From: Pseudomonadota bacterium
GTDB taxonomy: Bacteria > Pseudomonadota > Gammaproteobacteria > Acidiferrobacterales > UBA6901
Assembly: GCA_021785515.1 (NCBI GenBank)
Contig: JAJYEX010000001.1
Span: 372,001-436,000 of the forward strand
Length of the DNA stretch: 64,000 nt
Direction: 5' to 3'
The notes under the pieces are model-generated. The model was not told where the DNA came from, ran no database searches, and was given only the letters and a program-made list of their open reading frames with translations. Made by a program: the position numbers and the translations under genes. The stretch's first letter is position 1; every line of letters starts with the position of its first letter. Positions 1 through 64,000 of the stretch are shown one piece after another.

Positions 1-2487
1 CCTCGCTCCAGGCTTAGCAAGTCGCACGGAGGCATCCCACGCAGCAGATCCGCTCAACCTGTCACCCAGCGCCTTCCCAAACACCTGCTGCAATCCAGCC
101 TGGGTCACCGTTCCTCGCGCACGCATGTCCACGGTGGCGGCAGCCTCAGACGGTCCGGAAATCGTGCGTACCGCCAGCGATGCCGGACCTCCAAGCAGCC
201 ATCCCCGCAATGCTCCGCCACTCGGTCCGTGCTGCGTGAACTGCAGGGTGCCGTTCAGCGACTTGATGGCTAGCCCTGAAACCGGAAGATAGAGCGCCGC
301 CCCGCGGACCTCGTAGGCTCCGTCCCACTTCAGCTTGGACGGTGTATCCGCCGGAATCATGAAATCCAGGCTGAGCACCCCGTGACCACTCGCCGACATG
401 CCCGGAAAGAGCAGGGTCGGGCGCGGGCTGATGTTGCTGGCATAAAGCACGGCTAATGCCTCATTTACCGGACCAGCAACCTGTCCTACGGCCTGGACCA
501 CGGGTCCGGTACGGGCAGTCAGATCGTCAATCGTGACCGCCACCCTGCGCACCGACAGCCCGCGAATGGTGGCACTGCTTCCGGCTACGGACAGGCTGGG
601 ACCGCTCGCCAGAATGTCCGCGTTGACGTTGGCCATTCTGGGCCAGTCAGGCAGATAGCGGAACACGCCATTCGTGACATGTGCCGAAGCCTGGAACAAG
701 CCATTGCCATCGCGGAATGGAAAATCGTTCAACGGCCCCTTGATGGCAACCTGGCCGGAGGTGATGGTGCCGGCAACAAGCGCGTGTTCCAGCCAGTGGC
801 GCAAGTCAGGAGACATCACGTTTGGATAAAATCGGTCCGCTTGGGCCAGGTCGCCGTTGGTCAGGCTCGCGTTCAGATCAAGCGTCGGTGACGTGTTGCT
901 GGCGTCCGGCAATTTAATCTCCATCCTGCCCCGCAGGCTGGCACCCCCCGCAACAATGTTAAGACCGGCCCCCCGCACACGCCACGCGCCATCGTCGTGC
1001 TGCCAGCTGATGCGTCCGGCAACACCCTGAAGGTGCAGCGGTTGGCGGAAAACACGCGGCAACATAACCGTCGCTTGCCTGCTCGCCAGTACCAGTTCAC
1101 CGCCATCGGTTCCGAACGACAGATGGCCCGTGAGACCACGCACACCAGGCAGCTTTCCGTAAGGATCAAACGTCAGCCGCTTCAGATCCACGTCGACTGC
1201 GTAACCCGAAATCTTTCCATCGCTCCGGTCAATCCGCAGCCTGAGGTTGTCGACCGTTCCACCGGGATGGACGGTATGCAGCAGGTCGAGCAGCTGACCT
1301 CGGTTCCTGAGCCTGGCAAAGAACGCGTCGACATCATTTACATCGACGTGCTGGACGAATAGATGGTCGGCATCAGGGTTATGCTCGATTCGCAGCTGGC
1401 CGGCTGACCACGGAGCTACGGTCAGCCCGAGACGCAGGCCGTCGAGTTGAAGCATCCAGCTCTTGCCATGCGATGTCGCATTCCAGTTCACCTGTGCTGC
1501 CGCCTGGTTCACGTCTATGGCCGGGAACCCAGGCACCTTGAGCTTCAGTGCGGCGACCCCGGCGTGACCGGTGAGGGATGTCGCTACTCCATCGGTCCAA
1601 TGGCTGGCCACACTGACATTGAACCGGCCTCCGAAACCGGCCGGCAGCTTGCGGCGTATTATTTGCGGCAGCGCGTAGGTATTGAGTCCCTCGGCCTGAA
1701 CGTCAATCTCCCCGTGCCAGTGTGGATTGGCTAGCGGATCTCCGGTCACATCTGCCAGGAATGAACATGTCCGACACATGGTGAGCGGAAACCGGGCTGT
1801 CAACTGCAGCCGGTGACGATTACCGCTGTTGTTCAACGTCATGTTCACCCGGGTGAGACGCAAAGGCGGCTCCGCCGATTGATAGTCAATCCACTCAACT
1901 TCTCCGTCTTGGACCGAGACGTGACCCTGCTGAAACAGCCACGGCAGGAAACCAGCACCCTGTGCGGGAATGCTCTGCCCGACCGGTGCTAGGCCGGTTA
2001 TCCGGAACGTACCGCCTGCAAGTCGCTCGAAAGACAGATCCGGATGGACCAGCACCAAGCTGTTGATCTGGATCTGTCCCGTAAGAAGGGGCAGCCAGGC
2101 AAGTGTGATCCGCAACTCCTTGAGTGTCACAGCAACTTGCGAACTGCCCGGAGCATAAACGGACAGTCCGTAGACGCGAAGCCCGGGGTTCAGTCCCTGC
2201 CAATAGGCCTGGGACCGCTCGATCTGCACGCGGTAAGACGAACCCTGGCTGATAAAACCGGCTATCTGATCCTTACGGCTGGCAAGTGTAGGCAGCCAGA
2301 AGTAGACGATCACCAGCGATGCAGCGGCCACGGCCAGCAGTGCCGCAGCAACGTAGGCACTCCAGCGCCCCAGCCGCAAGATGGGTCGGTGCCAGCCCCG
2401 CCGGGCGCGCCCCTGCACCGGCCGGCGGCTCGCGTCCCTGCTATCCGGAACAGCCCGGTGGCTACGGTTACCCAATATCCGACGCAT
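1..2487 (-). CDS. yhdP: YhdP family AsmA-like envelope protein (5' part, cut by window edge)
   Basis: The frame is open from an ATG at 2487 to the window edge, about 829 residues, with no stop, so the C-terminus lies outside. It begins with a basic stretch and one membrane segment near residues 40-60 (leucine/alanine/valine-rich), followed by a long region of short alternating beta-strand-like repeats, as in the YhdP/TIGR02099 (DUF3971, AsmA-like C-terminal) family. YhdP is a very long inner-membrane-anchored protein that spans the periplasm; in E. coli it takes part with TamB and YdbH in phospholipid transfer to the outer membrane. Its place next to rng and maf matches the usual gammaproteobacterial order. 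The family call rests on recognised sequence character and synteny. Confidence 0.88.
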   Translation of the reverse strand, partial: MRRILGNRSHRAVPDSRDASRRPVQGRARRGWHRPILRLGRWSAYVAAALLAVAAASLVIVYFWLPTLASRKDQIAGFISQGSSYRVQIERSQAYWQGLNPGLRVYGLSVYAPGSSQVAVTLKELRITLAWLPLLTGQIQINSLVLVHPDLSFERLAGGTFRITGLAPVGQSIPAQGAGFLPWLFQQGHVSVQDGEVEWIDYQSAEPPLRLTRVNMTLNNSGNRHRLQLTARFPLTMCRTCSFLADVTGDPLANPHWHGEIDVQAEGLNTYALPQIIRRKLPAGFGGRFNVSVASHWTDGVATSLTGHAGVAALKLKVPGFPAIDVNQAAAQVNWNATSHGKSWMLQLDGLRLGLTVAPWSAGQLRIEHNPDADHLFVQHVDVNDVDAFFARLRNRGQLLDLLHTVHPGGTVDNLRLRIDRSDGKISGYAVDVDLKRLTFDPYGKLPGVRGLTGHLSFGTDGGELVLASRQATVMLPRVFRQPLHLQGVAGRISWQHDDGAWRVRGAGLNIVAGGASLRGRMEIKLPDASNTSPTLDLNASLTNGDLAQADRFYPNVMSPDLRHWLEHALVAGTITSGQVAIKGPLNDFPFRDGNGLFQASAHVTNGVFRYLPDWPRMANVNADILASGPSLSVAGSSATIRGLSVRRVAVTIDDLTARTGPVVQAVGQVAGPVNEALAVLYASNISPRPTLLFPGMSASGHGVLSLDFMIPADTPSKLKWDGAYEVRGAALYLPVSGLAIKSLNGTLQFTQHGPSGGALRGWLLGGPASLAVRTISGPSEAAATVDMRARGTVTQAGLQQVFGKALGDRLSGSAAWDASVRLAKPGAR

Positions 2488-2548
2488 TGCGCTATTTTGC
2501 CGTATCGTCGGTCACGGAGATAGCAAACCGGACGGACCAGCCAGGACA

Positions 2549-2576
2549 TGGACTGGATTGCGGTCTGCGGTATAAT
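2549..2576 (+). promoter_or_regulatory. Sigma70-like promoter for the small plus-strand gene
   Basis: A perfect -10 hexamer TATAAT at 2571-2576 is preceded by TGGACT at 2549-2554 (4 of 6 matches to TTGACA) with a 16-bp spacer. It lies about 100 bases before the small open frame at 2679. The yhdP promoter must lie in the same 380-bp gap on the other strand. Confidence 0.5.
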
Positions 2577-2678
2577 GCAAAATAGGGTATAAAAAATATA
2601 GGCCGGCGGCCAGCAGAGGCGCGACCGGACCCGCAGGCGGCCACTGTCTGCAATTCGATACAAAAACTTGGAGGAAGC

Positions 2679-2822
2679 ATGGCCAGGCGCAACCGTCGGG
2701 AGCTCGACGCCATTATCGCCAGCGTTGTTGCCATCCTGACACGCAGCAAGGAACTGGATGCCATTCTAGAGCGCGCCCGCGGAAATTTGGAAGGGCAAAC
2801 GCGGCGCCCGCCATCACGCTGA
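2679..2822 (+). CDS. Possible 47-residue basic small protein
   Basis: I do not recognise this product. The frame starts at ATG 2679 four bases after a strong GGAGG and ends at TGA 2822. The peptide is rich in arginine at both ends, with a central helix containing two similar segments, LDAIIASVVAI and LDAILERA, suggesting an amphipathic helix. It lies in the gap between convergent rng and divergent yhdP and has its own promoter-like sequence upstream. The combination of promoter, Shine-Dalgarno site and intergenic position argues for expression. The short length leaves chance possible, and no terminator-like U-tract follows. Confidence 0.4.
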   Translation: MARRNRRELDAIIASVVAILTRSKELDAILERARGNLEGQTRRPPSR

Positions 2823-2868
2823 CCGGCCTGAGAACAACGCCACCGCGAACTGTACGGCACCGGCGGCA

Positions 2869-4359
2869 TTACAGCAGAACGACGTCAAACTGCTCCTGGT
2901 TGTAAAGTACCTCAACCTGCAGCTGCACAGTCTTACCGATGAATTCCTGCAACTGCATCAGGCTGACGGACTCCTCATCCAGCAGCAGGTCAATCACCGC
3001 CGGCGCAGCCAGAACCAGATAACTGTCCGCACCAAACTGGCGTGCTTCACGCAGGATCTCCCGGAAGATTTCATAGCAGACCGTCTGCGGGGTCTTGAGA
3101 ACACTGCGGCCCTTGCACACGGGACACTGCTCGCACAGCACATGCTCCAGGCTCTCACGGATGCGCTTGCGCGTGATTTCAACTAGACCGAGCGACGACA
3201 TCTCGGTCATGAACGTCTTAGAGCGGTCGCGCCCGATGGCCTTTTCCAACGCCCGCAGCACCTGGCGCTTGTGGTCGCTGTCCGCCATGTCGATGAAATC
3301 GATGATTATCATTCCACCGAGATTACGCAGCCGCAGCTGCCTGGCGATAACCTGCGTTGCTTCCAGGTTGGTCTTGAACAGTGTCTCTTCCAGATTCTTG
3401 CGTCCCACGTACGCCCCGGTGTTGACATCGATCGTCGTCATGGCCTCCGTCTGATCGATAACCAGGTACCCTCCCGACTTGAGTGGCACCTTGCGCTCCA
3501 GTGCCTTCTTGATTTCGTCCTCCACCGAATACAGGTCGAATATCGGCCGCTCCCCGGGATAGTACTCGATGCAGTTCTCCACCTCGGGAATGAATTCACG
3601 TGCGAATTCCCTGGCCCGGTGATACGTTTCGCGCGAATCGATCCGTACCTTTTCAACGTTCTCGCGCACCAGATCACGCATGGCTCGCAGTGCGAGCACG
3701 AGGTCCTCGTGGAGCAGGCTGCAGGGTACCGCGCCCTTTATCCGGTCCTGAATCGCCTGCCATACGCGCCGCAGATAACGAATGTCAGTTCTCAATTCCT
3801 CATCACTAACAGCCTCCGCGACAGTCCGCAGTATGTAGCCTCCCTCATCGCCCTCATCCATGGCCGATTTCACCGCAGCGCGCAGGCGTTCGCGTTCCGC
3901 GTCATCACCGATCTTCTGCGAAATTCCTATATGTTTCGTGTAGGGCATATACACCAGGTATCGCGCTGGAAGCGTGATGTGGGTCGTCACGCGCGCACCC
4001 TTGGTGCCAAGCGGGTCCTTTACTACCTGCACCACAATGGCCTGCCCATCGTGAAGCACGTCGCTGATGGCAGCCGGATCAGCTTCCTGTCCGGAGCCGC
4101 CCGACGACCCACGCGTCTGGGCTGCCGAGCTAGCGCTGCGGACGTCGGAGACGTGCAGAAAGGCGGCGCGCTCCAGCCCGATATCGATAAAGGCCGCCTG
4201 CATCCCGGGCAGGATCCGGGATACCTTCCCCATGTAGACGTTTCCGACAATCCCGCGGTTGCGCGTGCGCTCTATGTGTACTTCCTGAAGCACTCCGTTT
4301 TCAACCACGGCCACCCGCGACTCCTGCGGTGTGACATTGATCAGTATCTCCTCGCTCAT
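2869..4359 (-). CDS. rng: Ribonuclease G
   Basis: 496 residues, close to the roughly 490 of E. coli RNase G. It is a cytoplasmic endoribonuclease that matures the 5' end of 16S rRNA and takes part in mRNA decay. An S1 domain occupies about residues 35-130 and carries a glycine/serine-rich insert. The catalytic acidic residues are in TIDVNTG (about 311) and IDFIDMAD (about 354). The zinc-link cysteines are in CEQCPVC (about 411). The RNase E C-terminal scaffold is absent, which identifies the protein as RNase G rather than RNase E. The start ATG overlaps the 3' end of maf by 4 bases (ATGA), so translation is probably coupled. Confidence 0.96.
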   Translation of the reverse strand: MSEEILINVTPQESRVAVVENGVLQEVHIERTRNRGIVGNVYMGKVSRILPGMQAAFIDIGLERAAFLHVSDVRSASSAAQTRGSSGGSGQEADPAAISDVLHDGQAIVVQVVKDPLGTKGARVTTHITLPARYLVYMPYTKHIGISQKIGDDAERERLRAAVKSAMDEGDEGGYILRTVAEAVSDEELRTDIRYLRRVWQAIQDRIKGAVPCSLLHEDLVLALRAMRDLVRENVEKVRIDSRETYHRAREFAREFIPEVENCIEYYPGERPIFDLYSVEDEIKKALERKVPLKSGGYLVIDQTEAMTTIDVNTGAYVGRKNLEETLFKTNLEATQVIARQLRLRNLGGMIIIDFIDMADSDHKRQVLRALEKAIGRDRSKTFMTEMSSLGLVEITRKRIRESLEHVLCEQCPVCKGRSVLKTPQTVCYEIFREILREARQFGADSYLVLAAPAVIDLLLDEESVSLMQLQEFIGKTVQLQVEVLYNQEQFDVVLL

Positions 4360-4946
4360 GGGATCGAAATTCCTGTTTTACGCAAAAGCATCACGAGTTC
4401 ATACAACGGCAACCCCATAACACCGGAATAGCTTCCTTCCAGTCGCGCGATAAAGGCGGCCGCCAGGCCCTGAATCGCGTAACCTCCGGCCTTCCCGACC
4501 GGTTCACCCGATTCCCAGTAACGCGCTATGTCGGCGTCGGACAGTGGACCGAACGTCACCCGGCTTTCGCTGACCGCACCGGCCTCCCGGCCCTGATGCA
4601 CCACGCATATGGCGGTAAGGACTTCGTGACTTCTGCCGGCTAGCCGCCGCAATATCTGGAAACCATGGTCACGGTCCACGGGTTTACCGAGTATTTCCTG
4701 ATCGATAACCACTTCCGTATCGGCGCCGATAATCGGGAGCGCACGCCCGCCACGGGCGCCGACCAAAATGGCCGCACAACGGGCCTTCTCCGCTGCCATA
4801 CGTGAAACATAGTCGATAGCAGCCTCGCCGGTGCGAGGCTGTTCAATAATGTCCGGCACTACGGTCTCGAACGCGAGTCCGATCTGGCGCAACAGCTCCT
4901 GGCGACGCGGACTCGATGAAGCAAGATAAATGCTCGCTCTGACCAT
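4356..4946 (-). CDS. maf: Maf-like nucleoside triphosphate pyrophosphatase (YhdE type)
   Basis: Maf proteins hydrolyse non-canonical or selected nucleoside triphosphates (dTTP/UTP for the YhdE branch) to monophosphate and pyrophosphate and have been linked to septum control. The Maf signature SSSPRR follows the start by a few residues. The acidic IGADTEVV motif and a later KP-D element are present, as is the late ESGEPVGKAGGYAIQG block. I chose ATG 4946 because homologues begin just before the YLASSSPRR strand; an upstream ATG at 4979 would add 11 residues, and neither has a good Shine-Dalgarno. Adjacency to rng and rlmH is conserved in gammaproteobacteria. Confidence 0.93.
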   Translation of the reverse strand: MVRASIYLASSSPRRQELLRQIGLAFETVVPDIIEQPRTGEAAIDYVSRMAAEKARCAAILVGARGGRALPIIGADTEVVIDQEILGKPVDRDHGFQILRRLAGRSHEVLTAICVVHQGREAGAVSESRVTFGPLSDADIARYWESGEPVGKAGGYAIQGLAAAFIARLEGSYSGVMGLPLYELVMLLRKTGISIP

Positions 4947-5013
4947 GTTCAATTCAAACCATCGGCCAACTGCGCTCATTGCGCACCGCGGCCGGCTGAC
5001 AGTCGGGCGCGCC

Positions 5014-5493
5014 TCACTCCCGATGATAGGGCAGTCGGTGGAGCATGCTCCAGGCGCGGTACAGCTGTTCGGCCAGCAGCACCCGCACCAGAGGATGCGG
5101 CAAGGTCAGCGCCGACAGCGACCATTGCTCGTCGGCGCGCTGCAGGCATTGCGGTGCAAGCCCTTCGGGCCCGCCAACCAGGAAGGCGACATCCCGCCCC
5201 TCATGCAGCCACCTGTCCATGGCCTGGGTGACCTGATTCGTCGCCAGCATCTTTCCCTGCCGCTCCAAGGCGATAATCCTGGCTCCTGATGGCACCGCAT
5301 CAAGACAGCGATTGCCTTCGGTCCGCAGTATTTGTGCGATGTCTGCGGAACGCGACCGTCGGCCAGCCGGGATCTCGTGCAGTTCCAGCGAACAGCCGGC
5401 ACGCAACCGCTTCACATAGTCAGCATAGGCCACGCTGACCCACTGCGGCATGCGCTCTCCAACGGCGATCAGGTGCAGACGCACCGGCGCCAA
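5014..5493 (-). CDS. rlmH: 23S rRNA (pseudouridine1915-N3)-methyltransferase RlmH
   Basis: 159 residues, the normal size for this SPOUT-class, SAM-dependent enzyme that methylates pseudouridine 1915 of 23S rRNA on assembled 70S ribosomes. The trefoil-knot SAM motif FLVGGPEG lies near residue 105, and the nearly invariant C-terminal block LPHPLVRVLLAEQLYRAW ends the protein. It follows rsfS by about 40 bases, as in many gammaproteobacteria, so both ribosome-related genes are probably cotranscribed. The N-terminus has about three residues more than E. coli RlmH before the first strand. Confidence 0.96.
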   Translation of the reverse strand: MAPVRLHLIAVGERMPQWVSVAYADYVKRLRAGCSLELHEIPAGRRSRSADIAQILRTEGNRCLDAVPSGARIIALERQGKMLATNQVTQAMDRWLHEGRDVAFLVGGPEGLAPQCLQRADEQWSLSALTLPHPLVRVLLAEQLYRAWSMLHRLPYHRE

Positions 5494-5535
5494 CCTGCAT
5501 CAGGGCATGTCGACCAGAAGACCGCCACCGGCAGT

Positions 5536-5883
5536 CTAGCGGCCGGCAACATCAGCCCTCTCGCCATCGCCCCACAGTTTTTCCAAATTATAAAAATCTC
5601 TCGTCTGGGGACGCATTATATGAACCACAACATCCCCAAAATCCACCAAAACCCAGTCGCCCGTCTTTTCGCCTTCCGTCCCCAGGGCCCGGCGGCCATG
5701 CTCACGGAGCCCGTCGCGCACTTTCTCCGCCATGCTAACCACATGACGACTGGATGTTCCGCTCGCTATGACCATGTAGTCCATGACATCGGTCACTTTC
5801 CGTACATCGAGAATGCGGATATCCTGACCGCGGGCATCGGTCAACACCTTGTAGATCATCTGTTCTATCGTGCTTGCTGGCAT
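5536..5883 (-). CDS. rsfS: Ribosomal silencing factor RsfS
   Basis: About 115 residues from ATG 5883. RsfS (YbeB, Iojap family) binds L14 on the 50S subunit and blocks subunit joining in stationary phase. Family features seen are DVRKVTDVMDYMVIASGTS near the N-terminus and GDWVLVDFGDVVVHIM followed by FYNLEKLWGD near the C-terminus. The chosen ATG shares its A with the nadD stop (TGATG), indicating coupled translation; a start 12 codons upstream inside nadD is possible but adds no conserved sequence. The gene sits directly downstream of nadD, its usual neighbour. Confidence 0.95.
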   Translation of the reverse strand: MPASTIEQMIYKVLTDARGQDIRILDVRKVTDVMDYMVIASGTSSRHVVSMAEKVRDGLREHGRRALGTEGEKTGDWVLVDFGDVVVHIMRPQTRDFYNLEKLWGDGERADVAGR

Positions 5884-6536
5884 CACGTCCTCTGGATTGG
5901 GTTTCGGTACAGTCCACACTCCTCGATATACGCCTCGACCACTCCTGGAATCATGCTGTGCACGGACTCGCCACGTGCGAGCATCGCGCGAATCTGTGAA
6001 CCGGAGATGTCATGGGGACGCACAGCCTGAAATATCAGCTTCCCGGCCGGAACCAGGGCCAGTTCGGACGGATCACTGCAGCGCCGCCCCCGCAGCCATT
6101 GCGGCAGCGCTTCGTCCTGTGGTACCGAATCCCAGCCAGGCCGGAGAATCACAACGAGATGGGACAACTGCGGCAGATCGCTCGCTCGATGCCAGGATTC
6201 AATGCCCTGAAAGGCGTCCATTCCCACCATCAGACAGATCGGACGCTGTCCGAGTTCGGCCCGAAACGACTGAAGCGTAGGCACCGTATACGATGGGCCC
6301 GGGCGCCGCAGCTCGCGGTCGTCCAGCCGGAAACCAGGAATTTCGGACACGGCCAGACCCGTCATGTGCAACCGCTGTTCGGCTCCGGCGACCGGCGTAC
6401 GGCGATGGGGTGGAAAAGCGGCTGGAACAAACCGCACTTCCTCCAATACCAGCGTCTGCATGATTTCCTGCGCGGAACGCAGGTGACCGAAATGGACAGG
6501 ATCAAACGTACCGCCAAAAATGCCGATGGGATGCAC
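5883..6536 (-). CDS. nadD: Nicotinate-nucleotide adenylyltransferase
   Basis: 217 residues. The enzyme adenylates nicotinate mononucleotide with ATP to give deamido-NAD, a step of NAD synthesis. The nucleotidyltransferase signature GGTFDPVHFGH is at residues 8-18 with its GxFxPxHxGH core, and the C-terminal DISGSQIR is the variant of the ISxTxxR ATP-binding motif. Length matches E. coli NadD (213). It precedes rsfS with a one-base overlap. About 270 bases with no recognisable gene separate it from proA, so nadD may have its own promoter. Confidence 0.96.
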   Translation of the reverse strand: MHPIGIFGGTFDPVHFGHLRSAQEIMQTLVLEEVRFVPAAFPPHRRTPVAGAEQRLHMTGLAVSEIPGFRLDDRELRRPGPSYTVPTLQSFRAELGQRPICLMVGMDAFQGIESWHRASDLPQLSHLVVILRPGWDSVPQDEALPQWLRGRRCSDPSELALVPAGKLIFQAVRPHDISGSQIRAMLARGESVHSMIPGVVEAYIEECGLYRNPIQRT

Positions 6537-6804
6537 TCGCTGTTTCTGCGGTTCCGTGCCTGCGCTCGATTGCGCCAGGGCATAATATCCCGGCCTCGTA
6601 TGCTTGGCAAACGAGCTGCCTGCAGTTGCGGTCGCATCCCGCGTCCGGCGTCACCTCCGGCGGCCGGCGTTGCCTGACGCCATTCAAACCCCTTTCCGGA
6701 CACGGCACACCCGACCCATGGCGACCGTCAGCACCGGTGCATGCCGAAACCCGCAGCGCTACCGCCTCTGCGTCAACCGCATCCGCGCAACGCGCTGGTC
6801 CCCG

Positions 6805-8091
6805 CTACCTGCGGATGTGGCCATCACCGAATACGACGAACTTCTGGGAGGTAAGTCCTTCCAGACCCACCGGCCCGCGCGCATGCAACTTATCGGTCGA
6901 AATCCCGATCTCAGCACCCAGGCCGTATTCAAAGCCATCCGCAAATCGCGTCGACGCATTCACCATCACCGAACTGGAATCGACCTCCCGCAGGAAGCGG
7001 CGCGCGCGGGAAATGTCCTCGGTCACGATGGCGTCAGTATGCTGTGACCCGTACTTGGCAATGTGCTCGATCGCGTCATCGACTCCGGCGACAACGCGTA
7101 TTGCCAGAATTGGCGCAAGGTATTCCTCGTACCAGTCATCTTCGGTAGCTGGCTTGGCCCAGGACAGGATACGGCAGGTGGCGGGACAGCCCCGCAACTC
7201 CACCCCTTCGTCGCGATACATTGCCCCCAGCACCGGCAGCACGCGCTCAGCAACATCCCGGGCCACCAGCAGGGTCTCCATGGTATTGCAGGTACCATAG
7301 CGCTGCGTCTTGGCGTTGAAGGAAACACGTATAGCCTTATCGAGATCGGCCTTGTCGTCAATATAGACGTGACATACGCCATGCAGGTGCTTGATCACCG
7401 GAATCGTGGCCTCCCGGCTGATACGCTCGATGAGCCCCTTCCCTCCGCGCGGAACGATGACATCGACGTATTGCTGCATGCGGACCAGCTCTCCAACAGC
7501 GGCACGGTCCGCGGTTTCCAGCACCTGCACTGCGTCTGAGGGCAGACCGGCATCGACCAAGCCACGATGGATGCAGGCGGCAATCGCCTGATTCGAGTGC
7601 AAAGCTTCCGAACCACCACGCAGGATCGCCGCGTTTCCGGATTTAAGGCACAGGCCCGCCGCATCCCCGGTCACATTGGGTCGCGACTCATAGATGATAC
7701 CGATCACGCCCAATGGCACGCGCATGCGGCCTACCTGAATGCCGGATGGTCTGTAACTGAGCCTACTGATTTCACCTACCGGATCGGGTAATGCCGCGAT
7801 CTCGCGCAGACCCTGGGCCAGGGCCGCGATCCGCCGCGTGTCCAGGGTGAGCCGATCGAGCATCGCCGCGTCAAGACCGGCACGGGTACCAGCCTCGAGA
7901 TCCAGGCGGTTTGCCTGCGCAAGGGCGTCGGCGGAGCGCTCAACGTCCGCCGCAATGGCCTCGAGCGCGCTGTTCTTGGCCGCCGTCTCCGCTCGGGCCA
8001 TCTCACGCGACGCCCGGCGGGCACGTTCCCCGACCTGCTGCATGTACTGCCGCAGGTCGATATTTTTTTGCTCACGCGATACCGTCTTCAT
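6805..8091 (-). CDS. proA: Glutamate-5-semialdehyde dehydrogenase (gamma-glutamyl phosphate reductase)
   Basis: 428 residues. It reduces gamma-glutamyl phosphate with NADPH in the second step of proline synthesis. The aldehyde-dehydrogenase-like catalytic cysteine is in YGTCNTMET at about residue 268. The [15 protein letters not shown] block and the terminal [12 protein letters not shown] block are typical of ProA. The frame is open upstream into holA, but ATG 8091 (MKTVSREQ) overlaps the holA stop as ATGA and gives the family length. proB is not beside it; ProA between holA and nadD is a known arrangement in several gammaproteobacteria. Confidence 0.95.
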
Positions 8092-9155
8092 GATGCGTCT
8101 CCAGCACCTGCGCTGCCCGATTGCGCCGTCACCGCTCGCGCCGCAGAGACCCGCACGCCGCAAAGGGCCAGCACCAAGGATTCGATTTCCAGCCACACGT
8201 CGCCATCGGCCCGGCCCTTGATAACCCGATCGATGTGCGAGGCACGTATCAGAATGCCCAGCCATTGCGCCGGACGCAAGCGGCGCAATGCGTTGGACAC
8301 CAGCGGACGGCGTCCACCCCACACCCGGTGCGCCTGAAAGACACTGGACTCGGCGCGCCCCTGGGAGATCTGCGTCGCAATCTGAAACATAGTACGCGTC
8401 TCCCTGGCCAGTGCCCATAGCACCAGCACCGGTTCAACTCCCTCGGCACGCAGACTCTCCAGCACCCGCATCGCCGATGTCCCGTTACCCGCAAGACAGG
8501 CGTCAACCAGGCCATATACCGTAAATCGGGTATTGTCCGAAAGGATTTCCTCCACGTCCGATACGCGGATTACCCTATCCCGATACAGCAGCGCCAGCTT
8601 ATCCAATTCCTGCGCGGCAGCCAGCGGGTTGCCCTCCATCCGGTATGCCAGAATGTCTGCCACCCCAGGCTCCACCTGCAACCCGCGGCGCTCAATACGC
8701 TGCCCGATCCAGGCCGGAAAGTGCTGTACGTCAAGCGGTCGCACCGCCACAACAACACCGGCCTCGTCCAGGGACCTGACCCAGCTGCTCTCGCGGGTTT
8801 GCCGGTCGAGCTTCCCGGCAACGACCAGCAGCATGCTGTCGGCGGGCGGATGCGCGGCCAGGTCCATGAGAGCCTGCGCCCCGTCCTGACCTGGCTTTCC
8901 GCCTGGAATACGCACCTCCAGCACCCGCGCGTTCGCAAACAGCGACAGGGACCGGGCGGACAGGAGCAGGTCGTTCCAGTCATACCCGCTGGTGACGTTG
9001 GTCACGCTGCGCTCAGCGTACCCGGCAGCGCGCGCAGCGCTGCGTATGAGCTCGCAGCTTTCATCCACCAACAGCGGCTCATCGCCGAAAACAAGGTACG
9101 CAGGGACCAGCCCTCTGCGCAAGGACTCGGCGAGCCTCTCCGAATCAATTTGCAC
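8088..9155 (-). CDS. holA: DNA polymerase III subunit delta
   Basis: 355 residues, slightly longer than E. coli HolA (343). The delta subunit opens the beta sliding clamp as part of the clamp-loader complex. The N-terminal [15 protein letters not shown] strand-loop, the [14 protein letters not shown] segment and the [15 protein letters not shown] helix are characteristic. Its start overlaps the lptE 3' end by 11 bases, and its stop overlaps the proA start by 4 bases. This makes a tight leuS-lptE-holA-proA unit, matching the leuS-lptE-holA order of E. coli. Confidence 0.95.
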
Positions 9156-9714
9156 GGCCGCCGACCTTGCGATCGTTCAGCATAGCGAGCTGGCGAATGA
9201 TCTGCCGAACCGCATCACGCCGCATGTCGTTTTGAAGAAACTGGTTCTCGCGTTCCGTTGCCAGCACGTTCAGCTTGTTGAAACTGTATTCGCGCTGGAT
9301 CTTGATCGTTCGCGTTGGAATGATCGGGCGGCCTGCAGCATCAGCCAGACTGAAGCTTACCCGATAGTCGAGCATGTATTCCGTGGCCCGGCCGGTTATA
9401 TCTATGGCCGCCACTTCGCTACTGATGATTTCTCCCGAAAGAGTCAGCGTCGGCACCCGGGCAGACGGGTTATCCACCAGCCGCGTGTTGGTCTCGGTCC
9501 GCAGGGTGTTACGCATTTCCACGAGCAGCGGCGGGTAGGCGGCACCACCAGCCATCGTTACCCGCAGCTTAGACAGTTGCGGTGGAAGCATGGCCGACCG
9601 CATACCGCGAAGATGGAAGCCGCACGCTCCCAGGACCAGCATTCCCGCAACCAGCGTCAGTCCGATCGTGCGCCGGACAAGACCTCCCTGGATCAAAGCC
9701 GCCGCCCGCGTCAC
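9145..9714 (-). CDS. lptE: LPS-assembly lipoprotein LptE
   Basis: LptE is an outer-membrane lipoprotein that plugs the LptD barrel and helps deliver LPS to the cell surface. A hydrophobic signal segment ends in the lipobox LVLGAC, directly followed by GFHLRG, the hallmark of LptE. The rest, about 160 residues, has the RTIKIQREYSFN and DMRRDAVRQIIRQL segments seen in the family. The start is uncertain: no ATG fits. GTG 9714, three bases after the leuS stop, is preferred, while TTG 9732 is possible. It lies between leuS and holA as in E. coli. Confidence 0.93.
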   Translation of the reverse strand: MTRAAALIQGGLVRRTIGLTLVAGMLVLGACGFHLRGMRSAMLPPQLSKLRVTMAGGAAYPPLLVEMRNTLRTETNTRLVDNPSARVPTLTLSGEIISSEVAAIDITGRATEYMLDYRVSFSLADAAGRPIIPTRTIKIQREYSFNKLNVLATERENQFLQNDMRRDAVRQIIRQLAMLNDRKVGGRAN

Positions 9715-9718
9715 TGGC

Positions 9719-12466
<2,748 letters not shown>

Positions 12467-12523
12467 TCACCATTACGGTCAGCCGCGTCGCGGCGGGCCC
12501 AGTGGCCATCACAGCCCCATCCC

Positions 12524-13060
12524 TCACTTCGCCGCCGAACCGGACTGGGCGTTGTACATCTGCATGACCTGCTGCGTGATATCCATGCCGGGTTCCGAGT
12601 ACAGCACCATAAGCTGGGTCTTCTCAAATACCAGGCTGAGGTGATCGCGGTGCGCGACCTTGGCGATAATGACCCTTATCGCACTGATCGACCGCTGCAT
12701 ATACCGATTGTCCTTGTCGCGCAACGCGGCCTGCGCCTGACCGGCCATGGCCTGATATTTCTGCAGTTCGGCTTCGAACTGTTTCTGCTTGGCGGCTTTC
12801 TGGGCATCGGTAAGCGTGAGGCGTTCCTTCTCGAAATTGTCACGCATGGCCTGAAGCTTGTCCTTTTCCTTATCGAGCGGCGCCTGATGTTCCTTGATGA
12901 ACCGCTCCATGTCCGCCTGATGCGCTCTGCCCGGGTTACTCTCAAGAATAACCTGTCGCATATCCACGAAGCCGATCTTCACACCATCGGCCGCATACGC
13001 CGGCGCAGCTGCGATGACACCCCCCAAAAGAAGAACAGCGGCCAACCACTTTGTACTCAT
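12524..13060 (-). CDS. Skp/OmpH family periplasmic chaperone
   Basis: 178 residues with a signal peptide of about 23 residues ending in AYA. The mature protein opens with the IGFVDMRQVILESNPG strand typical of OmpH and continues as a long charged coiled coil rich in Lys, Gln and Glu (about residues 50-115), which forms the tentacles that hold unfolded outer-membrane proteins. The end returns to beta strands and closes with a Gln/Met/Ser-rich tail. Skp is usually found between bamA and lpxD; here it stands alone between lnt and leuS, so it may be a second paralogue rather than the housekeeping copy. Confidence 0.85.
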   Translation of the reverse strand: MSTKWLAAVLLLGGVIAAAPAYAADGVKIGFVDMRQVILESNPGRAHQADMERFIKEHQAPLDKEKDKLQAMRDNFEKERLTLTDAQKAAKQKQFEAELQKYQAMAGQAQAALRDKDNRYMQRSISAIRVIIAKVAHRDHLSLVFEKTQLMVLYSEPGMDITQQVMQMYNAQSGSAAK

Positions 13061-13294
13061 GAATGCGCTCCTGAATCGTTTGTTACCGGCAGAACAACCT
13101 CACGGCACCCGCCGGCGATGGGAGCAAGATTATTTCACAGCGGTACGGCAAGCGTAAGTGGCCGGCAGCTGCACCCATACCCCGGGGCAATCGGCCAAGG
13201 AAACTGCCGCGCCGTCCTGTGGCGCGAGACCGGCCGGAACAGGCTCATCGTGAAGGGAATTCAATCCGAAGCGGGGCGCACCGCGACCCGGCTA

Positions 13295-14821
13295 TTACCG
13301 TGGCCGACCTCGTCCATACCGGACCCGCGCTGCCACCGAGCCGGCTGCAATCAGCACCAGCAGCCACACCACCAGGCGATTGCCATATCGGACATAGGGC
13401 GTAACGCCCTGCAGCGGCACCACCGTCCCGGTAAGCACCCAGCGCCGGAACTGGGGGGCGCGGGCCACGACCTGTCCATGGCTGCCGATGATTGCGGTAA
13501 CACCGGTATTGGTGGAGAGAATCATCTGCCGGCCACCCTCAAGCGCGCGCATGCGCGCCATCTCCATCTGCTGGAACGATGCAAGCGAATGACCGTACCA
13601 CGCATCTTCTGTGACATTTGCAAGAAGCGTCGCCCGGGGCAATGCCCGCATGACCTCCGCCCCAAAAGCATCCTCGTAGCATATGGACATGCCAACTGCC
13701 TGGCCATCGACCTGAATTGGCGGCTGGTGCGCCGGGCCCGGGCTCAAATCCGACATCGGTATCCGCAGATCATTCATCATCCACCCCAGTTCCGCGGCAA
13801 ACGGAAGATATTCGCCGAATGGAACCAGGTGGTGCTTGCGATAGACTCCCTGGGCGGACCCAACACTGATGACGCTATTGTAATAACGCACGCGCCCGTG
13901 CACGCGTCGCCGTTCCAATATGCCCAGCAGTATGTCCATATGACGTGCCTCGGCGGCTCGTTGTAATCCTGCAAGAAAGCCATGCTCGAGCTGGTCACGA
14001 AAATAGGGCACTGCCGCCTCCGGCCACACCACGAGATCGCCCCCGTGTTGCGCCAAGGTCATATCCGTGTATCGCCGCAGGATGCTGCGACCGGAACCCG
14101 GCGACCACTTCTGGGAAAGCGGCACGTCGCCCTGTACCAGCGCCACATGCAGCGGCGCACCTGCCGGACGCACCCAGTCGACCCGTCCCGCAGCCCAGGC
14201 AACAAGCCAAAGTCCCGCTACCGCTGCCACCCAGCTCCATACGGCGGGCTGGTTTCGCCGGCGCCACCCTTCGGCCAGCAGTGCGGCGCTCAGCGCGACT
14301 GCCAGACTGACCCCGTAGACGCCCAGCCACGGCGCGAGCCCGGCGAGCGGGCCGTCGATCTGGCTGTATCCGGCTGCCAGCCAAGGAAACCCCGTAAACA
14401 GCCATCCTCGCAACCACTCGGCAAGCGTCCACAAGGCCGATACCCCCAGGATCCAGGCCCACGGCCCGGCACCGGCAAGCAGGCGCGCCTGGAACCAGCC
14501 GACCAAGGCCGGGTAACACGATAGAAAGACGAAAAACAGCACCAGGACAAAAGCTGTAAGCGCCGCAGGCATCTGCCCATAGGTGTGCAAAGCCACGTAG
14601 AGCCACGAAACACCGACCCCGAACTGCCCAAAACCGAACAACAGGCCCCGCCACGCGGCCCGCCCTGGCGCAGCGTCCCGCCACAGCACAAACAGCACAG
14701 CCAGACAGGCGATGGCCAGCGGATACCACGACACCGGGGAAAACGCCAGCGGCAGCGCAGCGCCTGCCACAAGCGCAAGCAGGTCCTGGCGCGCGGGTGT
14801 CAACAAAACCTGCTGGGGCAT
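13295..14821 (-). CDS. lnt: Apolipoprotein N-acyltransferase
   Basis: 508 residues. This inner-membrane enzyme adds the third acyl chain to lipoproteins. Six or more hydrophobic segments fill residues 1-205, followed by a periplasmic nitrilase-fold domain. The catalytic triad is visible: Glu in WPEAAVP (about 267), Lys in YRKHHLVPFGEY (about 330) and Cys in SICYEDAF (about 380). A last membrane segment lies near the C-terminus. It sits 30 bases downstream of corC, the conserved ybeX-lnt pairing. Confidence 0.96.
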   Translation of the reverse strand: MPQQVLLTPARQDLLALVAGAALPLAFSPVSWYPLAIACLAVLFVLWRDAAPGRAAWRGLLFGFGQFGVGVSWLYVALHTYGQMPAALTAFVLVLFFVFLSCYPALVGWFQARLLAGAGPWAWILGVSALWTLAEWLRGWLFTGFPWLAAGYSQIDGPLAGLAPWLGVYGVSLAVALSAALLAEGWRRRNQPAVWSWVAAVAGLWLVAWAAGRVDWVRPAGAPLHVALVQGDVPLSQKWSPGSGRSILRRYTDMTLAQHGGDLVVWPEAAVPYFRDQLEHGFLAGLQRAAEARHMDILLGILERRRVHGRVRYYNSVISVGSAQGVYRKHHLVPFGEYLPFAAELGWMMNDLRIPMSDLSPGPAHQPPIQVDGQAVGMSICYEDAFGAEVMRALPRATLLANVTEDAWYGHSLASFQQMEMARMRALEGGRQMILSTNTGVTAIIGSHGQVVARAPQFRRWVLTGTVVPLQGVTPYVRYGNRLVVWLLVLIAAGSVAARVRYGRGRPR

Positions 14822-14851
14822 GATCTTAATAAGAAATCGACTCGGCGATTC

Positions 14852-15739
14852 TCAGGAGCTCGACGGATCGTCACCGGGGCGCGTATCGACTGGAGTCACC
14901 TTCAGGAGGTGCACCTGGCGGCTGTCCGCACGCAGCACTTCAAACCGCAAACCACCAATATCGACCCGTTCTCCGCGTCGGGGTAGATGACCGAATGCCG
15001 AGAGCACCAGTCCGCCAATCGTGTCCACTCCGTCGCTGGCGAATGCTGTGCCAAGGCGGGAATTGGTCTCCTCCAGCGTTGCGAGCGCCTTCACGACGAA
15101 CTCGCCTGAACCGCGCTCGACGATCACCACATCATCGGCATCGATGTCGTATTCGTCCTTGATCTCTCCAACTATTTGTTCCAGCACATCCTCGATCGTA
15201 ACCAAACCCGCTACACCGCCGTACTCGTCCACAACTATCGCCATATGGTTGCGGTTGGCCCGAAAATCACGCAGCAACACATTCAGTCGCTTGCTCTCGG
15301 GAACAAATACGGCGGGACGCAGGTAGTCATTGAGGTTGAATCGCGGTGTCTCGCGCTCTTTTGAGTAAAAATAGCGCAGCAGGTCCTTGGCCAAAAGAAT
15401 TCCGACAACCTTATCCTTGTCGCCGTCGACTACAGGAAATCGCGAGTGACCGGTCTCGATTACGAGTGGAAGATATTCCTCAGGCGCCGTGTTCTTGTCC
15501 ACCACGTATGTCTGGGCGCGTGGCACCATGATGTCACGCACCTGCATTTCCGAGACCTGCAGCACGCCTTCGATCATATCCAGCGCATCCCGGTCCATCA
15601 GGTCTCGGGCTTGCGCCTCGCGCAGCACCTCGACGAGCTGCTGACGCGTTCCGGGCTCACGCAACAGGGCCATGCCCAGACGATCCAGAAACGAGCGCGG
15701 CTGATTGTCGCCGCCGTTCTCCCCGCTGCCCTGGCTCAT
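14852..15739 (-). CDS. corC: CorC/HlyC family CBS-domain protein (YbeX)
   Basis: 295 residues, soluble, lacking the DUF21 membrane domain of the larger CorB/CNNM relatives. Two CBS domains cover roughly residues 70-190 (start MQVRDIMVPRAQ; second one includes MAIVVDEYGGVAGLVTIED). A C-terminal CorC_HlyC transporter-associated domain covers about 205-285 (DTIGGLVL, LPRRGERV). In E. coli YbeX has been tied to magnesium/cobalt efflux and ribosome homeostasis, consistent with its position between ybeY and lnt. ATG 15739 was chosen over an in-frame TTG five codons upstream. Confidence 0.93.
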   Translation of the reverse strand: MSQGSGENGGDNQPRSFLDRLGMALLREPGTRQQLVEVLREAQARDLMDRDALDMIEGVLQVSEMQVRDIMVPRAQTYVVDKNTAPEEYLPLVIETGHSRFPVVDGDKDKVVGILLAKDLLRYFYSKERETPRFNLNDYLRPAVFVPESKRLNVLLRDFRANRNHMAIVVDEYGGVAGLVTIEDVLEQIVGEIKDEYDIDADDVVIVERGSGEFVVKALATLEETNSRLGTAFASDGVDTIGGLVLSAFGHLPRRGERVDIGGLRFEVLRADSRQVHLLKVTPVDTRPGDDPSSS

Positions 15740-15757
15740 GTCGCGGCCGCGCAAGAC

Positions 15758-16216
15758 TCAGGCGTACGGGTCGGCAAACCCCATCCGCCTGATGATCCTG
15801 GATTCCATCTGTTCCATGATTCTCGCATCGCGCTCTTTAATATGGTCATAGCCTCGCAGGTGCATTATACCGTGAACCACCATGTGCGCCCAATGCGCCG
15901 CAACGGGCACGCCACGCAAATGCGCCTCACGCGCAACCACCGGTGCACAAATCACAACATCGCCGAGCAGCGCCGAGCCGTCAGAAATACCCTCTGATCC
16001 AGCATAAGAGAATGACAGCACGTTGGTCGGTCCCGACTTGTGCCGGTAACGTTCATTGAGCTCAGCACCCTCCTCCTCGCCCACAATGCGCACGACAAGC
16101 TCGACGTGGTCGCCGGCAAGGTCCTCCAGTGCCGTGCGCGCCCAGGCTGCGATGGACGTCTTGCTCGGTACTCCGGCGCGCGAACAGGCGTACTGAACTT
16201 CCACACGCAAGCTCAC
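15758..16216 (-). CDS. ybeY: Endoribonuclease YbeY
   Basis: 152 residues, starting with GTG. YbeY is a zinc metalloprotein required for 16S rRNA 3'-end maturation and 70S quality control. The diagnostic zinc motif H-x3-H-x5-H is complete as HGIMHLRGYDH near residue 115, and NERYRHKSGPTNVLSF precedes it. It is 12 bases downstream of ybeZ and 18 bases upstream of corC. This gives the standard miaB-ybeZ-ybeY-corC-lnt operon order. Confidence 0.96.
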   Translation of the reverse strand: MSLRVEVQYACSRAGVPSKTSIAAWARTALEDLAGDHVELVVRIVGEEEGAELNERYRHKSGPTNVLSFSYAGSEGISDGSALLGDVVICAPVVAREAHLRGVPVAAHWAHMVVHGIMHLRGYDHIKERDARIMEQMESRIIRRMGFADPYA

Positions 16217-16228
16217 TGCTACCGCCGT

Positions 16229-17194
16229 TCAGGACGCGTTGCCGTGCCGTAATTCATACGCCTCCACAATCTTCTGGACCAGGGGATTACGCACCACATC
16301 CTGCGGCCTAAAGTGCATGAAGCTGATCCCCCCGATGCCTTCCAGAATTTCCGTAGCCTCCCGCAAACCCGATTTCTGGGTACGCGGGAGGTCCACTTGT
16401 GTGATATCGCCGGTAATCACGGCTTTCGCGTCAAATCCGATCCGGGTAAGAAACATTTTCATCTGTTCCGTAGTCGTGTTTTGCGCTTCGTCCAGAATAA
16501 TGAACGATTCATTAAGCGTACGGCCGCGCATATAGGCGAGCGGCGCCAGTTCTATCACGTTCTTCTCAAACAGCCGCGCCACCCTTTCGAAGCCGAACAT
16601 CTCGTAAAGCGCATCGTACAAAGGGCGCAGATATGGGTCGACCTTCTGCTCGAGGGCGCCAGGCAGGAAACCGAGGCGCTCGCCGGCTTCCACCGCAGGA
16701 CGAACCAGTACAATGCGGCTAACCTCGTTACGCTCCAGAGCATCCACAGCACACGCCACGGCCAAAAACGTCTTGCCGGTACCGGCAGGTCCTATGCCAA
16801 AATTGAGGTCATGCGTCAGGATGTTACGTATGTATTCACGCTGGCGCGCCGAGCGCGCCCTGATGGCACATTTTGGAGTACGCAGCACGATATCGTCGCC
16901 ACAATCATCCGTCATGCCGGCTTCCATCTGCTGCAGCGCGGAGAACACCCCGGCCGGAGTGAGCAGCCTGCTCTCCGCGGTGGTCTCATACAGCTCCTTG
17001 AGCAGCCGCTCTGCCCGACGTGCGCCCCCGGCCTCGCCGGTCACTCGGAATACATTACCGCGGTTGGCGATCTCGACTCCCAGGTGCCCTTCGATCTGGC
17101 GGATGTGTTCGTCCAGACGACCACACAGACTGGCGAGCCGCGCATTGTCGGCTGGCACCAAACTGAATTCAATCTGCTTCGGTTTTGCGGCCAA
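16229..17194 (-). CDS. ybeZ: PhoH-like ATPase YbeZ
   Basis: 321 residues. An N-terminal KH-like/early beta region (about 1-85) precedes a PhoH NTPase domain with Walker A GPAGTGKT (about 135) and Walker B FIILDEAQN (about 230). Further family blocks are LVRPAVEAGERLGFLPG and the TGDITQVDLP segment. YbeZ is thought to act with YbeY in ribosomal RNA processing; the ATPase activity is inferred from the motifs. It lies 16 bases after miaB. Confidence 0.94.
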   Translation of the reverse strand: MAAKPKQIEFSLVPADNARLASLCGRLDEHIRQIEGHLGVEIANRGNVFRVTGEAGGARRAERLLKELYETTAESRLLTPAGVFSALQQMEAGMTDDCGDDIVLRTPKCAIRARSARQREYIRNILTHDLNFGIGPAGTGKTFLAVACAVDALERNEVSRIVLVRPAVEAGERLGFLPGALEQKVDPYLRPLYDALYEMFGFERVARLFEKNVIELAPLAYMRGRTLNESFIILDEAQNTTTEQMKMFLTRIGFDAKAVITGDITQVDLPRTQKSGLREATEILEGIGGISFMHFRPQDVVRNPLVQKIVEAYELRHGNAS

Positions 17195-17210
17195 GGGCGC
17201 AGCCTGCGTG

Positions 17211-18569
17211 CTAACGTGATACAGCTGAGGCAGCCACTACACCGCCGGCCAGCCGGCCGCGCAGGGTGAAGTGTGCTGCTTCCGTGATCTCGACCTCAAG
17301 AATGTGTCCGACAAGGTTCCTGTCGGCACACTCAAAATTCACTACGCGGTTGTTCTCGGTACGGCCGCACAGCTGTTTCGGATTGCGGCGCGACAAACCT
17401 TCCACCAGAATACGCTGCACGGTCCCAACCATGCCAAGGCTGATCTGCGCCGCCATTTCCTCATTGCGCCGCTGAAGAATCTGCAACCGCTCCTCTCGGA
17501 CATGCTGTGGCGTTGCATCCTCGAGCAGCGCAGCCGGTGTACCAGGACGCGGGCTGTACAGAAAGCTGAACGACTGGTCAAACCCGGTTTCCTCAATGAG
17601 ATCCATGGTAGCCCGGAAGTCGGCGTCGGTCTCGCCCGGGAAACCGACAATAAAGTCGCTGCTTATGCTGATGTCCGGCCGCGCGTCCAACAGGCGCCCA
17701 ATCCTCGCCCGGTAATCCTCCACCGTGTGCCCGCGCTTCATGAGCGCAAGAATCCGGTCAGAACCGCTTTGCACCGGCAAATGCAGATGGGCGGCGAGTT
17801 GCGGCACCTCGACATGGGCACGAATAAGCGCGTCACCGAATTCCACAGGATGAGAAGTGGTGTAGCGTATGCGCGCAATGCCGTCCACCTCGGCAACATA
17901 GCGAACCAGCTCCGCCAGATCGGCAACGCCCCCATCGTTACGCACGCCGCGGTAGGCATTTACATTCTGGCCAAGCAGTATGACCTCACGCACGCCCTGT
18001 TCGGCGAGGATCGCCACTTCTGCAATTACATCGTCAAACGGGCGGCTGAACTCCTCGCCCCGGGTATAGGGTACTACGCAGAAACTGCAGTACTTGCTGC
18101 AACCCTCCATAGCCGAGACAAACGCGCGCACGCCATCAGCGCGTGGTTCTGGAAGGCGATCAAACTTTTCGATTTCGGGAAACGATGTATCCACCGCCGG
18201 CGTGCGGTCACGCAGGGCAGTGCCGAGCAGTTCCGGAAGACGGTGCAGAGTCTGTGGCCCGAATACCACATCCACGTGGGGAGCACGCCTACGCAGGGCG
18301 TCGCCCTCCTGGCTGGCGACACAGCCACCGACACCAATGACAACACCCGGCCTCAGCTCTTTCAGCCCCTTCCAGAAACCCAGCTGGGTAAAGACCTTTT
18401 CCTGGGCTTTCTCGCGAATTGAACAGGTATTGAGCAACAGGACGTCAGCCTGCTCTGCTTCGGCCACCGTCTCCATGCCATAGGTCGCGCGCAGCAGATC
18501 CACGATGCGCGCGGAATCGTACTCGTTCATTTGGCAACCAAATGTCTTTATGTAAAGCTTGCGGCCCAT
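17211..18569 (-). CDS. miaB: tRNA-2-methylthio-N6-dimethylallyladenosine synthase MiaB
   Basis: 452 residues. This radical-SAM methylthiotransferase adds the methylthio group to i6A37 of tRNAs. The N-terminal UPF0004 domain has the three cluster cysteines (in [18 protein letters not shown] and GVGGCVASQ). The radical-SAM cluster is CSKYCSFC near residue 154, followed by VPYTRG. A TRAM domain ends the protein. Together with length this separates MiaB from RimO. As the first gene of the miaB-ybeZ-ybeY-corC-lnt run, it probably carries the operon promoter. Confidence 0.96.
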
Positions 18570-18596
18570 GGCATGCGTCGGTAATTGGGGGTTGTA

Positions 18597-18623
18597 ATTT
18601 TAGCGCAAACGGGCAGCAGGCAA
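18597..18623 (-). promoter_or_regulatory. Possible promoter of the miaB operon
   Basis: On the minus strand a TAAAAT box (18597-18602) lies about 30 bases before the miaB start, with TTGCCT upstream separated by only 15 bases. The -10 is good and the spacing is short, so this is a weak prediction. Confidence 0.3.
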
Positions 18624-18698
18624 CATGGCACCCATACCGCGGGCTTTGGGACCAATCGAGGTAACCACACGGCATTGGGGCGCCAGCAGCGCCTGACG

Positions 18699-18722
18699 GG
18701 GCTCAAAGCAGGTTTTGAGCCC
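18699..18722. repeat. Perfect 9-bp inverted repeat upstream of miaB
   Basis: GGGCTCAAA and TTTGAGCCC are separated by six bases. Read on the plus strand it is followed by GCTTTTA, so it has a terminator-like shape, yet no plus-strand gene precedes it. It lies in the 348-bp gap between miaB and the diguanylate cyclase gene. It could be an operator, or a terminator left from a lost plus-strand gene. Nothing else recognisable was seen in this gap. Confidence 0.55.
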
Positions 18723-18917
18723 GCTTTTACAACGCATGGCCGTTCGGACTACAACATCCGTTAAGGATAAGCTAAGGATGCCTACCGTTGCGCGGAACGG
18801 CCCCTGAATCCGGGACCTCGAACCCCGCCAGGCCGCGGTCACGCGGATTAGCAACAACCTGGCCCTTCAGCCGCTGTCAGCTGGAGGGCGGGCAATCCAG
18901 GCGTGCCTGTGTCGCGT

Positions 18918-19832
18918 TCACTGCGCCAGGCAAACGCGGTCACGGCCGGAACGCTTGGCCTCGTAAAGAGCCGCATCGGCCCGCTCGAAAAAGAGTCGGT
19001 CACTCTCGTGCACGCGCAATGTGGCCACTCCGGCGCTCACCGTAAAAGGAATATCGCAACCGGGAACACGGCAGGGGGCAGCACGCACTGCCTGGCAGAT
19101 TCGCTCCGCCAAGAGACGTGCGCCGAACTGGTCCGTGTTGTTCATCAAGACCGAGAACTCCTCACCCCCAAAACGCGCAAGGATGTCACTCTTGCGGGTG
19201 CAGTCTGCCAGACGGGCGGACAGCGTCTTGATCACCGCATCGCCAGTCGTGTGCCCATGGCTGTCATTGATGGACTTGAAGTGATCTATGTCCAGTATGA
19301 CCAGGGACAGCGGCACGCCGTTGCGTCTCGCCAGCAGAACCTCCCGATGCAGGGCGGAATCCATCGCCGAACGGTTGTACAGGCCGGTAAGCGGGTCTTT
19401 CAGCGCTGACTGCAGCGCGCGCTGGTACATGAGGGCGTTACGCAAAGGAAAGGCCAATGTTATCAGCATGTTCTCGAACAGCATAACCTCTTCGCGAACG
19501 AAAGGCGTGGCGCGGGTCACGACGAGATTCCCCAAATCCTCGTCCCTGAGCGTCAAGCGATAGGTACACGAATGCTGTTGAGCGGTCCCGATTTCTAGCT
19601 GCAGATCCTGTACCGGGTTACCGTAGCTGAGACTCGCATGCGGAACGACAGGTTGAACGGAAGCATCGAATATCCGGACAAGTTGATTAACATCCAGCGT
19701 TGTCTGCAGGTGGGCCAACAGGTCGGTCGTGCCGCCGGCAGGCGAGACATCGTCGACGTCGACCGGTCCAGTAACTTGCCTTGCTGGACGACCGGCTTCC
19801 ACCACGACTTGCAGTTGTTCCTGCGTCATCAT
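18918..19832 (-). CDS. GGDEF-domain diguanylate cyclase
   Basis: About 304 residues, without membrane segments, so cytosolic. The N-terminal 130 residues form an unassigned GAF/PAS-like sensory region. The C-terminal GGDEF domain starts at DPLTGLYNRSAMD and carries the catalytic signature GGEEF with LDIDHFKSIND upstream, so synthesis of c-di-GMP from two GTP is expected. An inhibitory I-site RKSD lies five residues before GGEEF, suggesting product feedback. ATG 19832 was chosen (two adjacent ATGs; a GTG lies four codons upstream). PilZ c-di-GMP receptors encoded at 33.7 and 35.5 kb are possible targets. Confidence 0.92.
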   Translation of the reverse strand: MMTQEQLQVVVEAGRPARQVTGPVDVDDVSPAGGTTDLLAHLQTTLDVNQLVRIFDASVQPVVPHASLSYGNPVQDLQLEIGTAQQHSCTYRLTLRDEDLGNLVVTRATPFVREEVMLFENMLITLAFPLRNALMYQRALQSALKDPLTGLYNRSAMDSALHREVLLARRNGVPLSLVILDIDHFKSINDSHGHTTGDAVIKTLSARLADCTRKSDILARFGGEEFSVLMNNTDQFGARLLAERICQAVRAAPCRVPGCDIPFTVSAGVATLRVHESDRLFFERADAALYEAKRSGRDRVCLAQ

Positions 19833-20099
19833 TTCTTCACGCACATGTTATCCGTAGGGTACTCCAAACCCGGCCCAATTCCACAACCCCACCCGATGGA
19901 GTCGCACCACTGCCATCGAGCCACGTCAGCGGAATATCGCCGATGTCTGAATATTGCATACCCCCCTGCGGCCATGGCTACAGCCACAGCACCCCGCCAC
20001 CGCCCGGACTGCGCCTCCAGGCAGTCGTCGCATCCTCGACCACCCTGTCACCAAGCAGCTGGTTGATATCGACCAGAGCCGATAAGCTTGGGCCCGTGG

Positions 20100-20530
20100 C
20101 GGCAAATACCCTAAACAAACCATGCGCCGTCGTGGTTGCCGATGCGGAAGAAATGGCGGCCAAGGCAACTGACGTTACCCGGACCGCACAGCAGTGCCGC
20201 CGATGCGTTGAGGAAAGCAATGCCAAAGCAGCCATCCAATCCACGGCCGACGGGCATGCTGTATGTCGTATTAATGCGTAAAATCAATATGATAACAGCG
20301 ATTACGTGTATCATTGCCCTCCAGCCCGGGCTGCTGGCACCCAACGCCGCCATCGAACCCGCGCGGGCCGGCAAGGCAGGCCGCGGTTTCGCCATGGTCG
20401 TTGATGAAGTCAGAAAGCTGGCCGACGAGACGGCCTAAGCGCATACAGGAATCGAATCAATTACCAGCACCATAAGCATGCGGCAGGACTGCGCCGACAA
20501 TCCTGCCCGGATGCCCGTGTTCGGCCTATC
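20100..20530 (+). pseudogene. Decayed methyl-accepting chemotaxis protein signalling domain
   Basis: Two frames give adjacent parts of an MCP signalling domain. In one, to TAA 20280, [16 protein letters not shown] resembles the region before the hairpin tip. In the next frame (about 20271-20439) [19 protein letters not shown] and then [16 protein letters not shown] match the highly conserved tip (consensus [31 protein letters not shown]). A TAA at 20437 interrupts it where family members often have Gln, and the frame continues recognisably as AHTGIESITSTI. Frameshift plus stop show an inactive gene. The sensory and membrane parts cannot be recognised upstream, and 20531-20915 holds nothing recognisable. 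Confidence 0.8.
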
Positions 20531-20915
20531 TTGCCCCCGACCGCCGGCTCGAGAACCTCTGGCAGGGCGTCACACCAAGGACGGGATCGCCTGTAAGAGG
20601 GGAAGCCAGTCCCGACACCCGGACCGGCTATCCTCGATATTCCGCCGCTGCGGCTCATAAAGCCGTGGCTGACGTCACATACTCTCCGCCTATGCGCAAT
20701 CTCCCGGCCAGGAAACCGTCGGTGCCACAGAGTGTCTGATTAGTTATGACGTGTACCCGGCCCCATCAGGGAGCCGGACGGCATGGGCTGGTGGATAGTA
20801 CAGATTGTGCTTTACTTGAAAAAGGGACGTGTATTCGTCCGGTCCCGTCGGGGCTGATCGCCATATTGGGCGGCGGACGGCATCGCAACGAGCATCCGTA
20901 TGCGGAGGGTGTGCC

Positions 20916-21143
20916 ATGAAAATGTTGCCGCTGCAAATGGTCATTATCGACTTGGAGAACGGTCAACGGGGCGTATTCATTGGCCGGCCACTGGTAATCG
21001 CCGAATCAGATGATGATGACTGCCAGGTGGAAAATGTGTGGTTCACCAATATACAAGAGATCCCGGATACGGCTACTCTTGAGCAACTCGCCAAGATGAC
21101 GCTGGAGGAAGTTAGGCCTCCGGCAAACCGGTTGCTTCAATAA
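20916..21143 (+). CDS. Hypothetical 75-residue acidic protein
   Basis: I do not recognise the family. The frame starts at ATG 20916, seven bases after GGAGGG, and runs 75 codons. The product has two short hydrophobic strands, a DDDDC acidic stretch and then an amphipathic region, with no signal peptide or membrane helix. An upstream in-frame ATG (20829) lacks a ribosome site. It follows the chemoreceptor remnant on the same strand. The following 320 bases (21144-21466) show no gene. The good ribosome site supports a real gene; function is unknown. Confidence 0.5.
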   Translation: MKMLPLQMVIIDLENGQRGVFIGRPLVIAESDDDDCQVENVWFTNIQEIPDTATLEQLAKMTLEEVRPPANRLLQ

Positions 21144-21466
21144 CCCCGGCGACGCCAGGTCCCGCTTCGCGACCGTCAGGCAGACGTACTGCACTCGGAG
21201 GGTGGCGGGTCCTGGCAGTCCAATGAGATCTTTCAAAAGGATGATGCCGACCGCGGCGCTGATGGCTCCGCGGTTGGTATCATCCGATCCGTCTGGCCCA
21301 ATGCCAGGGCAGCACTAACCTGGACCAGGATGGCCGCGGGATGCGCGCCTTCCGGGCAGATAGCCGATATGCTGCTACCCCGCGTCCGGCGATCACACAA
21401 ACCGTTGTAACAACGGGTAGCGTGAGGCCCAGCCAGGAAATAAGACACCGGGGCCGATAAAAATAC

Positions 21467-21676
21467 TCACCCTCCGCACCGCACGAGCTCACGACGCAGC
21501 ACGATCAGCTGCGGGTGGGTGCTGATCCCTAGTCGCACCTGCATTCCTCGCACCCGGGTCACGATAATTTCAATGGGTACCGGCCCCAACAGCGCCCCGA
21601 CCGTCGTTTCCGAAGTCACCTGCGGTCCGGGAATGATATGAAACCCCTGTCCGGGTTTACGTGACAGAATCAGCAT
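21467..21676 (-). CDS. CsrA-family RNA-binding regulator with an internal insertion
   Basis: 69 residues. It begins MLILSRKPG, as CsrA does, with Leu4 and Arg6 of the RNA-binding face, and ends with TRVRGMQVRLGI and VLRREL, keeping the counterpart of Arg44. Between the first strand and the second it carries about 16 extra residues (PQVTSETTVGALLGPVP) that ordinary CsrA lacks. It starts 15 bases downstream of an XRE regulator gene and probably shares its transcript. The key RNA contacts suggest it still binds GGA motifs in mRNA leaders; dimer geometry may differ. It is probably an accessory paralogue rather than the global CsrA. Confidence 0.82.
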   Translation of the reverse strand: MLILSRKPGQGFHIIPGPQVTSETTVGALLGPVPIEIIVTRVRGMQVRLGISTHPQLIVLRRELVRCGG

Positions 21677-21691
21677 AGGGTGCTTCCTGAT

Positions 21692-21958
21692 TTATCGGAC
21701 ACCTTCGCCGCTCGTGCCCGCCATGAAATCGCCAATGCTGGCCACATCGGGTTCCAGAAGTGTGCAGAGCGAAACCCCTAAGGCCGCGGCAATTTTCTCC
21801 AGGTTGTCGAGCCCGACATTGAGCTCGGCACGTTCGACATGGCCGATGTAATTGCGGTGAAGACCGCTCACCGCGGCCAACGCTTCCTGAGACCATCCGC
21901 GGCCAACACGCAACAGACGGACTCGCTTCGCGAGCAACTTCCTGGTCCCTCCTTCCAT
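21692..21958 (-). CDS. XRE-family helix-turn-helix regulator
   Basis: 88 residues from ATG 21958. The helix-turn-helix covers about residues 9-65: AKRVRLLRVGRGWSQEALA, then SGLHRNYIGHVERAE and the LDNLEKIAAALGVSL helix, typical of Cro/CI-type single-domain repressors. A short tail of about 20 residues follows. No Shine-Dalgarno is seen before the ATG; a GTG 20 codons upstream is an alternative. It is followed after 15 bases by the CsrA homologue, a transcriptional plus post-transcriptional regulator pair. Confidence 0.88.
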   Translation of the reverse strand: MEGGTRKLLAKRVRLLRVGRGWSQEALAAVSGLHRNYIGHVERAELNVGLDNLEKIAAALGVSLCTLLEPDVASIGDFMAGTSGEGVR

Positions 21959-22172
21959 GTCAACAAATGTATGGGGAGCAACCCGGGCCGTCGACACCCC
22001 ATATGGAGCGGATTGCACACTAGCCGCGGCAGGAACCGGGCAGCTCCTTCACCAAGACAATGTCATAAAGCCAATAACGGCTGGATGGAGCACCATGATG
22101 CAGATTGGGTTCACTGTGGAACTTAGGCAGCAGACGGATGCTCTGTCACCTCTTCCCATCATGGAGATAGGG

Positions 22173-24389
22173 TCACCTGGGCCGACTTCTGCGCTTGCCG
22201 CGACCCACCGGACTTCCCGGATTGAGATCGACCGGCCGTGCGGCAGGCACAGGACGCGACCCCGCCCTCACGTGCTGTGTGCCAAAAAGCAGACCCTTCC
22301 GGCCGGCTCCATGCCGGGACCCATGCCCTGTTCCCGACCGCACTTTGCCCGCACCGGACACCGGCTGATAAGCCGGCACCAGATGCTGCTTCCCGCTGCC
22401 GATCAGGTCGGCTCGCCCCATGCGACGCAATGCCTCACGCAACAACGGCCAATTGCCCGAATCGTGGTAACGCAAGAACGCCTTGTGCAGCCGACGCGCC
22501 TTGAGTCCTCTGGGAACCCGAACATCCTCGCTGGTGTACGTCACCTTGCGTAGTGGATTTTTTCCTGAATGATACATCGCCGTAGCCGTAGCCATGGGCG
22601 ACGGAAGAAAAGCCTGTACCTGGTCTGCGCGAAAACCGTTGCGCTTTAGCCATAAAGCGAGCTCCAGCATGTCCTGGTCAGTCGTGCCTGGATGGGCGGC
22701 TATGAAATAGGGAATGAGATACTGCTCCTTTCCGGCCGCCTCCGAGTAGCGGTCAAACATCTCCTTGAAGCGGTCGTAGGTCCCCATGCCGGGCTTCATC
22801 ATCTTGCTCAGCGGACCCTCACAGAGATGTTCAGGCGCGATCTTGAGGTAACCTCCGACATGATGGCTGACAAGTTCCTTGACATATTCGGGCGATTCGA
22901 TGGCAAGATCGTAGCGTACACCCGATGCGATCAGCACCTTCTTGATCCCCGGCACGGCACGCGCACGGCGGTACAGGCTGACCAACGGCGTATGATCGGT
23001 GTTGAGATTCTTGCAGATGACCGGATACACGCACGATGGCCGACGGCACGCGGCCTCAATGTCACGGCTACGGCAGTGCAGACGATACATGTTGGCAGTC
23101 GGTCCGCCCAGATCCGAAATGATCCCGGTAAAGCCGGGCACCGTATCGCGCACCATTCCTATTTCCCGGATCACCGATTCCTCCGACCGGTTCTGTATAA
23201 CCCGGCCCTCATGCTCGGTAATGGAACAGAAGGTGCAACCGCCAAAACATCCGCGCTGGATGGTAATGGAAAAGCGGATCATCTCATAGGCGGGAATGCG
23301 TGCGTCACCATAGACCGGATGCGGTTGCCGCGTATAAGGCAGCTCATATACCCGATCCATCTCCCGCGTCGACAAGGGCCAAGCGGGAGGATTGAGCCAT
23401 ACATCACGACCCCCATGACGCTGGACCAGTGCACGCGCGTTGCCTGGGTTCGACTCGGCATGCAGAATCCGCGAAGCATGCGCGTAGAGAACCGGGTCGC
23501 CAGAGACCTGATCAAAATCCGGCAGACGGATCACGCTGCGATCCCGGTCGACCGCCGCTGGACGGCGTTCGAACCGCAGCGGCATAGGCCCTGTGCCTGA
23601 CTGGGGGGCGCTGACTGTCTCTCTGGCGACGTACGGATTTTCGGGGACAACCGGCGCGCCCGGCAGATCGATATGGGTCGAATCGATTTCAAACCAACCC
23701 TCCGGAATATCCTTGCGCAGGAGGGCCGTTCCGCGGACATCGGTGATTGTGGCGATCTGTTCTTTGCGGGCAAGCCTGTGCGCGATCTCTACGATCTGCC
23801 GCTCCCCGTTTCCGTACACCAGCATATCCGCTTTCGAGTCCGCCAGAATGGAACGGCGCACCTTGTCGGACCAGTAATCATAGTGGGCGATGCGTCGCAG
23901 ACTGGCTTCTATGCCGCCGATGATGACTGGCACATCCCCATAGATCTCGCGCACCCGCTGGGTGTAGACAATCACTGCGCGATCCGGGCGTTTTCCGCCC
24001 TCGCCCCCGGGAGAATACGCGTCATCAGACCGGATCCGGCGGTCGGCCGTGTAGCGGTTGACCATGGAATCCATGTTTCCGGCGGTGACGCCAAAAAACA
24101 GATTCGGCCGCCCCAGCGCCGCAAAGTCCTCTCCGCTCCGCCAATTCGGCTGGGCGATGATGCCGACCCGAAATCCCTGGGCCTCGAGCAACCGTCCAAC
24201 GATCGCCATCCCGAAACTTGGATGATCAACATAGGCATCTCCAGTCACGATGATGACATCGCAGCTGTCCCAGCCGAGGGCCTCCATTTCGGCCCGCGAC
24301 ATCGCAAGCATCGGGGCGACGCCAAAGCGTGCCGCCCAGTATTTGCGGTACGAAAACAATTCGGGAGCGCAGACCATGAAATCCGGCAA
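22173..24389 (-). CDS. ygiQ: YgiQ family radical SAM protein
   Basis: 738 residues, the usual size. The N-terminal part ([24 protein letters not shown]) is the YgiQ N-domain, with a B12-binding-like fold in related proteins. The radical SAM cluster CFGGCTFC lies in the middle, preceded by FSITIQRG, and a YgiQ C-terminal domain follows (KNPLRKVTY). The last 70 residues are rich in Gly, Arg and Pro and probably disordered. The biochemical role is unknown in all organisms as far as I know. It has about 100 bases to the flavoprotein gene upstream and may be independently transcribed. Confidence 0.9.
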
Positions 24390-24491
24390 ACGAGGGGCTA
24401 ATGGGGAATTATAACCCGTCCACGACGACCGTGTCTTCGCTGCTGCCCCGGAAAGGGTTGGGGAAACAGACGACCCGCAGAACAGCCGGAC

Positions 24492-25508
24492 TTAGGATGC
24501 TACGGCGACATCCGTGCGCGCGAGCCGCCTACGTTCACGTCCGACAAACATGAACTCCAATGACCGGCGAACGACCCTACTGTCGCTTGTATATCTCGGG
24601 ATAGCGGCAAGCGAATACTCCGCGCCCGTCAAAATGGCATCCGCCGCCATGAGCCCGCTACGTACTGCCGGGCCAATACCCTCACAAAGATCACGGGTAG
24701 CGAGGCCCGCGGAATCACCCACGATGAACGCGTTGCCGATACGGCCTGCGCGCACTTCAGAACGCAGGTAGTAACTGTAACCCTTTGGGTCGAAGCTACC
24801 ATCGGGGACCAGTCCCGAGCGCCTCATGCGACGCACCAGCACGTCCCAGTGGCGCCAAATATCTTCACCGCGGTGTTTGAGCTGGCTGGCCATTCCACCT
24901 ATGCCGACGTTGAGATACCCGTCAGCCTTCGGCACATACCAGGAATATCCGGGAAATCCGCGCTCGAAAAACCAGAGATGACACCCGCGATCGTGATATT
25001 CATACGGAAATTCCTGTTCCAGAGTCACTGTCTGCAGTTCCTTGGCTCGCGGATTTGCTTGGCGGAACAGGTTGCGATAGACGGGGCACTTGGTGCCACC
25101 GGCACCGATCAGATACCGGGCACGATAGCGGTCATCAACGATGTAGTATTCCCCTTCTTTACGGATTTCCCGAACCGTGTGGGTGTCCACCGGAACTCCG
25201 GTACGTCTGACCAGCCACTCGTCAAATTCGAAGCGCCGGATCGAATGCTGCACACTGTTTACCCGGATACCAACGCCGTATATATGGAAATAGAGGCGAT
25301 CGAAGGAGAGAAAGCGGTGCGGATAGCTGCTAATGTCTATTTCCAGGTCACGCACAACCTCAGGCGTGATCCAGCCGGCACATAATTTGGTGCGCGGAAA
25401 ACTCTGGGCATCCACGATCCGGCAGTCGACTCCTTTTCTCGCCAGTTTCCAGGCGCAACTTGAACCGGCGGGCCCTCCGCCGACAATGAGCACCTCACTG
25501 GTTTCCAA
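24492..25508 (-). CDS. FAD-dependent oxidoreductase, geranylgeranyl-reductase-like
   Basis: 338 residues. A Rossmann FAD-binding motif GGGPAG sits at residues 9-14. The FPRTKLCAGWITP segment matches the substrate-loop region of the geranylgeranyl reductase family, and NAFIVGDSAGLATRDLCEGIGPA is the second FAD motif of that family. There is no membrane helix. Such enzymes reduce isoprenoid double bonds or oxidise/halogenate varied substrates. The gene begins 3 bases after the stop of a cyclopropane-synthase-like methyltransferase, so the substrate may be a lipid acyl chain modified by that enzyme. This functional link is inference from adjacency. Confidence 0.8.
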   Translation of the reverse strand: METSEVLIVGGGPAGSSCAWKLARKGVDCRIVDAQSFPRTKLCAGWITPEVVRDLEIDISSYPHRFLSFDRLYFHIYGVGIRVNSVQHSIRRFEFDEWLVRRTGVPVDTHTVREIRKEGEYYIVDDRYRARYLIGAGGTKCPVYRNLFRQANPRAKELQTVTLEQEFPYEYHDRGCHLWFFERGFPGYSWYVPKADGYLNVGIGGMASQLKHRGEDIWRHWDVLVRRMRRSGLVPDGSFDPKGYSYYLRSEVRAGRIGNAFIVGDSAGLATRDLCEGIGPAVRSGLMAADAILTGAEYSLAAIPRYTSDSRVVRRSLEFMFVGRERRRLARTDVAVAS

Positions 25509-25511
25509 GGC

Positions 25512-26834
25512 TCAGCTCTCGGTTCGTTCGGTGGCTGTATACAGATGATTGCGGGTCCATGGCACATCATTGTTGTCGCGTGACGCAAAAAGAATCTGGA
25601 ACAGCTGCATGTCTCCTACCCGAAAGGCCGCAATCGACCCAGCGAGGTAGAGCCGCCACGCGCGCACGAATGATACGTCAAACATGGCCATCACCCGGTC
25701 CGACGCCTTTTCGAACCTCCACAACCAGTGCTCCAGAGTACGGGCATAATGTAGTCGAAGGTTCTCGACGTCCAGTACCGAAAACTCGCTCGGCTCGAAT
25801 ATCTGCATCATCTCGGCCAGGGTCGCGGGATAGGCGCCCGGAAATATGCGCTTTTCAATCCAGGCATTCATCGGCTTCGGCCGATTACGTCCGATGGAGT
25901 GAATAAGGCCACGACCGCCGACCTTGAGACATTGATGAATGACATCGCCCAATTCCTGGTAATGCTCGACCCCGACATGCTCCAGCATGCCTACTGACAC
26001 AAACGCGTCGAATTCTCCGGAAATGTTGCGATAATCATCCTCGACATACTCGACGAGCCCCTCAAGGCCTTCGGCCTTGGCCCGTTCCCGTGCATACACG
26101 ATCTGCTCATGCGAGATATTGTAGGCCCTGATCTTAACGCCGTAATGTCGCGCCATATGGCGCGCGAGCGAACCCCACCCGCAACCGGCCTCGACCACCC
26201 GCTCTCCGGGATGCAGACGAAGCTTGCGGCAGACATGATCCATTTTTGCGACCTGCGCCTGCTCGAGCGTTGCGCCGGGACTGGCAAAATACGCGCAGGT
26301 ATAGACCATCTGCTCGTCCAGCCACAGTCGGTAGAAATCATTGCCGATGTCATAGTGTCTGTGAATATTGCTGCGGGACCCCGTCAGTGTGTTTGGCCGG
26401 GCCGGACGGGTGCGTGAAATCAGGCGCTGTGCCAGACCGCGAGGAGGTACGGCCGCGGATGCGTGATAGACGCACTCTAAGAACTCCACCAAGTCCCCTT
26501 CAACACGGACACGGCCGGACTCGTACAGATCGCCGAAATGGAGATCAGGATTGGCAATCAGGCGCAACAAAGCTGCGCGATCCGCAATAAAGACCCGGGC
26601 TACGCACGGATCCATGCCACCGGAAACTTCTTCACCGTTCCAGAGCAGAAAGCGGACCGGGGGCGCACCCATTGCCTTCAGCAACCACTTGAGCAGATAT
26701 CGGTCTATCTCGACAACCGGGCGCATGGAAAATTCATGCGGAGCTATTGCGCCGGACTGGACGTCCGCGTTGACTGCATGGGCACCGCCCGGAAATGACG
26801 AAACGTTGCACAATTCGGCTTTCTTCTTGTTCAT
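25512..26834 (-). CDS. Cyclopropane-fatty-acyl-phospholipid synthase family methyltransferase
   Basis: 440 residues from ATG 26834, 3 bases after GGTGGG. The SAM motif is VVEAGCGWGSLARHM. All catalytic residues known for E. coli Cfa have counterparts: Cys in YTCAYF, Glu in MLEHVG, His in IHSIG and Tyr in RLHYARTLEHW. The protein should therefore be an active methyltransferase on unsaturated phospholipid acyl chains. An N-terminal lipid-binding domain of about 150 residues precedes the catalytic domain. The downstream flavoprotein gene suggests a product other than plain cyclopropane, such as a methyl-branched chain; this is inference. Two hairpins lie just upstream of its start. Confidence 0.88.
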   Translation of the reverse strand: MNKKKAELCNVSSFPGGAHAVNADVQSGAIAPHEFSMRPVVEIDRYLLKWLLKAMGAPPVRFLLWNGEEVSGGMDPCVARVFIADRAALLRLIANPDLHFGDLYESGRVRVEGDLVEFLECVYHASAAVPPRGLAQRLISRTRPARPNTLTGSRSNIHRHYDIGNDFYRLWLDEQMVYTCAYFASPGATLEQAQVAKMDHVCRKLRLHPGERVVEAGCGWGSLARHMARHYGVKIRAYNISHEQIVYARERAKAEGLEGLVEYVEDDYRNISGEFDAFVSVGMLEHVGVEHYQELGDVIHQCLKVGGRGLIHSIGRNRPKPMNAWIEKRIFPGAYPATLAEMMQIFEPSEFSVLDVENLRLHYARTLEHWLWRFEKASDRVMAMFDVSFVRAWRLYLAGSIAAFRVGDMQLFQILFASRDNNDVPWTRNHLYTATERTES

Positions 26835-26853
26835 GGTCCCACCTGTGACTGAT

Positions 26854-26870
26854 GCGCGGTAAAACCGCGC
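26854..26870. repeat. Hairpin in the leader of the cyclopropane-synthase-like gene
   Basis: GCGCGGT and ACCGCGC are separated by AAA, a perfect 7-bp stem 20 bases before the start codon of the minus-strand gene. It could influence translation initiation or bind a regulator. Confidence 0.45.
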
Positions 26871-26880
26871 TTCCATCAGA

Positions 26881-26909
26881 GATTACGCCGGATATTTCGA
26901 TATCCTAAT
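26881..26909. repeat. Compound inverted repeat upstream of the cyclopropane-synthase-like gene
   Basis: GGATAT-TTCG-ATATCC is a perfect palindromic core (26890-26905). The outer arms GATTA and TAATC extend it, with four unpaired bases (CGCC) on the left side. Its position, 47 to 75 bases before the gene start, fits an operator near the promoter. Confidence 0.45.
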
Positions 26910-26958
26910 CGCCCATTGTGCGGCTGACAAATCTCCCATCCGGTTGCTAACAACCAGC

Positions 26959-27366
26959 CTAATACTGGACGTGTACCAGAATCTGGCGCGAGTACCTGCC
27001 CTTGCGGTGTTCCCAGAGATAGACGCCCTGCCAGGTTCCGAGGCCCAGTTTGCCGTTGACTATCGGTATGGAAATACTGCTGGCGGTAAGCATCGACTTG
27101 ATGTGTGCCGGCATGTCGTCGTCACCCTCGGACTTGTGCGTATAGAGATCATCACCTTCCGGCACCATGCGCCCGAGCCAGCACTCCAGGTCCCGACGGA
27201 CGGCAGGATCGGCATTCTCCTGCACGATGAGGCTTGCCGAGGTATGCTGGACGAAGATCGTGCACAGACCCTCCGTGACGTCTTCGCCGTGCACCACATC
27301 CTGCACTGCCGCGGTGATTTCATGCAGCCCCTGCCCACCGGTTGGAATGCTGAGTTTTCTGATCAC
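26959..27366 (-). CDS. YjbQ/UPF0047 family protein
   Basis: 135 residues. It has the conserved FVQHTSASLIVQENAD core (about 38-53), the LYTHKSEGDDDMPAHIKSML stretch and the GTWQGVYLWEHR C-terminal motif, all typical of YjbQ proteins, whose conserved His and acidic residues bind a metal. Family members have been reported to show thiamine-phosphate synthase activity in vitro; the physiological role remains unclear. It is a single gene, about 120 bases downstream of the methyltransferase promoter region and transcribed away from VIT by 260 bases. Confidence 0.92.
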   Translation of the reverse strand: MIRKLSIPTGGQGLHEITAAVQDVVHGEDVTEGLCTIFVQHTSASLIVQENADPAVRRDLECWLGRMVPEGDDLYTHKSEGDDDMPAHIKSMLTASSISIPIVNGKLGLGTWQGVYLWEHRKGRYSRQILVHVQY

Positions 27367-27629
27367 GTGCGCTCATCCCCAAAAAACAAAGTTCGGCAGT
27401 GTTCCGGGTCATTATCCTGCAATACCCGCGTTCCTCAAAACCGGGATCGGGAGTCGGCAAACCCGGACCGGACCGGCAAAGAAGTTTCGGTTTCATGGCC
27501 CCGGACAATGGCGATTTGCGAGCGCTTGGGCCGGAACTACCGTCACCTTCTGCGTCCAGGCCGACAAGGCAAGGTGAAATCGGTCCCGGAGGACAGGCCG
27601 GGGCGGCCGGGAACCGGCTGCGCCAGATA

Positions 27630-28670
27630 TCAGGAAAGAACAACGCCCAGAAGTTTTCCGATCAGAAAGGTAGCAACCGCGGCGGCCCCCCCGATAAGCA
27701 CCATGCGCAGGCCGCTGCGCCAGGCGCGTCTTCCGGTAAACAGGCTGATCAGTGCCCCCACGGAAAACAGCGCAAAGGCCACCAGTGCCGCGACGACGAT
27801 CAACACGTGATCGCGCGCGCCAGTGAGAAGCGGCAATAGCGGGATCGCACCGCCTAGTGCAAAGGCGATGAAAGATGATGCTGCGGCTCCCCAAGCCGAC
27901 CCCAGGTCATCTGGATTGAGGCCCAGTTCTTCGCGCGCAAGGGCGTCGATGGCATGTTCACGATTACTGGTTATCCGGCGTGCCACGTGCCGCGCTTCTT
28001 CCAGCGGCAGGCCGCGCGCGTTGTAGATCAGGGCCAGCTCCTCTGCTTCCTCCTCGGGATATTCATCGAGTTCCCGACGTTCCAGCCCGATTTGGTATTC
28101 ATACATCTCACGCTGCGAGCGCATCGAGATGTACTCTCCCGCAGCCATCGAAAATGCCCCGGCCAGAAGACCGGCCACACCGGAAAGCAGAATGAACCTG
28201 GCGCTGGTGCCTGCACCAGCAACACCCATGATCAGGCTGCTATTAGATACCAGACCGTCGTTTATCCCGAACACAACGGCCCGCAGCTTGCCACCACTAC
28301 CCACTGCGGTGTGCCGATGCCCGATGTCTTCAACCGAGGCCGGCATCGGATGCCCGTGCGTCAAGCCTGCCGCACTGTAGACCGCCAGGCCCCGAACCTT
28401 GAGCGCCGCCAAAACAAGACGAAGCCGGCGCGGACCGAGAGCCCGAATGAGGACCGCCACAAGGCGAACCCGCTGGGACGGGAAATAGACCGCAGGCGAA
28501 GCGGCCCCACTGTCCTGCATCCGCTGCTGCCAGATTGTCGCCTGCCCTTCGGCCAGCTCGGCAAGGTTTCGAAAAAGAGCGGCCTTGGTCTGATCCGTTT
28601 CAGTCGCCGCCATGACCCGGTACAGGTACGACGATTGCTTTTCCTCTTTCCAGCTTTCTAGGTAGGACAT
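27630..28670 (-). CDS. VIT1/CCC1 transporter with degenerate ferritin-like N-terminus
   Basis: 346 residues. Residues 1-55 resemble the end of a ferritin-like (rubrerythrin/Erv1) domain, with Glu residues kept but the usual EExH replaced by AEGQ. A CCC1/VIT membrane domain follows from about residue 125, with five membrane segments; its signatures are VFGINDGLVSNSSLIMGV, AGAFSMAAGEYISM and the acidic cytoplasmic loop ELDEYPEEEAEELA. The family transports Fe2+ or Mn2+ out of the cytosol; in MbfA-type proteins the ferritin-like domain supports iron export. Here that domain is shortened and probably lacks a full diiron site. Iron or manganese detoxification is the likely role. Confidence 0.88.
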   Translation of the reverse strand: MSYLESWKEEKQSSYLYRVMAATETDQTKAALFRNLAELAEGQATIWQQRMQDSGAASPAVYFPSQRVRLVAVLIRALGPRRLRLVLAALKVRGLAVYSAAGLTHGHPMPASVEDIGHRHTAVGSGGKLRAVVFGINDGLVSNSSLIMGVAGAGTSARFILLSGVAGLLAGAFSMAAGEYISMRSQREMYEYQIGLERRELDEYPEEEAEELALIYNARGLPLEEARHVARRITSNREHAIDALAREELGLNPDDLGSAWGAAASSFIAFALGGAIPLLPLLTGARDHVLIVVAALVAFALFSVGALISLFTGRRAWRSGLRMVLIGGAAAVATFLIGKLLGVVLS

Positions 28671-28726
28671 GGCATGAGCGCCGCAGAACTTGGACGTCGG
28701 GTAACGGGCATCGGGTGCTGCAACCG

Positions 28727-28732
28727 ATTATA
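28727..28732 (-). promoter_or_regulatory. -10 box upstream of the VIT transporter gene
   Basis: On the minus strand a perfect TATAAT lies about 57 bases before the VIT start codon. No convincing -35 box is seen at the usual distance, so the promoter may depend on an activator. Confidence 0.35.
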
Positions 28733-28986
28733 GGCAGATTCGTCCGCCGCGCGGTACCGGTATTCCCGCAACAATAGACCATGTTGCCGACCGGTTCGGG
28801 CAGATCCCGAAAAGGTGCCACGCATCAGCCGGATGACAGACACCAGCAGCCGGGTATTCCCCCCGGCAAGCGGTTATTGCTGCGAACGATTGTCACGCTG
28901 CAAACTGCCGACGGCACAGCGGCCATTCGTGTCGATCTGAGCCCGGATGGTATGCTTGTTCACAACTGGATACGCAAGGACGTGAA

Positions 28987-29889
28987 GTGACAAAGATAAC
29001 CGCGGTCACCATTATTGGGTGCGGAGATATCGGCACTAAGGTGGCGGCCTTGTGGCAAACACGCGGTACAACGGTTTCTGCTTTGTGCCGAAGCCGGCCG
29101 AGCCTGGAGCGTGCGGACAAGCTGGGTATCGAGCCGCTGCCCGGAGATCTCGATCAGCCGGAATCGCTGGCGCATCTCCAAGTATCGGGCCGTCTGGTCT
29201 ACTATTTTGCTCCTCCTCCGCAGACAGGTTATACCGATCCACGCATGCGGGCGCTGCTGCAGGCGTTGCCCCCAGACGCCCGCCCGAATGTAATGGTGTA
29301 CATCAGCACCACTGGCGTATACGGGGACAGCGCGGGGAGATGGGTGAATGAGGATACGCCCGTGAACCCGCAAACCGCGCGCGCCCGGCGGCGTCTCGAT
29401 GCGGAAACCGCACTGCGTACCTGGGGACAGCAACGCGGCGTACCCATCGTCATTCTGCGCGTACCAGGAATCTACGGACCGGGCCGCCTGCCTGCCGCAG
29501 CAATCCGCTCGCGGCGGCCGGTAGTAAAAGAAAGCGAATGCGGCTTCACCAACCGCATACACGCCGATGACTTGGCGCGCATCTGCGTCGCCGCCGGCGA
29601 CTGCCGCCACGCTGAAACCATATATAATGTTAGTGATGGCCAGCCCGGTACGATGACAGAATACTTTAACCTTGCGGCCGATGCTCTGGGCCTGCCGCGG
29701 CCGCCAGTCGTAAGCCGCCAGGAAGCCGGACGGTTCCTCAGTCCTGAAATGCTCAGCTATATCGACGAGTCGCGCCGTATCGATAGCCGACGTCTGCGCG
29801 ATGAACTCGGCGTAACCCTCCTCTACCCCAGTCTCCAAGAAGGCCTTGCCGCCTGCGCGACCGACCCATCGGCCCGGTGTCGCGACTAG
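28987..29889 (+). CDS. NAD-dependent epimerase/dehydratase family (SDR) protein
   Basis: 300 residues, starting with GTG 28987 six bases after AAGGA. It is an extended short-chain dehydrogenase: an N-terminal nucleotide motif in VTIIGCGDIGTKV, then MVYISTTGVYGD (catalytic Ser/Thr-Tyr region) and VPIVILRVPGIYGPGR. The usual YxxxK is not obvious, as in the YeeZ-like branch of this family. Substrate unknown. It converges on the DsrS-like gene and the two stop codons share a CTAG tetranucleotide. Confidence 0.85.
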   Translation: MTKITAVTIIGCGDIGTKVAALWQTRGTTVSALCRSRPSLERADKLGIEPLPGDLDQPESLAHLQVSGRLVYYFAPPPQTGYTDPRMRALLQALPPDARPNVMVYISTTGVYGDSAGRWVNEDTPVNPQTARARRRLDAETALRTWGQQRGVPIVILRVPGIYGPGRLPAAAIRSRRPVVKESECGFTNRIHADDLARICVAAGDCRHAETIYNVSDGQPGTMTEYFNLAADALGLPRPPVVSRQEAGRFLSPEMLSYIDESRRIDSRRLRDELGVTLLYPSLQEGLAACATDPSARCRD

Positions 29890-31022
29890 CGGCCGGGGGT
29901 CATGCGCAGAACCGCATACAAATCCAGAATGGGGTCAACCAGGGGCTGCATCTTCCTCGCCATGACTGTTCCCACGGCGGTGGTGTGGGAAAAGATCGGG
30001 TTAAGCAGGGTTTCGCTGACGTAGGACAGCGCCAGCACTGCAAGAATCTCCCGCTCCAGGGTCGACGCGGAACGCGCCAGCTCGGCAAGCTCGCTGTTGT
30101 TCTCCTGGTTGGCTTCCGCGTGGCGGGCTCTGGCCCGTTCCCGAGCTGCATCCATATCGCGCGGCGCATCCGAAAGCGAAACCTGGCCCCGGAAATAGCT
30201 GCCGATGACGTTCATGATGCAGATCGCAGCCTCCTGGCTGGCAGGCCTGCGCAGTATGCGCTCCGAGACCGCCAGAAAGCTCTGGCCTTGAGGTCCCAGA
30301 ACCCGGCACAACAGCGCTGCGAACCGGTTTCCGGCGTGTGCCATAGGTTCCAACACGCCACGTTGCTGCTCAAAGTCACCGCGCGCTGGCACCTCTTCTG
30401 GCAGCGCGTCCGGCGCGGACTCCAAAAATCCGAGTTGATAGACATTCTTGCTGCGTCCTTTATCCCAGATCCGCCGGCGGGTGCTTTCGTCGATCAGACC
30501 CGGCTGCAGCACCAGGCGGACAGTAGCAATGATCGCGAGCGGCTCTGTCTCAAACGGCAGATAGTCGACGAGATGCCCGGCCAGCACCTTGCCCATGCTT
30601 CCGGAAACAACCGGTTCGCGGGCCAGCATACAGCGCGCGATCTCCGCCGTAGGCAGGATCCACCAGACACGGCGCGCCAGCTCGTCTGTCAGACCCGCAG
30701 CGCCGGCAACAGCCACAACGGCTTCTGGCTCCCCGAGCAACAGCAACTCAGCCAGACGCGCGTCGCGAGCTTGGCCCATCCGCGTCCAGCGCTGCAGGAA
30801 CGCCGGATAACCGCCCGGAGACCCCAGCACGTGCCCGGAAAGCAGCTCGCGCACGCAACGCAGGTACTGATCCGGGTGGCCAGTAGGGTTCAGCCGGATA
30901 ACAGCTTCCTGATCCCCGCACAAGCCGCGCACCGTCATGTCCTGGTCGTCCAGACGGATTGCAGTGACCGGACTCGCAAGCAGGACGTTGAGGCGCAACA
31001 GATCTTCGTCGCTCAGCTGCAT
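29886..31022 (-). CDS. DsrS-like cytoplasmic protein
   Basis: About 378 residues from ATG 31022. It is soluble and largely helical, without membrane segments, cofactor motifs or conserved cysteine clusters. The segments LLRLNVLLA, ELLSGHVLGSPGGYPAFLQRWTRMGQ and AAGLTDELARRVWW recall DsrS, the protein of unknown function encoded at the end of the dsr operon in sulfur-oxidising Allochromatium. This is recognition from memory and was not checked by alignment. The gene follows the MoxR and metallopeptidase-VWA genes by 35 bases, so it probably shares their operon. No other dsr gene is in the window. Confidence 0.6.
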   Translation of the reverse strand: MQLSDEDLLRLNVLLASPVTAIRLDDQDMTVRGLCGDQEAVIRLNPTGHPDQYLRCVRELLSGHVLGSPGGYPAFLQRWTRMGQARDARLAELLLLGEPEAVVAVAGAAGLTDELARRVWWILPTAEIARCMLAREPVVSGSMGKVLAGHLVDYLPFETEPLAIIATVRLVLQPGLIDESTRRRIWDKGRSKNVYQLGFLESAPDALPEEVPARGDFEQQRGVLEPMAHAGNRFAALLCRVLGPQGQSFLAVSERILRRPASQEAAICIMNVIGSYFRGQVSLSDAPRDMDAARERARARHAEANQENNSELAELARSASTLEREILAVLALSYVSETLLNPIFSHTTAVGTVMARKMQPLVDPILDLYAVLRMTPGR

Positions 31023-31057
31023 GATTAACCTGGCGGTAAAGGTGCCGCCGCCTGCCC

Positions 31058-32302
31058 CTAGTTGAGCTGAACCCGCTGACCCCAAGGCACGGGGGCCTTT
31101 CCTTTTACGAGCCAGATCACCGGGAACACCGGCGCCTCCCGGGGGAATTCGCCCTCCGCGTCGGTGAAGTACAGCACAAGGTCCGGCTGGCGATCCTGCG
31201 TTTTCAGCCAGTCAAACGGCGGGACAAAGCTGGTGCCACCACCACCAGAAAGCGCTCCCGGCAACACCAGCTCTTCCCATGGCTCATACTGCCATGGACC
31301 GCCTTCGCAAAGCTTGTCATCGCAGCCGAGCAGCGTGACCCTGGCCCGCAATTGACCCTTAAGCGCATCCACCTCCGCCAGAAACTCCCGCATCTCCGAA
31401 TCCCCGATGGAGCCACTGGTATCCAGGACGATCGCCAGTTCGATCTGGCTACTGCGCAGGCTAGGAAGTATGGCAACCCCTTCGCGGCGGGACGGCCGCA
31501 TGAAGCTATAGTCGTCACGGGCGCTGGCGCTCATGTACTGCGCCAACATCATGCGCCACGGAAGACGCGGTTGCAGCAGATGATCAATCATGCGCGCCAT
31601 CGACGCGGTGAGTTTTCCAGCGTGCATGGCCTGCTGGGCGGCGCCAGCGAGGCGCTGTCGCCACTGCACGCTCATGGCGTCAAGTTCGCCCTCAGTAAGC
31701 GGCGCCGGCATCCGCGCCCCACTTTGGTCATCTTTGGACTGGCTACCGGTGCCGTTGCCGCGCTCGGCAGGCTGCGATCCGCTCGATGGGCTGTCACCGC
31801 GACTCCGGTCCGGCTGGCCGGCTCCAGACCCATCCTCGTGGCTGTCAGATACGTCATACAGATGGCGATCCAGAGGCTTCTGTTCGTCATTTTCCTGTAT
31901 GCACGGATAGATCTCTTCTGCTGTCATCCCATCAAAACCATCAAGCAACAGCGTCCCCGGCGGCGGCGTCAGGCCATCTTTCACAAGCATGGGATTCACG
32001 GCGTAGTCGCACGCAAGATCCCATCGGTGACGCGTCCGGTGCTGCCGCCGGACGAAGTGGGAGAGAGCGCAATGCAGCGCTTCATGGGCAAGCATGAACT
32101 GAGTCTGGTCCAGGCTGAGCGCCCGGATGTAATCGCGATTGAAGTAAAATGCACGGGCGTCAGTTGCCGTGGTTTCACACCAGGCAGGATCGGCCGCCAC
32201 CAGTGGCAGCTGCAGCACGAGTGCTCCGAGAAACGGCTTGTCAAGAATCAGCCGTGTCCGCGCGGCCGCGAGCTTCGTTTCAACATCGTCCTTTGCAGCC
32301 AT
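31058..32302 (-). CDS. Putative metallopeptidase with C-terminal VWA-like domain (DUF2201 type)
   Basis: 414 residues in two domains. The N-terminal half has a zincin motif HEALH at residues 73-77, typical of the DUF2201/PF13203 metallopeptidase domain. A Ser/Gly/Asp-rich linker follows (about 150-200). The C-terminal half is a VWA-like domain with the MIDAS-type DTSGS near residue 293 and ending in the FPVIWLVKG strand. Such proteins are encoded beside MoxR-type AAA ATPases, the ATPase probably acting with the VWA partner as a chaperone or metal-insertion machine. Here it starts 5 bases after the MoxR stop. Peptidase activity itself is not demonstrated for this family as far as I know. Confidence 0.88.
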   Translation of the reverse strand: MAAKDDVETKLAAARTRLILDKPFLGALVLQLPLVAADPAWCETTATDARAFYFNRDYIRALSLDQTQFMLAHEALHCALSHFVRRQHRTRHRWDLACDYAVNPMLVKDGLTPPPGTLLLDGFDGMTAEEIYPCIQENDEQKPLDRHLYDVSDSHEDGSGAGQPDRSRGDSPSSGSQPAERGNGTGSQSKDDQSGARMPAPLTEGELDAMSVQWRQRLAGAAQQAMHAGKLTASMARMIDHLLQPRLPWRMMLAQYMSASARDDYSFMRPSRREGVAILPSLRSSQIELAIVLDTSGSIGDSEMREFLAEVDALKGQLRARVTLLGCDDKLCEGGPWQYEPWEELVLPGALSGGGGTSFVPPFDWLKTQDRQPDLVLYFTDAEGEFPREAPVFPVIWLVKGKAPVPWGQRVQLN

Positions 32303-32307
32303 GGCGA

Positions 32308-33354
32308 TTACATGTCGAAAAGCATCACATCCGCAACATGTTTCGCCCAGTTTCCGAATTGCGGTAGCGAAAACAGCTTGCGGCCCACTGCACGCTGCAT
32401 GTCCGAGACCAGCATCACGCCCATTTCGCGCTGCGGAAACTTCAACGCATAATCGAGAATGTGGCCATAGACGCGACTTTCGTCAGCACTGTCCCGTGCG
32501 CGCATGGCACGGCCAACCAGCGCGCTTGCCACTGCGTACTGCAGGTCGGTTTCGCGTGGAACAGCAACGGCCTCTCCGCAGATTATGGCGTCGATGTCCG
32601 GAAGATTATCAAGATTGTCCATGAAAGCGCGCAGTTCGATCGCGGCCGCCGGGCCCACACAGGCCTGCAGCGCATCGCCTAGCAAACTAGGCTGGTCACC
32701 GAATTTACGCAGCGCGCGGTGCGCAAATTCCCACGACCGCGGGCTCGGAAACGCCGCCGGGTTATGGGCCGGATCAAAGTCGAACAACAACTCCGGTCTG
32801 AACCTCAGAAACGCGATGATACGCTCGTCAATCCCGCTGACATAAGCCCAGCTTACCCAATCGTCAAGATGGACTTCCACCTCAAAATGGGAAAACCGAT
32901 TGGCGAGTGGCGCCGGCATGCTATAGGTAACACCACGATCCCCCTGGCGATTGCCGGCGGCGAATATTGCCCACCCGTCCGGAACCTGGTACGCACCAAG
33001 ACGTCGGTCAAGAATGAGCTGATAGGCTGCTGCCGAGACGGTCGGCACGGCAGAGGTAATTTCGTCAAGGAACAGGATGCCTGCCTCGCCATGGCGTCTG
33101 GCATCAGGCAGCATTGCCGGAATCGCCCATTCCACCAGACCGTCAACCCGGAACGGTATGCCGCGCAGATCGGTCGGTTCCATCTGCGACAGTCGGATAT
33201 CAACCACCGGAACGGCGTGCCGCAGCCCCACCTGCGCAACCATCTGTGACTTGCCCACTCCGGGAGGTCCCCACAACATTACCGGTGTATGGTGGCCATC
33301 CCGGGTACTGGTAAATTCCCGGTCCAGGATTGAAAGCAAATTGCTGGGACGCAT
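32308..33354 (-). CDS. MoxR-family AAA+ ATPase
   Basis: 348 residues. Walker A GPPGVGKS is at 29-36 and Walker B ILFLDE at 93-98. AAGNRQGD (sensor 1) and NRFSHFEV with an arginine-finger-like Arg follow, then a C-terminal helical lid. The protein belongs to the MoxR/RavA/CbbQ group, hexameric ATPases that remodel partner complexes. Its partner is most likely the VWA-like metallopeptidase encoded immediately downstream. The gene is first in a three-gene unit with a well-formed promoter upstream. Confidence 0.92.
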   Translation of the reverse strand: MRPSNLLSILDREFTSTRDGHHTPVMLWGPPGVGKSQMVAQVGLRHAVPVVDIRLSQMEPTDLRGIPFRVDGLVEWAIPAMLPDARRHGEAGILFLDEITSAVPTVSAAAYQLILDRRLGAYQVPDGWAIFAAGNRQGDRGVTYSMPAPLANRFSHFEVEVHLDDWVSWAYVSGIDERIIAFLRFRPELLFDFDPAHNPAAFPSPRSWEFAHRALRKFGDQPSLLGDALQACVGPAAAIELRAFMDNLDNLPDIDAIICGEAVAVPRETDLQYAVASALVGRAMRARDSADESRVYGHILDYALKFPQREMGVMLVSDMQRAVGRKLFSLPQFGNWAKHVADVMLFDM

Positions 33355-33382
33355 AACCTCTCCGCGATGCCGCGCCCAATGT

Positions 33383-33397
33383 CGGGCGATTCGCCCG
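33383..33397. promoter_or_regulatory. Palindrome at the transcription start of the MoxR operon
   Basis: CGGGCGA-T-TCGCCCG is a 15-bp odd palindrome lying just downstream of the predicted -10 box, over the expected start of transcription. A related GGGCA-AAAA-TGCCC repeat (33423-33436) overlaps the -35 box. Both look like repressor sites, though in GC-rich DNA some such repeats occur by chance. Confidence 0.4.
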
Positions 33398-33399
33398 GC

Positions 33400-33428
33400 A
33401 GTATAAAATTAGTATTGATCCAGGGCAA
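33400..33428 (-). promoter_or_regulatory. Sigma70 promoter of the MoxR-VWA-DsrS-like operon
   Basis: On the minus strand TTGCCC (33423-33428) and TATACT (33400-33405) are separated by exactly 17 bases, in an AT-rich patch within GC-rich DNA, about 45 bases before the MoxR start codon. Spacing and both hexamers are close to consensus. The rest of the 310-bp gap up to the PilZ gene holds no recognisable gene. Confidence 0.6.
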
Positions 33429-33664
33429 AAATGCCCGCAACCGGCCCGGACCGGCGCCACATCAGACACGGGCGTCCAGCGCCTTGCGGCATGGCAAAAA
33501 CAGCGAGATTCTGCGGTGTGGGGTGGGTAACCGGCAGACTCCGCCGTAAACCGGAACATCAACCGGATATGCGGCCTGCAAACCCATGATCCGGCCGCGC
33601 CGTTAAGGTACAGCTGCTCCGGAAATCCGGGACGTACCGCCGGGGAGAAGAATGAACGCGCCTG

Positions 33665-34093
33665 TCAGGACTCGGGAAACTCTTCCAGTTTGGGAAAATC
33701 GGCCGCAAACCGACCGATCCACTCCGCCGCGGCTTCCTGTTGGGTCAAGGTGCGTCCTTCACGCTCGCGCACTGTCCTCCGGTACTGCTCAACACAACAA
33801 ACCTGCCAGATCATCCGTGCCCGGAACGGATCGACACGGTGCAGAAATTTCACACCGGCCACAAAGTGATCGTCCTCCGGCCTGCACCAGACTACGTGAC
33901 CGTCGCACTGCAGGACCGGCTGCACGACCGAAATACTGAGCCTGACAGGCGTGCCGGACTCCAGCACCCGCTGCAAGCGGCATACGAGTCCTGCCGACCC
34001 GATTTCACGCAGGGAATCACTGCGGGAAATCGCAAGATCCACGCCGCGTATAAGGTATCTCGCATCCTTCCGGTCCGAAGTCATGTGCCGCAC
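33665..34093 (-). CDS. PilZ-domain protein
   Basis: 142 residues. The PilZ-like barrel covers about residues 5-105: an RKDARYLIR element stands where RxxxR is expected, but the second motif (D/N-x-S-x-x-G) is altered to EIGSAG, so c-di-GMP binding is doubtful. The C-terminal helix REREGRTLTQQEAAAEWI closely resembles that of the PilZ protein encoded at 35483-35911, which keeps both motifs. The two genes are therefore paralogues separated by a quinone oxidoreductase gene. It could be an effector that has lost ligand binding. Confidence 0.78.
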   Translation of the reverse strand: MRHMTSDRKDARYLIRGVDLAISRSDSLREIGSAGLVCRLQRVLESGTPVRLSISVVQPVLQCDGHVVWCRPEDDHFVAGVKFLHRVDPFRARMIWQVCCVEQYRRTVREREGRTLTQQEAAAEWIGRFAADFPKLEEFPES

Positions 34094-34191
34094 CCCGCTT
34101 GTCCGGCGCCGCTGCGCCTACGGGAAGATCATGCAGAAAATGTGCCAGTCACCGTGAATCCACCCCTGAAAACCGCAACCTGTCCTGGCTG

Positions 34192-34221
34192 TGGATAGTG
34201 CAGCCTTCGTTCCGGATTCAA
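34192..34221 (-). promoter_or_regulatory. Possible promoter of the first PilZ gene
   Basis: On the minus strand TTGAAT (34216-34221) and TATCCA (34192-34197) are separated by 18 bases, about 100 bases before the PilZ start. The remaining part of the 314-bp gap shows only a weak 64-codon frame I could not support. Confidence 0.3.
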
Positions 34222-34407
34222 CTAAGCTGCGGATTTTGCGCGCTTTAAAAACCGGTGGCCGCGATCCCGGATTGACGGCAAAAGGCGCCGCGGGCGCGCC
34301 CTCCTCAGACATGGTGACAATCGCAGGCCGCCCATAGCCATTCCGGACGGGCTGGCGTAATGGATCGCAGGCATCGTGCCCGTCTATCCGCCTGGGGCAG
34401 ACAATCT

Positions 34408-35421
34408 TCAGTCCCTGGCAACCTGCAGCACAATCTTACCGACATGCTTGTCGTTCTCCATCATGGCATGGGATTGGGATGCCTGTTCCAGCGGGAACGT
34501 GGCGTGCACCACGGGCCGTATCCGACCAGCCTCAATCAGGGGCCAGACCTTTGCCTGCAGGGCGCGGGCGATTCCCGCCTTGAATCCGAGCGGACGCGAC
34601 CGCAGCGTCGATCCGGTTAACACCAGCCGCCGTCGCAACAGCTGCTCGATATCGATTGTCGCCTCGCGCCCGCCGAGATAGGCAATAAAGACAAGCCGGC
34701 CGTCGTCTGCCAGAATCGGCAGCTCTCTTGCAACGTAATCGCCACCGACCATGTCCAGAATGACATCCACGCCCCGATCCTGCGTCAGCGCCTTGGTCAC
34801 GGCGGCAAAGTCTTCAGTCCGGTAGTTGATCGCACGCTCTGCCCCCAGCCCCTCACAGGCCAGACACTTCTGCGCCGTGCCGGCGGTGACGAATACCCGA
34901 TGGCCCAAAGCGCTGGCCATCTGGATCGCGCAGACGCCGATTCCACTGGACCCGCCCTGGACAAGCAGGGTCTCGCCCGGACGAATGGCCGCCCGGTCAA
35001 ACACGTTACTCCAGACGGTAAAGAAGGTTTCGGGCATAGAGGCTGCCTCGATCATGTCCAGCCCGCGAGGCACGGGCAGGCACTGCTCGGCAGGCGCGAT
35101 ACAGTATTCGGCATACCCGCCACCCGACACGAGGGCGCATACGCGATCACCGGCCCGCCATGCATGGACCCCCGGACCCACGTCGACCACGGTGCCCGCA
35201 ACCTCGAGACCCGGAATGTCGGTTACACCGTTTGGTGGCGGATACAAACCCTTGCGCTGAAGAATATCAGGACGATTGACTCCGGCGGCAGCCACCCTGA
35301 TCAGGACTTCTCCACTCTCGGGCACCGGTGTGGCACGACTGACTACAGTCAGCACTTCAGGCCCGCCAGGAGCGGCTATGGCCACCGCGCGCATGGACTT
35401 GGACCGGTGTGTTCCATCCAT
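34408..35421 (-). CDS. NAD(P)H-quinone oxidoreductase, zinc-free MDR family (PIG3 type)
   Basis: About 337 residues. It is a medium-chain dehydrogenase/reductase: the GroES-like N-terminal part has AAGVNRPDILQRKGLYPPP, a PIG3-type signature, and the Rossmann part has LLVQGGSSGIG followed by RAINYRTEDF, typical of NADPH binding. Zinc-binding cysteines are absent, which marks a quinone oxidoreductase rather than an alcohol dehydrogenase. ATG 35421 is chosen because GGAGA lies seven bases upstream; TTG 35427 and ATG 35394 are alternatives. It probably detoxifies quinones or aldehydes. It lies between two PilZ genes on the same strand. Confidence 0.9.
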   Translation of the reverse strand: MDGTHRSKSMRAVAIAAPGGPEVLTVVSRATPVPESGEVLIRVAAAGVNRPDILQRKGLYPPPNGVTDIPGLEVAGTVVDVGPGVHAWRAGDRVCALVSGGGYAEYCIAPAEQCLPVPRGLDMIEAASMPETFFTVWSNVFDRAAIRPGETLLVQGGSSGIGVCAIQMASALGHRVFVTAGTAQKCLACEGLGAERAINYRTEDFAAVTKALTQDRGVDVILDMVGGDYVARELPILADDGRLVFIAYLGGREATIDIEQLLRRRLVLTGSTLRSRPLGFKAGIARALQAKVWPLIEAGRIRPVVHATFPLEQASQSHAMMENDKHVGKIVLQVARD

Positions 35422-35482
35422 AATCAATTCTCCAGATCAACTGGCGGATACCTGCCGGATCAGCCGGCATCCCGTCGCCCTC

Positions 35483-35911
35483 TCAGGCCCGGGTCGATCC
35501 GGTCCCACCGGCGAAATCGGCGGAATATTTCTCTATCCACTCCAAGGCCGCCTGCTGCGCGGTGAGGTTGCGACCTTCCTGCGCCAGAAGCTGGCGCTGG
35601 TAATCATCGATTCTAAACACCATCTCGATGATATGCGACCGCGCCTTGTCGTTTGCATTGATGAACTCCACCCCGACCACATATTGCAGCGCCATCTTCT
35701 TGCACCACGCGACTTTGCCCAACACCTCGAAGACCGGACGGCGCGGAGGGATTCGCAGGCGGATGACCGCACCATGGCGCAACTCGACCATCGAGTTGAA
35801 TGACAGGCCGCCGCGGCTGATGTTGTTTAGATACAGCGTTTCACTCGCCACGACCTCCTCGAGCGACACCGATACCGGTAGCCCCGACACATAACGGATG
35901 TTGCTTCGCAT
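35483..35911 (-). CDS. PilZ-domain c-di-GMP receptor
   Basis: 142 residues. Both c-di-GMP-binding motifs are intact: RSNIR near the start (RxxxR) and NNISRGG (N-x-S-x-x-G) about 25 residues later, followed by the beta barrel. A C-terminal helix with EGRNLTAQQAALEWI is shared with the paralogue at 33665-34093. It is a stand-alone receptor without an output domain, so it probably acts by binding a partner such as a motility or secretion component. The diguanylate cyclase encoded at 18.9 kb could supply its ligand. Confidence 0.88.
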   Translation of the reverse strand: MRSNIRYVSGLPVSVSLEEVVASETLYLNNISRGGLSFNSMVELRHGAVIRLRIPPRRPVFEVLGKVAWCKKMALQYVVGVEFINANDKARSHIIEMVFRIDDYQRQLLAQEGRNLTAQQAALEWIEKYSADFAGGTGSTRA

Positions 35912-36013
35912 GTGATCCCCGCCTGCTTGCTATGATTATTCGTCCCCAACACGACCGGCCCCAATCCGATGTGCGCAGCGGGCCCCGCTTCATTCCTGCC
36001 ACCTCAGATCCCA

Positions 36014-36036
36014 GGACAACTTCCGGCAAGTTGTCC
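36014..36036. repeat. Perfect 9-bp hairpin downstream of sucD
   Basis: GGACAACTT and AAGTTGTCC flank a five-base loop, about 70 bases beyond the sucD stop. It is well placed to end or stabilise the 3' end of the suc transcript, although no U-run follows on either strand. Confidence 0.5.
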
Positions 36037-36104
36037 CGGAAATCGGCAGCCGATGCTTTGCGGTCAACCGGGCAAGGCGTGCCGGGACAGAGCGGCCCGC
36101 GGCA

Positions 36105-36983
36105 CTAGCGGTTCGCAGACAGGGCGGCGAGCACCGCGCTTCCCATTTCGGCTGGCGACCGTACCGTGGCGACTCCGGCAGTCTCTAAAGCGGCGAACTT
36201 TTCGGCCGCTGTGCCCCGGCCGGCACTTATGATTGCCCCGGCATGACCCATTCTACGTCCTGGCGGTGCAGTCACACCGGCGATGTAGGCGATCACCGGC
36301 TTCGTGACATGGTCCGTTATGTAGGCCGCCGCCTCTTCCTCTGCACTACCGCCGATCTCCCCCACCATCAGTATCACTTCGGTCTGCGGATCGTTTTGAA
36401 AAAGCTCCAGGCAGTCGACAAAGCTTGTACCCGGAATCGGATCCCCACCGATTCCGATGCAGGTGCTCTGACCGATCCCCAGATCGGTGGTCTGCTGGAC
36501 TGCCTCGTAGGTCAGCGTTCCCGACCGCGACACAATACCTGCCCTGCCGGACAGATGGATCGATCCGGGCATGATTCCGATCTTGCACTTCTCCGGCGTG
36601 ATGATGCCTGGACAGTTCGGTCCAATCAGGCGCGCGCCACACTCCTTCACCACCAACGCGGCCTCAAGCATATCCTGTGTCGGGACGCCTTCGGTGATAC
36701 AGACAATCAGGGCGATGCCAGACTCAGCTGCCTCGAGTATGGCGTCCTTGCAGAACGCCGCTGGCACATAGATCACGCTGGCATCCGCGCCCGTCCCGGC
36801 CACTGCCTCCTTGACCGTATTGAAGACCGGCAGACCGAGATGCCTGGTGCCCCCTTTACCGGGTGTGACACCACCCACCATCCGCGTGCCGTAGGCAATT
36901 GCCTGCTCGGAGTGAAACGTGCCCTGCTTTCCCGTAAAACCCTGGCAGATTACCCGGGTGTCTGCGTCTACCAGTACGCTCAT
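36105..36983 (-). CDS. sucD: Succinyl-CoA synthetase subunit alpha
   Basis: 292 residues. With SucC it interconverts succinyl-CoA and succinate with phosphorylation of ADP or GDP. The CoA-binding Rossmann part has [17 protein letters not shown] and GGVTPGKGG. The phosphorylated active-site histidine lies in [11 protein letters not shown] near residue 250. It is the last gene of the suc cluster; its start overlaps sucC by 4 bases. Confidence 0.97.
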
Positions 36984-38149
36984 GCCGCCCCCTGCACTGC
37001 AGTGACAATCTTGCGTGCGGCCTCCGCCAGGCCGCTGGCCGCAGTGATGCGCAAACCGCTGCGGTCCAGGATCTCACGACCACGATCAGCCTGGTTCCCG
37101 GCCAGTCGCACGACGACCGGAACACTGATGCCGACTTCCGCCACGGCCCCCACGATCCCCTCGGCAATCATGTCGCAACGCACGATCCCGCCAAAGATGT
37201 TGACCAGTACTCCACGGACATTGGCATCGGCCAAGATGATCTTGAACGCTTCCACCACCCGATCTTTAGTGGTTGAACCGCCCACGTCCAGAAAATTTGC
37301 CGGGTTCCCGCCGTGCAGTTTGATCAGATCCATGGTCGCCATCGCGAGCCCCGCGCCGTTAACCATGCAGCCGATGTTGCCGTCGAGCGCGATGTAGTTG
37401 AGGTCCCAGTCCCGGGCTCGCGTCTCACGCTCGTCCTCCTGGCTCGTGTCTCGCGACGCGGCCAGGGCCTTGTGGCGGAAAAGTGCGCTGTCGTCCGCAT
37501 TTACCTTGGCGTCCAGACAGACCAGTTGTCCGTCCCGGGTTACCGCCAGCGGATTGACTTCGATCAGGCTCAGATCATTCTCGGTGAACATCCGCGCCAT
37601 ACCAGACAGAATCTTTGTCAACTGCGGCAGCTGCTCTGCGTCCAGTCCCAGCGAGAAACCGAGCTCGCGACACTGGTAGGGCTGCAGACCGACCAGGGGG
37701 TGCACAACCGCCTGCAGGATCTTCTCCGGCGTCTCGTGCGCCACCGTTTCGATCTCCATTCCGCCCTCGGTCGAAACCATGACCACAAGTCGGCGGCGCG
37801 ACCGATCGACGACGATCCCCGCATACAGTTCCCGGGCAACATCGGAAGGTTTCTCGATCAGTACCTGGTGAATCGGCTGTCCGCGCCCGCCACTCTGGCC
37901 GGTAACTAGGAGCGATCCCAGCATGGAGGCCGCCGCTTTTACCGCCTCATCGGGGCTCGAAACAAACTGCACGCCACCGGCCTTGCCACGGCCACCAGCA
38001 TGTACCTGAGCCTTGATTATCCAGCGGTCCCCGCCGAGTTCAGCAACGGCGGCACGCACGGAATCGGGGTTGTCCGCAACCCGGTGCTCGGGGACGGCAA
38101 CGCCATACTGAGCAAGCATCCGCTTAGACTGATATTCGTGCAAATTCAT
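36980..38149 (-). CDS. sucC: Succinyl-CoA synthetase subunit beta
   Basis: 389 residues, matching E. coli SucC (388). It has the ATP-grasp N-terminal start [16 protein letters not shown], the nucleotide-binding [15 protein letters not shown], then [18 protein letters not shown] with [12 protein letters not shown], and the C-terminal [16 protein letters not shown] loop. Its start is 100 bases downstream of lpd, and its stop overlaps the sucD start, so the two subunits are translated together. Confidence 0.97.
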
Positions 38150-38249
38150 GAAATGTCCATCGAAAATGGGTTGCGATCACACAGCCATTCTAACCCACCG
38201 CCACGGGGCATGTCCCCGGGCATGCGGCTGTGCAACGCGCACCAAATGG

Positions 38250-39692
38250 TCAGTGCCGGCGCGATCGCGCTATATGAATCGCCCGGTTGTCGACCGCGAG
38301 CGCCGCCTCATGAAGCGCTTCCGATAACGTCGGGTGGGCAAACATGGTCATGGCCAAGTCCTCGCTGCTCGCCGAAAACTGCATGGCGATCACGGCCTCC
38401 GCCACCAGCTCGGAGCAGTGCGGACCAATCATGTGAACCCCCAGAATGCGGTCGGTCGCCGCGTCCGCAATCACCTTCACCATGCCGGAGGTATTGCCCA
38501 GCGCAAGTGCCCGGCCGCTGGCGGAAAAGGGGAAGACCCCCACCCGGCAATCAATTCCGGCTGCGCGCAGCGCCTGTTCGTTCTTGCCAACCCAGGCGAT
38601 TTCGGGGAGTGTGTAGATGACAGACGGGACAGTTTCATAGTTCACGGAAGATTGTTGACCGGCAATGCGTTCCGCGACCATGACCCCTTCTTCCGAACCT
38701 TTGTGCGCCAGCATCGGTCCCCGGATCGCGTCACCGATGGCATAAACTCCCGGAATATTGGTACGGCAGTGCTCGTCGATATGTATCACGCCCCATTCAT
38801 CCAGCAGCAGCTCAGTCTCGGGTGCAAACAGGTCACGCGTATTTGGACGCCGGCCGACGGCTACTACCAGCTTGTCGACCGTCTCGCGGTGATCCCCATC
38901 CTGATCCTGATAGGTCATCTCGACCTGATCGCCAACCACCTGGCATCCAACAAGACGGGTGCCGAGACGGATATCCAGACCCTGGGCGGTAAAAAGACGA
39001 AGGGCTTCACTCGCAATCTGTGTGTCCGTCATCGTGAGCAACGCCGGTTGCGCCTCGAGCAGCACTACTTTCGAGCCTAGGCGCCGCCAGACACTCCCAA
39101 GTTCCAGACCGACCACTCCGGCGCCGATGATTCCCAGACGTGGCGGAACCTCCTGGAATTCAAGTGCGCCCGCAGAATCGACGATGAGCCGACCGTCTAG
39201 CGGAGCCACGCCCATCTCCACCGGTACCGACCCGGGCGCCAGGATGATGTTCTCCGCATCAATCATCTGTCCGTAGCCGGATTCGCCGTGACCGCGCACC
39301 TCCACGCGCTTTTGTGGCAACAGGCGCGCGCGCCCCGTCACCCACGTGATCTTGTGCGCCTTGAACAGCCCCGCAATTCCCCGGGTCAGGCTGGAAACGA
39401 TGCTGTCCTTGCGCGCCATCATCGCCTTGAGGTCCAGCTCCACCCCGCTGCACCGCACGCCGTGGAGCGCAAACGCACCCTGCGCCTGTTCGTAGATTTC
39501 CGAGGATTCGAGCAGCGCCTTGGACGGAATGCAGCCGCTATTCAGGCACGTTCCTCCGAGTACCGACCGGCCTTGCCGGTCGCGCCATGCGTCGACGCAG
39601 GCGGTATTCATACCGAGCTGAGCGCAGCGTATGGCCGCAACGTAGCCCGCCGGCCCGCCGCCTATCACGATCACGTCAAATCGACTTGCCAT
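38250..39692 (-). CDS. lpd: Dihydrolipoyl dehydrogenase (E3)
   Basis: 480 residues. It reoxidises the dihydrolipoyl groups of 2-oxoacid dehydrogenases with NAD. The FAD motif GGGPAG starts at about residue 12, the redox disulfide is GGTCLNSGCIP near residue 47, the NAD motif is IGAGVVGLELGSVW, and the active-site dyad lies in HAHPTLSE form as FAHPTLSEALHE near the C-terminus. Its location between sucB and sucC shows that it serves the 2-oxoglutarate complex, possibly also other complexes. Confidence 0.97.
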   Translation of the reverse strand: MASRFDVIVIGGGPAGYVAAIRCAQLGMNTACVDAWRDRQGRSVLGGTCLNSGCIPSKALLESSEIYEQAQGAFALHGVRCSGVELDLKAMMARKDSIVSSLTRGIAGLFKAHKITWVTGRARLLPQKRVEVRGHGESGYGQMIDAENIILAPGSVPVEMGVAPLDGRLIVDSAGALEFQEVPPRLGIIGAGVVGLELGSVWRRLGSKVVLLEAQPALLTMTDTQIASEALRLFTAQGLDIRLGTRLVGCQVVGDQVEMTYQDQDGDHRETVDKLVVAVGRRPNTRDLFAPETELLLDEWGVIHIDEHCRTNIPGVYAIGDAIRGPMLAHKGSEEGVMVAERIAGQQSSVNYETVPSVIYTLPEIAWVGKNEQALRAAGIDCRVGVFPFSASGRALALGNTSGMVKVIADAATDRILGVHMIGPHCSELVAEAVIAMQFSASSEDLAMTMFAHPTLSEALHEAALAVDNRAIHIARSRRH

Positions 39693-39786
39693 CGATCAAG
39701 CACCTCTGACAGATGTAAGCGGGTTGCCATTCCCGGCCCGCCCGGACCCGACTGATCCTGTACCGGATCTTCCGCGAAATCCGGGA

Positions 39787-41010
39787 TCAGACTTCCAGCA
39801 GGATCCGGGCCGGATCCTCGAGCATCTCCTTGACCGTAACTAGAAAACGCACCGCTTCGCGGCCATCAATAATGCGATGATCATAGGAAAGTGCCAGATA
39901 CATCATCGGGCGGACGACGACCTGTCCGTCCTCCGCCACCGGGCGATCTTCGATCTTGTGCATGCCGAGTATGGCGCTTTGCGGCGGATTAAGAATCGGC
40001 GTGGAAAGGAGCGATCCGAAAACACCGCCGTTTGTGATCGTGAATGTGCCGCCGGTGATTTCCTCGATGCTGAGCGTACCATCCTGCGACTTTTGGCCCA
40101 GCGCGGCAATCTGCGACTCAATGGCGGCCATGCTGAGCCGGTCGGCATCGCGCAGTATCGGAACCACAAGGCCGCGAGCCGAACTCACTGCGATCCCGAC
40201 GTCGTAATAGCCATGATAGACAATGTCCGGACCATCCAACGACGCATTGATCTCCGGAAACTGCCTCAGCGCCTCTACCGAGGCCCGAACGAAGAATGAC
40301 ATGTACCCGAGGCGGACACCGTGCTCTTCCTCGAATCTCTGGCGATAGCGCTGTCGCAGATCCATCACCGGACGCATGTTGACCTCGTTGAAGGTCGTCA
40401 GGATCGCCGCAGTGTGTTGCGCGGAAACCAGCCTTTCGGCGATGCGCGCGCGCAAGCGGGTCATGGGCACACGCCGCTCCAGGCGATCATCTCCGACCGG
40501 CAGCACGGGCGCCGGGCGGCTGGTACTTTCTTCCACGGGAGCCGGAGGGCTTTGGGTATTCTGGCTGCCGATAAAGCGCAACACATCCTCCTTTAATACA
40601 CGTCCACCCTTGCCGGTCCCGGCAACCTGCTGCTGCTGCAGTCCGTGATCGGCCAGAAGCTTCTGGGCGGACGGGCTTAGAACGGGCTGGCTGGCTTGCG
40701 GCGGCTCACGCTCCTGCTTCGCTGCGCCCAGCGCCCCAGATGGGACGGATGGGCGCGTGCCCGCCTCAGACTGCGCGGCGCCAATACGGGCTATCACTTG
40801 TCGCGCCACAACGGTTGCGCCCTCATTCTGGAGTACTTCCAGAAGCACGCCATCGGTCGGAGCCGGAATCTCGAACACTACCTTGTCCGTCTCGATATCG
40901 GCGAGAACCTCGGAGCGCTTCACCGGATCCCCAAGATGCTTGCGCCAGCTTACGAGCGTACCGTCACTTACGGATTCCGGAAATTCGGGCACCTGGACGT
41001 CGATCGACAT
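39787..41010 (-). CDS. sucB: Dihydrolipoyllysine-residue succinyltransferase (E2o)
   Basis: 407 residues. One lipoyl domain (residues 1-75) has the lipoylated lysine in DIETDKVV. A Pro/Ala/Gln-rich linker follows, then a peripheral subunit-binding domain ([25 protein letters not shown]) and the catalytic core with the active-site [12 protein letters not shown]. Length fits E. coli SucB (405). It transfers succinyl groups to CoA in the 2-oxoglutarate dehydrogenase complex and lies 60 bases downstream of sucA. Confidence 0.97.
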
Positions 41011-41070
41011 TAATCAGTCCCTCCATCGGCTCTCGCCGTCAGTCACTCCCCCATGTATGCCACAACCCCG

Positions 41071-43932
41071 TTAGCGGCCTGCCTCCGTCCTGGCCCCAAG
41101 AGCCTCTGACACCACTGCACGCTGCTGCTGAATATGGAGCGCAGGATACCCCACGGCCGGCGCGGCGGACGCCGGTCTGCCCGCGTATTTCAGCTGCATC
41201 TGCGTCGGCAGTACGTTGCGTACATGGTGCTGGCTCTGGTACCAGGCGCCCTGGTTTCTGGGCTCCTCCTGGCACCATATCACCGTAGTCGCGCCCGTAT
41301 AGCGCTCGAACTGCGCCTTGAGCTCGGCCTCCGGAAACGGATACAACTGCTCCATCCTCAGGATCACGGTATCGGCACGTTTCTGCTCACGTCGGCTTTC
41401 CAGCAGATCGTAATACACCTTGCCGCTGCACAGCACAACGCGCCGCACCTCCGCGGGCTCGACCGCATCCACTTCCGGCAGGATTGTCTGGAAGCCGCCA
41501 TTGCACAGCTCATCGATCGAGCTTGTCGCGAGGCGATGCCGCAAGAGACTCTTTGGCGTCATTACGACCAGCGGCTTGCGGCAGGTCTGCATCATCTGCC
41601 GGCGCAGCAGATGAAAAATCTGGGCCGGCGTCGTCGGCACACAGATCTGAAGGTTCTGCTCGGCCGCGAGCTGCAGGTAGCGCTCAGGACGTGCAGACGA
41701 ATGCTCGGACCCCTGACCCTCGTAACCATGAGGCAACAGCAGCGTCAGACCGCAAAGCCGCCCCCATTTCTGCTCGCCGGCGCTGATGAACTGATCGATG
41801 ACGACCTGGGCGTTATTGGCAAAATCACCGAACTGCGCTTCCCATATCACCAGCGTGTCGGGATCCGTCGTCGCATAGCCGTATTCAAAGGCCAGGACGG
41901 CCTCTTCCGACAGCGGGGAGTTGACCACGACGAACGTGGACGCCTCATCACCAATGCGGTCAAGCGGAACATAGGTGCTGCCGTCCTTGACGCTATAGAC
42001 CGCCGCGTGGCGATGAAAGAAGGTGCCGCGGGCACTGTCCTGTCCCGAGAGGCGAATCCGGAATCCCTGGTCGAGAAGCGTCGCATAGGCCAGGATCTCC
42101 GCGCACCCCCAGTCGACCGGCAGCGCTCCCGCGGCCATCTTGCGCCGGTTGTCGAAGATCTTCGCGACATTAGGATGCAGCTCGAATCCGTCTGGGATCT
42201 GCCCTAGCCTGGCCGAGAGATCTCGCAAGGTCTGCATGGCTACGCGGTCATCCGCTGCAGCCTGACAGCTCTTGCCCACATAGGGTTTCCAGTTGGAAGC
42301 ATATGGATAGCGGGCTTCCTCGTCGGGGATATAGTCTAGGGCTACGCGCGCACCTGATTCGAGAGATGCGCGGTAGGAGTCCGCGCTCCTCTGCGGGACA
42401 TCCGGCCCTAACACACCATCGTCCACAAGCTTCTGGGCATACCGGGACCGCGTCGACGGCATCCCCTGAATCTTCCGGTACATAAGCGGCTGAGTAACCG
42501 ACGGCTCGTCCGCTTCACTGTGGCCGTGGCGCCTGTAACAGACAACGTCGATTACCACATCCTTGTGGAACGTCATGCGGTAATCCAATGCCACCTGGCC
42601 GACGAACAACACTGCCTCCAGATCGTCTCCGTTGACGTGAAATATCGGCGCACTCACCATTTTCGCGGCATCGGTGCAGTAGAAGGTGGAGCGCGCGTCC
42701 TGCCTGGCGCTGGTAGTAAATCCGATCTGGTTGTTGACTACGATATGCACCGTACCCCTGGTGGAAAAATTACGCGACTGGGACATGTTGAAGGTTTCCA
42801 TGACCACGCCCTGCGCCGCGAACGCCGCGTCTCCGTGAATCACAATCGGCATCACATGGCTGCCATCCTTATCCCCCCGGCGGTCCTGGCGGGCACGCAC
42901 CGAACCCTCCACCACGGGGTCGACAATCTCCAGATGGGAGGGATTGAACGCCAGCGCCAGATGTACGGCCCCGCCGGAAGTGCTGACGTTGGAAGAGAAG
43001 CCCTGGTGATATTTCACGTCTCCGGAACGATCGACATTCTTGGATGCCTTGCCCTCGAACTCCTGGAACAGCTCGGCCGGGGTCTTTCCCATGATATTAA
43101 CCAGCACGTTGAGCCGACCGCGATGCGCCATCCCGATCACGATTTCCCGGATACCATGCCCCCCGCCGCGCTGAATTAGACCATCGAGGAGCGGAATCAG
43201 GCTCTCGGCCCCCTCCAGGGAGAAACGCTTCTGGCCTACATACTTGGTATGTAGAAAGTGCTCCAGCCCCTCGGCCGCTGTCACCCGGTCAAACAGACGC
43301 TGCCTGACCTCCCTGGAAAACGCCGGGATACCGCGCGCACTCTCCAGATGGTGCTGGATCCAGCGCTTTTCTGCGGTGTCCGTGAGATACATGTACTCAG
43401 CGCCTATCGAACCGCAGTAGGTCCGCTGCACTATTTCCAGTATATCCCGCAAACGTGCCTTGCCCGGTCCGACCAGGGACCCGGTGTCAAATTCGACCCC
43501 CAAATCCGAGTCGATCAGTCCGTGATGCGCAGGATCGAGCTCCGGCACATCAGGCATGGGCATCATCTCCAGGGGGTCCAGCTTGGCGAGCTGATGTCCG
43601 CGGAAACGATAGGCATTGATCAACTGCAGTACCCGGACCTGCTTTTCAAGATGGATGAGGGCACCCGGATCCGTCGCCTGCATCGGCTCCGGAGCAGGTG
43701 CTTCATGCGCAAGGCGACGAAAGTGGGCACGGATGGCGCTATGAGGTACGTCCACGGTTACGCCATCAAACCGCGGCAGGCCCTCAAAAAAACGCCGCCA
43801 CACCGGATCGACGGATTCGGCACTACGGAGAAAGATTTCGTACAGCTGTTCCAGGTACGGTGCGTTGATGCTTGCCAGCGCCGAGGTCTCCAACCACGCG
43901 CTGGAACTCGCTTTTTTTTGGGGGTCGTCCAT
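41071..43932 (-). CDS. sucA: 2-oxoglutarate dehydrogenase E1 component
   Basis: 953 residues from ATG 43932, which has GGAAGG three bases upstream. The frame is open a further 148 codons but that part lacks family similarity; E. coli SucA has 933 residues. The N-terminal SSAWLETSALASINAPYLEQLYE and HRGRLNVLVNIMGK blocks, the ThDP-binding part (GDAAFAAQGVV, NNQIGFTTS) and the C-terminal QEEPRNQGAW block are all typical. It decarboxylates 2-oxoglutarate, so the organism has a full oxidative TCA step here. It is the first gene of sucA-sucB-lpd-sucC-sucD. Confidence 0.97.
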   Translation of the reverse strand: MDDPQKKASSSAWLETSALASINAPYLEQLYEIFLRSAESVDPVWRRFFEGLPRFDGVTVDVPHSAIRAHFRRLAHEAPAPEPMQATDPGALIHLEKQVRVLQLINAYRFRGHQLAKLDPLEMMPMPDVPELDPAHHGLIDSDLGVEFDTGSLVGPGKARLRDILEIVQRTYCGSIGAEYMYLTDTAEKRWIQHHLESARGIPAFSREVRQRLFDRVTAAEGLEHFLHTKYVGQKRFSLEGAESLIPLLDGLIQRGGGHGIREIVIGMAHRGRLNVLVNIMGKTPAELFQEFEGKASKNVDRSGDVKYHQGFSSNVSTSGGAVHLALAFNPSHLEIVDPVVEGSVRARQDRRGDKDGSHVMPIVIHGDAAFAAQGVVMETFNMSQSRNFSTRGTVHIVVNNQIGFTTSARQDARSTFYCTDAAKMVSAPIFHVNGDDLEAVLFVGQVALDYRMTFHKDVVIDVVCYRRHGHSEADEPSVTQPLMYRKIQGMPSTRSRYAQKLVDDGVLGPDVPQRSADSYRASLESGARVALDYIPDEEARYPYASNWKPYVGKSCQAAADDRVAMQTLRDLSARLGQIPDGFELHPNVAKIFDNRRKMAAGALPVDWGCAEILAYATLLDQGFRIRLSGQDSARGTFFHRHAAVYSVKDGSTYVPLDRIGDEASTFVVVNSPLSEEAVLAFEYGYATTDPDTLVIWEAQFGDFANNAQVVIDQFISAGEQKWGRLCGLTLLLPHGYEGQGSEHSSARPERYLQLAAEQNLQICVPTTPAQIFHLLRRQMMQTCRKPLVVMTPKSLLRHRLATSSIDELCNGGFQTILPEVDAVEPAEVRRVVLCSGKVYYDLLESRREQKRADTVILRMEQLYPFPEAELKAQFERYTGATTVIWCQEEPRNQGAWYQSQHHVRNVLPTQMQLKYAGRPASAAPAVGYPALHIQQQRAVVSEALGARTEAGR

Positions 43933-44424
43933 CACCTTCCGCTCGCCACTCACACACGCCCGGAACAGGATGCCAAGAACCCGATACCGGCGAAATCCGG
44001 GCACCATCTGCATTGGGTCACGCTGCCCGCAGGCAGTATCCCTAGTCTGGTACTGCGAGACTTTCCCCACTGCAGTACCGGTCGGCCGCAAAGCCACGGC
44101 GCAGCTGCAGTGGAACACCCTTCCCGGAGCCTCGCGCCGCAGCTCTACCCACCCTGATGATAGGACACCGGCGATGTCTGCGCTATCCCGAACGCTTCCC
44201 GCAACCTTAAAAGTAATGGCTCCGCGGTAACACTGACGTCGTTTAGATGCACGCGCACGATGAGGGAACACCCGTGCGGACACAGGCCAATCACGGCGCC
44301 GGCCAGAAGCGGGCTGGTGCGCCATCGAAAGGGAAACCATGTTACGGTCGTCACGGCTGACAGGCCGGCGGGTCACCGAAACCGGAAGCCACGGAAGCCT
44401 GTCATGCGCTGCCTGGCGGAGAGC
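43933..44424 (-). other. Leader region of the suc operon without recognised gene
   Basis: This 490-bp stretch separates sucA from the GcvR-like gene. It must contain the suc promoter, but I see no convincing -10/-35 pair and no known riboswitch or terminator. The sucA frame continues open through part of it without recognisable protein similarity. Confidence 0.5.
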
Positions 44425-44964
44425 TCAGGGTCTTGCGGGCTCCAAGGTTGCGTCGACGTTGAGCTCATCGCAGAAATCGATGAATTCATCACGCAACCGC
44501 CCTATATGCAGGGTAGCCGGCATACTGACGGTCATGTTGAGCGAGAACATGGGGGTCCCGGTATGGGCGGCCGGATAGGTCCAGGTGCTAAGGTCCTCTA
44601 TATTGATACCGCGCGCGGAAAAAAACTCGGCTACCTTGTGCACGATCCCAGGATGATCGATCGAGACCACGTCTACCGTGTATGGAACCATCCCCGGACG
44701 CGGCAGGCGCTCGTCGGTTGGCCGCGCCATGACGGCAAGATTGAGCTTCTTGCCCAGGGCCGATGCCGTAGCTTCCACCTTGCCGATGGCGTTCCAGCTT
44801 CCGGAAATCATCAGAATGAGCGCGAACTCGCCCCCCAGCACCGTCATGCGGCTGTCTTCGATATTGCAGCCGCCGTCCAGAATGGCGCGAGACAGCTCAT
44901 TGACGATTCCTGGTCGGTCCTCGCCGACCGCGGATATGACCAGATATTTATTCGCGCTGCTCAC
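44425..44964 (-). CDS. gcvR: ACT-domain protein, GcvR family
   Basis: 179 residues from GTG 44964. Two ACT domains are visible: KYLVISAVGEDRPGIVNELSRAI with CNIEDSRMTVLGGEFALILMISGSWNAI, and VDVVSIDHPGIVHKVAEFF. This follows E. coli GcvR closely (which begins MTLSSQHYLVITALGADRPG), so the GTG rather than ATG 45015 is chosen. In E. coli GcvR antagonises the activator GcvA to control glycine cleavage genes. No gcv gene or GcvA is in the window, so the partner here is unknown. Confidence 0.88.
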   Translation of the reverse strand: MSSANKYLVISAVGEDRPGIVNELSRAILDGGCNIEDSRMTVLGGEFALILMISGSWNAIGKVEATASALGKKLNLAVMARPTDERLPRPGMVPYTVDVVSIDHPGIVHKVAEFFSARGINIEDLSTWTYPAAHTGTPMFSLNMTVSMPATLHIGRLRDEFIDFCDELNVDATLEPARP

Positions 44965-45389
44965 GTTCCACGACCCCTGCCCTACAGGAAAACGAGACGA
45001 TTCACGCCCGCCCATCCGGAAATTGAGAGGGCATCAGTTATTTGCAGATCCCGCCCCGGACCTTCACCGGGCTCCCGGGCATCTACTGCCCTTCGGCTGG
45101 GGATCCCACACGAATCGATAACCGAGCGAAACCCATAATCCGGCTCTCGCCGACCCCTGCCGACCCGAAGGGGACGATCGGCCAGCACGGCCCTGTCGCT
45201 ATCATAACGCAAGACATGACTGCCGGAAGGATTTTCAGACAACAAGAGCAGAGCATGGAACACTGCACTATATTTAAGCCGCAGGGATACCGATGAACGC
45301 CGCGGCAGCATTCTTCAGAATAAAGCTCGAGCGGGGTGAAGATCTGGGTGAGCACACCACCCACGGAGAAGCATCCCACGAGACAGGAC

Positions 45390-45671
45390 ATGCGCGCGCA
45401 TCCCGCTGTGGGTATGGCGCTCAATAACCTGAAATCCCCGGATGAGACCCAAGCCAGCGTCGACCGGGCTCTGGCCATCAAACCCAATCAGGCTGAGGCA
45501 TACGACGACCCTGCTGATACCGCAACGCTGATCAATTGCCTCGATCTCGTGATCGGTGTCGACACCGGCATAACCCCCATCCATGCCTGGGCACTAGACA
45601 AGTCGCTCTGGATATTATTGCCCTACATCCCTGATTACCGCTGGATGGTGGGCCGGAATGATTTGCCATAG
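45390..45671 (+). pseudogene. Remnant of a TPR-containing glycosyltransferase
   Basis: A 94-codon frame joins two parts that do not normally touch. First comes one tetratricopeptide unit (NNLKSPDETQASVDRALAI and KPNQAEAYDD). Directly after it comes the C-terminal end of a TPR/GT9- or GT41-like transferase (DTATLINCLDLVIGVDT, then KSLWILLPYIPDYRWM), where intact proteins read LDLVISVDT-VAHLAGALGKPVW. The catalytic domain between them, several hundred residues, is missing and a stop follows soon. This indicates an internal deletion. The flanking DNA (45016-45389) holds no recognisable gene. Confidence 0.7.
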
Positions 45672-45737
45672 ATCGACCCGCGGAGGCCACCGATCGCTGC
45701 CAAGTGCCGGACTTGAAAACTGCGTCCCTCCCTCCGG

Positions 45738-46412
45738 CTAGTCTCCGACACGCACTGCCGACGGCGGCGCAGATCCGGACACCCGGGCACGGTAAAACCG
45801 GAAAATCCCAATGAGGCCGGCGTCACAGACACGGCTGACCACGAACCCCAGATAGGTACCGGCCACAACGTCGCTGACAAAATGATAATTGGTCGCCACC
45901 AGCGCCAGACCCAGGGCCACCGCACTGGCCACATAGACGAACCGAAACCGCGGGTAGTACCTCCACAGTACTGCCGCAAGTGCCACAAACACTGTCATGT
46001 GGCCCGACGGAAAACTGGCGAAACCTGCGTGGGCGTAAAACCAGTGAAACCCAGCAAGATCAGGGTGAAGAAACCACGTCCGCGGGTTGACACGTCCGAA
46101 CGTGTACTGCAGAACCGCTTTCGCCACATACGCCAGCGGGACACTGACGCCACAGACCAGCATGAACCGCATGCACACCCAACGGACCGGCCTCACCAGG
46201 CATGCTAGCAATGTCATCCAGCAGCCGGCGGTAATCACCGCCACGATCGGCAAAAGAAGGTCTGGAAGGTGCGCCGTGTACTTGCGCAGCACCGCCTGAG
46301 ACATGACTAGGTGATGAAAAAACAGCGCGACCGGCGCATCTAGATACAGGCTTGAAAACGCCACCAGCAAAAGCACCGCCGAAAACTCAGAAAAAATACG
46401 CAAGACCTTCAT
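45738..46412 (-). CDS. PAP2-superfamily membrane phosphatase
   Basis: 224 residues from ATG 46412. About six hydrophobic segments are visible. The three phosphatase motifs are present: K-x6-RP-like in KAVLQYTFGRVNPR, PSGH in FASFPSGHMTV, and the histidine-aspartate motif in NYHFVSDVVAG. The enzyme probably dephosphorylates undecaprenyl pyrophosphate, phosphatidate or phosphatidylglycerol phosphate at the outer face of the inner membrane; sequence alone cannot choose. It is divergent from the penicillin-binding protein 1b gene, with which it shares a 273-bp intergenic region. Confidence 0.88.
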   Translation of the reverse strand: MKVLRIFSEFSAVLLLVAFSSLYLDAPVALFFHHLVMSQAVLRKYTAHLPDLLLPIVAVITAGCWMTLLACLVRPVRWVCMRFMLVCGVSVPLAYVAKAVLQYTFGRVNPRTWFLHPDLAGFHWFYAHAGFASFPSGHMTVFVALAAVLWRYYPRFRFVYVASAVALGLALVATNYHFVSDVVAGTYLGFVVSRVCDAGLIGIFRFYRARVSGSAPPSAVRVGD

Positions 46413-46602
46413 GCAACCACCATTCTCCTGGCGCCGACTCCGATTTCTGCCCCCAGAATCAGGCATCACAAGCGTTATATTCTATCAACGAAACCACCTC
46501 CACGCGATACCTGCATCTGCCGCCGGAACCACGACCTCAGCCTTTCGTGAATCCCGCACGGCCGGCCATCGGGCACGGCGAACAGGAAATCCGGGATAAC
46601 GG

Positions 46603-46608
46603 TATAAT
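46603..46608 (+). promoter_or_regulatory. -10 box of the penicillin-binding protein 1b gene
   Basis: A perfect TATAAT lies 77 bases before the chosen start codon. No good -35 hexamer is seen 16-18 bases upstream. Confidence 0.4.
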
Positions 46609-46685
46609 GCGTGACCTGCTGCCCTGTTGGGCATTTGTTCCGGAATGATGTATCACGTACCCCGCGATGGCCGGATGAAGGCTGC

Positions 46686-48995
46686 ATGACATTCGCATCT
46701 CTGCGCCGATATATGCGCAAACACCCGGCGTCTGAAATCTTCCGCAGGGCGCTCTGGTTGACGCTGCTGGGGCTGTCAGCGTACACCCTGTACCTCAACC
46801 ACGTTGTGCGCTCGGAGTTCGAACGTCGGTCCTGGGCCATCCCGGCGCGAGTGTACGCGCGCCCGCTCAGTCTTTCGCCAGGGGAAAGACTGGCACCAGC
46901 AGACGTCCTCGATGAACTCAGACTGCTGCGCTACCGCGCGACTGGTAAACCTTCCGTTCCAGGAAGCTATTCCAATGACGGCGATGAGATCGATATCGTC
47001 ACACGGCCGTTCCGGTTCTGGGACGGGTTGCAGCCCGCGCAGGAACTGGCACTGCAGTTCTCAGGCGGGCGGCTGACGTCGCTACACAACCTGGCGACTG
47101 GTGACTCTATCAGGCATGCCCGCATGGACCCCATGATGATAGGCAGGATCTATCCGGCCGACCACTCAGACCGGACCCTTGTCACGCTCCACCAAGTGCC
47201 GCCGGATATCGTCAATGGACTGATCTCTGTTGAGGACCGCAGTTTCTACACCAATTACGGCATAGATCCGCGCGGCATGGCGCGCGCGCTGTGGAGCATG
47301 ATCCGCGGCGGAAGCATACAGGGCGGCAGCACGCTTACGCAGCAACTCGTCAAAAACCTGTTTCTCGGCCCGCAGCGCACGATCAGCAGGAAATTCACTG
47401 AAATAATCATGGCGCTTTTGCTCAACCTGCATTACAGCAAGCAGCAGATACTGGGAGCCTATCTGAACGAGGTGTATCTCGGCCAGGAAGGAAGCCACGC
47501 AATTCGAGGATTCGGCGAAGCCAGCAAGTTCTATTTTGACAAGCCGCTGTCTCAGGATGACCTTGCCGAGTCGGCACTGCTTGTTGCCATGGTCCGCGGT
47601 CCATCGTATTACGACCCGCGGTTTCACCCGCAACGGGCCCGCGCACGCCGCGACCTCGTGCTGAAAGAGATGCGGCAGCAGAACCATATCACTCTGGCGC
47701 AATACGCCGCCGCCACAGCAGAGCCGCTTGGCATCGCGGTGGCGCCACCACTTTCGGCTTCACCATATCCGGCGCTTCTGGATCTCGTGCGCCGCGAGCT
47801 GCTACACGACTACTCCGCAAGAGAGCTGCGCTCGACGGGCCTGCAGATCATTACGACACTGAATCCGGAAGTGCAGGAAGCTGCGGAACACGCACTGACG
47901 GCCCATCTGGCACAGCTGGAGGACCAGGAACACCTCCCCTCTCAATCCCTGGAGGGCGCGGTAGTAATCACGAATTCCCACACGGGCGCGGTCCAGGCGA
48001 TCGTCGGAGGACGCAATCCGCAGTTCAAGGGCTTCGACCGTGCGCTGTATGCCTTCCGCCAGGTCGGGTCACTCATAAAACCGGCCATCTACCTGACCGC
48101 GCTGGAGCAGCCCGACCAGTACACTCTTGCCACCCTGCTGCAAGACACGCCGTTGGTCGTCCACGAGGGTGGGGGCAAAGTATGGGCGCCAAGAAATTAC
48201 GATCGCCGCTTTCACGGCCTGGTACCGATGCCGGTGGCGCTGGCAAATTCCTACAATGTGGCCACCGTGCGTTTAGGCCTGCAGCTGGGACTTCCGGCCA
48301 TCATGGATACGGTGCACAAACTCGGAATCAAGCATCCGCTGCCGGAATACCAAGCGAGCCTTCTCGGAGCCGACGTCCTGACACCGCTTGAGGTTGCCCA
48401 GATGTACCAGACCATCGCCAATAACGGATCCCGCATACCGTTACGCGCGGTTCGCGACGTGCTGGACGCCAACGGCCGACCGCTGCAGCGGTTTTCGCCG
48501 GACGTGACCCGGGTGGTTCCTTCCGGTCCTGCATACCTGCTTACATACGCCCTGCAGCATGTCGTGACGGACGGCACCGCGGTCGGCCTGAAGAATTACC
48601 TCTCTCCTGACCTGCATGTCGCAGGCAAAACGGGGACCACCCAGGACCTGCGTGACAGCTGGTTTGCCGGATTTACGGGCAACCATGTGGCCGTAGTCTG
48701 GGTCGGTCGTGACGATAACAAGCCCACGGGATTGACGGGTGCCACCGGAGCCATGACCATCTGGGGCGCCACCATGGCCAAGCTGGATCCGCAGCCACTC
48801 GACCCACCGCGTCCGGCTGACATTGAAATGGCGTGGATTGAGCCGGCGACCGGCCTGCGGGCCGATATCGCCTGCCGCGGGGCAATTCGTATTCCGTTCA
48901 TCCGCGGCTCTGTGCCAGTGCAGACGGCTCCCTGCGCCTCCCGTTCACCGGTCCGAATTCTGAAGCATTGGTTCGAGCAGCTGTTTGGACACTGA
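46686..48995 (+). CDS. mrcB: Bifunctional penicillin-binding protein 1b
   Basis: 769 residues. A cytoplasmic tail and one membrane helix (about 25-40) anchor it in the inner membrane. The UB2H-like region follows, with LRYRATG and GDEIDIVTRPF. The glycosyltransferase domain has SVEDRSFYTNYGID (catalytic Glu about 183) and GGSTLTQQLVKN. The transpeptidase domain has SLIK (about 462), SYN (about 522) and KTGTT (about 648). It polymerises and cross-links peptidoglycan. ATG 46686 is preferred because the conserved N-terminus starts there; GAAGG lies upstream. Confidence 0.95.
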   Translation: MTFASLRRYMRKHPASEIFRRALWLTLLGLSAYTLYLNHVVRSEFERRSWAIPARVYARPLSLSPGERLAPADVLDELRLLRYRATGKPSVPGSYSNDGDEIDIVTRPFRFWDGLQPAQELALQFSGGRLTSLHNLATGDSIRHARMDPMMIGRIYPADHSDRTLVTLHQVPPDIVNGLISVEDRSFYTNYGIDPRGMARALWSMIRGGSIQGGSTLTQQLVKNLFLGPQRTISRKFTEIIMALLLNLHYSKQQILGAYLNEVYLGQEGSHAIRGFGEASKFYFDKPLSQDDLAESALLVAMVRGPSYYDPRFHPQRARARRDLVLKEMRQQNHITLAQYAAATAEPLGIAVAPPLSASPYPALLDLVRRELLHDYSARELRSTGLQIITTLNPEVQEAAEHALTAHLAQLEDQEHLPSQSLEGAVVITNSHTGAVQAIVGGRNPQFKGFDRALYAFRQVGSLIKPAIYLTALEQPDQYTLATLLQDTPLVVHEGGGKVWAPRNYDRRFHGLVPMPVALANSYNVATVRLGLQLGLPAIMDTVHKLGIKHPLPEYQASLLGADVLTPLEVAQMYQTIANNGSRIPLRAVRDVLDANGRPLQRFSPDVTRVVPSGPAYLLTYALQHVVTDGTAVGLKNYLSPDLHVAGKTGTTQDLRDSWFAGFTGNHVAVVWVGRDDNKPTGLTGATGAMTIWGATMAKLDPQPLDPPRPADIEMAWIEPATGLRADIACRGAIRIPFIRGSVPVQTAPCASRSPVRILKHWFEQLFGH

Positions 48996-49238
48996 TTTGG
49001 TTGGCGGTCCATTTGCAGCGGACAAGACGACGTCATACCGCGCTGCCCGTGCGGACCAGCAGTGCAGCCATACACCCCAACAACGACCTGCCGGCCTCGT
49101 CAACAAGACTGGGCTGCGCTGCTCAGATAGAATCTGGGCCCAGGATGATGTGAAGAAAATTCAGCCAACCTGCACCTTCGCCTTGTCCTCCTTGCGACTC
49201 GTGGCGATGCCGATCCCGTGCGAACATTCTTGCTGCCA

Positions 49239-49892
49239 TTATTTCCCGGAACGAACCACAAGGACACCCCTTACATCCGCGGCTGCTCGAGTCATCAGCG
49301 CATAGATAGTCTTGTGCGTGAGTTCGCTGATTCTTTCACCCGGAGATCCGCTCACAACATAGGCAGGCCCCTCTCGAACACCAGAGTTGTAGATTTTTTT
49401 CCAATATGTCCTTCCTTCCTTGTTTCGCAACTGCACTTCAAGAGAGATGTCGACCGTTGGAGTAATCGCAAAGCCCAGATTTTTTGCCTGATTGTACTCG
49501 TAGGTAAACTTGGTTATTTTGGGGCACACCACAGCACTATATTTGTGCAGATCAGCCAAATCATTGGCCGAATCGACCCCATCCCTGAATTCCCTGCGAA
49601 ACACCGAGATTGCGATTTCCCTTGTAATGGTGCCAAGCGGAATGGTCAGCTTTGTGCTGCTACCTGTAAAACTCGTCGGACTTCCCGTGTACGGGCGCAC
49701 GTCATCCGTCTTCTCTGTGAAGATCAGTCCCTTGCCTGGCAAGGCCACCTGAGCGCTGCCCTGATCGTTCGGAATATAGGCGGGATTGTAATTAGAAACG
49801 AACGCACATCCGCCAAGCGAAAGCACAAACAGCCCAACCAGAAGGCCGCGCTTCCAGTGGCACGATAATCGACTAGCTTGAACTGTTTGCAT
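49239..49892 (-). CDS. Putative lipoprotein of unknown function
   Basis: 217 residues. A signal sequence with a basic start and hydrophobic core ends in the lipobox LSLGGC (Cys about residue 29), so it is a lipoprotein. The mature part is beta-rich with segments ITREIAISVFRREF and ISLEVQLRNKEGRTYWKK, reminiscent of small accessory lipoproteins such as YajG, but I do not assign a family. The gene is clearly AT-richer than its neighbours, with T-runs and less GC-biased codon use, which may mean recent acquisition. The neighbouring gap 49893-50205 is also AT-rich and has no supported gene. Confidence 0.7.
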   Translation of the reverse strand: MQTVQASRLSCHWKRGLLVGLFVLSLGGCAFVSNYNPAYIPNDQGSAQVALPGKGLIFTEKTDDVRPYTGSPTSFTGSSTKLTIPLGTITREIAISVFRREFRDGVDSANDLADLHKYSAVVCPKITKFTYEYNQAKNLGFAITPTVDISLEVQLRNKEGRTYWKKIYNSGVREGPAYVVSGSPGERISELTHKTIYALMTRAAADVRGVLVVRSGK

Positions 49893-50205
49893 GGTTCACC
49901 GCCCGCCGATCAAAAGGATCTGGAATCCCGACATTAGACAGACTCTATCAAGCTGTTTCCCTGCTGGATTCGTCTGACGTGAATCCATATGCACGATATC
50001 TGAGAGCAAGCACGGATGTCTTTGTGCCGTGTCAAATAAAATTTCTGATCCGGGCGCCGGATGTGCACTAAATTCAGAACACTGAACAGATTTCGCCTTT
50101 TTTTGAAGTACCACGAGATCCCTATGCGCAGCATTACGTCACAATCCGTGGCGTACTGCCTCCGGCTAACCATACCCTCAGTGACGAGCGCACCTTTCAA
50201 CACGC

Positions 50206-50700
50206 TCACGCCGGGTCTGGAGCACTTTCCGGAGGCTCATAGCTGACTTTCGTGATCAAAAACGTCGCCTCTCCGGCAGGAAGCGCAACACATACCTCAT
50301 CGCCCTCAACCTTACTTAGCAGGGCGCGAGCGAGCGGAGAGTTCATGCTGATCTGACCACGCTGCAGATCAAATTCGTCGGGCCCCACAATACGGAACGT
50401 AACAAGCTTCCCGGCGTCGTCCTCAAGCTCTACCCAGGCTCCGAAATAGATGCGGGCGTAGTCATCCGGCTTGCGGTCGACGACCACAAGGTGATCGCGG
50501 CGTTTGGCAAGAAAGCGGATGCGTCGATCTATCTCCCGCAACTGCTTCTTGCCATAGATATATTCAGCGTTTTCAGAGCGGTCTCCGAGACTTGCAGCGT
50601 CGGCAACCGCCTGCGTAACCAGCGGACGCTTGACCCGCCAGAGTTCGGTCAGTTCATCGTTAAGGCGCTTCCAGCCCTCGGGCGTAATATAGTCTGTCAT
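50206..50700 (-). CDS. greB: Transcription elongation factor GreB
   Basis: 164 residues. The N-terminal coiled coil (residues 1-75) has YITPEGWKRLNDELTELW and, at the tip loop, the acidic DRSENAEY that enters the RNA polymerase channel to stimulate transcript cleavage. The C-terminal FKBP-like domain includes RIVGPDEFDLQRGQISMNSPLARALLSK. Basic patches in the coiled coil (RRIRFLAKRRDHLVVV) fit GreB rather than GreA. A single gene, with a short spacing to the AT-rich region downstream. Confidence 0.94.
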   Translation of the reverse strand: MTDYITPEGWKRLNDELTELWRVKRPLVTQAVADAASLGDRSENAEYIYGKKQLREIDRRIRFLAKRRDHLVVVDRKPDDYARIYFGAWVELEDDAGKLVTFRIVGPDEFDLQRGQISMNSPLARALLSKVEGDEVCVALPAGEATFLITKVSYEPPESAPDPA

Positions 50701-50936
50701 GATTCGTTCTGTCTCGGCGCTTTGTGCTGACGGCCCTTATAGATTACCTGAAATTTGCCGATCCCTGAGGCGTCAGGCCCCGAACCGCCCTGTCGCCACC
50801 CGTCGCGAAAACCGCGACCCGGCCTGCATAGCGCAAAGCGAGGACGGACCGGATAGCCGGCGCGCCCCGCCCCGGGGTGTGCTGACCGTCATGCGTGGGC
50901 CTGATAAGATTTGATCATCGACATCGGAATGATGAC

Positions 50937-51803
50937 ATGCAACTCACCAGCTGCCGTTACCGCGGCGCGGACCGGATCGGAATTCTTACCGGAACCAGCG
51001 TCGACCTGATTTCCACGGACGGCAAGTGGCCGCAATCCATGCTTGCCTTGATTGATGCCGGACCAGCCCTGTGGTCGGCCCTGGCGTCAGATCCGCGTAG
51101 TGCACTTGACCGGCGGGTGCCACTTGCAGAGGTCGAACTGTGCGCGCCGATTCCCAGGCCGCGCAAAAACATCATGTGTCTCGGATGGAATTACGCGGAA
51201 CACGTCCGCGAAAGTGCCGGCAACCGCGACGCAGAAGTTCCGGAGCACCCAGTGGTGTTTACCAAGAACACAACCAGCGTCAACGGCCCCTATGACGCGA
51301 TTCCGTGGAATCCCGAGCTGACCAAGGAACTGGACTGGGAAGTAGAGCTGGCAGTCGTCGTGGGTCTCGGCGGCCGAAATATTCCGGTCTCGGAGGCGTT
51401 ACGGCACGTGTTCGGCTATACCGTCATCAACGATGTATCGGCGCGCGACTTGCAGTTTCGACACAAACAGTTTTTCCTGGGCAAGAGCCTGGACGGAACC
51501 TGTCCCATGGGACCGGTAATCGTCACGGCGGATGAAATCCCCGATCCGCAGCAGCTGGAACTGCGGACCTGGGTAAATGGCGAGATCAAGCAGTCATCCA
51601 GCACCCGTCACCAGGTATTCGGGGTTGCTACCGTGCTCTCGATCCTGTCGCGCGGCATGACGCTCGAGCCCGGAGACATCATTTCGACAGGGACACCGAG
51701 CGGCGTTGGCTTTGCCCGTAAGCCACCGGAGTTTCTCAAGCCCGGGGATCTGGTCGAGTGCGAAATTCTGGGCATCGGTCGACTGCGTAATCCGGTACGC
51801 TGA
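50937..51803 (+). CDS. Fumarylacetoacetate hydrolase family protein
   Basis: 288 residues from ATG 50937. The FAH catalytic domain covers about residues 70-285, with KNIMCLGWNYAEH, the metal-binding pattern E-x-E then D seen in DWEVELAVVVG and GYTVINDVSARDLQ, and the closing GDIISTGTPSGVG. Members hydrolyse or decarboxylate 2-oxo- or acylpyruvate-type compounds (for example oxaloacetate decarboxylase or acylpyruvase); substrate cannot be read from the sequence. It converges on a glutaredoxin-like gene. Confidence 0.9.
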   Translation: MQLTSCRYRGADRIGILTGTSVDLISTDGKWPQSMLALIDAGPALWSALASDPRSALDRRVPLAEVELCAPIPRPRKNIMCLGWNYAEHVRESAGNRDAEVPEHPVVFTKNTTSVNGPYDAIPWNPELTKELDWEVELAVVVGLGGRNIPVSEALRHVFGYTVINDVSARDLQFRHKQFFLGKSLDGTCPMGPVIVTADEIPDPQQLELRTWVNGEIKQSSSTRHQVFGVATVLSILSRGMTLEPGDIISTGTPSGVGFARKPPEFLKPGDLVECEILGIGRLRNPVR

Positions 51804-51833
51804 GCCACGTTAAATCCTGCCACACCCGGGATA

Positions 51834-52211
51834 TCAGCCCGCGCCTCCTGCAAGCAACCGGTCGAATTCACCGCTGGCAAGCAGTGCGCCGAGATCCTCC
51901 GCTCCGCCGATCAGCTGGCCGCGCACGAATACCATCGGGAAGGTTGGCCACCCGGTCCACATCTTGAGCGCGTTGCGTCGACGCCAGAGACTCAGATAAC
52001 CGCCATACCCGACATAGACGTAGGCGACGCTGCGCTCGTCCAGCATGCGGCGTGCGCGCCGGCAGAAAGGGTTGCCCGCCATGCCTACTACCACTACTGG
52101 ATGGCGGCCGATTGCAGCCATTACCGCCTCAACGAGATCGCGATGGTTGGAGGCAATCCGCTCACGGATCGCCTGGTGGATATGGGACTCGTCAAGGACG
52201 TGGCGCGTCAT
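51834..52211 (-). CDS. Glutaredoxin-fold protein with an altered active site
   Basis: 125 residues. An N-terminal helical extension of about 35 residues precedes a glutaredoxin domain. The usual CPYC/CGFS site reads NPFC: the first, nucleophilic cysteine is replaced by asparagine and only the second position is Cys. The cis-proline loop GWPTFPMVFV and the glutathione-binding GGAEDL are kept. The fold should bind glutathione, but normal dithiol or monothiol chemistry is unlikely. A related group without the first Cys occurs in other proteobacteria, as I recall. Role unknown. Confidence 0.82.
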   Translation of the reverse strand: MTRHVLDESHIHQAIRERIASNHRDLVEAVMAAIGRHPVVVVGMAGNPFCRRARRMLDERSVAYVYVGYGGYLSLWRRRNALKMWTGWPTFPMVFVRGQLIGGAEDLGALLASGEFDRLLAGGAG

Positions 52212-52247
52212 GGCGTAACCTCCTGCCTACAAGTCTCCCGGAACAGA

Positions 52248-53762
52248 TCAGTGTTGATGATAGACCCATTCCAGCAGCGCATTCTGCACCGCCTCCCCGG
52301 ACAGACTATCGGCCTGCGGGTCATTTTGCACACATACCACAATTATCCGCCGGCCCTTGTCATCCAGCATGATCCCTGCAGTGCTAAGCACTCCATCAAG
52401 GCTGCCGGTCTTCAGGTGCGCCCGGCCCGCCAGCGCGCTGCCGTCCAGCCGGTATTTCATGGTCCCATCCTCGGACAGGATCGGGAGCGAGGAAAAGAAC
52501 TCCGGCATGTCCGGACTGCGATATGCCGTAAGCAGGATATCCGCCAGATGACCGGCAGTGATGCGGGCGCGGCGCGAGAGCCCCGAACCGTTGCCGACGA
52601 TCAGCTCCGGGAACGACATGCCGTTTGCAGCCAACCACGCCCGCACCACCCGGTCCCCATTTTCGACGGTGCCGGGCGTTTGGACAAATTTCGCGCCTAG
52701 GGTGAGCAGCAGCTGGCGTGCCATGACGTTATTGCTGAATTTGTTGATGGACCGGATCACGTCCGCCAGGGGCGGCGAATGTTCTGTGTACAGCAGCCGC
52801 GCCGTAGCCGGCACCTGCCCATAGCGCACGTGCCCGTAAAACTTCCCTCCCATGCCAATCCACAATTCGCGAAAAATCCCGCCAATGTAGGCTCGTGGAC
52901 CCGACAGCACCCGGTAACGGTCACCCTGCCCGCAGGCAGCCGCATAGTCTCCGCTTAGTATCACACGCCCCATGGATGGGCCACGCACTACCTGCATGGC
53001 AACCGCCCGGGCACCCCCCAGGCAGGGGCCACGGACCAGGTGGACGTGATTGATTAACCTGAGCCCGTCAGGAAGCGGATCCGCAACGATGCGGACCCGA
53101 TGACGCAGGGGTTCGGGAAAAAACCGGATCCGCACTGCCTGGAAGTTTACCAGCAATGCGCTCGGCAGCACGTTGTATGGCCGCCTCGGGTGGCCATCAA
53201 ATTCCCCCGGAGTCGTAGTCGCCGGCGCGAAATAGCTGCGGTCGAGCACCAGGTCGCCGCCGATCGTTCTTATTCCGAGCTCGCGCAACCCGTGCAAAAA
53301 CCGCCAAAAATCCTCGATGACAAGGTCCGGATCACCGTAGCCCTTGATGTACAGATTGCCCGGCAGCCGGCCGTCCCGCACTGGGCCGCGGCCGAATGCC
53401 TCGGTCTTCCAGGTATATGCAGGGCCGAGTTTCTCCAGCGACACAAACGTGGTGAGAAGCTTCAGCGTCGAGGCCGGGCTGCGCGGCACGTCGCTATTGA
53501 AATCCAGAATGGCCCCTGCCCCGTCCACTGGCCGGACAACAATGCTGAGGCTGCTGGCCGGCATGTCATAACGATGCAGGGCTGCGGCCACGGCGCGAGG
53601 AAGGGTATGGCGCGGAAGTTCTGCTGCCGCCGACGGCACCGCTGACATTGCTACCAGCAGCGTCAGGGCCAGCATTGCGGCAGCCGCCTGCCTCCGGAGT
53701 CGGACGCGACCGATCTCCGTCAGGATTCTGGAGGCCTCATGCCAAATGATGCGCGGTAGCAT
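52248..53762 (-). CDS. dacB: D-alanyl-D-alanine carboxypeptidase/endopeptidase (S13, PBP4)
   Basis: 504 residues with a signal sequence ending near residue 47 (SAAA). The active-site serine motif STLK is at 98-101, SNN follows in INKFSNNVMAR, and KTG lies in HLKTGSLDG. Long insertions between STLK and SNN are typical of PBP4/DacB. In the periplasm it trims or cuts peptidoglycan cross-links. It is downstream of a TerB-like gene after about 220 bases and is probably separately expressed. Confidence 0.94.
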   Translation of the reverse strand: MLPRIIWHEASRILTEIGRVRLRRQAAAAMLALTLLVAMSAVPSAAAELPRHTLPRAVAAALHRYDMPASSLSIVVRPVDGAGAILDFNSDVPRSPASTLKLLTTFVSLEKLGPAYTWKTEAFGRGPVRDGRLPGNLYIKGYGDPDLVIEDFWRFLHGLRELGIRTIGGDLVLDRSYFAPATTTPGEFDGHPRRPYNVLPSALLVNFQAVRIRFFPEPLRHRVRIVADPLPDGLRLINHVHLVRGPCLGGARAVAMQVVRGPSMGRVILSGDYAAACGQGDRYRVLSGPRAYIGGIFRELWIGMGGKFYGHVRYGQVPATARLLYTEHSPPLADVIRSINKFSNNVMARQLLLTLGAKFVQTPGTVENGDRVVRAWLAANGMSFPELIVGNGSGLSRRARITAGHLADILLTAYRSPDMPEFFSSLPILSEDGTMKYRLDGSALAGRAHLKTGSLDGVLSTAGIMLDDKGRRIIVVCVQNDPQADSLSGEAVQNALLEWVYHQH

Positions 53763-53980
53763 TCGGTATCAGTGCTGGAGACCCATGATTTGCGGTCCGG
53801 ACAACTGCGGATTCTCTTCACGGCCCCGAAAGCGGCCGCACGGTCAGATCTCGACATCATCAAGCCCGGAAAATTCCGGACATACCAAGAGCTACGACTA
53901 CCTCAGCTTAGCACGAAACGATGGGTCGTGGCTGGCCAATTCCTCGGCCCAGACGAAAACTACCGGCCCGGAGGAAACCG

Positions 53981-54439
53981 CTAGCCCGGTCCGGTCATTC
54001 CGCACACACGCAGTTTGGCGGCGATAAAGATCGACTGTGGAATATAGAGCAGTTCCGCCAGCTTGCTCAAGTAGTGGCGTTCATACATGTCGATATCGCC
54101 GTCGGCATAGGCAACCTGCCACAGCGCCTCGATGAGCGCCTCCTTCTGCTGGGCGGAAAAACCGCGGTTGATCCGTGCGGTGAATTCGTAGTCGTCGGTG
54201 GCGTGGCCCACCTCTTCCTGGGCCAAGACAACGAGCCGTTCGCTGTCCTGAGGTGTGAGACCAAACAGTGAACTGACAGCCCGCACAACCGCCGCGCGCT
54301 CCGACTCCCCTTCATGGTAGTCGGCCGCCATAACCTCGATGAGCAGGGCCGCGGCCGCCAGCTGCAGTTCGTCGTACTCCGGCTTCTGGCCGCGGGGCGC
54401 CAAATTTTCCTCGAGAAACTGCCGTATTGCGTCGATCAC
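53981..54439 (-). CDS. TerB-family protein
   Basis: 152 residues, soluble and helical. The pattern LQLAAAALLIEVMAADYHEGESERAAV followed by ALIEALWQVAYADGDIDMYERHYLSKLAELL, with paired acidic residues that may bind a metal, is the TerB/DUF533-like signature. TerB-type proteins occur in tellurite-resistance operons and, as stand-alone forms like this one, in stress settings of unknown function. No other ter gene is present. Confidence 0.85.
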   Translation of the reverse strand: MIDAIRQFLEENLAPRGQKPEYDELQLAAAALLIEVMAADYHEGESERAAVVRAVSSLFGLTPQDSERLVVLAQEEVGHATDDYEFTARINRGFSAQQKEALIEALWQVAYADGDIDMYERHYLSKLAELLYIPQSIFIAAKLRVCGMTGPG

Positions 54440-54515
54440 GGGTACCTATCCCCTTGTTCATCTGCCCATCGTATAGACCGCGGCCGGGTTCTTTCGTTTC
54501 TCCGGCCGGTGGAGA

Positions 54516-56069
54516 TCAGTGCTCCCCGCCCGTTCCGGCTGCGGCCGCAAACGGGGGCCTGGCAAACCATACCACCACAATCAGGCTTAGAAATATCACC
54601 CCCGAGACCCAGAACAGTTCGTCGGTCGCAATCATCACGGCCTGCCGCGTTACCACGCCGTCCAGGAGCGTGAGCGCTGCGCCGGAACTCATGCCCAGCT
54701 GCTTCAGGTGGTGCAGCGCCCGTACGCTGATCGTGTTAAACGCGGAGATGTGTTCCATGAGCTGGCTGTAATGCAGGATGCTGCGGCGTTGCCACAGAGT
54801 GATGCTAAGAGAGGTTCCGAAGCTGCCGGCCAGAATGCGCAGAAAATTGGACAGTCCCGCAGCGCTGGCAAACTGGTCGGCTTGTAGGCCCGACAGGCTC
54901 ATGCTGGCCAGCGGTATAAAAAAGCACGCCATCGCTATGCCCTGAACGAGACGGGGCATAAACAACTGAAAATAACTCACGTCAGTATTGAAGTGGCTGG
55001 TCCAGAATGATATCCCGGCAAAAATCAGGAAGCTGAACGTCGCGAGCACGCGCAAATCAACACGGTGAAGGATACGACCGACGATTGGAGAAAAAACCAC
55101 GGACAGGATGCCGATCGGGGCCGCCGCCAGCCCGGCCCAGGTCGCGGTGTAATTCATCTGGGTCTGCAGCCACAGCGGAAATATGACCACGTTGCCAAAA
55201 AAGGTGAGATAGCCGAGGCTGGTCGCAATTGTTCCCACCGTAAAATTGCGATTCAGGAAAAGGTGCAGATCCACCACGGGATGCTTCTCGGTCAGCTCCC
55301 AGACGAGGAAAAAGCTGAGGGCAACAGTCGAAACTGCTGCCAGGGCCACGATAGTCGAGGAACCGAACCAGCCCAGATCGTCGCCCTTGTCGAGAAGGAT
55401 CTGCATCGACCCTACACCCACCGCAAGCAGAATCATGCCGACCGCATCAATTGGACGCCGGACCGTAGGCGTTTCCCGGCGCTTGAGAATCTGCCAGGTC
55501 GCAATGGTCGAGAATATCCCCACCGGGATGTTGATGTAGAAAATCCACGGCCAGCTTATATTGTCGGTGATCCATCCACCCATGATCGGCCCAAAAATTG
55601 GTGCGATGACGACGGTCATGGACCATAGCGCCAGTGCCATACCCTTTTTATGGTTTGGGTAATTTGCAAGCAGAAGACTCTGGGAAAGCGGAATCATGGG
55701 TCCGGCCACTGCGCCCTGACATACCCGGAAGGCAATCAGCGTGGTCAGATTGGGTGCCAGGCCACAAGCCCACGATGCGACTGTAAACAGTGACGTGGCC
55801 AACACGAACAGCCTAACCTCCCCTATCCGCCGCGCCAGCCAGCCGGTAAGCGGCAGCATGATCGCGTTGCTTACGGCAAACGAGGTAATGACCCAGGCAC
55901 CCTGATCCGGACTGGCGCCGAGGTCACCGGCAATGGCAGGAATGGAGACGTTGGCAATAGACGTATCGAGCACCTGCATGAAGGTGCCCAGAGAAAGGGC
56001 AAGCGTCATCAACGCCAGAACCGCCCCCTGAGGACGGGGCGGCTGCACCTGCTGAATCTGCGCCGACAC
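54516..56069 (-). CDS. emrB: DHA2-family drug efflux permease, EmrB type
   Basis: 517 residues with about 14 membrane segments. The DHA2 signatures TSIANVSIPAIAGDLGASPDQGAWV and the loop GWLARRIGEVRLF are present. It pumps hydrophobic compounds out using the proton gradient, passing them to the EmrA adaptor and an outer-membrane channel. The gene starts 3 bases after emrA. All three pump components and a regulator are encoded here, a self-contained multidrug efflux operon. Confidence 0.93.
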   Translation of the reverse strand: MSAQIQQVQPPRPQGAVLALMTLALSLGTFMQVLDTSIANVSIPAIAGDLGASPDQGAWVITSFAVSNAIMLPLTGWLARRIGEVRLFVLATSLFTVASWACGLAPNLTTLIAFRVCQGAVAGPMIPLSQSLLLANYPNHKKGMALALWSMTVVIAPIFGPIMGGWITDNISWPWIFYINIPVGIFSTIATWQILKRRETPTVRRPIDAVGMILLAVGVGSMQILLDKGDDLGWFGSSTIVALAAVSTVALSFFLVWELTEKHPVVDLHLFLNRNFTVGTIATSLGYLTFFGNVVIFPLWLQTQMNYTATWAGLAAAPIGILSVVFSPIVGRILHRVDLRVLATFSFLIFAGISFWTSHFNTDVSYFQLFMPRLVQGIAMACFFIPLASMSLSGLQADQFASAAGLSNFLRILAGSFGTSLSITLWQRRSILHYSQLMEHISAFNTISVRALHHLKQLGMSSGAALTLLDGVVTRQAVMIATDELFWVSGVIFLSLIVVVWFARPPFAAAAGTGGEH

Positions 56070-56072
56070 TGC

Positions 56073-57281
56073 TTAGGTCCGCGGACGAATCAAGATTCGT
56101 CCAGCCCGGGGATCATTGGCCCGGATGATGCGACGGATCAGGACGTCGGCACCATCGGCGACGTCGTTGAAGACGGGCGTCCTGTATACAACCTTGTCGG
56201 CTGGGGTGTGCGCCAGCACCCGTCCGGCACGATCATGTGTGTTTACGGCCACTCTCATGGACAGGCCGATCCGAAGCGGATGCCGTGTCACTTCGCGTGG
56301 ATCGAGGCCAACGCGCACCGGCACACGCTGAACAATCTTAATCCAGTTGCCGCTGGCGTTCTGCGGCGGCAGGAGTTCGAACGCGCTTCCAGTACCGGCG
56401 CCGATGCCCAGCACCCGTCCATGGTAGGTTGTGGAACTGCCGTACAAATCCGAACTCATGGTAACCGGTTGGCCGATGCGAATGTCTGAAAGCTGGCTTT
56501 CCTTGAAATTGGCGTCCACCCATAACTGGTTCAGCGGCACCACCGCCATCAGGAGTACCCCAGGCGCCACCCTCTGTCCCACCTGCACGCCGCGCTTGGC
56601 CACGTAACCGGAAACCGGAGCAACCACCACACGGCGCACCCACGCGACGTATGCCTCGCGCAAGCGGGCCTCAGCCTCCTCGACGAGCGGATGGTGTTCT
56701 ACGGTGGAACCGGCAACCAGCGCTGCGGCAGACTGAAGTTCGTGCTGCGCAACACGCAGCGCCGCCTGCGCGCTGTCATACGCGACCTGGGCGTGCTGGA
56801 AATCTTCCCGGGATACCGCGTGGGAGGCGACAAGCCTAGACCTTCTGGCCAGGTCTTCTCGAGCGCGGGCCAACTCAGCCTGACGCAGACTCACGACCGC
56901 CTTCAGCCGGCCGACATTGTCGAACATCTGTCGCACCTCGCGTACGGTCTCACCGAGCGCCGCTTCGGCTCTCTGAAGGGCGATGCGCGTATCGGTTGCG
57001 TCGAGCTGCACCAGTGGCTGCCCCTGTCGCACCCGATCGGTGGCATCCGCGTCGATGGCCACGACGGTCCCGGAAACCTGGGCACTCACCCCGACAATGT
57101 TTCCGGCCACGTAGGCGTCGGTGGTGGTCTCGGCAAAGCGGCCGATGAACCACCAGTACGCACCATAGCCAGCCGCCAACAGCACAAACACTGTGGCCAG
57201 ACGCATAAGCAACTGCCGGCGTCGGCCGCTGGATTCCGTGCTGGCCTTCTGCGGCGGCACACCCTCAACATGATCACTCAT
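56073..57281 (-). CDS. emrA: HlyD-family membrane fusion protein, EmrA type
   Basis: 402 residues. A single membrane helix (about 28-48) is followed by ETTDAYVAGNIVGVSAQVSG, the start of the biotinyl-lipoyl-like domain. An alpha-helical hairpin covers about 105-205 and the second lipoyl half includes VVAPVSGYVAKRGVQVGQ. It bridges EmrB and the outer-membrane factor across the periplasm. Its start overlaps the outer-membrane factor stop by 4 bases. Confidence 0.93.
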   Translation of the reverse strand: MSDHVEGVPPQKASTESSGRRRQLLMRLATVFVLLAAGYGAYWWFIGRFAETTTDAYVAGNIVGVSAQVSGTVVAIDADATDRVRQGQPLVQLDATDTRIALQRAEAALGETVREVRQMFDNVGRLKAVVSLRQAELARAREDLARRSRLVASHAVSREDFQHAQVAYDSAQAALRVAQHELQSAAALVAGSTVEHHPLVEEAEARLREAYVAWVRRVVVAPVSGYVAKRGVQVGQRVAPGVLLMAVVPLNQLWVDANFKESQLSDIRIGQPVTMSSDLYGSSTTYHGRVLGIGAGTGSAFELLPPQNASGNWIKIVQRVPVRVGLDPREVTRHPLRIGLSMRVAVNTHDRAGRVLAHTPADKVVYRTPVFNDVADGADVLIRRIIRANDPRAGRILIRPRT

Positions 57282-58771
57282 GACTGCCTCCCGACTCTTG
57301 GGGATGATGCATGGCCCGCGCGGCCCGGCGCATAACCTCCGCCCAACGCCTCGATCAGAGCCAGCACCGCCTGCAACCGCTGCGTACGCAGCACCGCCTC
57401 CCGGTCCTGCTGCCGCAGCAAGTCCTGCTGAACGACCAATACGGCAAGATAGCTTGTCAGGCCGGACCTGTAGCGCAACACCGCAAGCCGGTAGGCCTCC
57501 CCGCTCGCCCGGCGCGCCGCGGTCTGCCGCGCGAGCTCCTGCGTAACAGATTCCACTGTTGCCATCTGGTCCGCCACATCGCGCGCAGCATTAATGAGTG
57601 CGCTACGATAGCGGTCGACGGCAATGTCGTACTGCGCATAGCGCGCTCTGAGCGTCGCGCGCAGACGCCCGCCTTCGAAAATTGGAAGATGGATTGCCGG
57701 TCCCACATCTGCGAAATCACTGCCTGGATCGAAAAGCTTGCTTAGACCGATGCTCTGCTTGCCGATCTGGGCCGAAAGACTGATGTCCGGATAGAATCCG
57801 GCGCGGGCCACACCTACCTCCTGCGCGGCTGCCTCGACCTCCCACCGCCGGACCATGATGTCCGGCCGTCGTGCCAGCAGATCAACGGGCAATCCGGATG
57901 GAACCGGGAAGGGCCGATCAAACCTGCCTGTGGGCTGACGGATCCCGCCAGCCGCGTCCGGACCTTCACTGATCAACGCAACCAAAGCGCGCCTGTCAGC
58001 CGCCACCGAGTTTCGCAGACCGATTATGCGCGCAGCGGCCGATGCGACGTCCGACTCGGCCTGTTTAACTGCGAGTTGCGATTCCAGCCCGTTCGCCGCG
58101 CGCAGAGCGACCAGCCGCTCGAAAGCCTTGCGCTGCACCAACCCGGCCTTCGTGACTTTTAGGCGCGCCAGATCTCCCTGCAGCCGAAAATACGTGCTTG
58201 CCACAGCCGTCGTGATGACAAGCCGCGTCTCGGCGGCTTGTGCCGCCGCCGCCTTGGCTTCGCTGAGGCGCGCCAGAAATTCATCCCGCGCCTTTCCCCA
58301 CAAGTCCAGGTTATATGCAAAATCCAGGGAGAACTGCCCTTCGTTATAAGTGGCGCCAGCGAACGGTGGGGGATACAACCCATTAGCGCTGAACCTCTCG
58401 CGCGTGACCGAGGCATTGACCCCGATATCGGGAAACAGTCCGGAGCGCGCAAGCGCCGCTTGCTGTCGGGCCAGAGTCAACCGCGACCGCGCAATGTCCA
58501 AATCCGGATTGCGCGCAAGGGCGACGCGCACAAGCGAGTCGAGCTGGGTATCGTCAAAACCCTTCCACCAGTCAGCTGCCGGCCATCCGCCCCGGCGGAA
58601 TTCGGACGATGCCAGCGCCCGGGCCACGTTTCGGTCCAGCGGATAGGACGCAGCTGATGGCAGGGACCGCAACCGGCCAGGCGGCATGGCAGCGCAACCT
58701 GAAACAGCCACCACCGTTGCGATCAGCGTACCGGTAGCAAACCGCCGCAGACCTCCCTCGGCAGATTTCAT
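57278..58771 (-). CDS. Outer-membrane efflux channel, NodT/TolC family lipoprotein
   Basis: 497 residues. A signal sequence ends in a VSGC lipobox (Cys about residue 25), so the protein is lipid-anchored. Two OEP repeats follow, each with long helices, e.g. LVRVALARNPDLDIARSRLTLARQQA, and GLPVDLLARRPDIMVRRWEVEAA, the NodT-type signature. It forms the outer-membrane exit duct for the EmrAB pump encoded immediately downstream. Start and stop overlap with tetR and emrA, indicating tight cotranslation. Confidence 0.92.
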   Translation of the reverse strand: MKSAEGGLRRFATGTLIATVVAVSGCAAMPPGRLRSLPSAASYPLDRNVARALASSEFRRGGWPAADWWKGFDDTQLDSLVRVALARNPDLDIARSRLTLARQQAALARSGLFPDIGVNASVTRERFSANGLYPPPFAGATYNEGQFSLDFAYNLDLWGKARDEFLARLSEAKAAAAQAAETRLVITTAVASTYFRLQGDLARLKVTKAGLVQRKAFERLVALRAANGLESQLAVKQAESDVASAAARIIGLRNSVAADRRALVALISEGPDAAGGIRQPTGRFDRPFPVPSGLPVDLLARRPDIMVRRWEVEAAAQEVGVARAGFYPDISLSAQIGKQSIGLSKLFDPGSDFADVGPAIHLPIFEGGRLRATLRARYAQYDIAVDRYRSALINAARDVADQMATVESVTQELARQTAARRASGEAYRLAVLRYRSGLTSYLAVLVVQQDLLRQQDREAVLRTQRLQAVLALIEALGGGYAPGRAGHASSPRVGRQS

Positions 58772-59457
58772 CGGTCGTCGGCACGCGCCGGACGCGGCTT
58801 CCGCGCAGCAGTGGTTCCCGAGCGCACCAGCTGATGTACACCGCCCAGAGAAAAGGCGACGATGTGCTCGGCCAGACGATCGATATCCTTTTCGCCGTAA
58901 TCAAATTCGGGATCGAGCACGGACACGACCTGTCGCGCGCTCTGATAATAGAGACACTGTCCGACAACGCTCAGACAGCAGCGGCGCACCAGTTCTTCCG
59001 GCGGGGCTGCCCCCACCATCGATCGAATAATCGCGCGGAGCGCATGGTATTGGGGCAGAACAAACTTCTCCATGATTAGATTGAACGCCGCGGTGGGCTC
59101 AACCATTTCGCGCGCGACGAGCTTGCCCATTGTGAACTGCGGAGTATCTGTGAGCAGTCGCTGCAGGAAAGTGCGCACAAAATCGCGCAATTGCGCCGCC
59201 GGGACACGCCTGCGGCTACCCGTCACCTGCTGGCTCAGGTTCTCCATGGCCTGGGCAGAATGATACTGGATCACCGCCGCGTACAATCCTTCCTTGCTGC
59301 CGAAATGGTAGTTCACAGCGGCGATGTTGGCGTCCGCGCGCGCGACGATGTCGCGGACCTTGGCCGCACCGAATCCTTGCTCGACAAATATGGCTGCGGC
59401 CGCCTTGACCAGACGCGCTCGGGTATCCAGCTGCTGATCGTCGAACAGCATATTCAT
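58768..59457 (-). CDS. TetR-family repressor of the efflux operon (CerR type)
   Basis: 229 residues. The N-terminal helix-turn-helix covers about residues 10-55 (TRARLVKAAAAIFVEQGFGAAKVRDIV and ANIAAVNYHFGSKEGLY). The C-terminal ligand domain resembles the CerR/YbiH C-terminal family. It is the first gene of the tetR-outer membrane factor-emrA-emrB operon. A perfect inverted repeat 21 bases before its start codon is the likely binding site, so it probably represses its own operon until a drug binds. Confidence 0.92.
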   Translation of the reverse strand: MNMLFDDQQLDTRARLVKAAAAIFVEQGFGAAKVRDIVARADANIAAVNYHFGSKEGLYAAVIQYHSAQAMENLSQQVTGSRRRVPAAQLRDFVRTFLQRLLTDTPQFTMGKLVAREMVEPTAAFNLIMEKFVLPQYHALRAIIRSMVGAAPPEELVRRCCLSVVGQCLYYQSARQVVSVLDPEFDYGEKDIDRLAEHIVAFSLGGVHQLVRSGTTAARKPRPARADDR

Positions 59458-59477
59458 TCAAATCCGTTCCACAAAAT

Positions 59478-59512
59478 GATTAAAACAACGGTATCAAACT
59501 GTTGTTTTAATC
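59478..59512. promoter_or_regulatory. TetR operator: 12-bp perfect inverted repeat
   Basis: GATTAAAACAAC and GTTGTTTTAATC are exact inverted copies separated by 11 bases, placed just upstream of the tetR start in an AT-rich patch. On the minus strand a TTGTGA box overlaps the distal arm, so binding would block the operon promoter. The size and dyad symmetry suit a TetR dimer pair. Confidence 0.8.
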
Positions 59513-59721
59513 ACAAGCACGCCATATGCCCGCCACGCAAATAGAGCAGACGCGCGACCCCGGGCGCACCGGCTACCCGGAAACCGGCCACATGCGGTCT
59601 GTCTCCAAAACTGGTTTGCGCCGGTCGCGCGTGACTGGAGTGTTCATCACAAACGGGAACATCGGGAACCGCTTCACGCATCCGCCAGTTGCGGTACCGG
59701 TTGGCTGGCGCACGCTCCGAC

Positions 59722-60306
59722 TCAGTTGCGCCGCTCCGCCACCACCTTCTCGATGCGGCGGTCTGGCACCAACCACAGCAGCGCAACAGACACATACAAC
59801 ACCCGCGAGATCCAGGGACTCATGAAAGCCGCGAAAATCGCGACGGCATAAAATGCCACTGAAGACTTGCCTTTAAGATCCCGGCCTATTGCATTTGCCA
59901 GCATCGAGCCAGAACCGTGACCGGCAATGATCGAACGCTGCAGGATCTGCCAAGCGATAGCCGCCATCATCAGCACCACACCGTACAGCGCGGTGGGCAG
60001 CGGCGAAAAACGGTTCTCTCCCATCCAGCCGGTAGCAAACGGAAACAGCGACAGCCAGAAAAGCAGATGCAGGTTTGCCCATAGCATGCCTCCACCCACC
60101 CGGCTCACGGTATGCACCAGGTGATGATGATTGTTCCAGTAGATGCCGATATACACGAAGCTCAGCACATAGCTTAGAAAAACCGGCAACAGCGGTCTAA
60201 GCGCTGACCACTGGCCGCTGTGCGGCGCTCTAAGTCCCAGGACCATGATGGTGATGATGATGGCAAGCACGCCGTCGCTGAAGGCTTCCAGACGAACTTT
60301 GCCCAT
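59722..60306 (-). CDS. TMEM175-family (DUF1211) potassium channel protein
   Basis: 194 residues from ATG 60306. The first membrane helix holds the defining RLEAFSDGVLAIIITIMVL, with the FSDG signature of bacterial TMEM175. Six membrane segments are visible, with NNHHHLVHTV at the end of the third. Bacterial members form tetrameric potassium-selective channels. It is followed upstream by a DUF3014 gene on the same strand after 84 bases. An upstream alternative start ten codons earlier is less likely. Confidence 0.9.
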   Translation of the reverse strand: MGKVRLEAFSDGVLAIIITIMVLGLRAPHSGQWSALRPLLPVFLSYVLSFVYIGIYWNNHHHLVHTVSRVGGGMLWANLHLLFWLSLFPFATGWMGENRFSPLPTALYGVVLMMAAIAWQILQRSIIAGHGSGSMLANAIGRDLKGKSSVAFYAVAIFAAFMSPWISRVLYVSVALLWLVPDRRIEKVVAERRN

Positions 60307-60390
60307 CGCATCCCCTTGTTCCGTCCGGCTACACACCCCTGCATGGGATCCGCAGCAGGGCGTCCCTCCCGGACCACACAGTTGACAGAC

Positions 60391-61203
60391 CTAGCGCTTC
60401 GACACCTGGCCAGTCAGGTCACGGCGAATCTGTTCCAGCTTCGCTTTGATCCGCGCCGCGTTCTGCGGGCCCATGCGAATCAAAATCTTCTGTCCCGCAG
60501 ACAGCGCTTCCAGTTTCGGATCTGAAAACTGGTACAGAACGTTGGGCCGAACCAGCGCAATGGGCTCCTTTACATCTGGTGTTGCGAGCATGTTGTCGAT
60601 CGCCGCCACCACACGGTCGTTGAAGTAGCCGTGCGGATATCCCATCTTCCGGTATTCCTGCTGCAGAAGAGGGTAGAACCGGATATAGGCGGCAACAAGC
60701 GCCTTGCTGCTGACAGCCTGAGCCATCAGCATGTACGGGGTGTAGCGCCGGTAGTTTTTCGGATCAAGCACCGGGCTATCCTCCGGACCGGATATGAGAA
60801 ACTGCCCCGCCACGGGCCTGAACAGACGGAAGCGCATCGGCAGGCTGCTTTGGGGCAGACTATCCACCAGGACCACGAACCGGTGGATGATTTGCCGTGG
60901 CACAAGCAGCTCCTCCACCGAGCCGCGGCCGAAGAATCCGGTAAGTACCCGCGTCATCGTCGCATCACTTTTGGCGAGCGAGGGCAGAGGTTTCTTCGTC
61001 GGAACTACCGGCTTCGGTACGGGATAGTGGACGAGCGGCGCCGGCGGGGCGGGCGGCTGCAGGTTCGGCGGGGGCTTGACCGCGGGCGTCACGACTACTG
61101 GCGCCTTCTGTTGCCGGTACCAAAAGTAAATGCTGCCAGCCAAGACGCCGGCAACCAGTATTACCACCACAACAGATATCGCGTTTTTGGCGTTATTGGG
61201 CAT
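60391..61203 (-). CDS. DUF3014 family membrane-anchored protein
   Basis: 270 residues. One N-terminal membrane helix (about 8-28) precedes a proline-rich linker (KPPPNLQPPAPPAPLVHYP) and a periplasmic domain with DATMTRVLTGFFGRGSVEELLVPRQIIHRFVV, the DUF3014 signature, and YRRYTPYMLMAQAV. The function of the family is unknown. Topology suggests a cell-envelope role: an inner-membrane tether, a spacer and a globular periplasmic domain. Confidence 0.85.
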   Translation of the reverse strand: MPNNAKNAISVVVVILVAGVLAGSIYFWYRQQKAPVVVTPAVKPPPNLQPPAPPAPLVHYPVPKPVVPTKKPLPSLAKSDATMTRVLTGFFGRGSVEELLVPRQIIHRFVVLVDSLPQSSLPMRFRLFRPVAGQFLISGPEDSPVLDPKNYRRYTPYMLMAQAVSSKALVAAYIRFYPLLQQEYRKMGYPHGYFNDRVVAAIDNMLATPDVKEPIALVRPNVLYQFSDPKLEALSAGQKILIRMGPQNAARIKAKLEQIRRDLTGQVSKR

Positions 61204-61251
61204 GGGCGTCCATTAGGCCTCTGCAGACGGTGTCAGTGAAATACCTAAAAT

Positions 61252-61279
61252 CGATCCGCCTATATATTATGACGGATCG
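61252..61279. repeat. Inverted repeat between the DUF3014 and aldo/keto reductase genes
   Basis: CGATCCG and CGGATCG are separated by 14 AT-rich bases (TATATATTAT core), 49 bases before the DUF3014 start on the minus strand. The AT-rich centre could hold a -10 box, so an operator over a promoter is plausible. The rest of the 277-bp gap has nothing recognisable. Confidence 0.4.
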
Positions 61280-61480
61280 GCACCCCTGCACAGTTCCAGC
61301 AGCAGCGCCGTTCTGCCGGCACGCTGGACCTGCCTGGCCGCCGAAACCCGCGGCGCCGACGCCATGCGAGCTTTTCACTTGCCAGTCTCTTGGTTAAGCT
61401 ACCCGCCAACGATCCGTCTCCCCGACATCCAAACGTTACGAGCAGCCCGCAGTGTCATTGCGGCTCCGGAGGGCACAAGC

Positions 61481-62518
61481 ATGCGCTACAACAGGATTGG
61501 CGACACCGAGCTGCGAGTTTCCGAACTGTGTCTGGGGACCATGACCTGGGGCGAACAAAATACCGAGGCCGAGGCCCACCAGCAGCTCGACTATGCGGCC
61601 AGCCGGGGCGTCAATTACATCGATACCGCCGAGATGTATCCGGTCCCGCCACGCGCAGAGACCGCCTGCCGCACTGAACTCTATATCGGGACCTGGCTGC
61701 GACGCCAGGCACGTGACAGGCTTGTCATTGCCAGCAAAATCGCCGGGCCCGGGCGCCGTGACTGGCTGAGAGGCGGACGCACGGCGGTGTCACGCGCCAA
61801 CATTGCCGAGGCTCTGCACGACAGTCTGAAACGCCTGCAGACTGACTACCTCGACCTCTATCAGATTCACTGGCCCGACCGCAATGTTCAGATGTTCGGG
61901 GACAGCGCATACAATCCGAGCGCAGAACGCGCGACCGTGCCCATTCTCGAACAAATCGAGGCCATGGCCGATCTCATGCGTGCCGGCAAGATCCGCCATT
62001 ACGGGCTTTCAAACGAAAGTTCATGGGGCGTCTGCCAGTTTTTGGCGCTGGCCCGCCAGCATGGCCTGCCGCCACCGGTGTCCATACAGAACGTCTACAG
62101 CCTGGTCAGCAGGCAGTTCGATCTCGATCTTGCAGAGGTGAGCTATCGCGAGAACGTGCCGCTGCTTGCCTACAGTCCACTCGCGGGCGGCGTGCTGTCC
62201 GGCAAATACCTACACGGTACATCCCCGGCGGGCGCCCGGTTTACACTGTTTCCGGACTTCCAGCCGCGCAATAGCCGCCCGTCGGTAGCCCTGGCGACCG
62301 CCGAGTACCTTGAGCTCGCCAAAAGCCGCGGGCTGGCGCTTGACCAGATGGCACTGAGTTTCGTGCGTCAACGTTGGTTCGTGCGCGCCACGATAATCGG
62401 GGCTACGAGCATGGAACAACTTAGCCGCAATATCGACAGCGTCGATGTCGAGCTGGACACCGCGACACTGACCGCCATTGACACGATCCATGCCCGGTAC
62501 TCGACCCCTGCACCGTAA
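61481..62518 (+). CDS. Aldo/keto reductase (Tas-like)
   Basis: 345 residues from ATG 61481, nine bases after GGAGG. The family blocks are GVNYIDTAEMYPVPP (catalytic Asp and Tyr), KIAGPGRRDW (the Lys), YLDLYQIHWPDR (the His) and the C-terminal IIGATSMEQL. The TMTWGEQNTEAEAHQQLDYA start is typical of the Tas/YghZ branch. It reduces carbonyl substrates with NADPH; the physiological substrate is unknown. It converges on the outer-membrane protein gene. Confidence 0.94.
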   Translation: MRYNRIGDTELRVSELCLGTMTWGEQNTEAEAHQQLDYAASRGVNYIDTAEMYPVPPRAETACRTELYIGTWLRRQARDRLVIASKIAGPGRRDWLRGGRTAVSRANIAEALHDSLKRLQTDYLDLYQIHWPDRNVQMFGDSAYNPSAERATVPILEQIEAMADLMRAGKIRHYGLSNESSWGVCQFLALARQHGLPPPVSIQNVYSLVSRQFDLDLAEVSYRENVPLLAYSPLAGGVLSGKYLHGTSPAGARFTLFPDFQPRNSRPSVALATAEYLELAKSRGLALDQMALSFVRQRWFVRATIIGATSMEQLSRNIDSVDVELDTATLTAIDTIHARYSTPAP

Positions 62519-62556
62519 GGCGGTACAAACAGGGGTGCCGTGAGCAACTGCTGCAA

Positions 62557-63279
62557 TCAGAAGAACTCATACTCCACGCGCAGCAACCAGGCTGCGTCCG
62601 GTGCATCTCGGTTAATGCCCAGAACGACTCCGGTGCTGTATTCAAGTTCGCTGCCGCTTGCCGTCAAAAGCTCTCCGTAGACGACTGGACCTGCTTGATA
62701 CGCATGATCATCGGGGCGGATATAGGTCTCGAATCCCGGCTGCAGCGCGGGTCTCCACTGGTAGCGCAGACTGTATGCAGTCCGGAACTCGTAGTTGCTG
62801 CTGGCCGGAGCGATCTGCTTTTCCCAAATTAGGTTCAGCACGTTGACTACGCGCCCATCCCTGCGCTCCAACAGAGGGCCGAATTCGATGTCATCGGGCT
62901 GCCCGGCAACCTGGTGATGGTAGGACGCAAGAAACCCGACGTCCGCCCAGTATTTTCCCGCCCGCGTCAACTGAAAGACGTTCTCGAATTCATAGCCCTG
63001 CGTTTGCGCACCGGCGCCTGGGGTATTCCGGTACTCTGCCAAATACAGTTCGGGGCGCCACCAACCGGTGAAGGCGTGGGCGACAGACACCTGGTAGCTG
63101 CTCGTACCGCTCACGGCGGCCGAACGGTCGTGAAGCATATCTCCCCGGAACTCGATTTCCGATTGTCGCTGAACAACGTAGGGTGAGTAGACCACCAGAT
63201 CATCTGCGCGGGCTGCTCCACCGCCAAGCACCAGACCCAAGCACAACGCAGTGACCACAGAACTGGGTTTTGGAGACAT
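62557..63279 (-). CDS. Putative outer-membrane beta-barrel protein
   Basis: 240 residues. A signal peptide (residues 1-27, ending ARADD) leads into an amphipathic beta-strand pattern rich in Tyr, Trp and alternating polar residues, and the protein ends in EYEFF, a terminal Phe as in outer-membrane barrels. I do not recognise the family. ATG 63279 has GAAGG six bases upstream, so it can be translated alone, although the same frame is open upstream into an FTR1 permease remnant. Association with iron uptake is suggested only by its neighbours. Confidence 0.7.
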   Translation of the reverse strand: MSPKPSSVVTALCLGLVLGGGAARADDLVVYSPYVVQRQSEIEFRGDMLHDRSAAVSGTSSYQVSVAHAFTGWWRPELYLAEYRNTPGAGAQTQGYEFENVFQLTRAGKYWADVGFLASYHHQVAGQPDDIEFGPLLERRDGRVVNVLNLIWEKQIAPASSNYEFRTAYSLRYQWRPALQPGFETYIRPDDHAYQAGPVVYGELLTASGSELEYSTGVVLGINRDAPDAAWLLRVEYEFF

Positions 63280-63621
63280 ACGATACCTTCGGGAAACGGA
63301 GGCTTCTTTGTGGCCGAGCATCTTCACTTTGGTGGCCGGAGACCGCCCATGCGCCGCCATCCATATGGCGTGCCATGACAGCGTCAGAACTGCCACCAAC
63401 AGGATGCCGGCATTAAGCAGCGGCTGGCCGACATAGGAAAACAGCCTCGCGACTGCGCTGGCAGAAACGGCGATGATGCCGGCGCCGGTGACGCCGGCGA
63501 CGACACCCGCGGCAACCCAGAGGCCGCGTCTCGCGACGCCGCGGCTTGCCCCGAGCACGATGGACATAATCAGGACTGCTTCAAGCACTTCCCGGAAAAC
63601 GATGATTGCAGCGGCAAGCAT
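63280..63621 (-). pseudogene. FTR1-family iron permease, truncated (FtrC/EfeU-like)
   Basis: The frame from ATG 63621 encodes the first 114 residues of an FTR1 permease: REVLEAVLI in the first helix is the REXXE-type iron motif, followed by two or three more helices (LTLSWHAIWMAAHGRS ends the third region). Full-length homologues are about 270-280 residues and need a second RExxE helix, absent here. Instead of a stop, the frame runs straight into the signal peptide of the next protein. A deletion that removed the permease's second half is the simplest explanation, so iron transport is unlikely. It follows the cupredoxin gene by 14 bases. Confidence 0.75.
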
Positions 63622-63635
63622 GAATGCTGCCCACC

Positions 63636-63992
63636 CTATCGGCTCTTTGGATCCGGCACGCTGACCACCCATCCGCTGGCTGCGTGGTTAAAGTCGTTAA
63701 AGAAGCGGTAACGCCCAGCGGGCAGAGGACCAACATAGACGCTCACCGCGCTCAAACCCGGCACCACGATTTCCCGCGACAGGTCGTAGCTTTCGAATTC
63801 TGCCGGCATCCGGTCTTCATTTCGTACGACAATCTCGATCTTGGTCTGTGCCGGAATATTCACAACGGGGGGAATGAACTGCTGATTTCGGATCACGAGA
63901 GATGTTTTTGGCCCGTCCGCCCGCGCGCTACCGCACACTACCGCAGCTGCAACCGCCACCGCAGGGAGGAGCAGCCGGAGCCGAATTTTCAT
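63636..63992 (-). CDS. Periplasmic cupredoxin-like protein (FtrB-like)
   Basis: 118 residues, with a signal peptide ending SARADG. The mature part has the cupredoxin pattern: IRNQQFIPPVVNIPAQTKIEIVVRNED and a final strand PLPAGRYRFFNDFNH. The classical copper-ligand set (His-Cys-His-Met) is not complete; only one C-terminal His is seen. It resembles the cupredoxin partner of FTR1 permeases in FtrABCD-type ferrous iron systems, where it may oxidise iron for uptake. The P19-like partner may lie beyond the right edge (upstream on the minus strand). ATG 63992 lies only eight bases from the window edge. Confidence 0.8.
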   Translation of the reverse strand: MKIRLRLLLPAVAVAAAVVCGSARADGPKTSLVIRNQQFIPPVVNIPAQTKIEIVVRNEDRMPAEFESYDLSREIVVPGLSAVSVYVGPLPAGRYRFFNDFNHAASGWVVSVPDPKSR

Positions 63993-64000
63993 AGAATCTA

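Follow-up and report, generated by a model that had tools for sequence, protein, structure and literature searches.

Two adjacent open reading frames on the minus strand of the window (the whole 64,000-nucleotide stretch of DNA analyzed here) make up the locus, with a methyltransferase gene at 25512–26834 on the 5' side and a flavoprotein gene at 24492–25508 on the 3' side. The gap between them is exactly 3 bases (25509–25511, minus strand), as the first-pass annotation of this DNA had reported. The first gene encodes a Cfa-type (PF02353) SAM-dependent fatty-acyl methyltransferase of the clade referred to below as TmpB-type; read from the ATG at 26834 it has 440 residues, in agreement with the starts of its congeners (439–440 aa), and an alternative in-frame ATG lies at 26876. 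The second, opening with TTG, encodes a 338-residue flavoprotein built on the geranylgeranyl reductase (GGR) scaffold, a TmpA-like putative methylene-acyl reductase whose signature FPRTKLCAGW (residues 37–46; 25371–25400, minus strand, computed from the start at 25508) includes a putative catalytic cysteine, Cys43. A GAGAG at 25516–25520 (minus strand), within the end of the methyltransferase gene, could serve as a ribosome-binding site for the flavoprotein and suggests that its translation is coupled to that of the methyltransferase. No third gene was found to be conserved at the locus, be it an electron-donor gene or a UfaO-like gene. About 100 bases downstream of the flavoprotein lies a putative YgiQ-like radical SAM gene (22173–24389, minus strand; read from the translated reading frame), whose presence beside the pair is not conserved.

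The window methyltransferase scores 279 bits against PF02353 (CMAS; cut-off 27) and is a full-length CMAS/Cfa-family protein; other PF02353 matches in its genome reach at most 37 bits against 281, so that there is only one full-length Cfa-type protein. The Cys, Glu, His and Tyr that the first-pass annotation had recognized as counterparts of the E. coli Cfa active site do align: Cfa residues C139, E239, H266, I268 and Y317 correspond to C180, E285, H312, I314 and Y363, and in a 37-row alignment all of these are invariant save I314, which is almost so. This conservation is uninformative as to product, since retention of that same bicarbonate site was the criterion by which methylene-forming enzymes had been picked. 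Against the Cfa equivalogs NF053839 and NF008686, the window enzyme scores 332 and 270 bits, below the curated cut-offs of 600 and 400, respectively, and in the methyltransferase tree it falls within a 46-row TmpB-type clade (100/99) that leaves E. coli Cfa outside; reductase partners of every kind are interspersed within this clade. An E/R/H triad (E357, R360 and H362 in the window enzyme) is common to TmpB-type enzymes and BfaB, with H/G/D in the E. coli Cfa clade. As a marker of product this triad was rejected, for the solved Cfa-annotated chain 5z9o, which ranks second among PDB matches to the window methyltransferase, likewise has E-x-x-R-x-H.

The flavoprotein finds its best family in TIGR02032 (GG-red-SF, 1e-33), with 117 bits against a curated cut-off of 158.8; a longer relative, L011, scores 169 bits. 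It is of the PF01494/PF01266 type, and not of the FAD_binding_4 type to which the bfaAB reductase belongs. Its structure model (pLDDT 92) has GGRs as the nearest solved folds (Z 32.5 and 31.4), and the top fold matches comprise archaeal GGRs and a FixC-type (ETF-quinone oxidoreductase-like) protein, with Z from 32.5 to 31, such that the GGR-family character first proposed for this protein holds, albeit with a family score below cut-off. By alignment, Cys43 is the counterpart of Cys47 of the S. acidocaldarius GGR, a residue essential in that enzyme (PMC10821996). The motifs YxWxVP, RxxFD and IxGD are kept along with it, and Cys43 is among 49 invariant flavoprotein residues. In the flavoprotein tree, all methyltransferase-linked proteins group together in a single clade (99/93), with bacteriochlorophyll-type GGRs and the other relatives outside it. 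Nearly all of the linked proteins carry FPRxKxCAGW[IV]TP, where the other relatives shown have CGGG, CGGA, CGDG or CGEA. Two subtypes can be told apart, the window's (>50% identity, ~338 aa) and a longer one (31–38% identity, ~380 aa). The window genome holds two further GGR-family candidates that could serve isoprenoids.

The first-pass annotation had named, as an observation that would tell against the pair, a flavoprotein often found apart from the methyltransferase; the flavoprotein in fact almost always lies beside one. When GTDB genomes were scanned with no query but the flavoprotein, 80 loci came back at 52–83% identity, and 76 of them have a methyltransferase as the next gene on the 5' side in the same orientation, with gaps of −4 to 252 bases. 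Because only the flavoprotein was used as query, and yet 76 of the 80 loci have a methyltransferase immediately 5', the adjacency is not due to chance. The remaining four loci show a reversed order with overlapping genes (L085), divergent genes (L055), 665 intervening bases (L040) or a contig end (L106). At one locus of the survey, L109, a bacterial-type pair lies on a contig labeled Nanoarchaeota, which mis-binning or transfer probably explains. A search for the flavoprotein in plasmids found no tmp-type operon.

A second sample, of 369 evenly drawn Gammaproteobacteria genomes, gives a similar view. TmpB-type genomes were defined here by a gap in the methyltransferase profile score, with 47 genomes at 496 bits or more and the rest at 482 or less; with two genomes holding broken copies (G208, G186) they number 49. 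The flavoprotein, counting both subtypes, occurs in 39 of the 369 genomes: 36 of the 49 with a TmpB-type methyltransferase and 3 of the 320 without (Fisher p ~2e-35, a value that is only indicative, as are the no-overlap probabilities given below, since genomes are not independent samples). In the 38 flavoprotein genomes besides the window's, an adjacent methyltransferase is present in 33, four hold the flavoprotein without a linked methyltransferase, and one lay outside the check. Lone window-type flavoproteins are seen at L146 and L147. Two genomes with such a lone protein differ in that G293 has a TmpB-type enzyme elsewhere in the genome, while in G379 (94% complete) no TmpB-type methyltransferase was found.

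An indication of what the flavoprotein does comes from the genomes in which it is replaced. Among the 49 TmpB-type genomes, 36 have the GGR-like flavoprotein, 10 have a BfaA-like reductase, 3 have neither, and none has both; across the whole draw, too, the two proteins occur together in 0 of 369 genomes. For the 49, an overlap of zero has a probability of 3e-8 with genomes treated as independent, and of ~1e-5 when the counting is by family, with one shared family. No match to a BfaA-like protein was found in the window genome. The BfaA-like FAD_binding_4 reductase stands beside the methyltransferase in three genomes (L181, L183, L184) and elsewhere in the other seven, where six of the unlinked proteins are 64–73% identical to that of L181 and one (G219) is 37% identical. 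This gammaproteobacterial protein is 43.5% identical over its full length to one from Tsukamurella. The genes around the latter (recR, ybaB, an amidase, an SRPBCC protein, a methyltransferase and DNA polymerase III) agree with the bfaAB locus as published. With a Variovorax protein, likewise encoded after a methyltransferase, identity is 53%. In actinobacteria, BfaA, the implicated 10-methylene reductase, is required for the conversion of 10-methylene to 10-methyl stearate (PMC5660069, PMC7791843). That two unrelated flavoproteins fill one slot beside one methyltransferase type is as a shared methylene-reducing step predicts, and the complementary distribution supports, on new grounds, the view of TmpA as a methylene reductase. 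The TmpB-type genomes with neither reductase (L182, L186 and L185, i.e., G084, G229 and G339) possibly stop at a methylene end-product or use a third reductase; in G084 and G229 the FAD_binding_4 matches are at only 28–29%, and G339 is 72% complete.

Partners are exchanged on the methyltransferase side as well. The trees of both proteins place one flavoprotein clade beside TmpB-type, Cfa-clade and BfaB-sister methyltransferases. At six loci (L040, L041, L096, L101, L109, L115), from KSB1, Ignavibacteriales and some Gammaproteobacteria, a window-type flavoprotein accompanies a Cfa-clade methyltransferase 48–55% identical to E. coli Cfa. L159 and L160 each pair a divergent member of the same flavoprotein clade with a short methyltransferase (296 aa), which falls with actinobacterial BfaB and not TmpB; these genomes have a TmpB-type methyltransferase too, on another contig.

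The first-pass annotation held that known lipid pathways of this kind use different flavoprotein families. That statement was incomplete, as the tmpBA ("ten methyl palmitate") operon, described in 2021, already pairs a Cfa-like methyltransferase with a GGR-like flavoprotein, in Marinobacter hydrocarbonoclasticus, Thiohalospira halophila and Desulfobacter (PMC7791843). Four of five tmpBA operons yielded 10-methylene palmitate in E. coli, and TmpA, which resembles archaeal GGRs, was active in neither aerobic E. coli nor yeast (PMC7791843). The window pair is thus real and widespread, an operon of a kind already on record, here in a new organism. The literature yielded no demonstration of the reductase step of the proteobacterial route, nor did our search of it turn up fatty acid data for named hosts of the window-type pair. 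Thiocapsa marina and Thioalkalivibrio sulfidiphilus ALJ17 are among these hosts.

We read the pair, with a probability of roughly 0.8, as an operon of the tmpBA type, in which a methyltransferase is followed by a GGR-scaffold reductase and which serves to make fatty acids with a mid-chain methyl branch. The methyltransferase would use SAM to methylate a monounsaturated acyl chain of a phospholipid at its double bond; the substrate is by analogy probably 16:1 delta-9, and a 10-methylene chain would result. The flavoprotein would then take this chain into a hydrophobic cavity beside its FAD and reduce the exocyclic double bond to give the saturated 10-methyl chain, doing the job of the unrelated FAD_binding_4 enzyme BfaA of actinobacteria. 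The window flavoprotein is most likely, then, a methylene reductase, and the product, judged by analogy as are the substrate and the methyl position, is most likely a mid-chain methyl-branched phospholipid acyl chain of the 10-methyl C16 type. The pairing, the complementarity with BfaA-like reductases and the 10-methylene products of tmpBA all support the initial suggestion that a methyltransferase and a redox enzyme here make a methyl-branched or otherwise altered chain. Counted against the tmpBA-type reading are the failure of every TmpA tested so far to reduce the methylene chain in aerobic E. coli or yeast (PMC7791843), the flavoprotein's scores below curated GGR cut-offs, the lone flavoproteins in four genomes, and, in some lineages, flavoprotein neighbors with 48–55% identity to the cyclopropane-forming E. 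coli Cfa.

It seems quite unlikely that the methyltransferase is an ordinary cyclopropane synthase with an unrelated flavoprotein for a neighbor, one that saturates, for example, a quinone or isoprenoid side chain. While PF02353 membership, a retained Cfa active site and a scaffold shared with isoprenoid reductases are what such an arrangement would have, the pairing is near-obligate over unrelated lineages, the flavoprotein is distributed in complement to BfaA-like reductases, and the methyltransferase clade is separate from Cfa; moreover, operons of the same architecture have published 10-methylene products, and isoprenoids could be served by the two other GGR-family candidates in the window genome. 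The UfaM/UfaD/UfaO route leads to a methylated diene or furan fatty acid by way of an oxidase/desaturase step. Less probable again is that the flavoprotein acts in this manner on the methylated chain, for what it replaces is a reductase (BfaA-like) and not a desaturase, its motifs and scaffold are those of an ene-reductase, and a third, UfaO-like gene is not conserved at the locus. In favor of such chemistry is that a Cfa-related methyltransferase and a redox enzyme also make furan fatty acids (PMC7380195).

The least probable of the alternatives has the pair ending at the 10-methylene chain, with a flavoprotein that is inactive, regulatory or protective. As this would require, methylene chains were all that the tested operons made in aerobic hosts (PMC7791843); the retention of a flavoprotein with 49 invariant residues, Cys43 included, argues otherwise. 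So, judged by its fatty acids, may Thioalkalivibrio versutus, which contains saturated 10-Me-C16:0 together with 10-Me-C16:1, where T. nitratis has neither (PMC8092127).

Returning to the tmpBA-type reading, the interest of the pair lies in its reductase step, newly supported by the complementary distribution. About an even bet, in our estimation, is the broader proposal that CAGW-signature GGR-scaffold flavoproteins form a second class of acyl-methylene reductase, one that evolved independently of BfaA, has been exchanged with it in evolution and draws electrons from quinol, ferredoxin or ETF and not NADPH. Such a donor would explain the inactivity of TmpA in aerobic heterologous hosts. Given their complementary distribution, swapping the GGR-like and BfaA-like proteins offers a direct test of the reductase step. 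FPRxKxCAGW[IV]TP serves to find further genes of the putative GGR-like reductase, which would be a second enzyme for making branched oils. In sediments and sulfate reducers, 10-methyl C16 acids serve as lipid markers.

How the two proteins stand relative to known systems may be set out as follows. With the archaeal GGRs of S. acidocaldarius (3atq) and T. acidophilum (3oz2), the flavoprotein has in common the fold (Z 31–32), the catalytic cysteine and the motifs YxWx(F/V)P, RxxFD and (L/I)xGD, but identity is only ~20%, CAGW follows the FPRxK stretch, the C-terminus is shorter and, unlike in these GGRs, there is linkage to a fatty-acyl methyltransferase. E. coli Cfa shares its catalytic domain and bicarbonate-site residues with the window methyltransferase, at ~40% identity over 259 residues, and belongs to a separate clade. 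The tmpBA operons resemble the window pair in having the methyltransferase first and the flavoprotein second, the former Cfa-like with the bicarbonate site and the latter GGR-like and not BfaA-like; this likeness is one of gene order and families, the tested TmpB and TmpA being compared by description, and subtypes of ~338 and ~380 aa exist. The actinobacterial bfaAB system, too, combines a Cfa-like methyltransferase (~38% identical to the window's) with an FAD reductase, and the same two reactions are proposed, although its gene order is reversed and its reductase belongs to FAD_binding_4 (PF01565), a family unrelated to the GGR scaffold of the window flavoprotein. It is nonetheless BfaA-like enzymes that take the place of the GGR-like protein beside the same type of methyltransferase.
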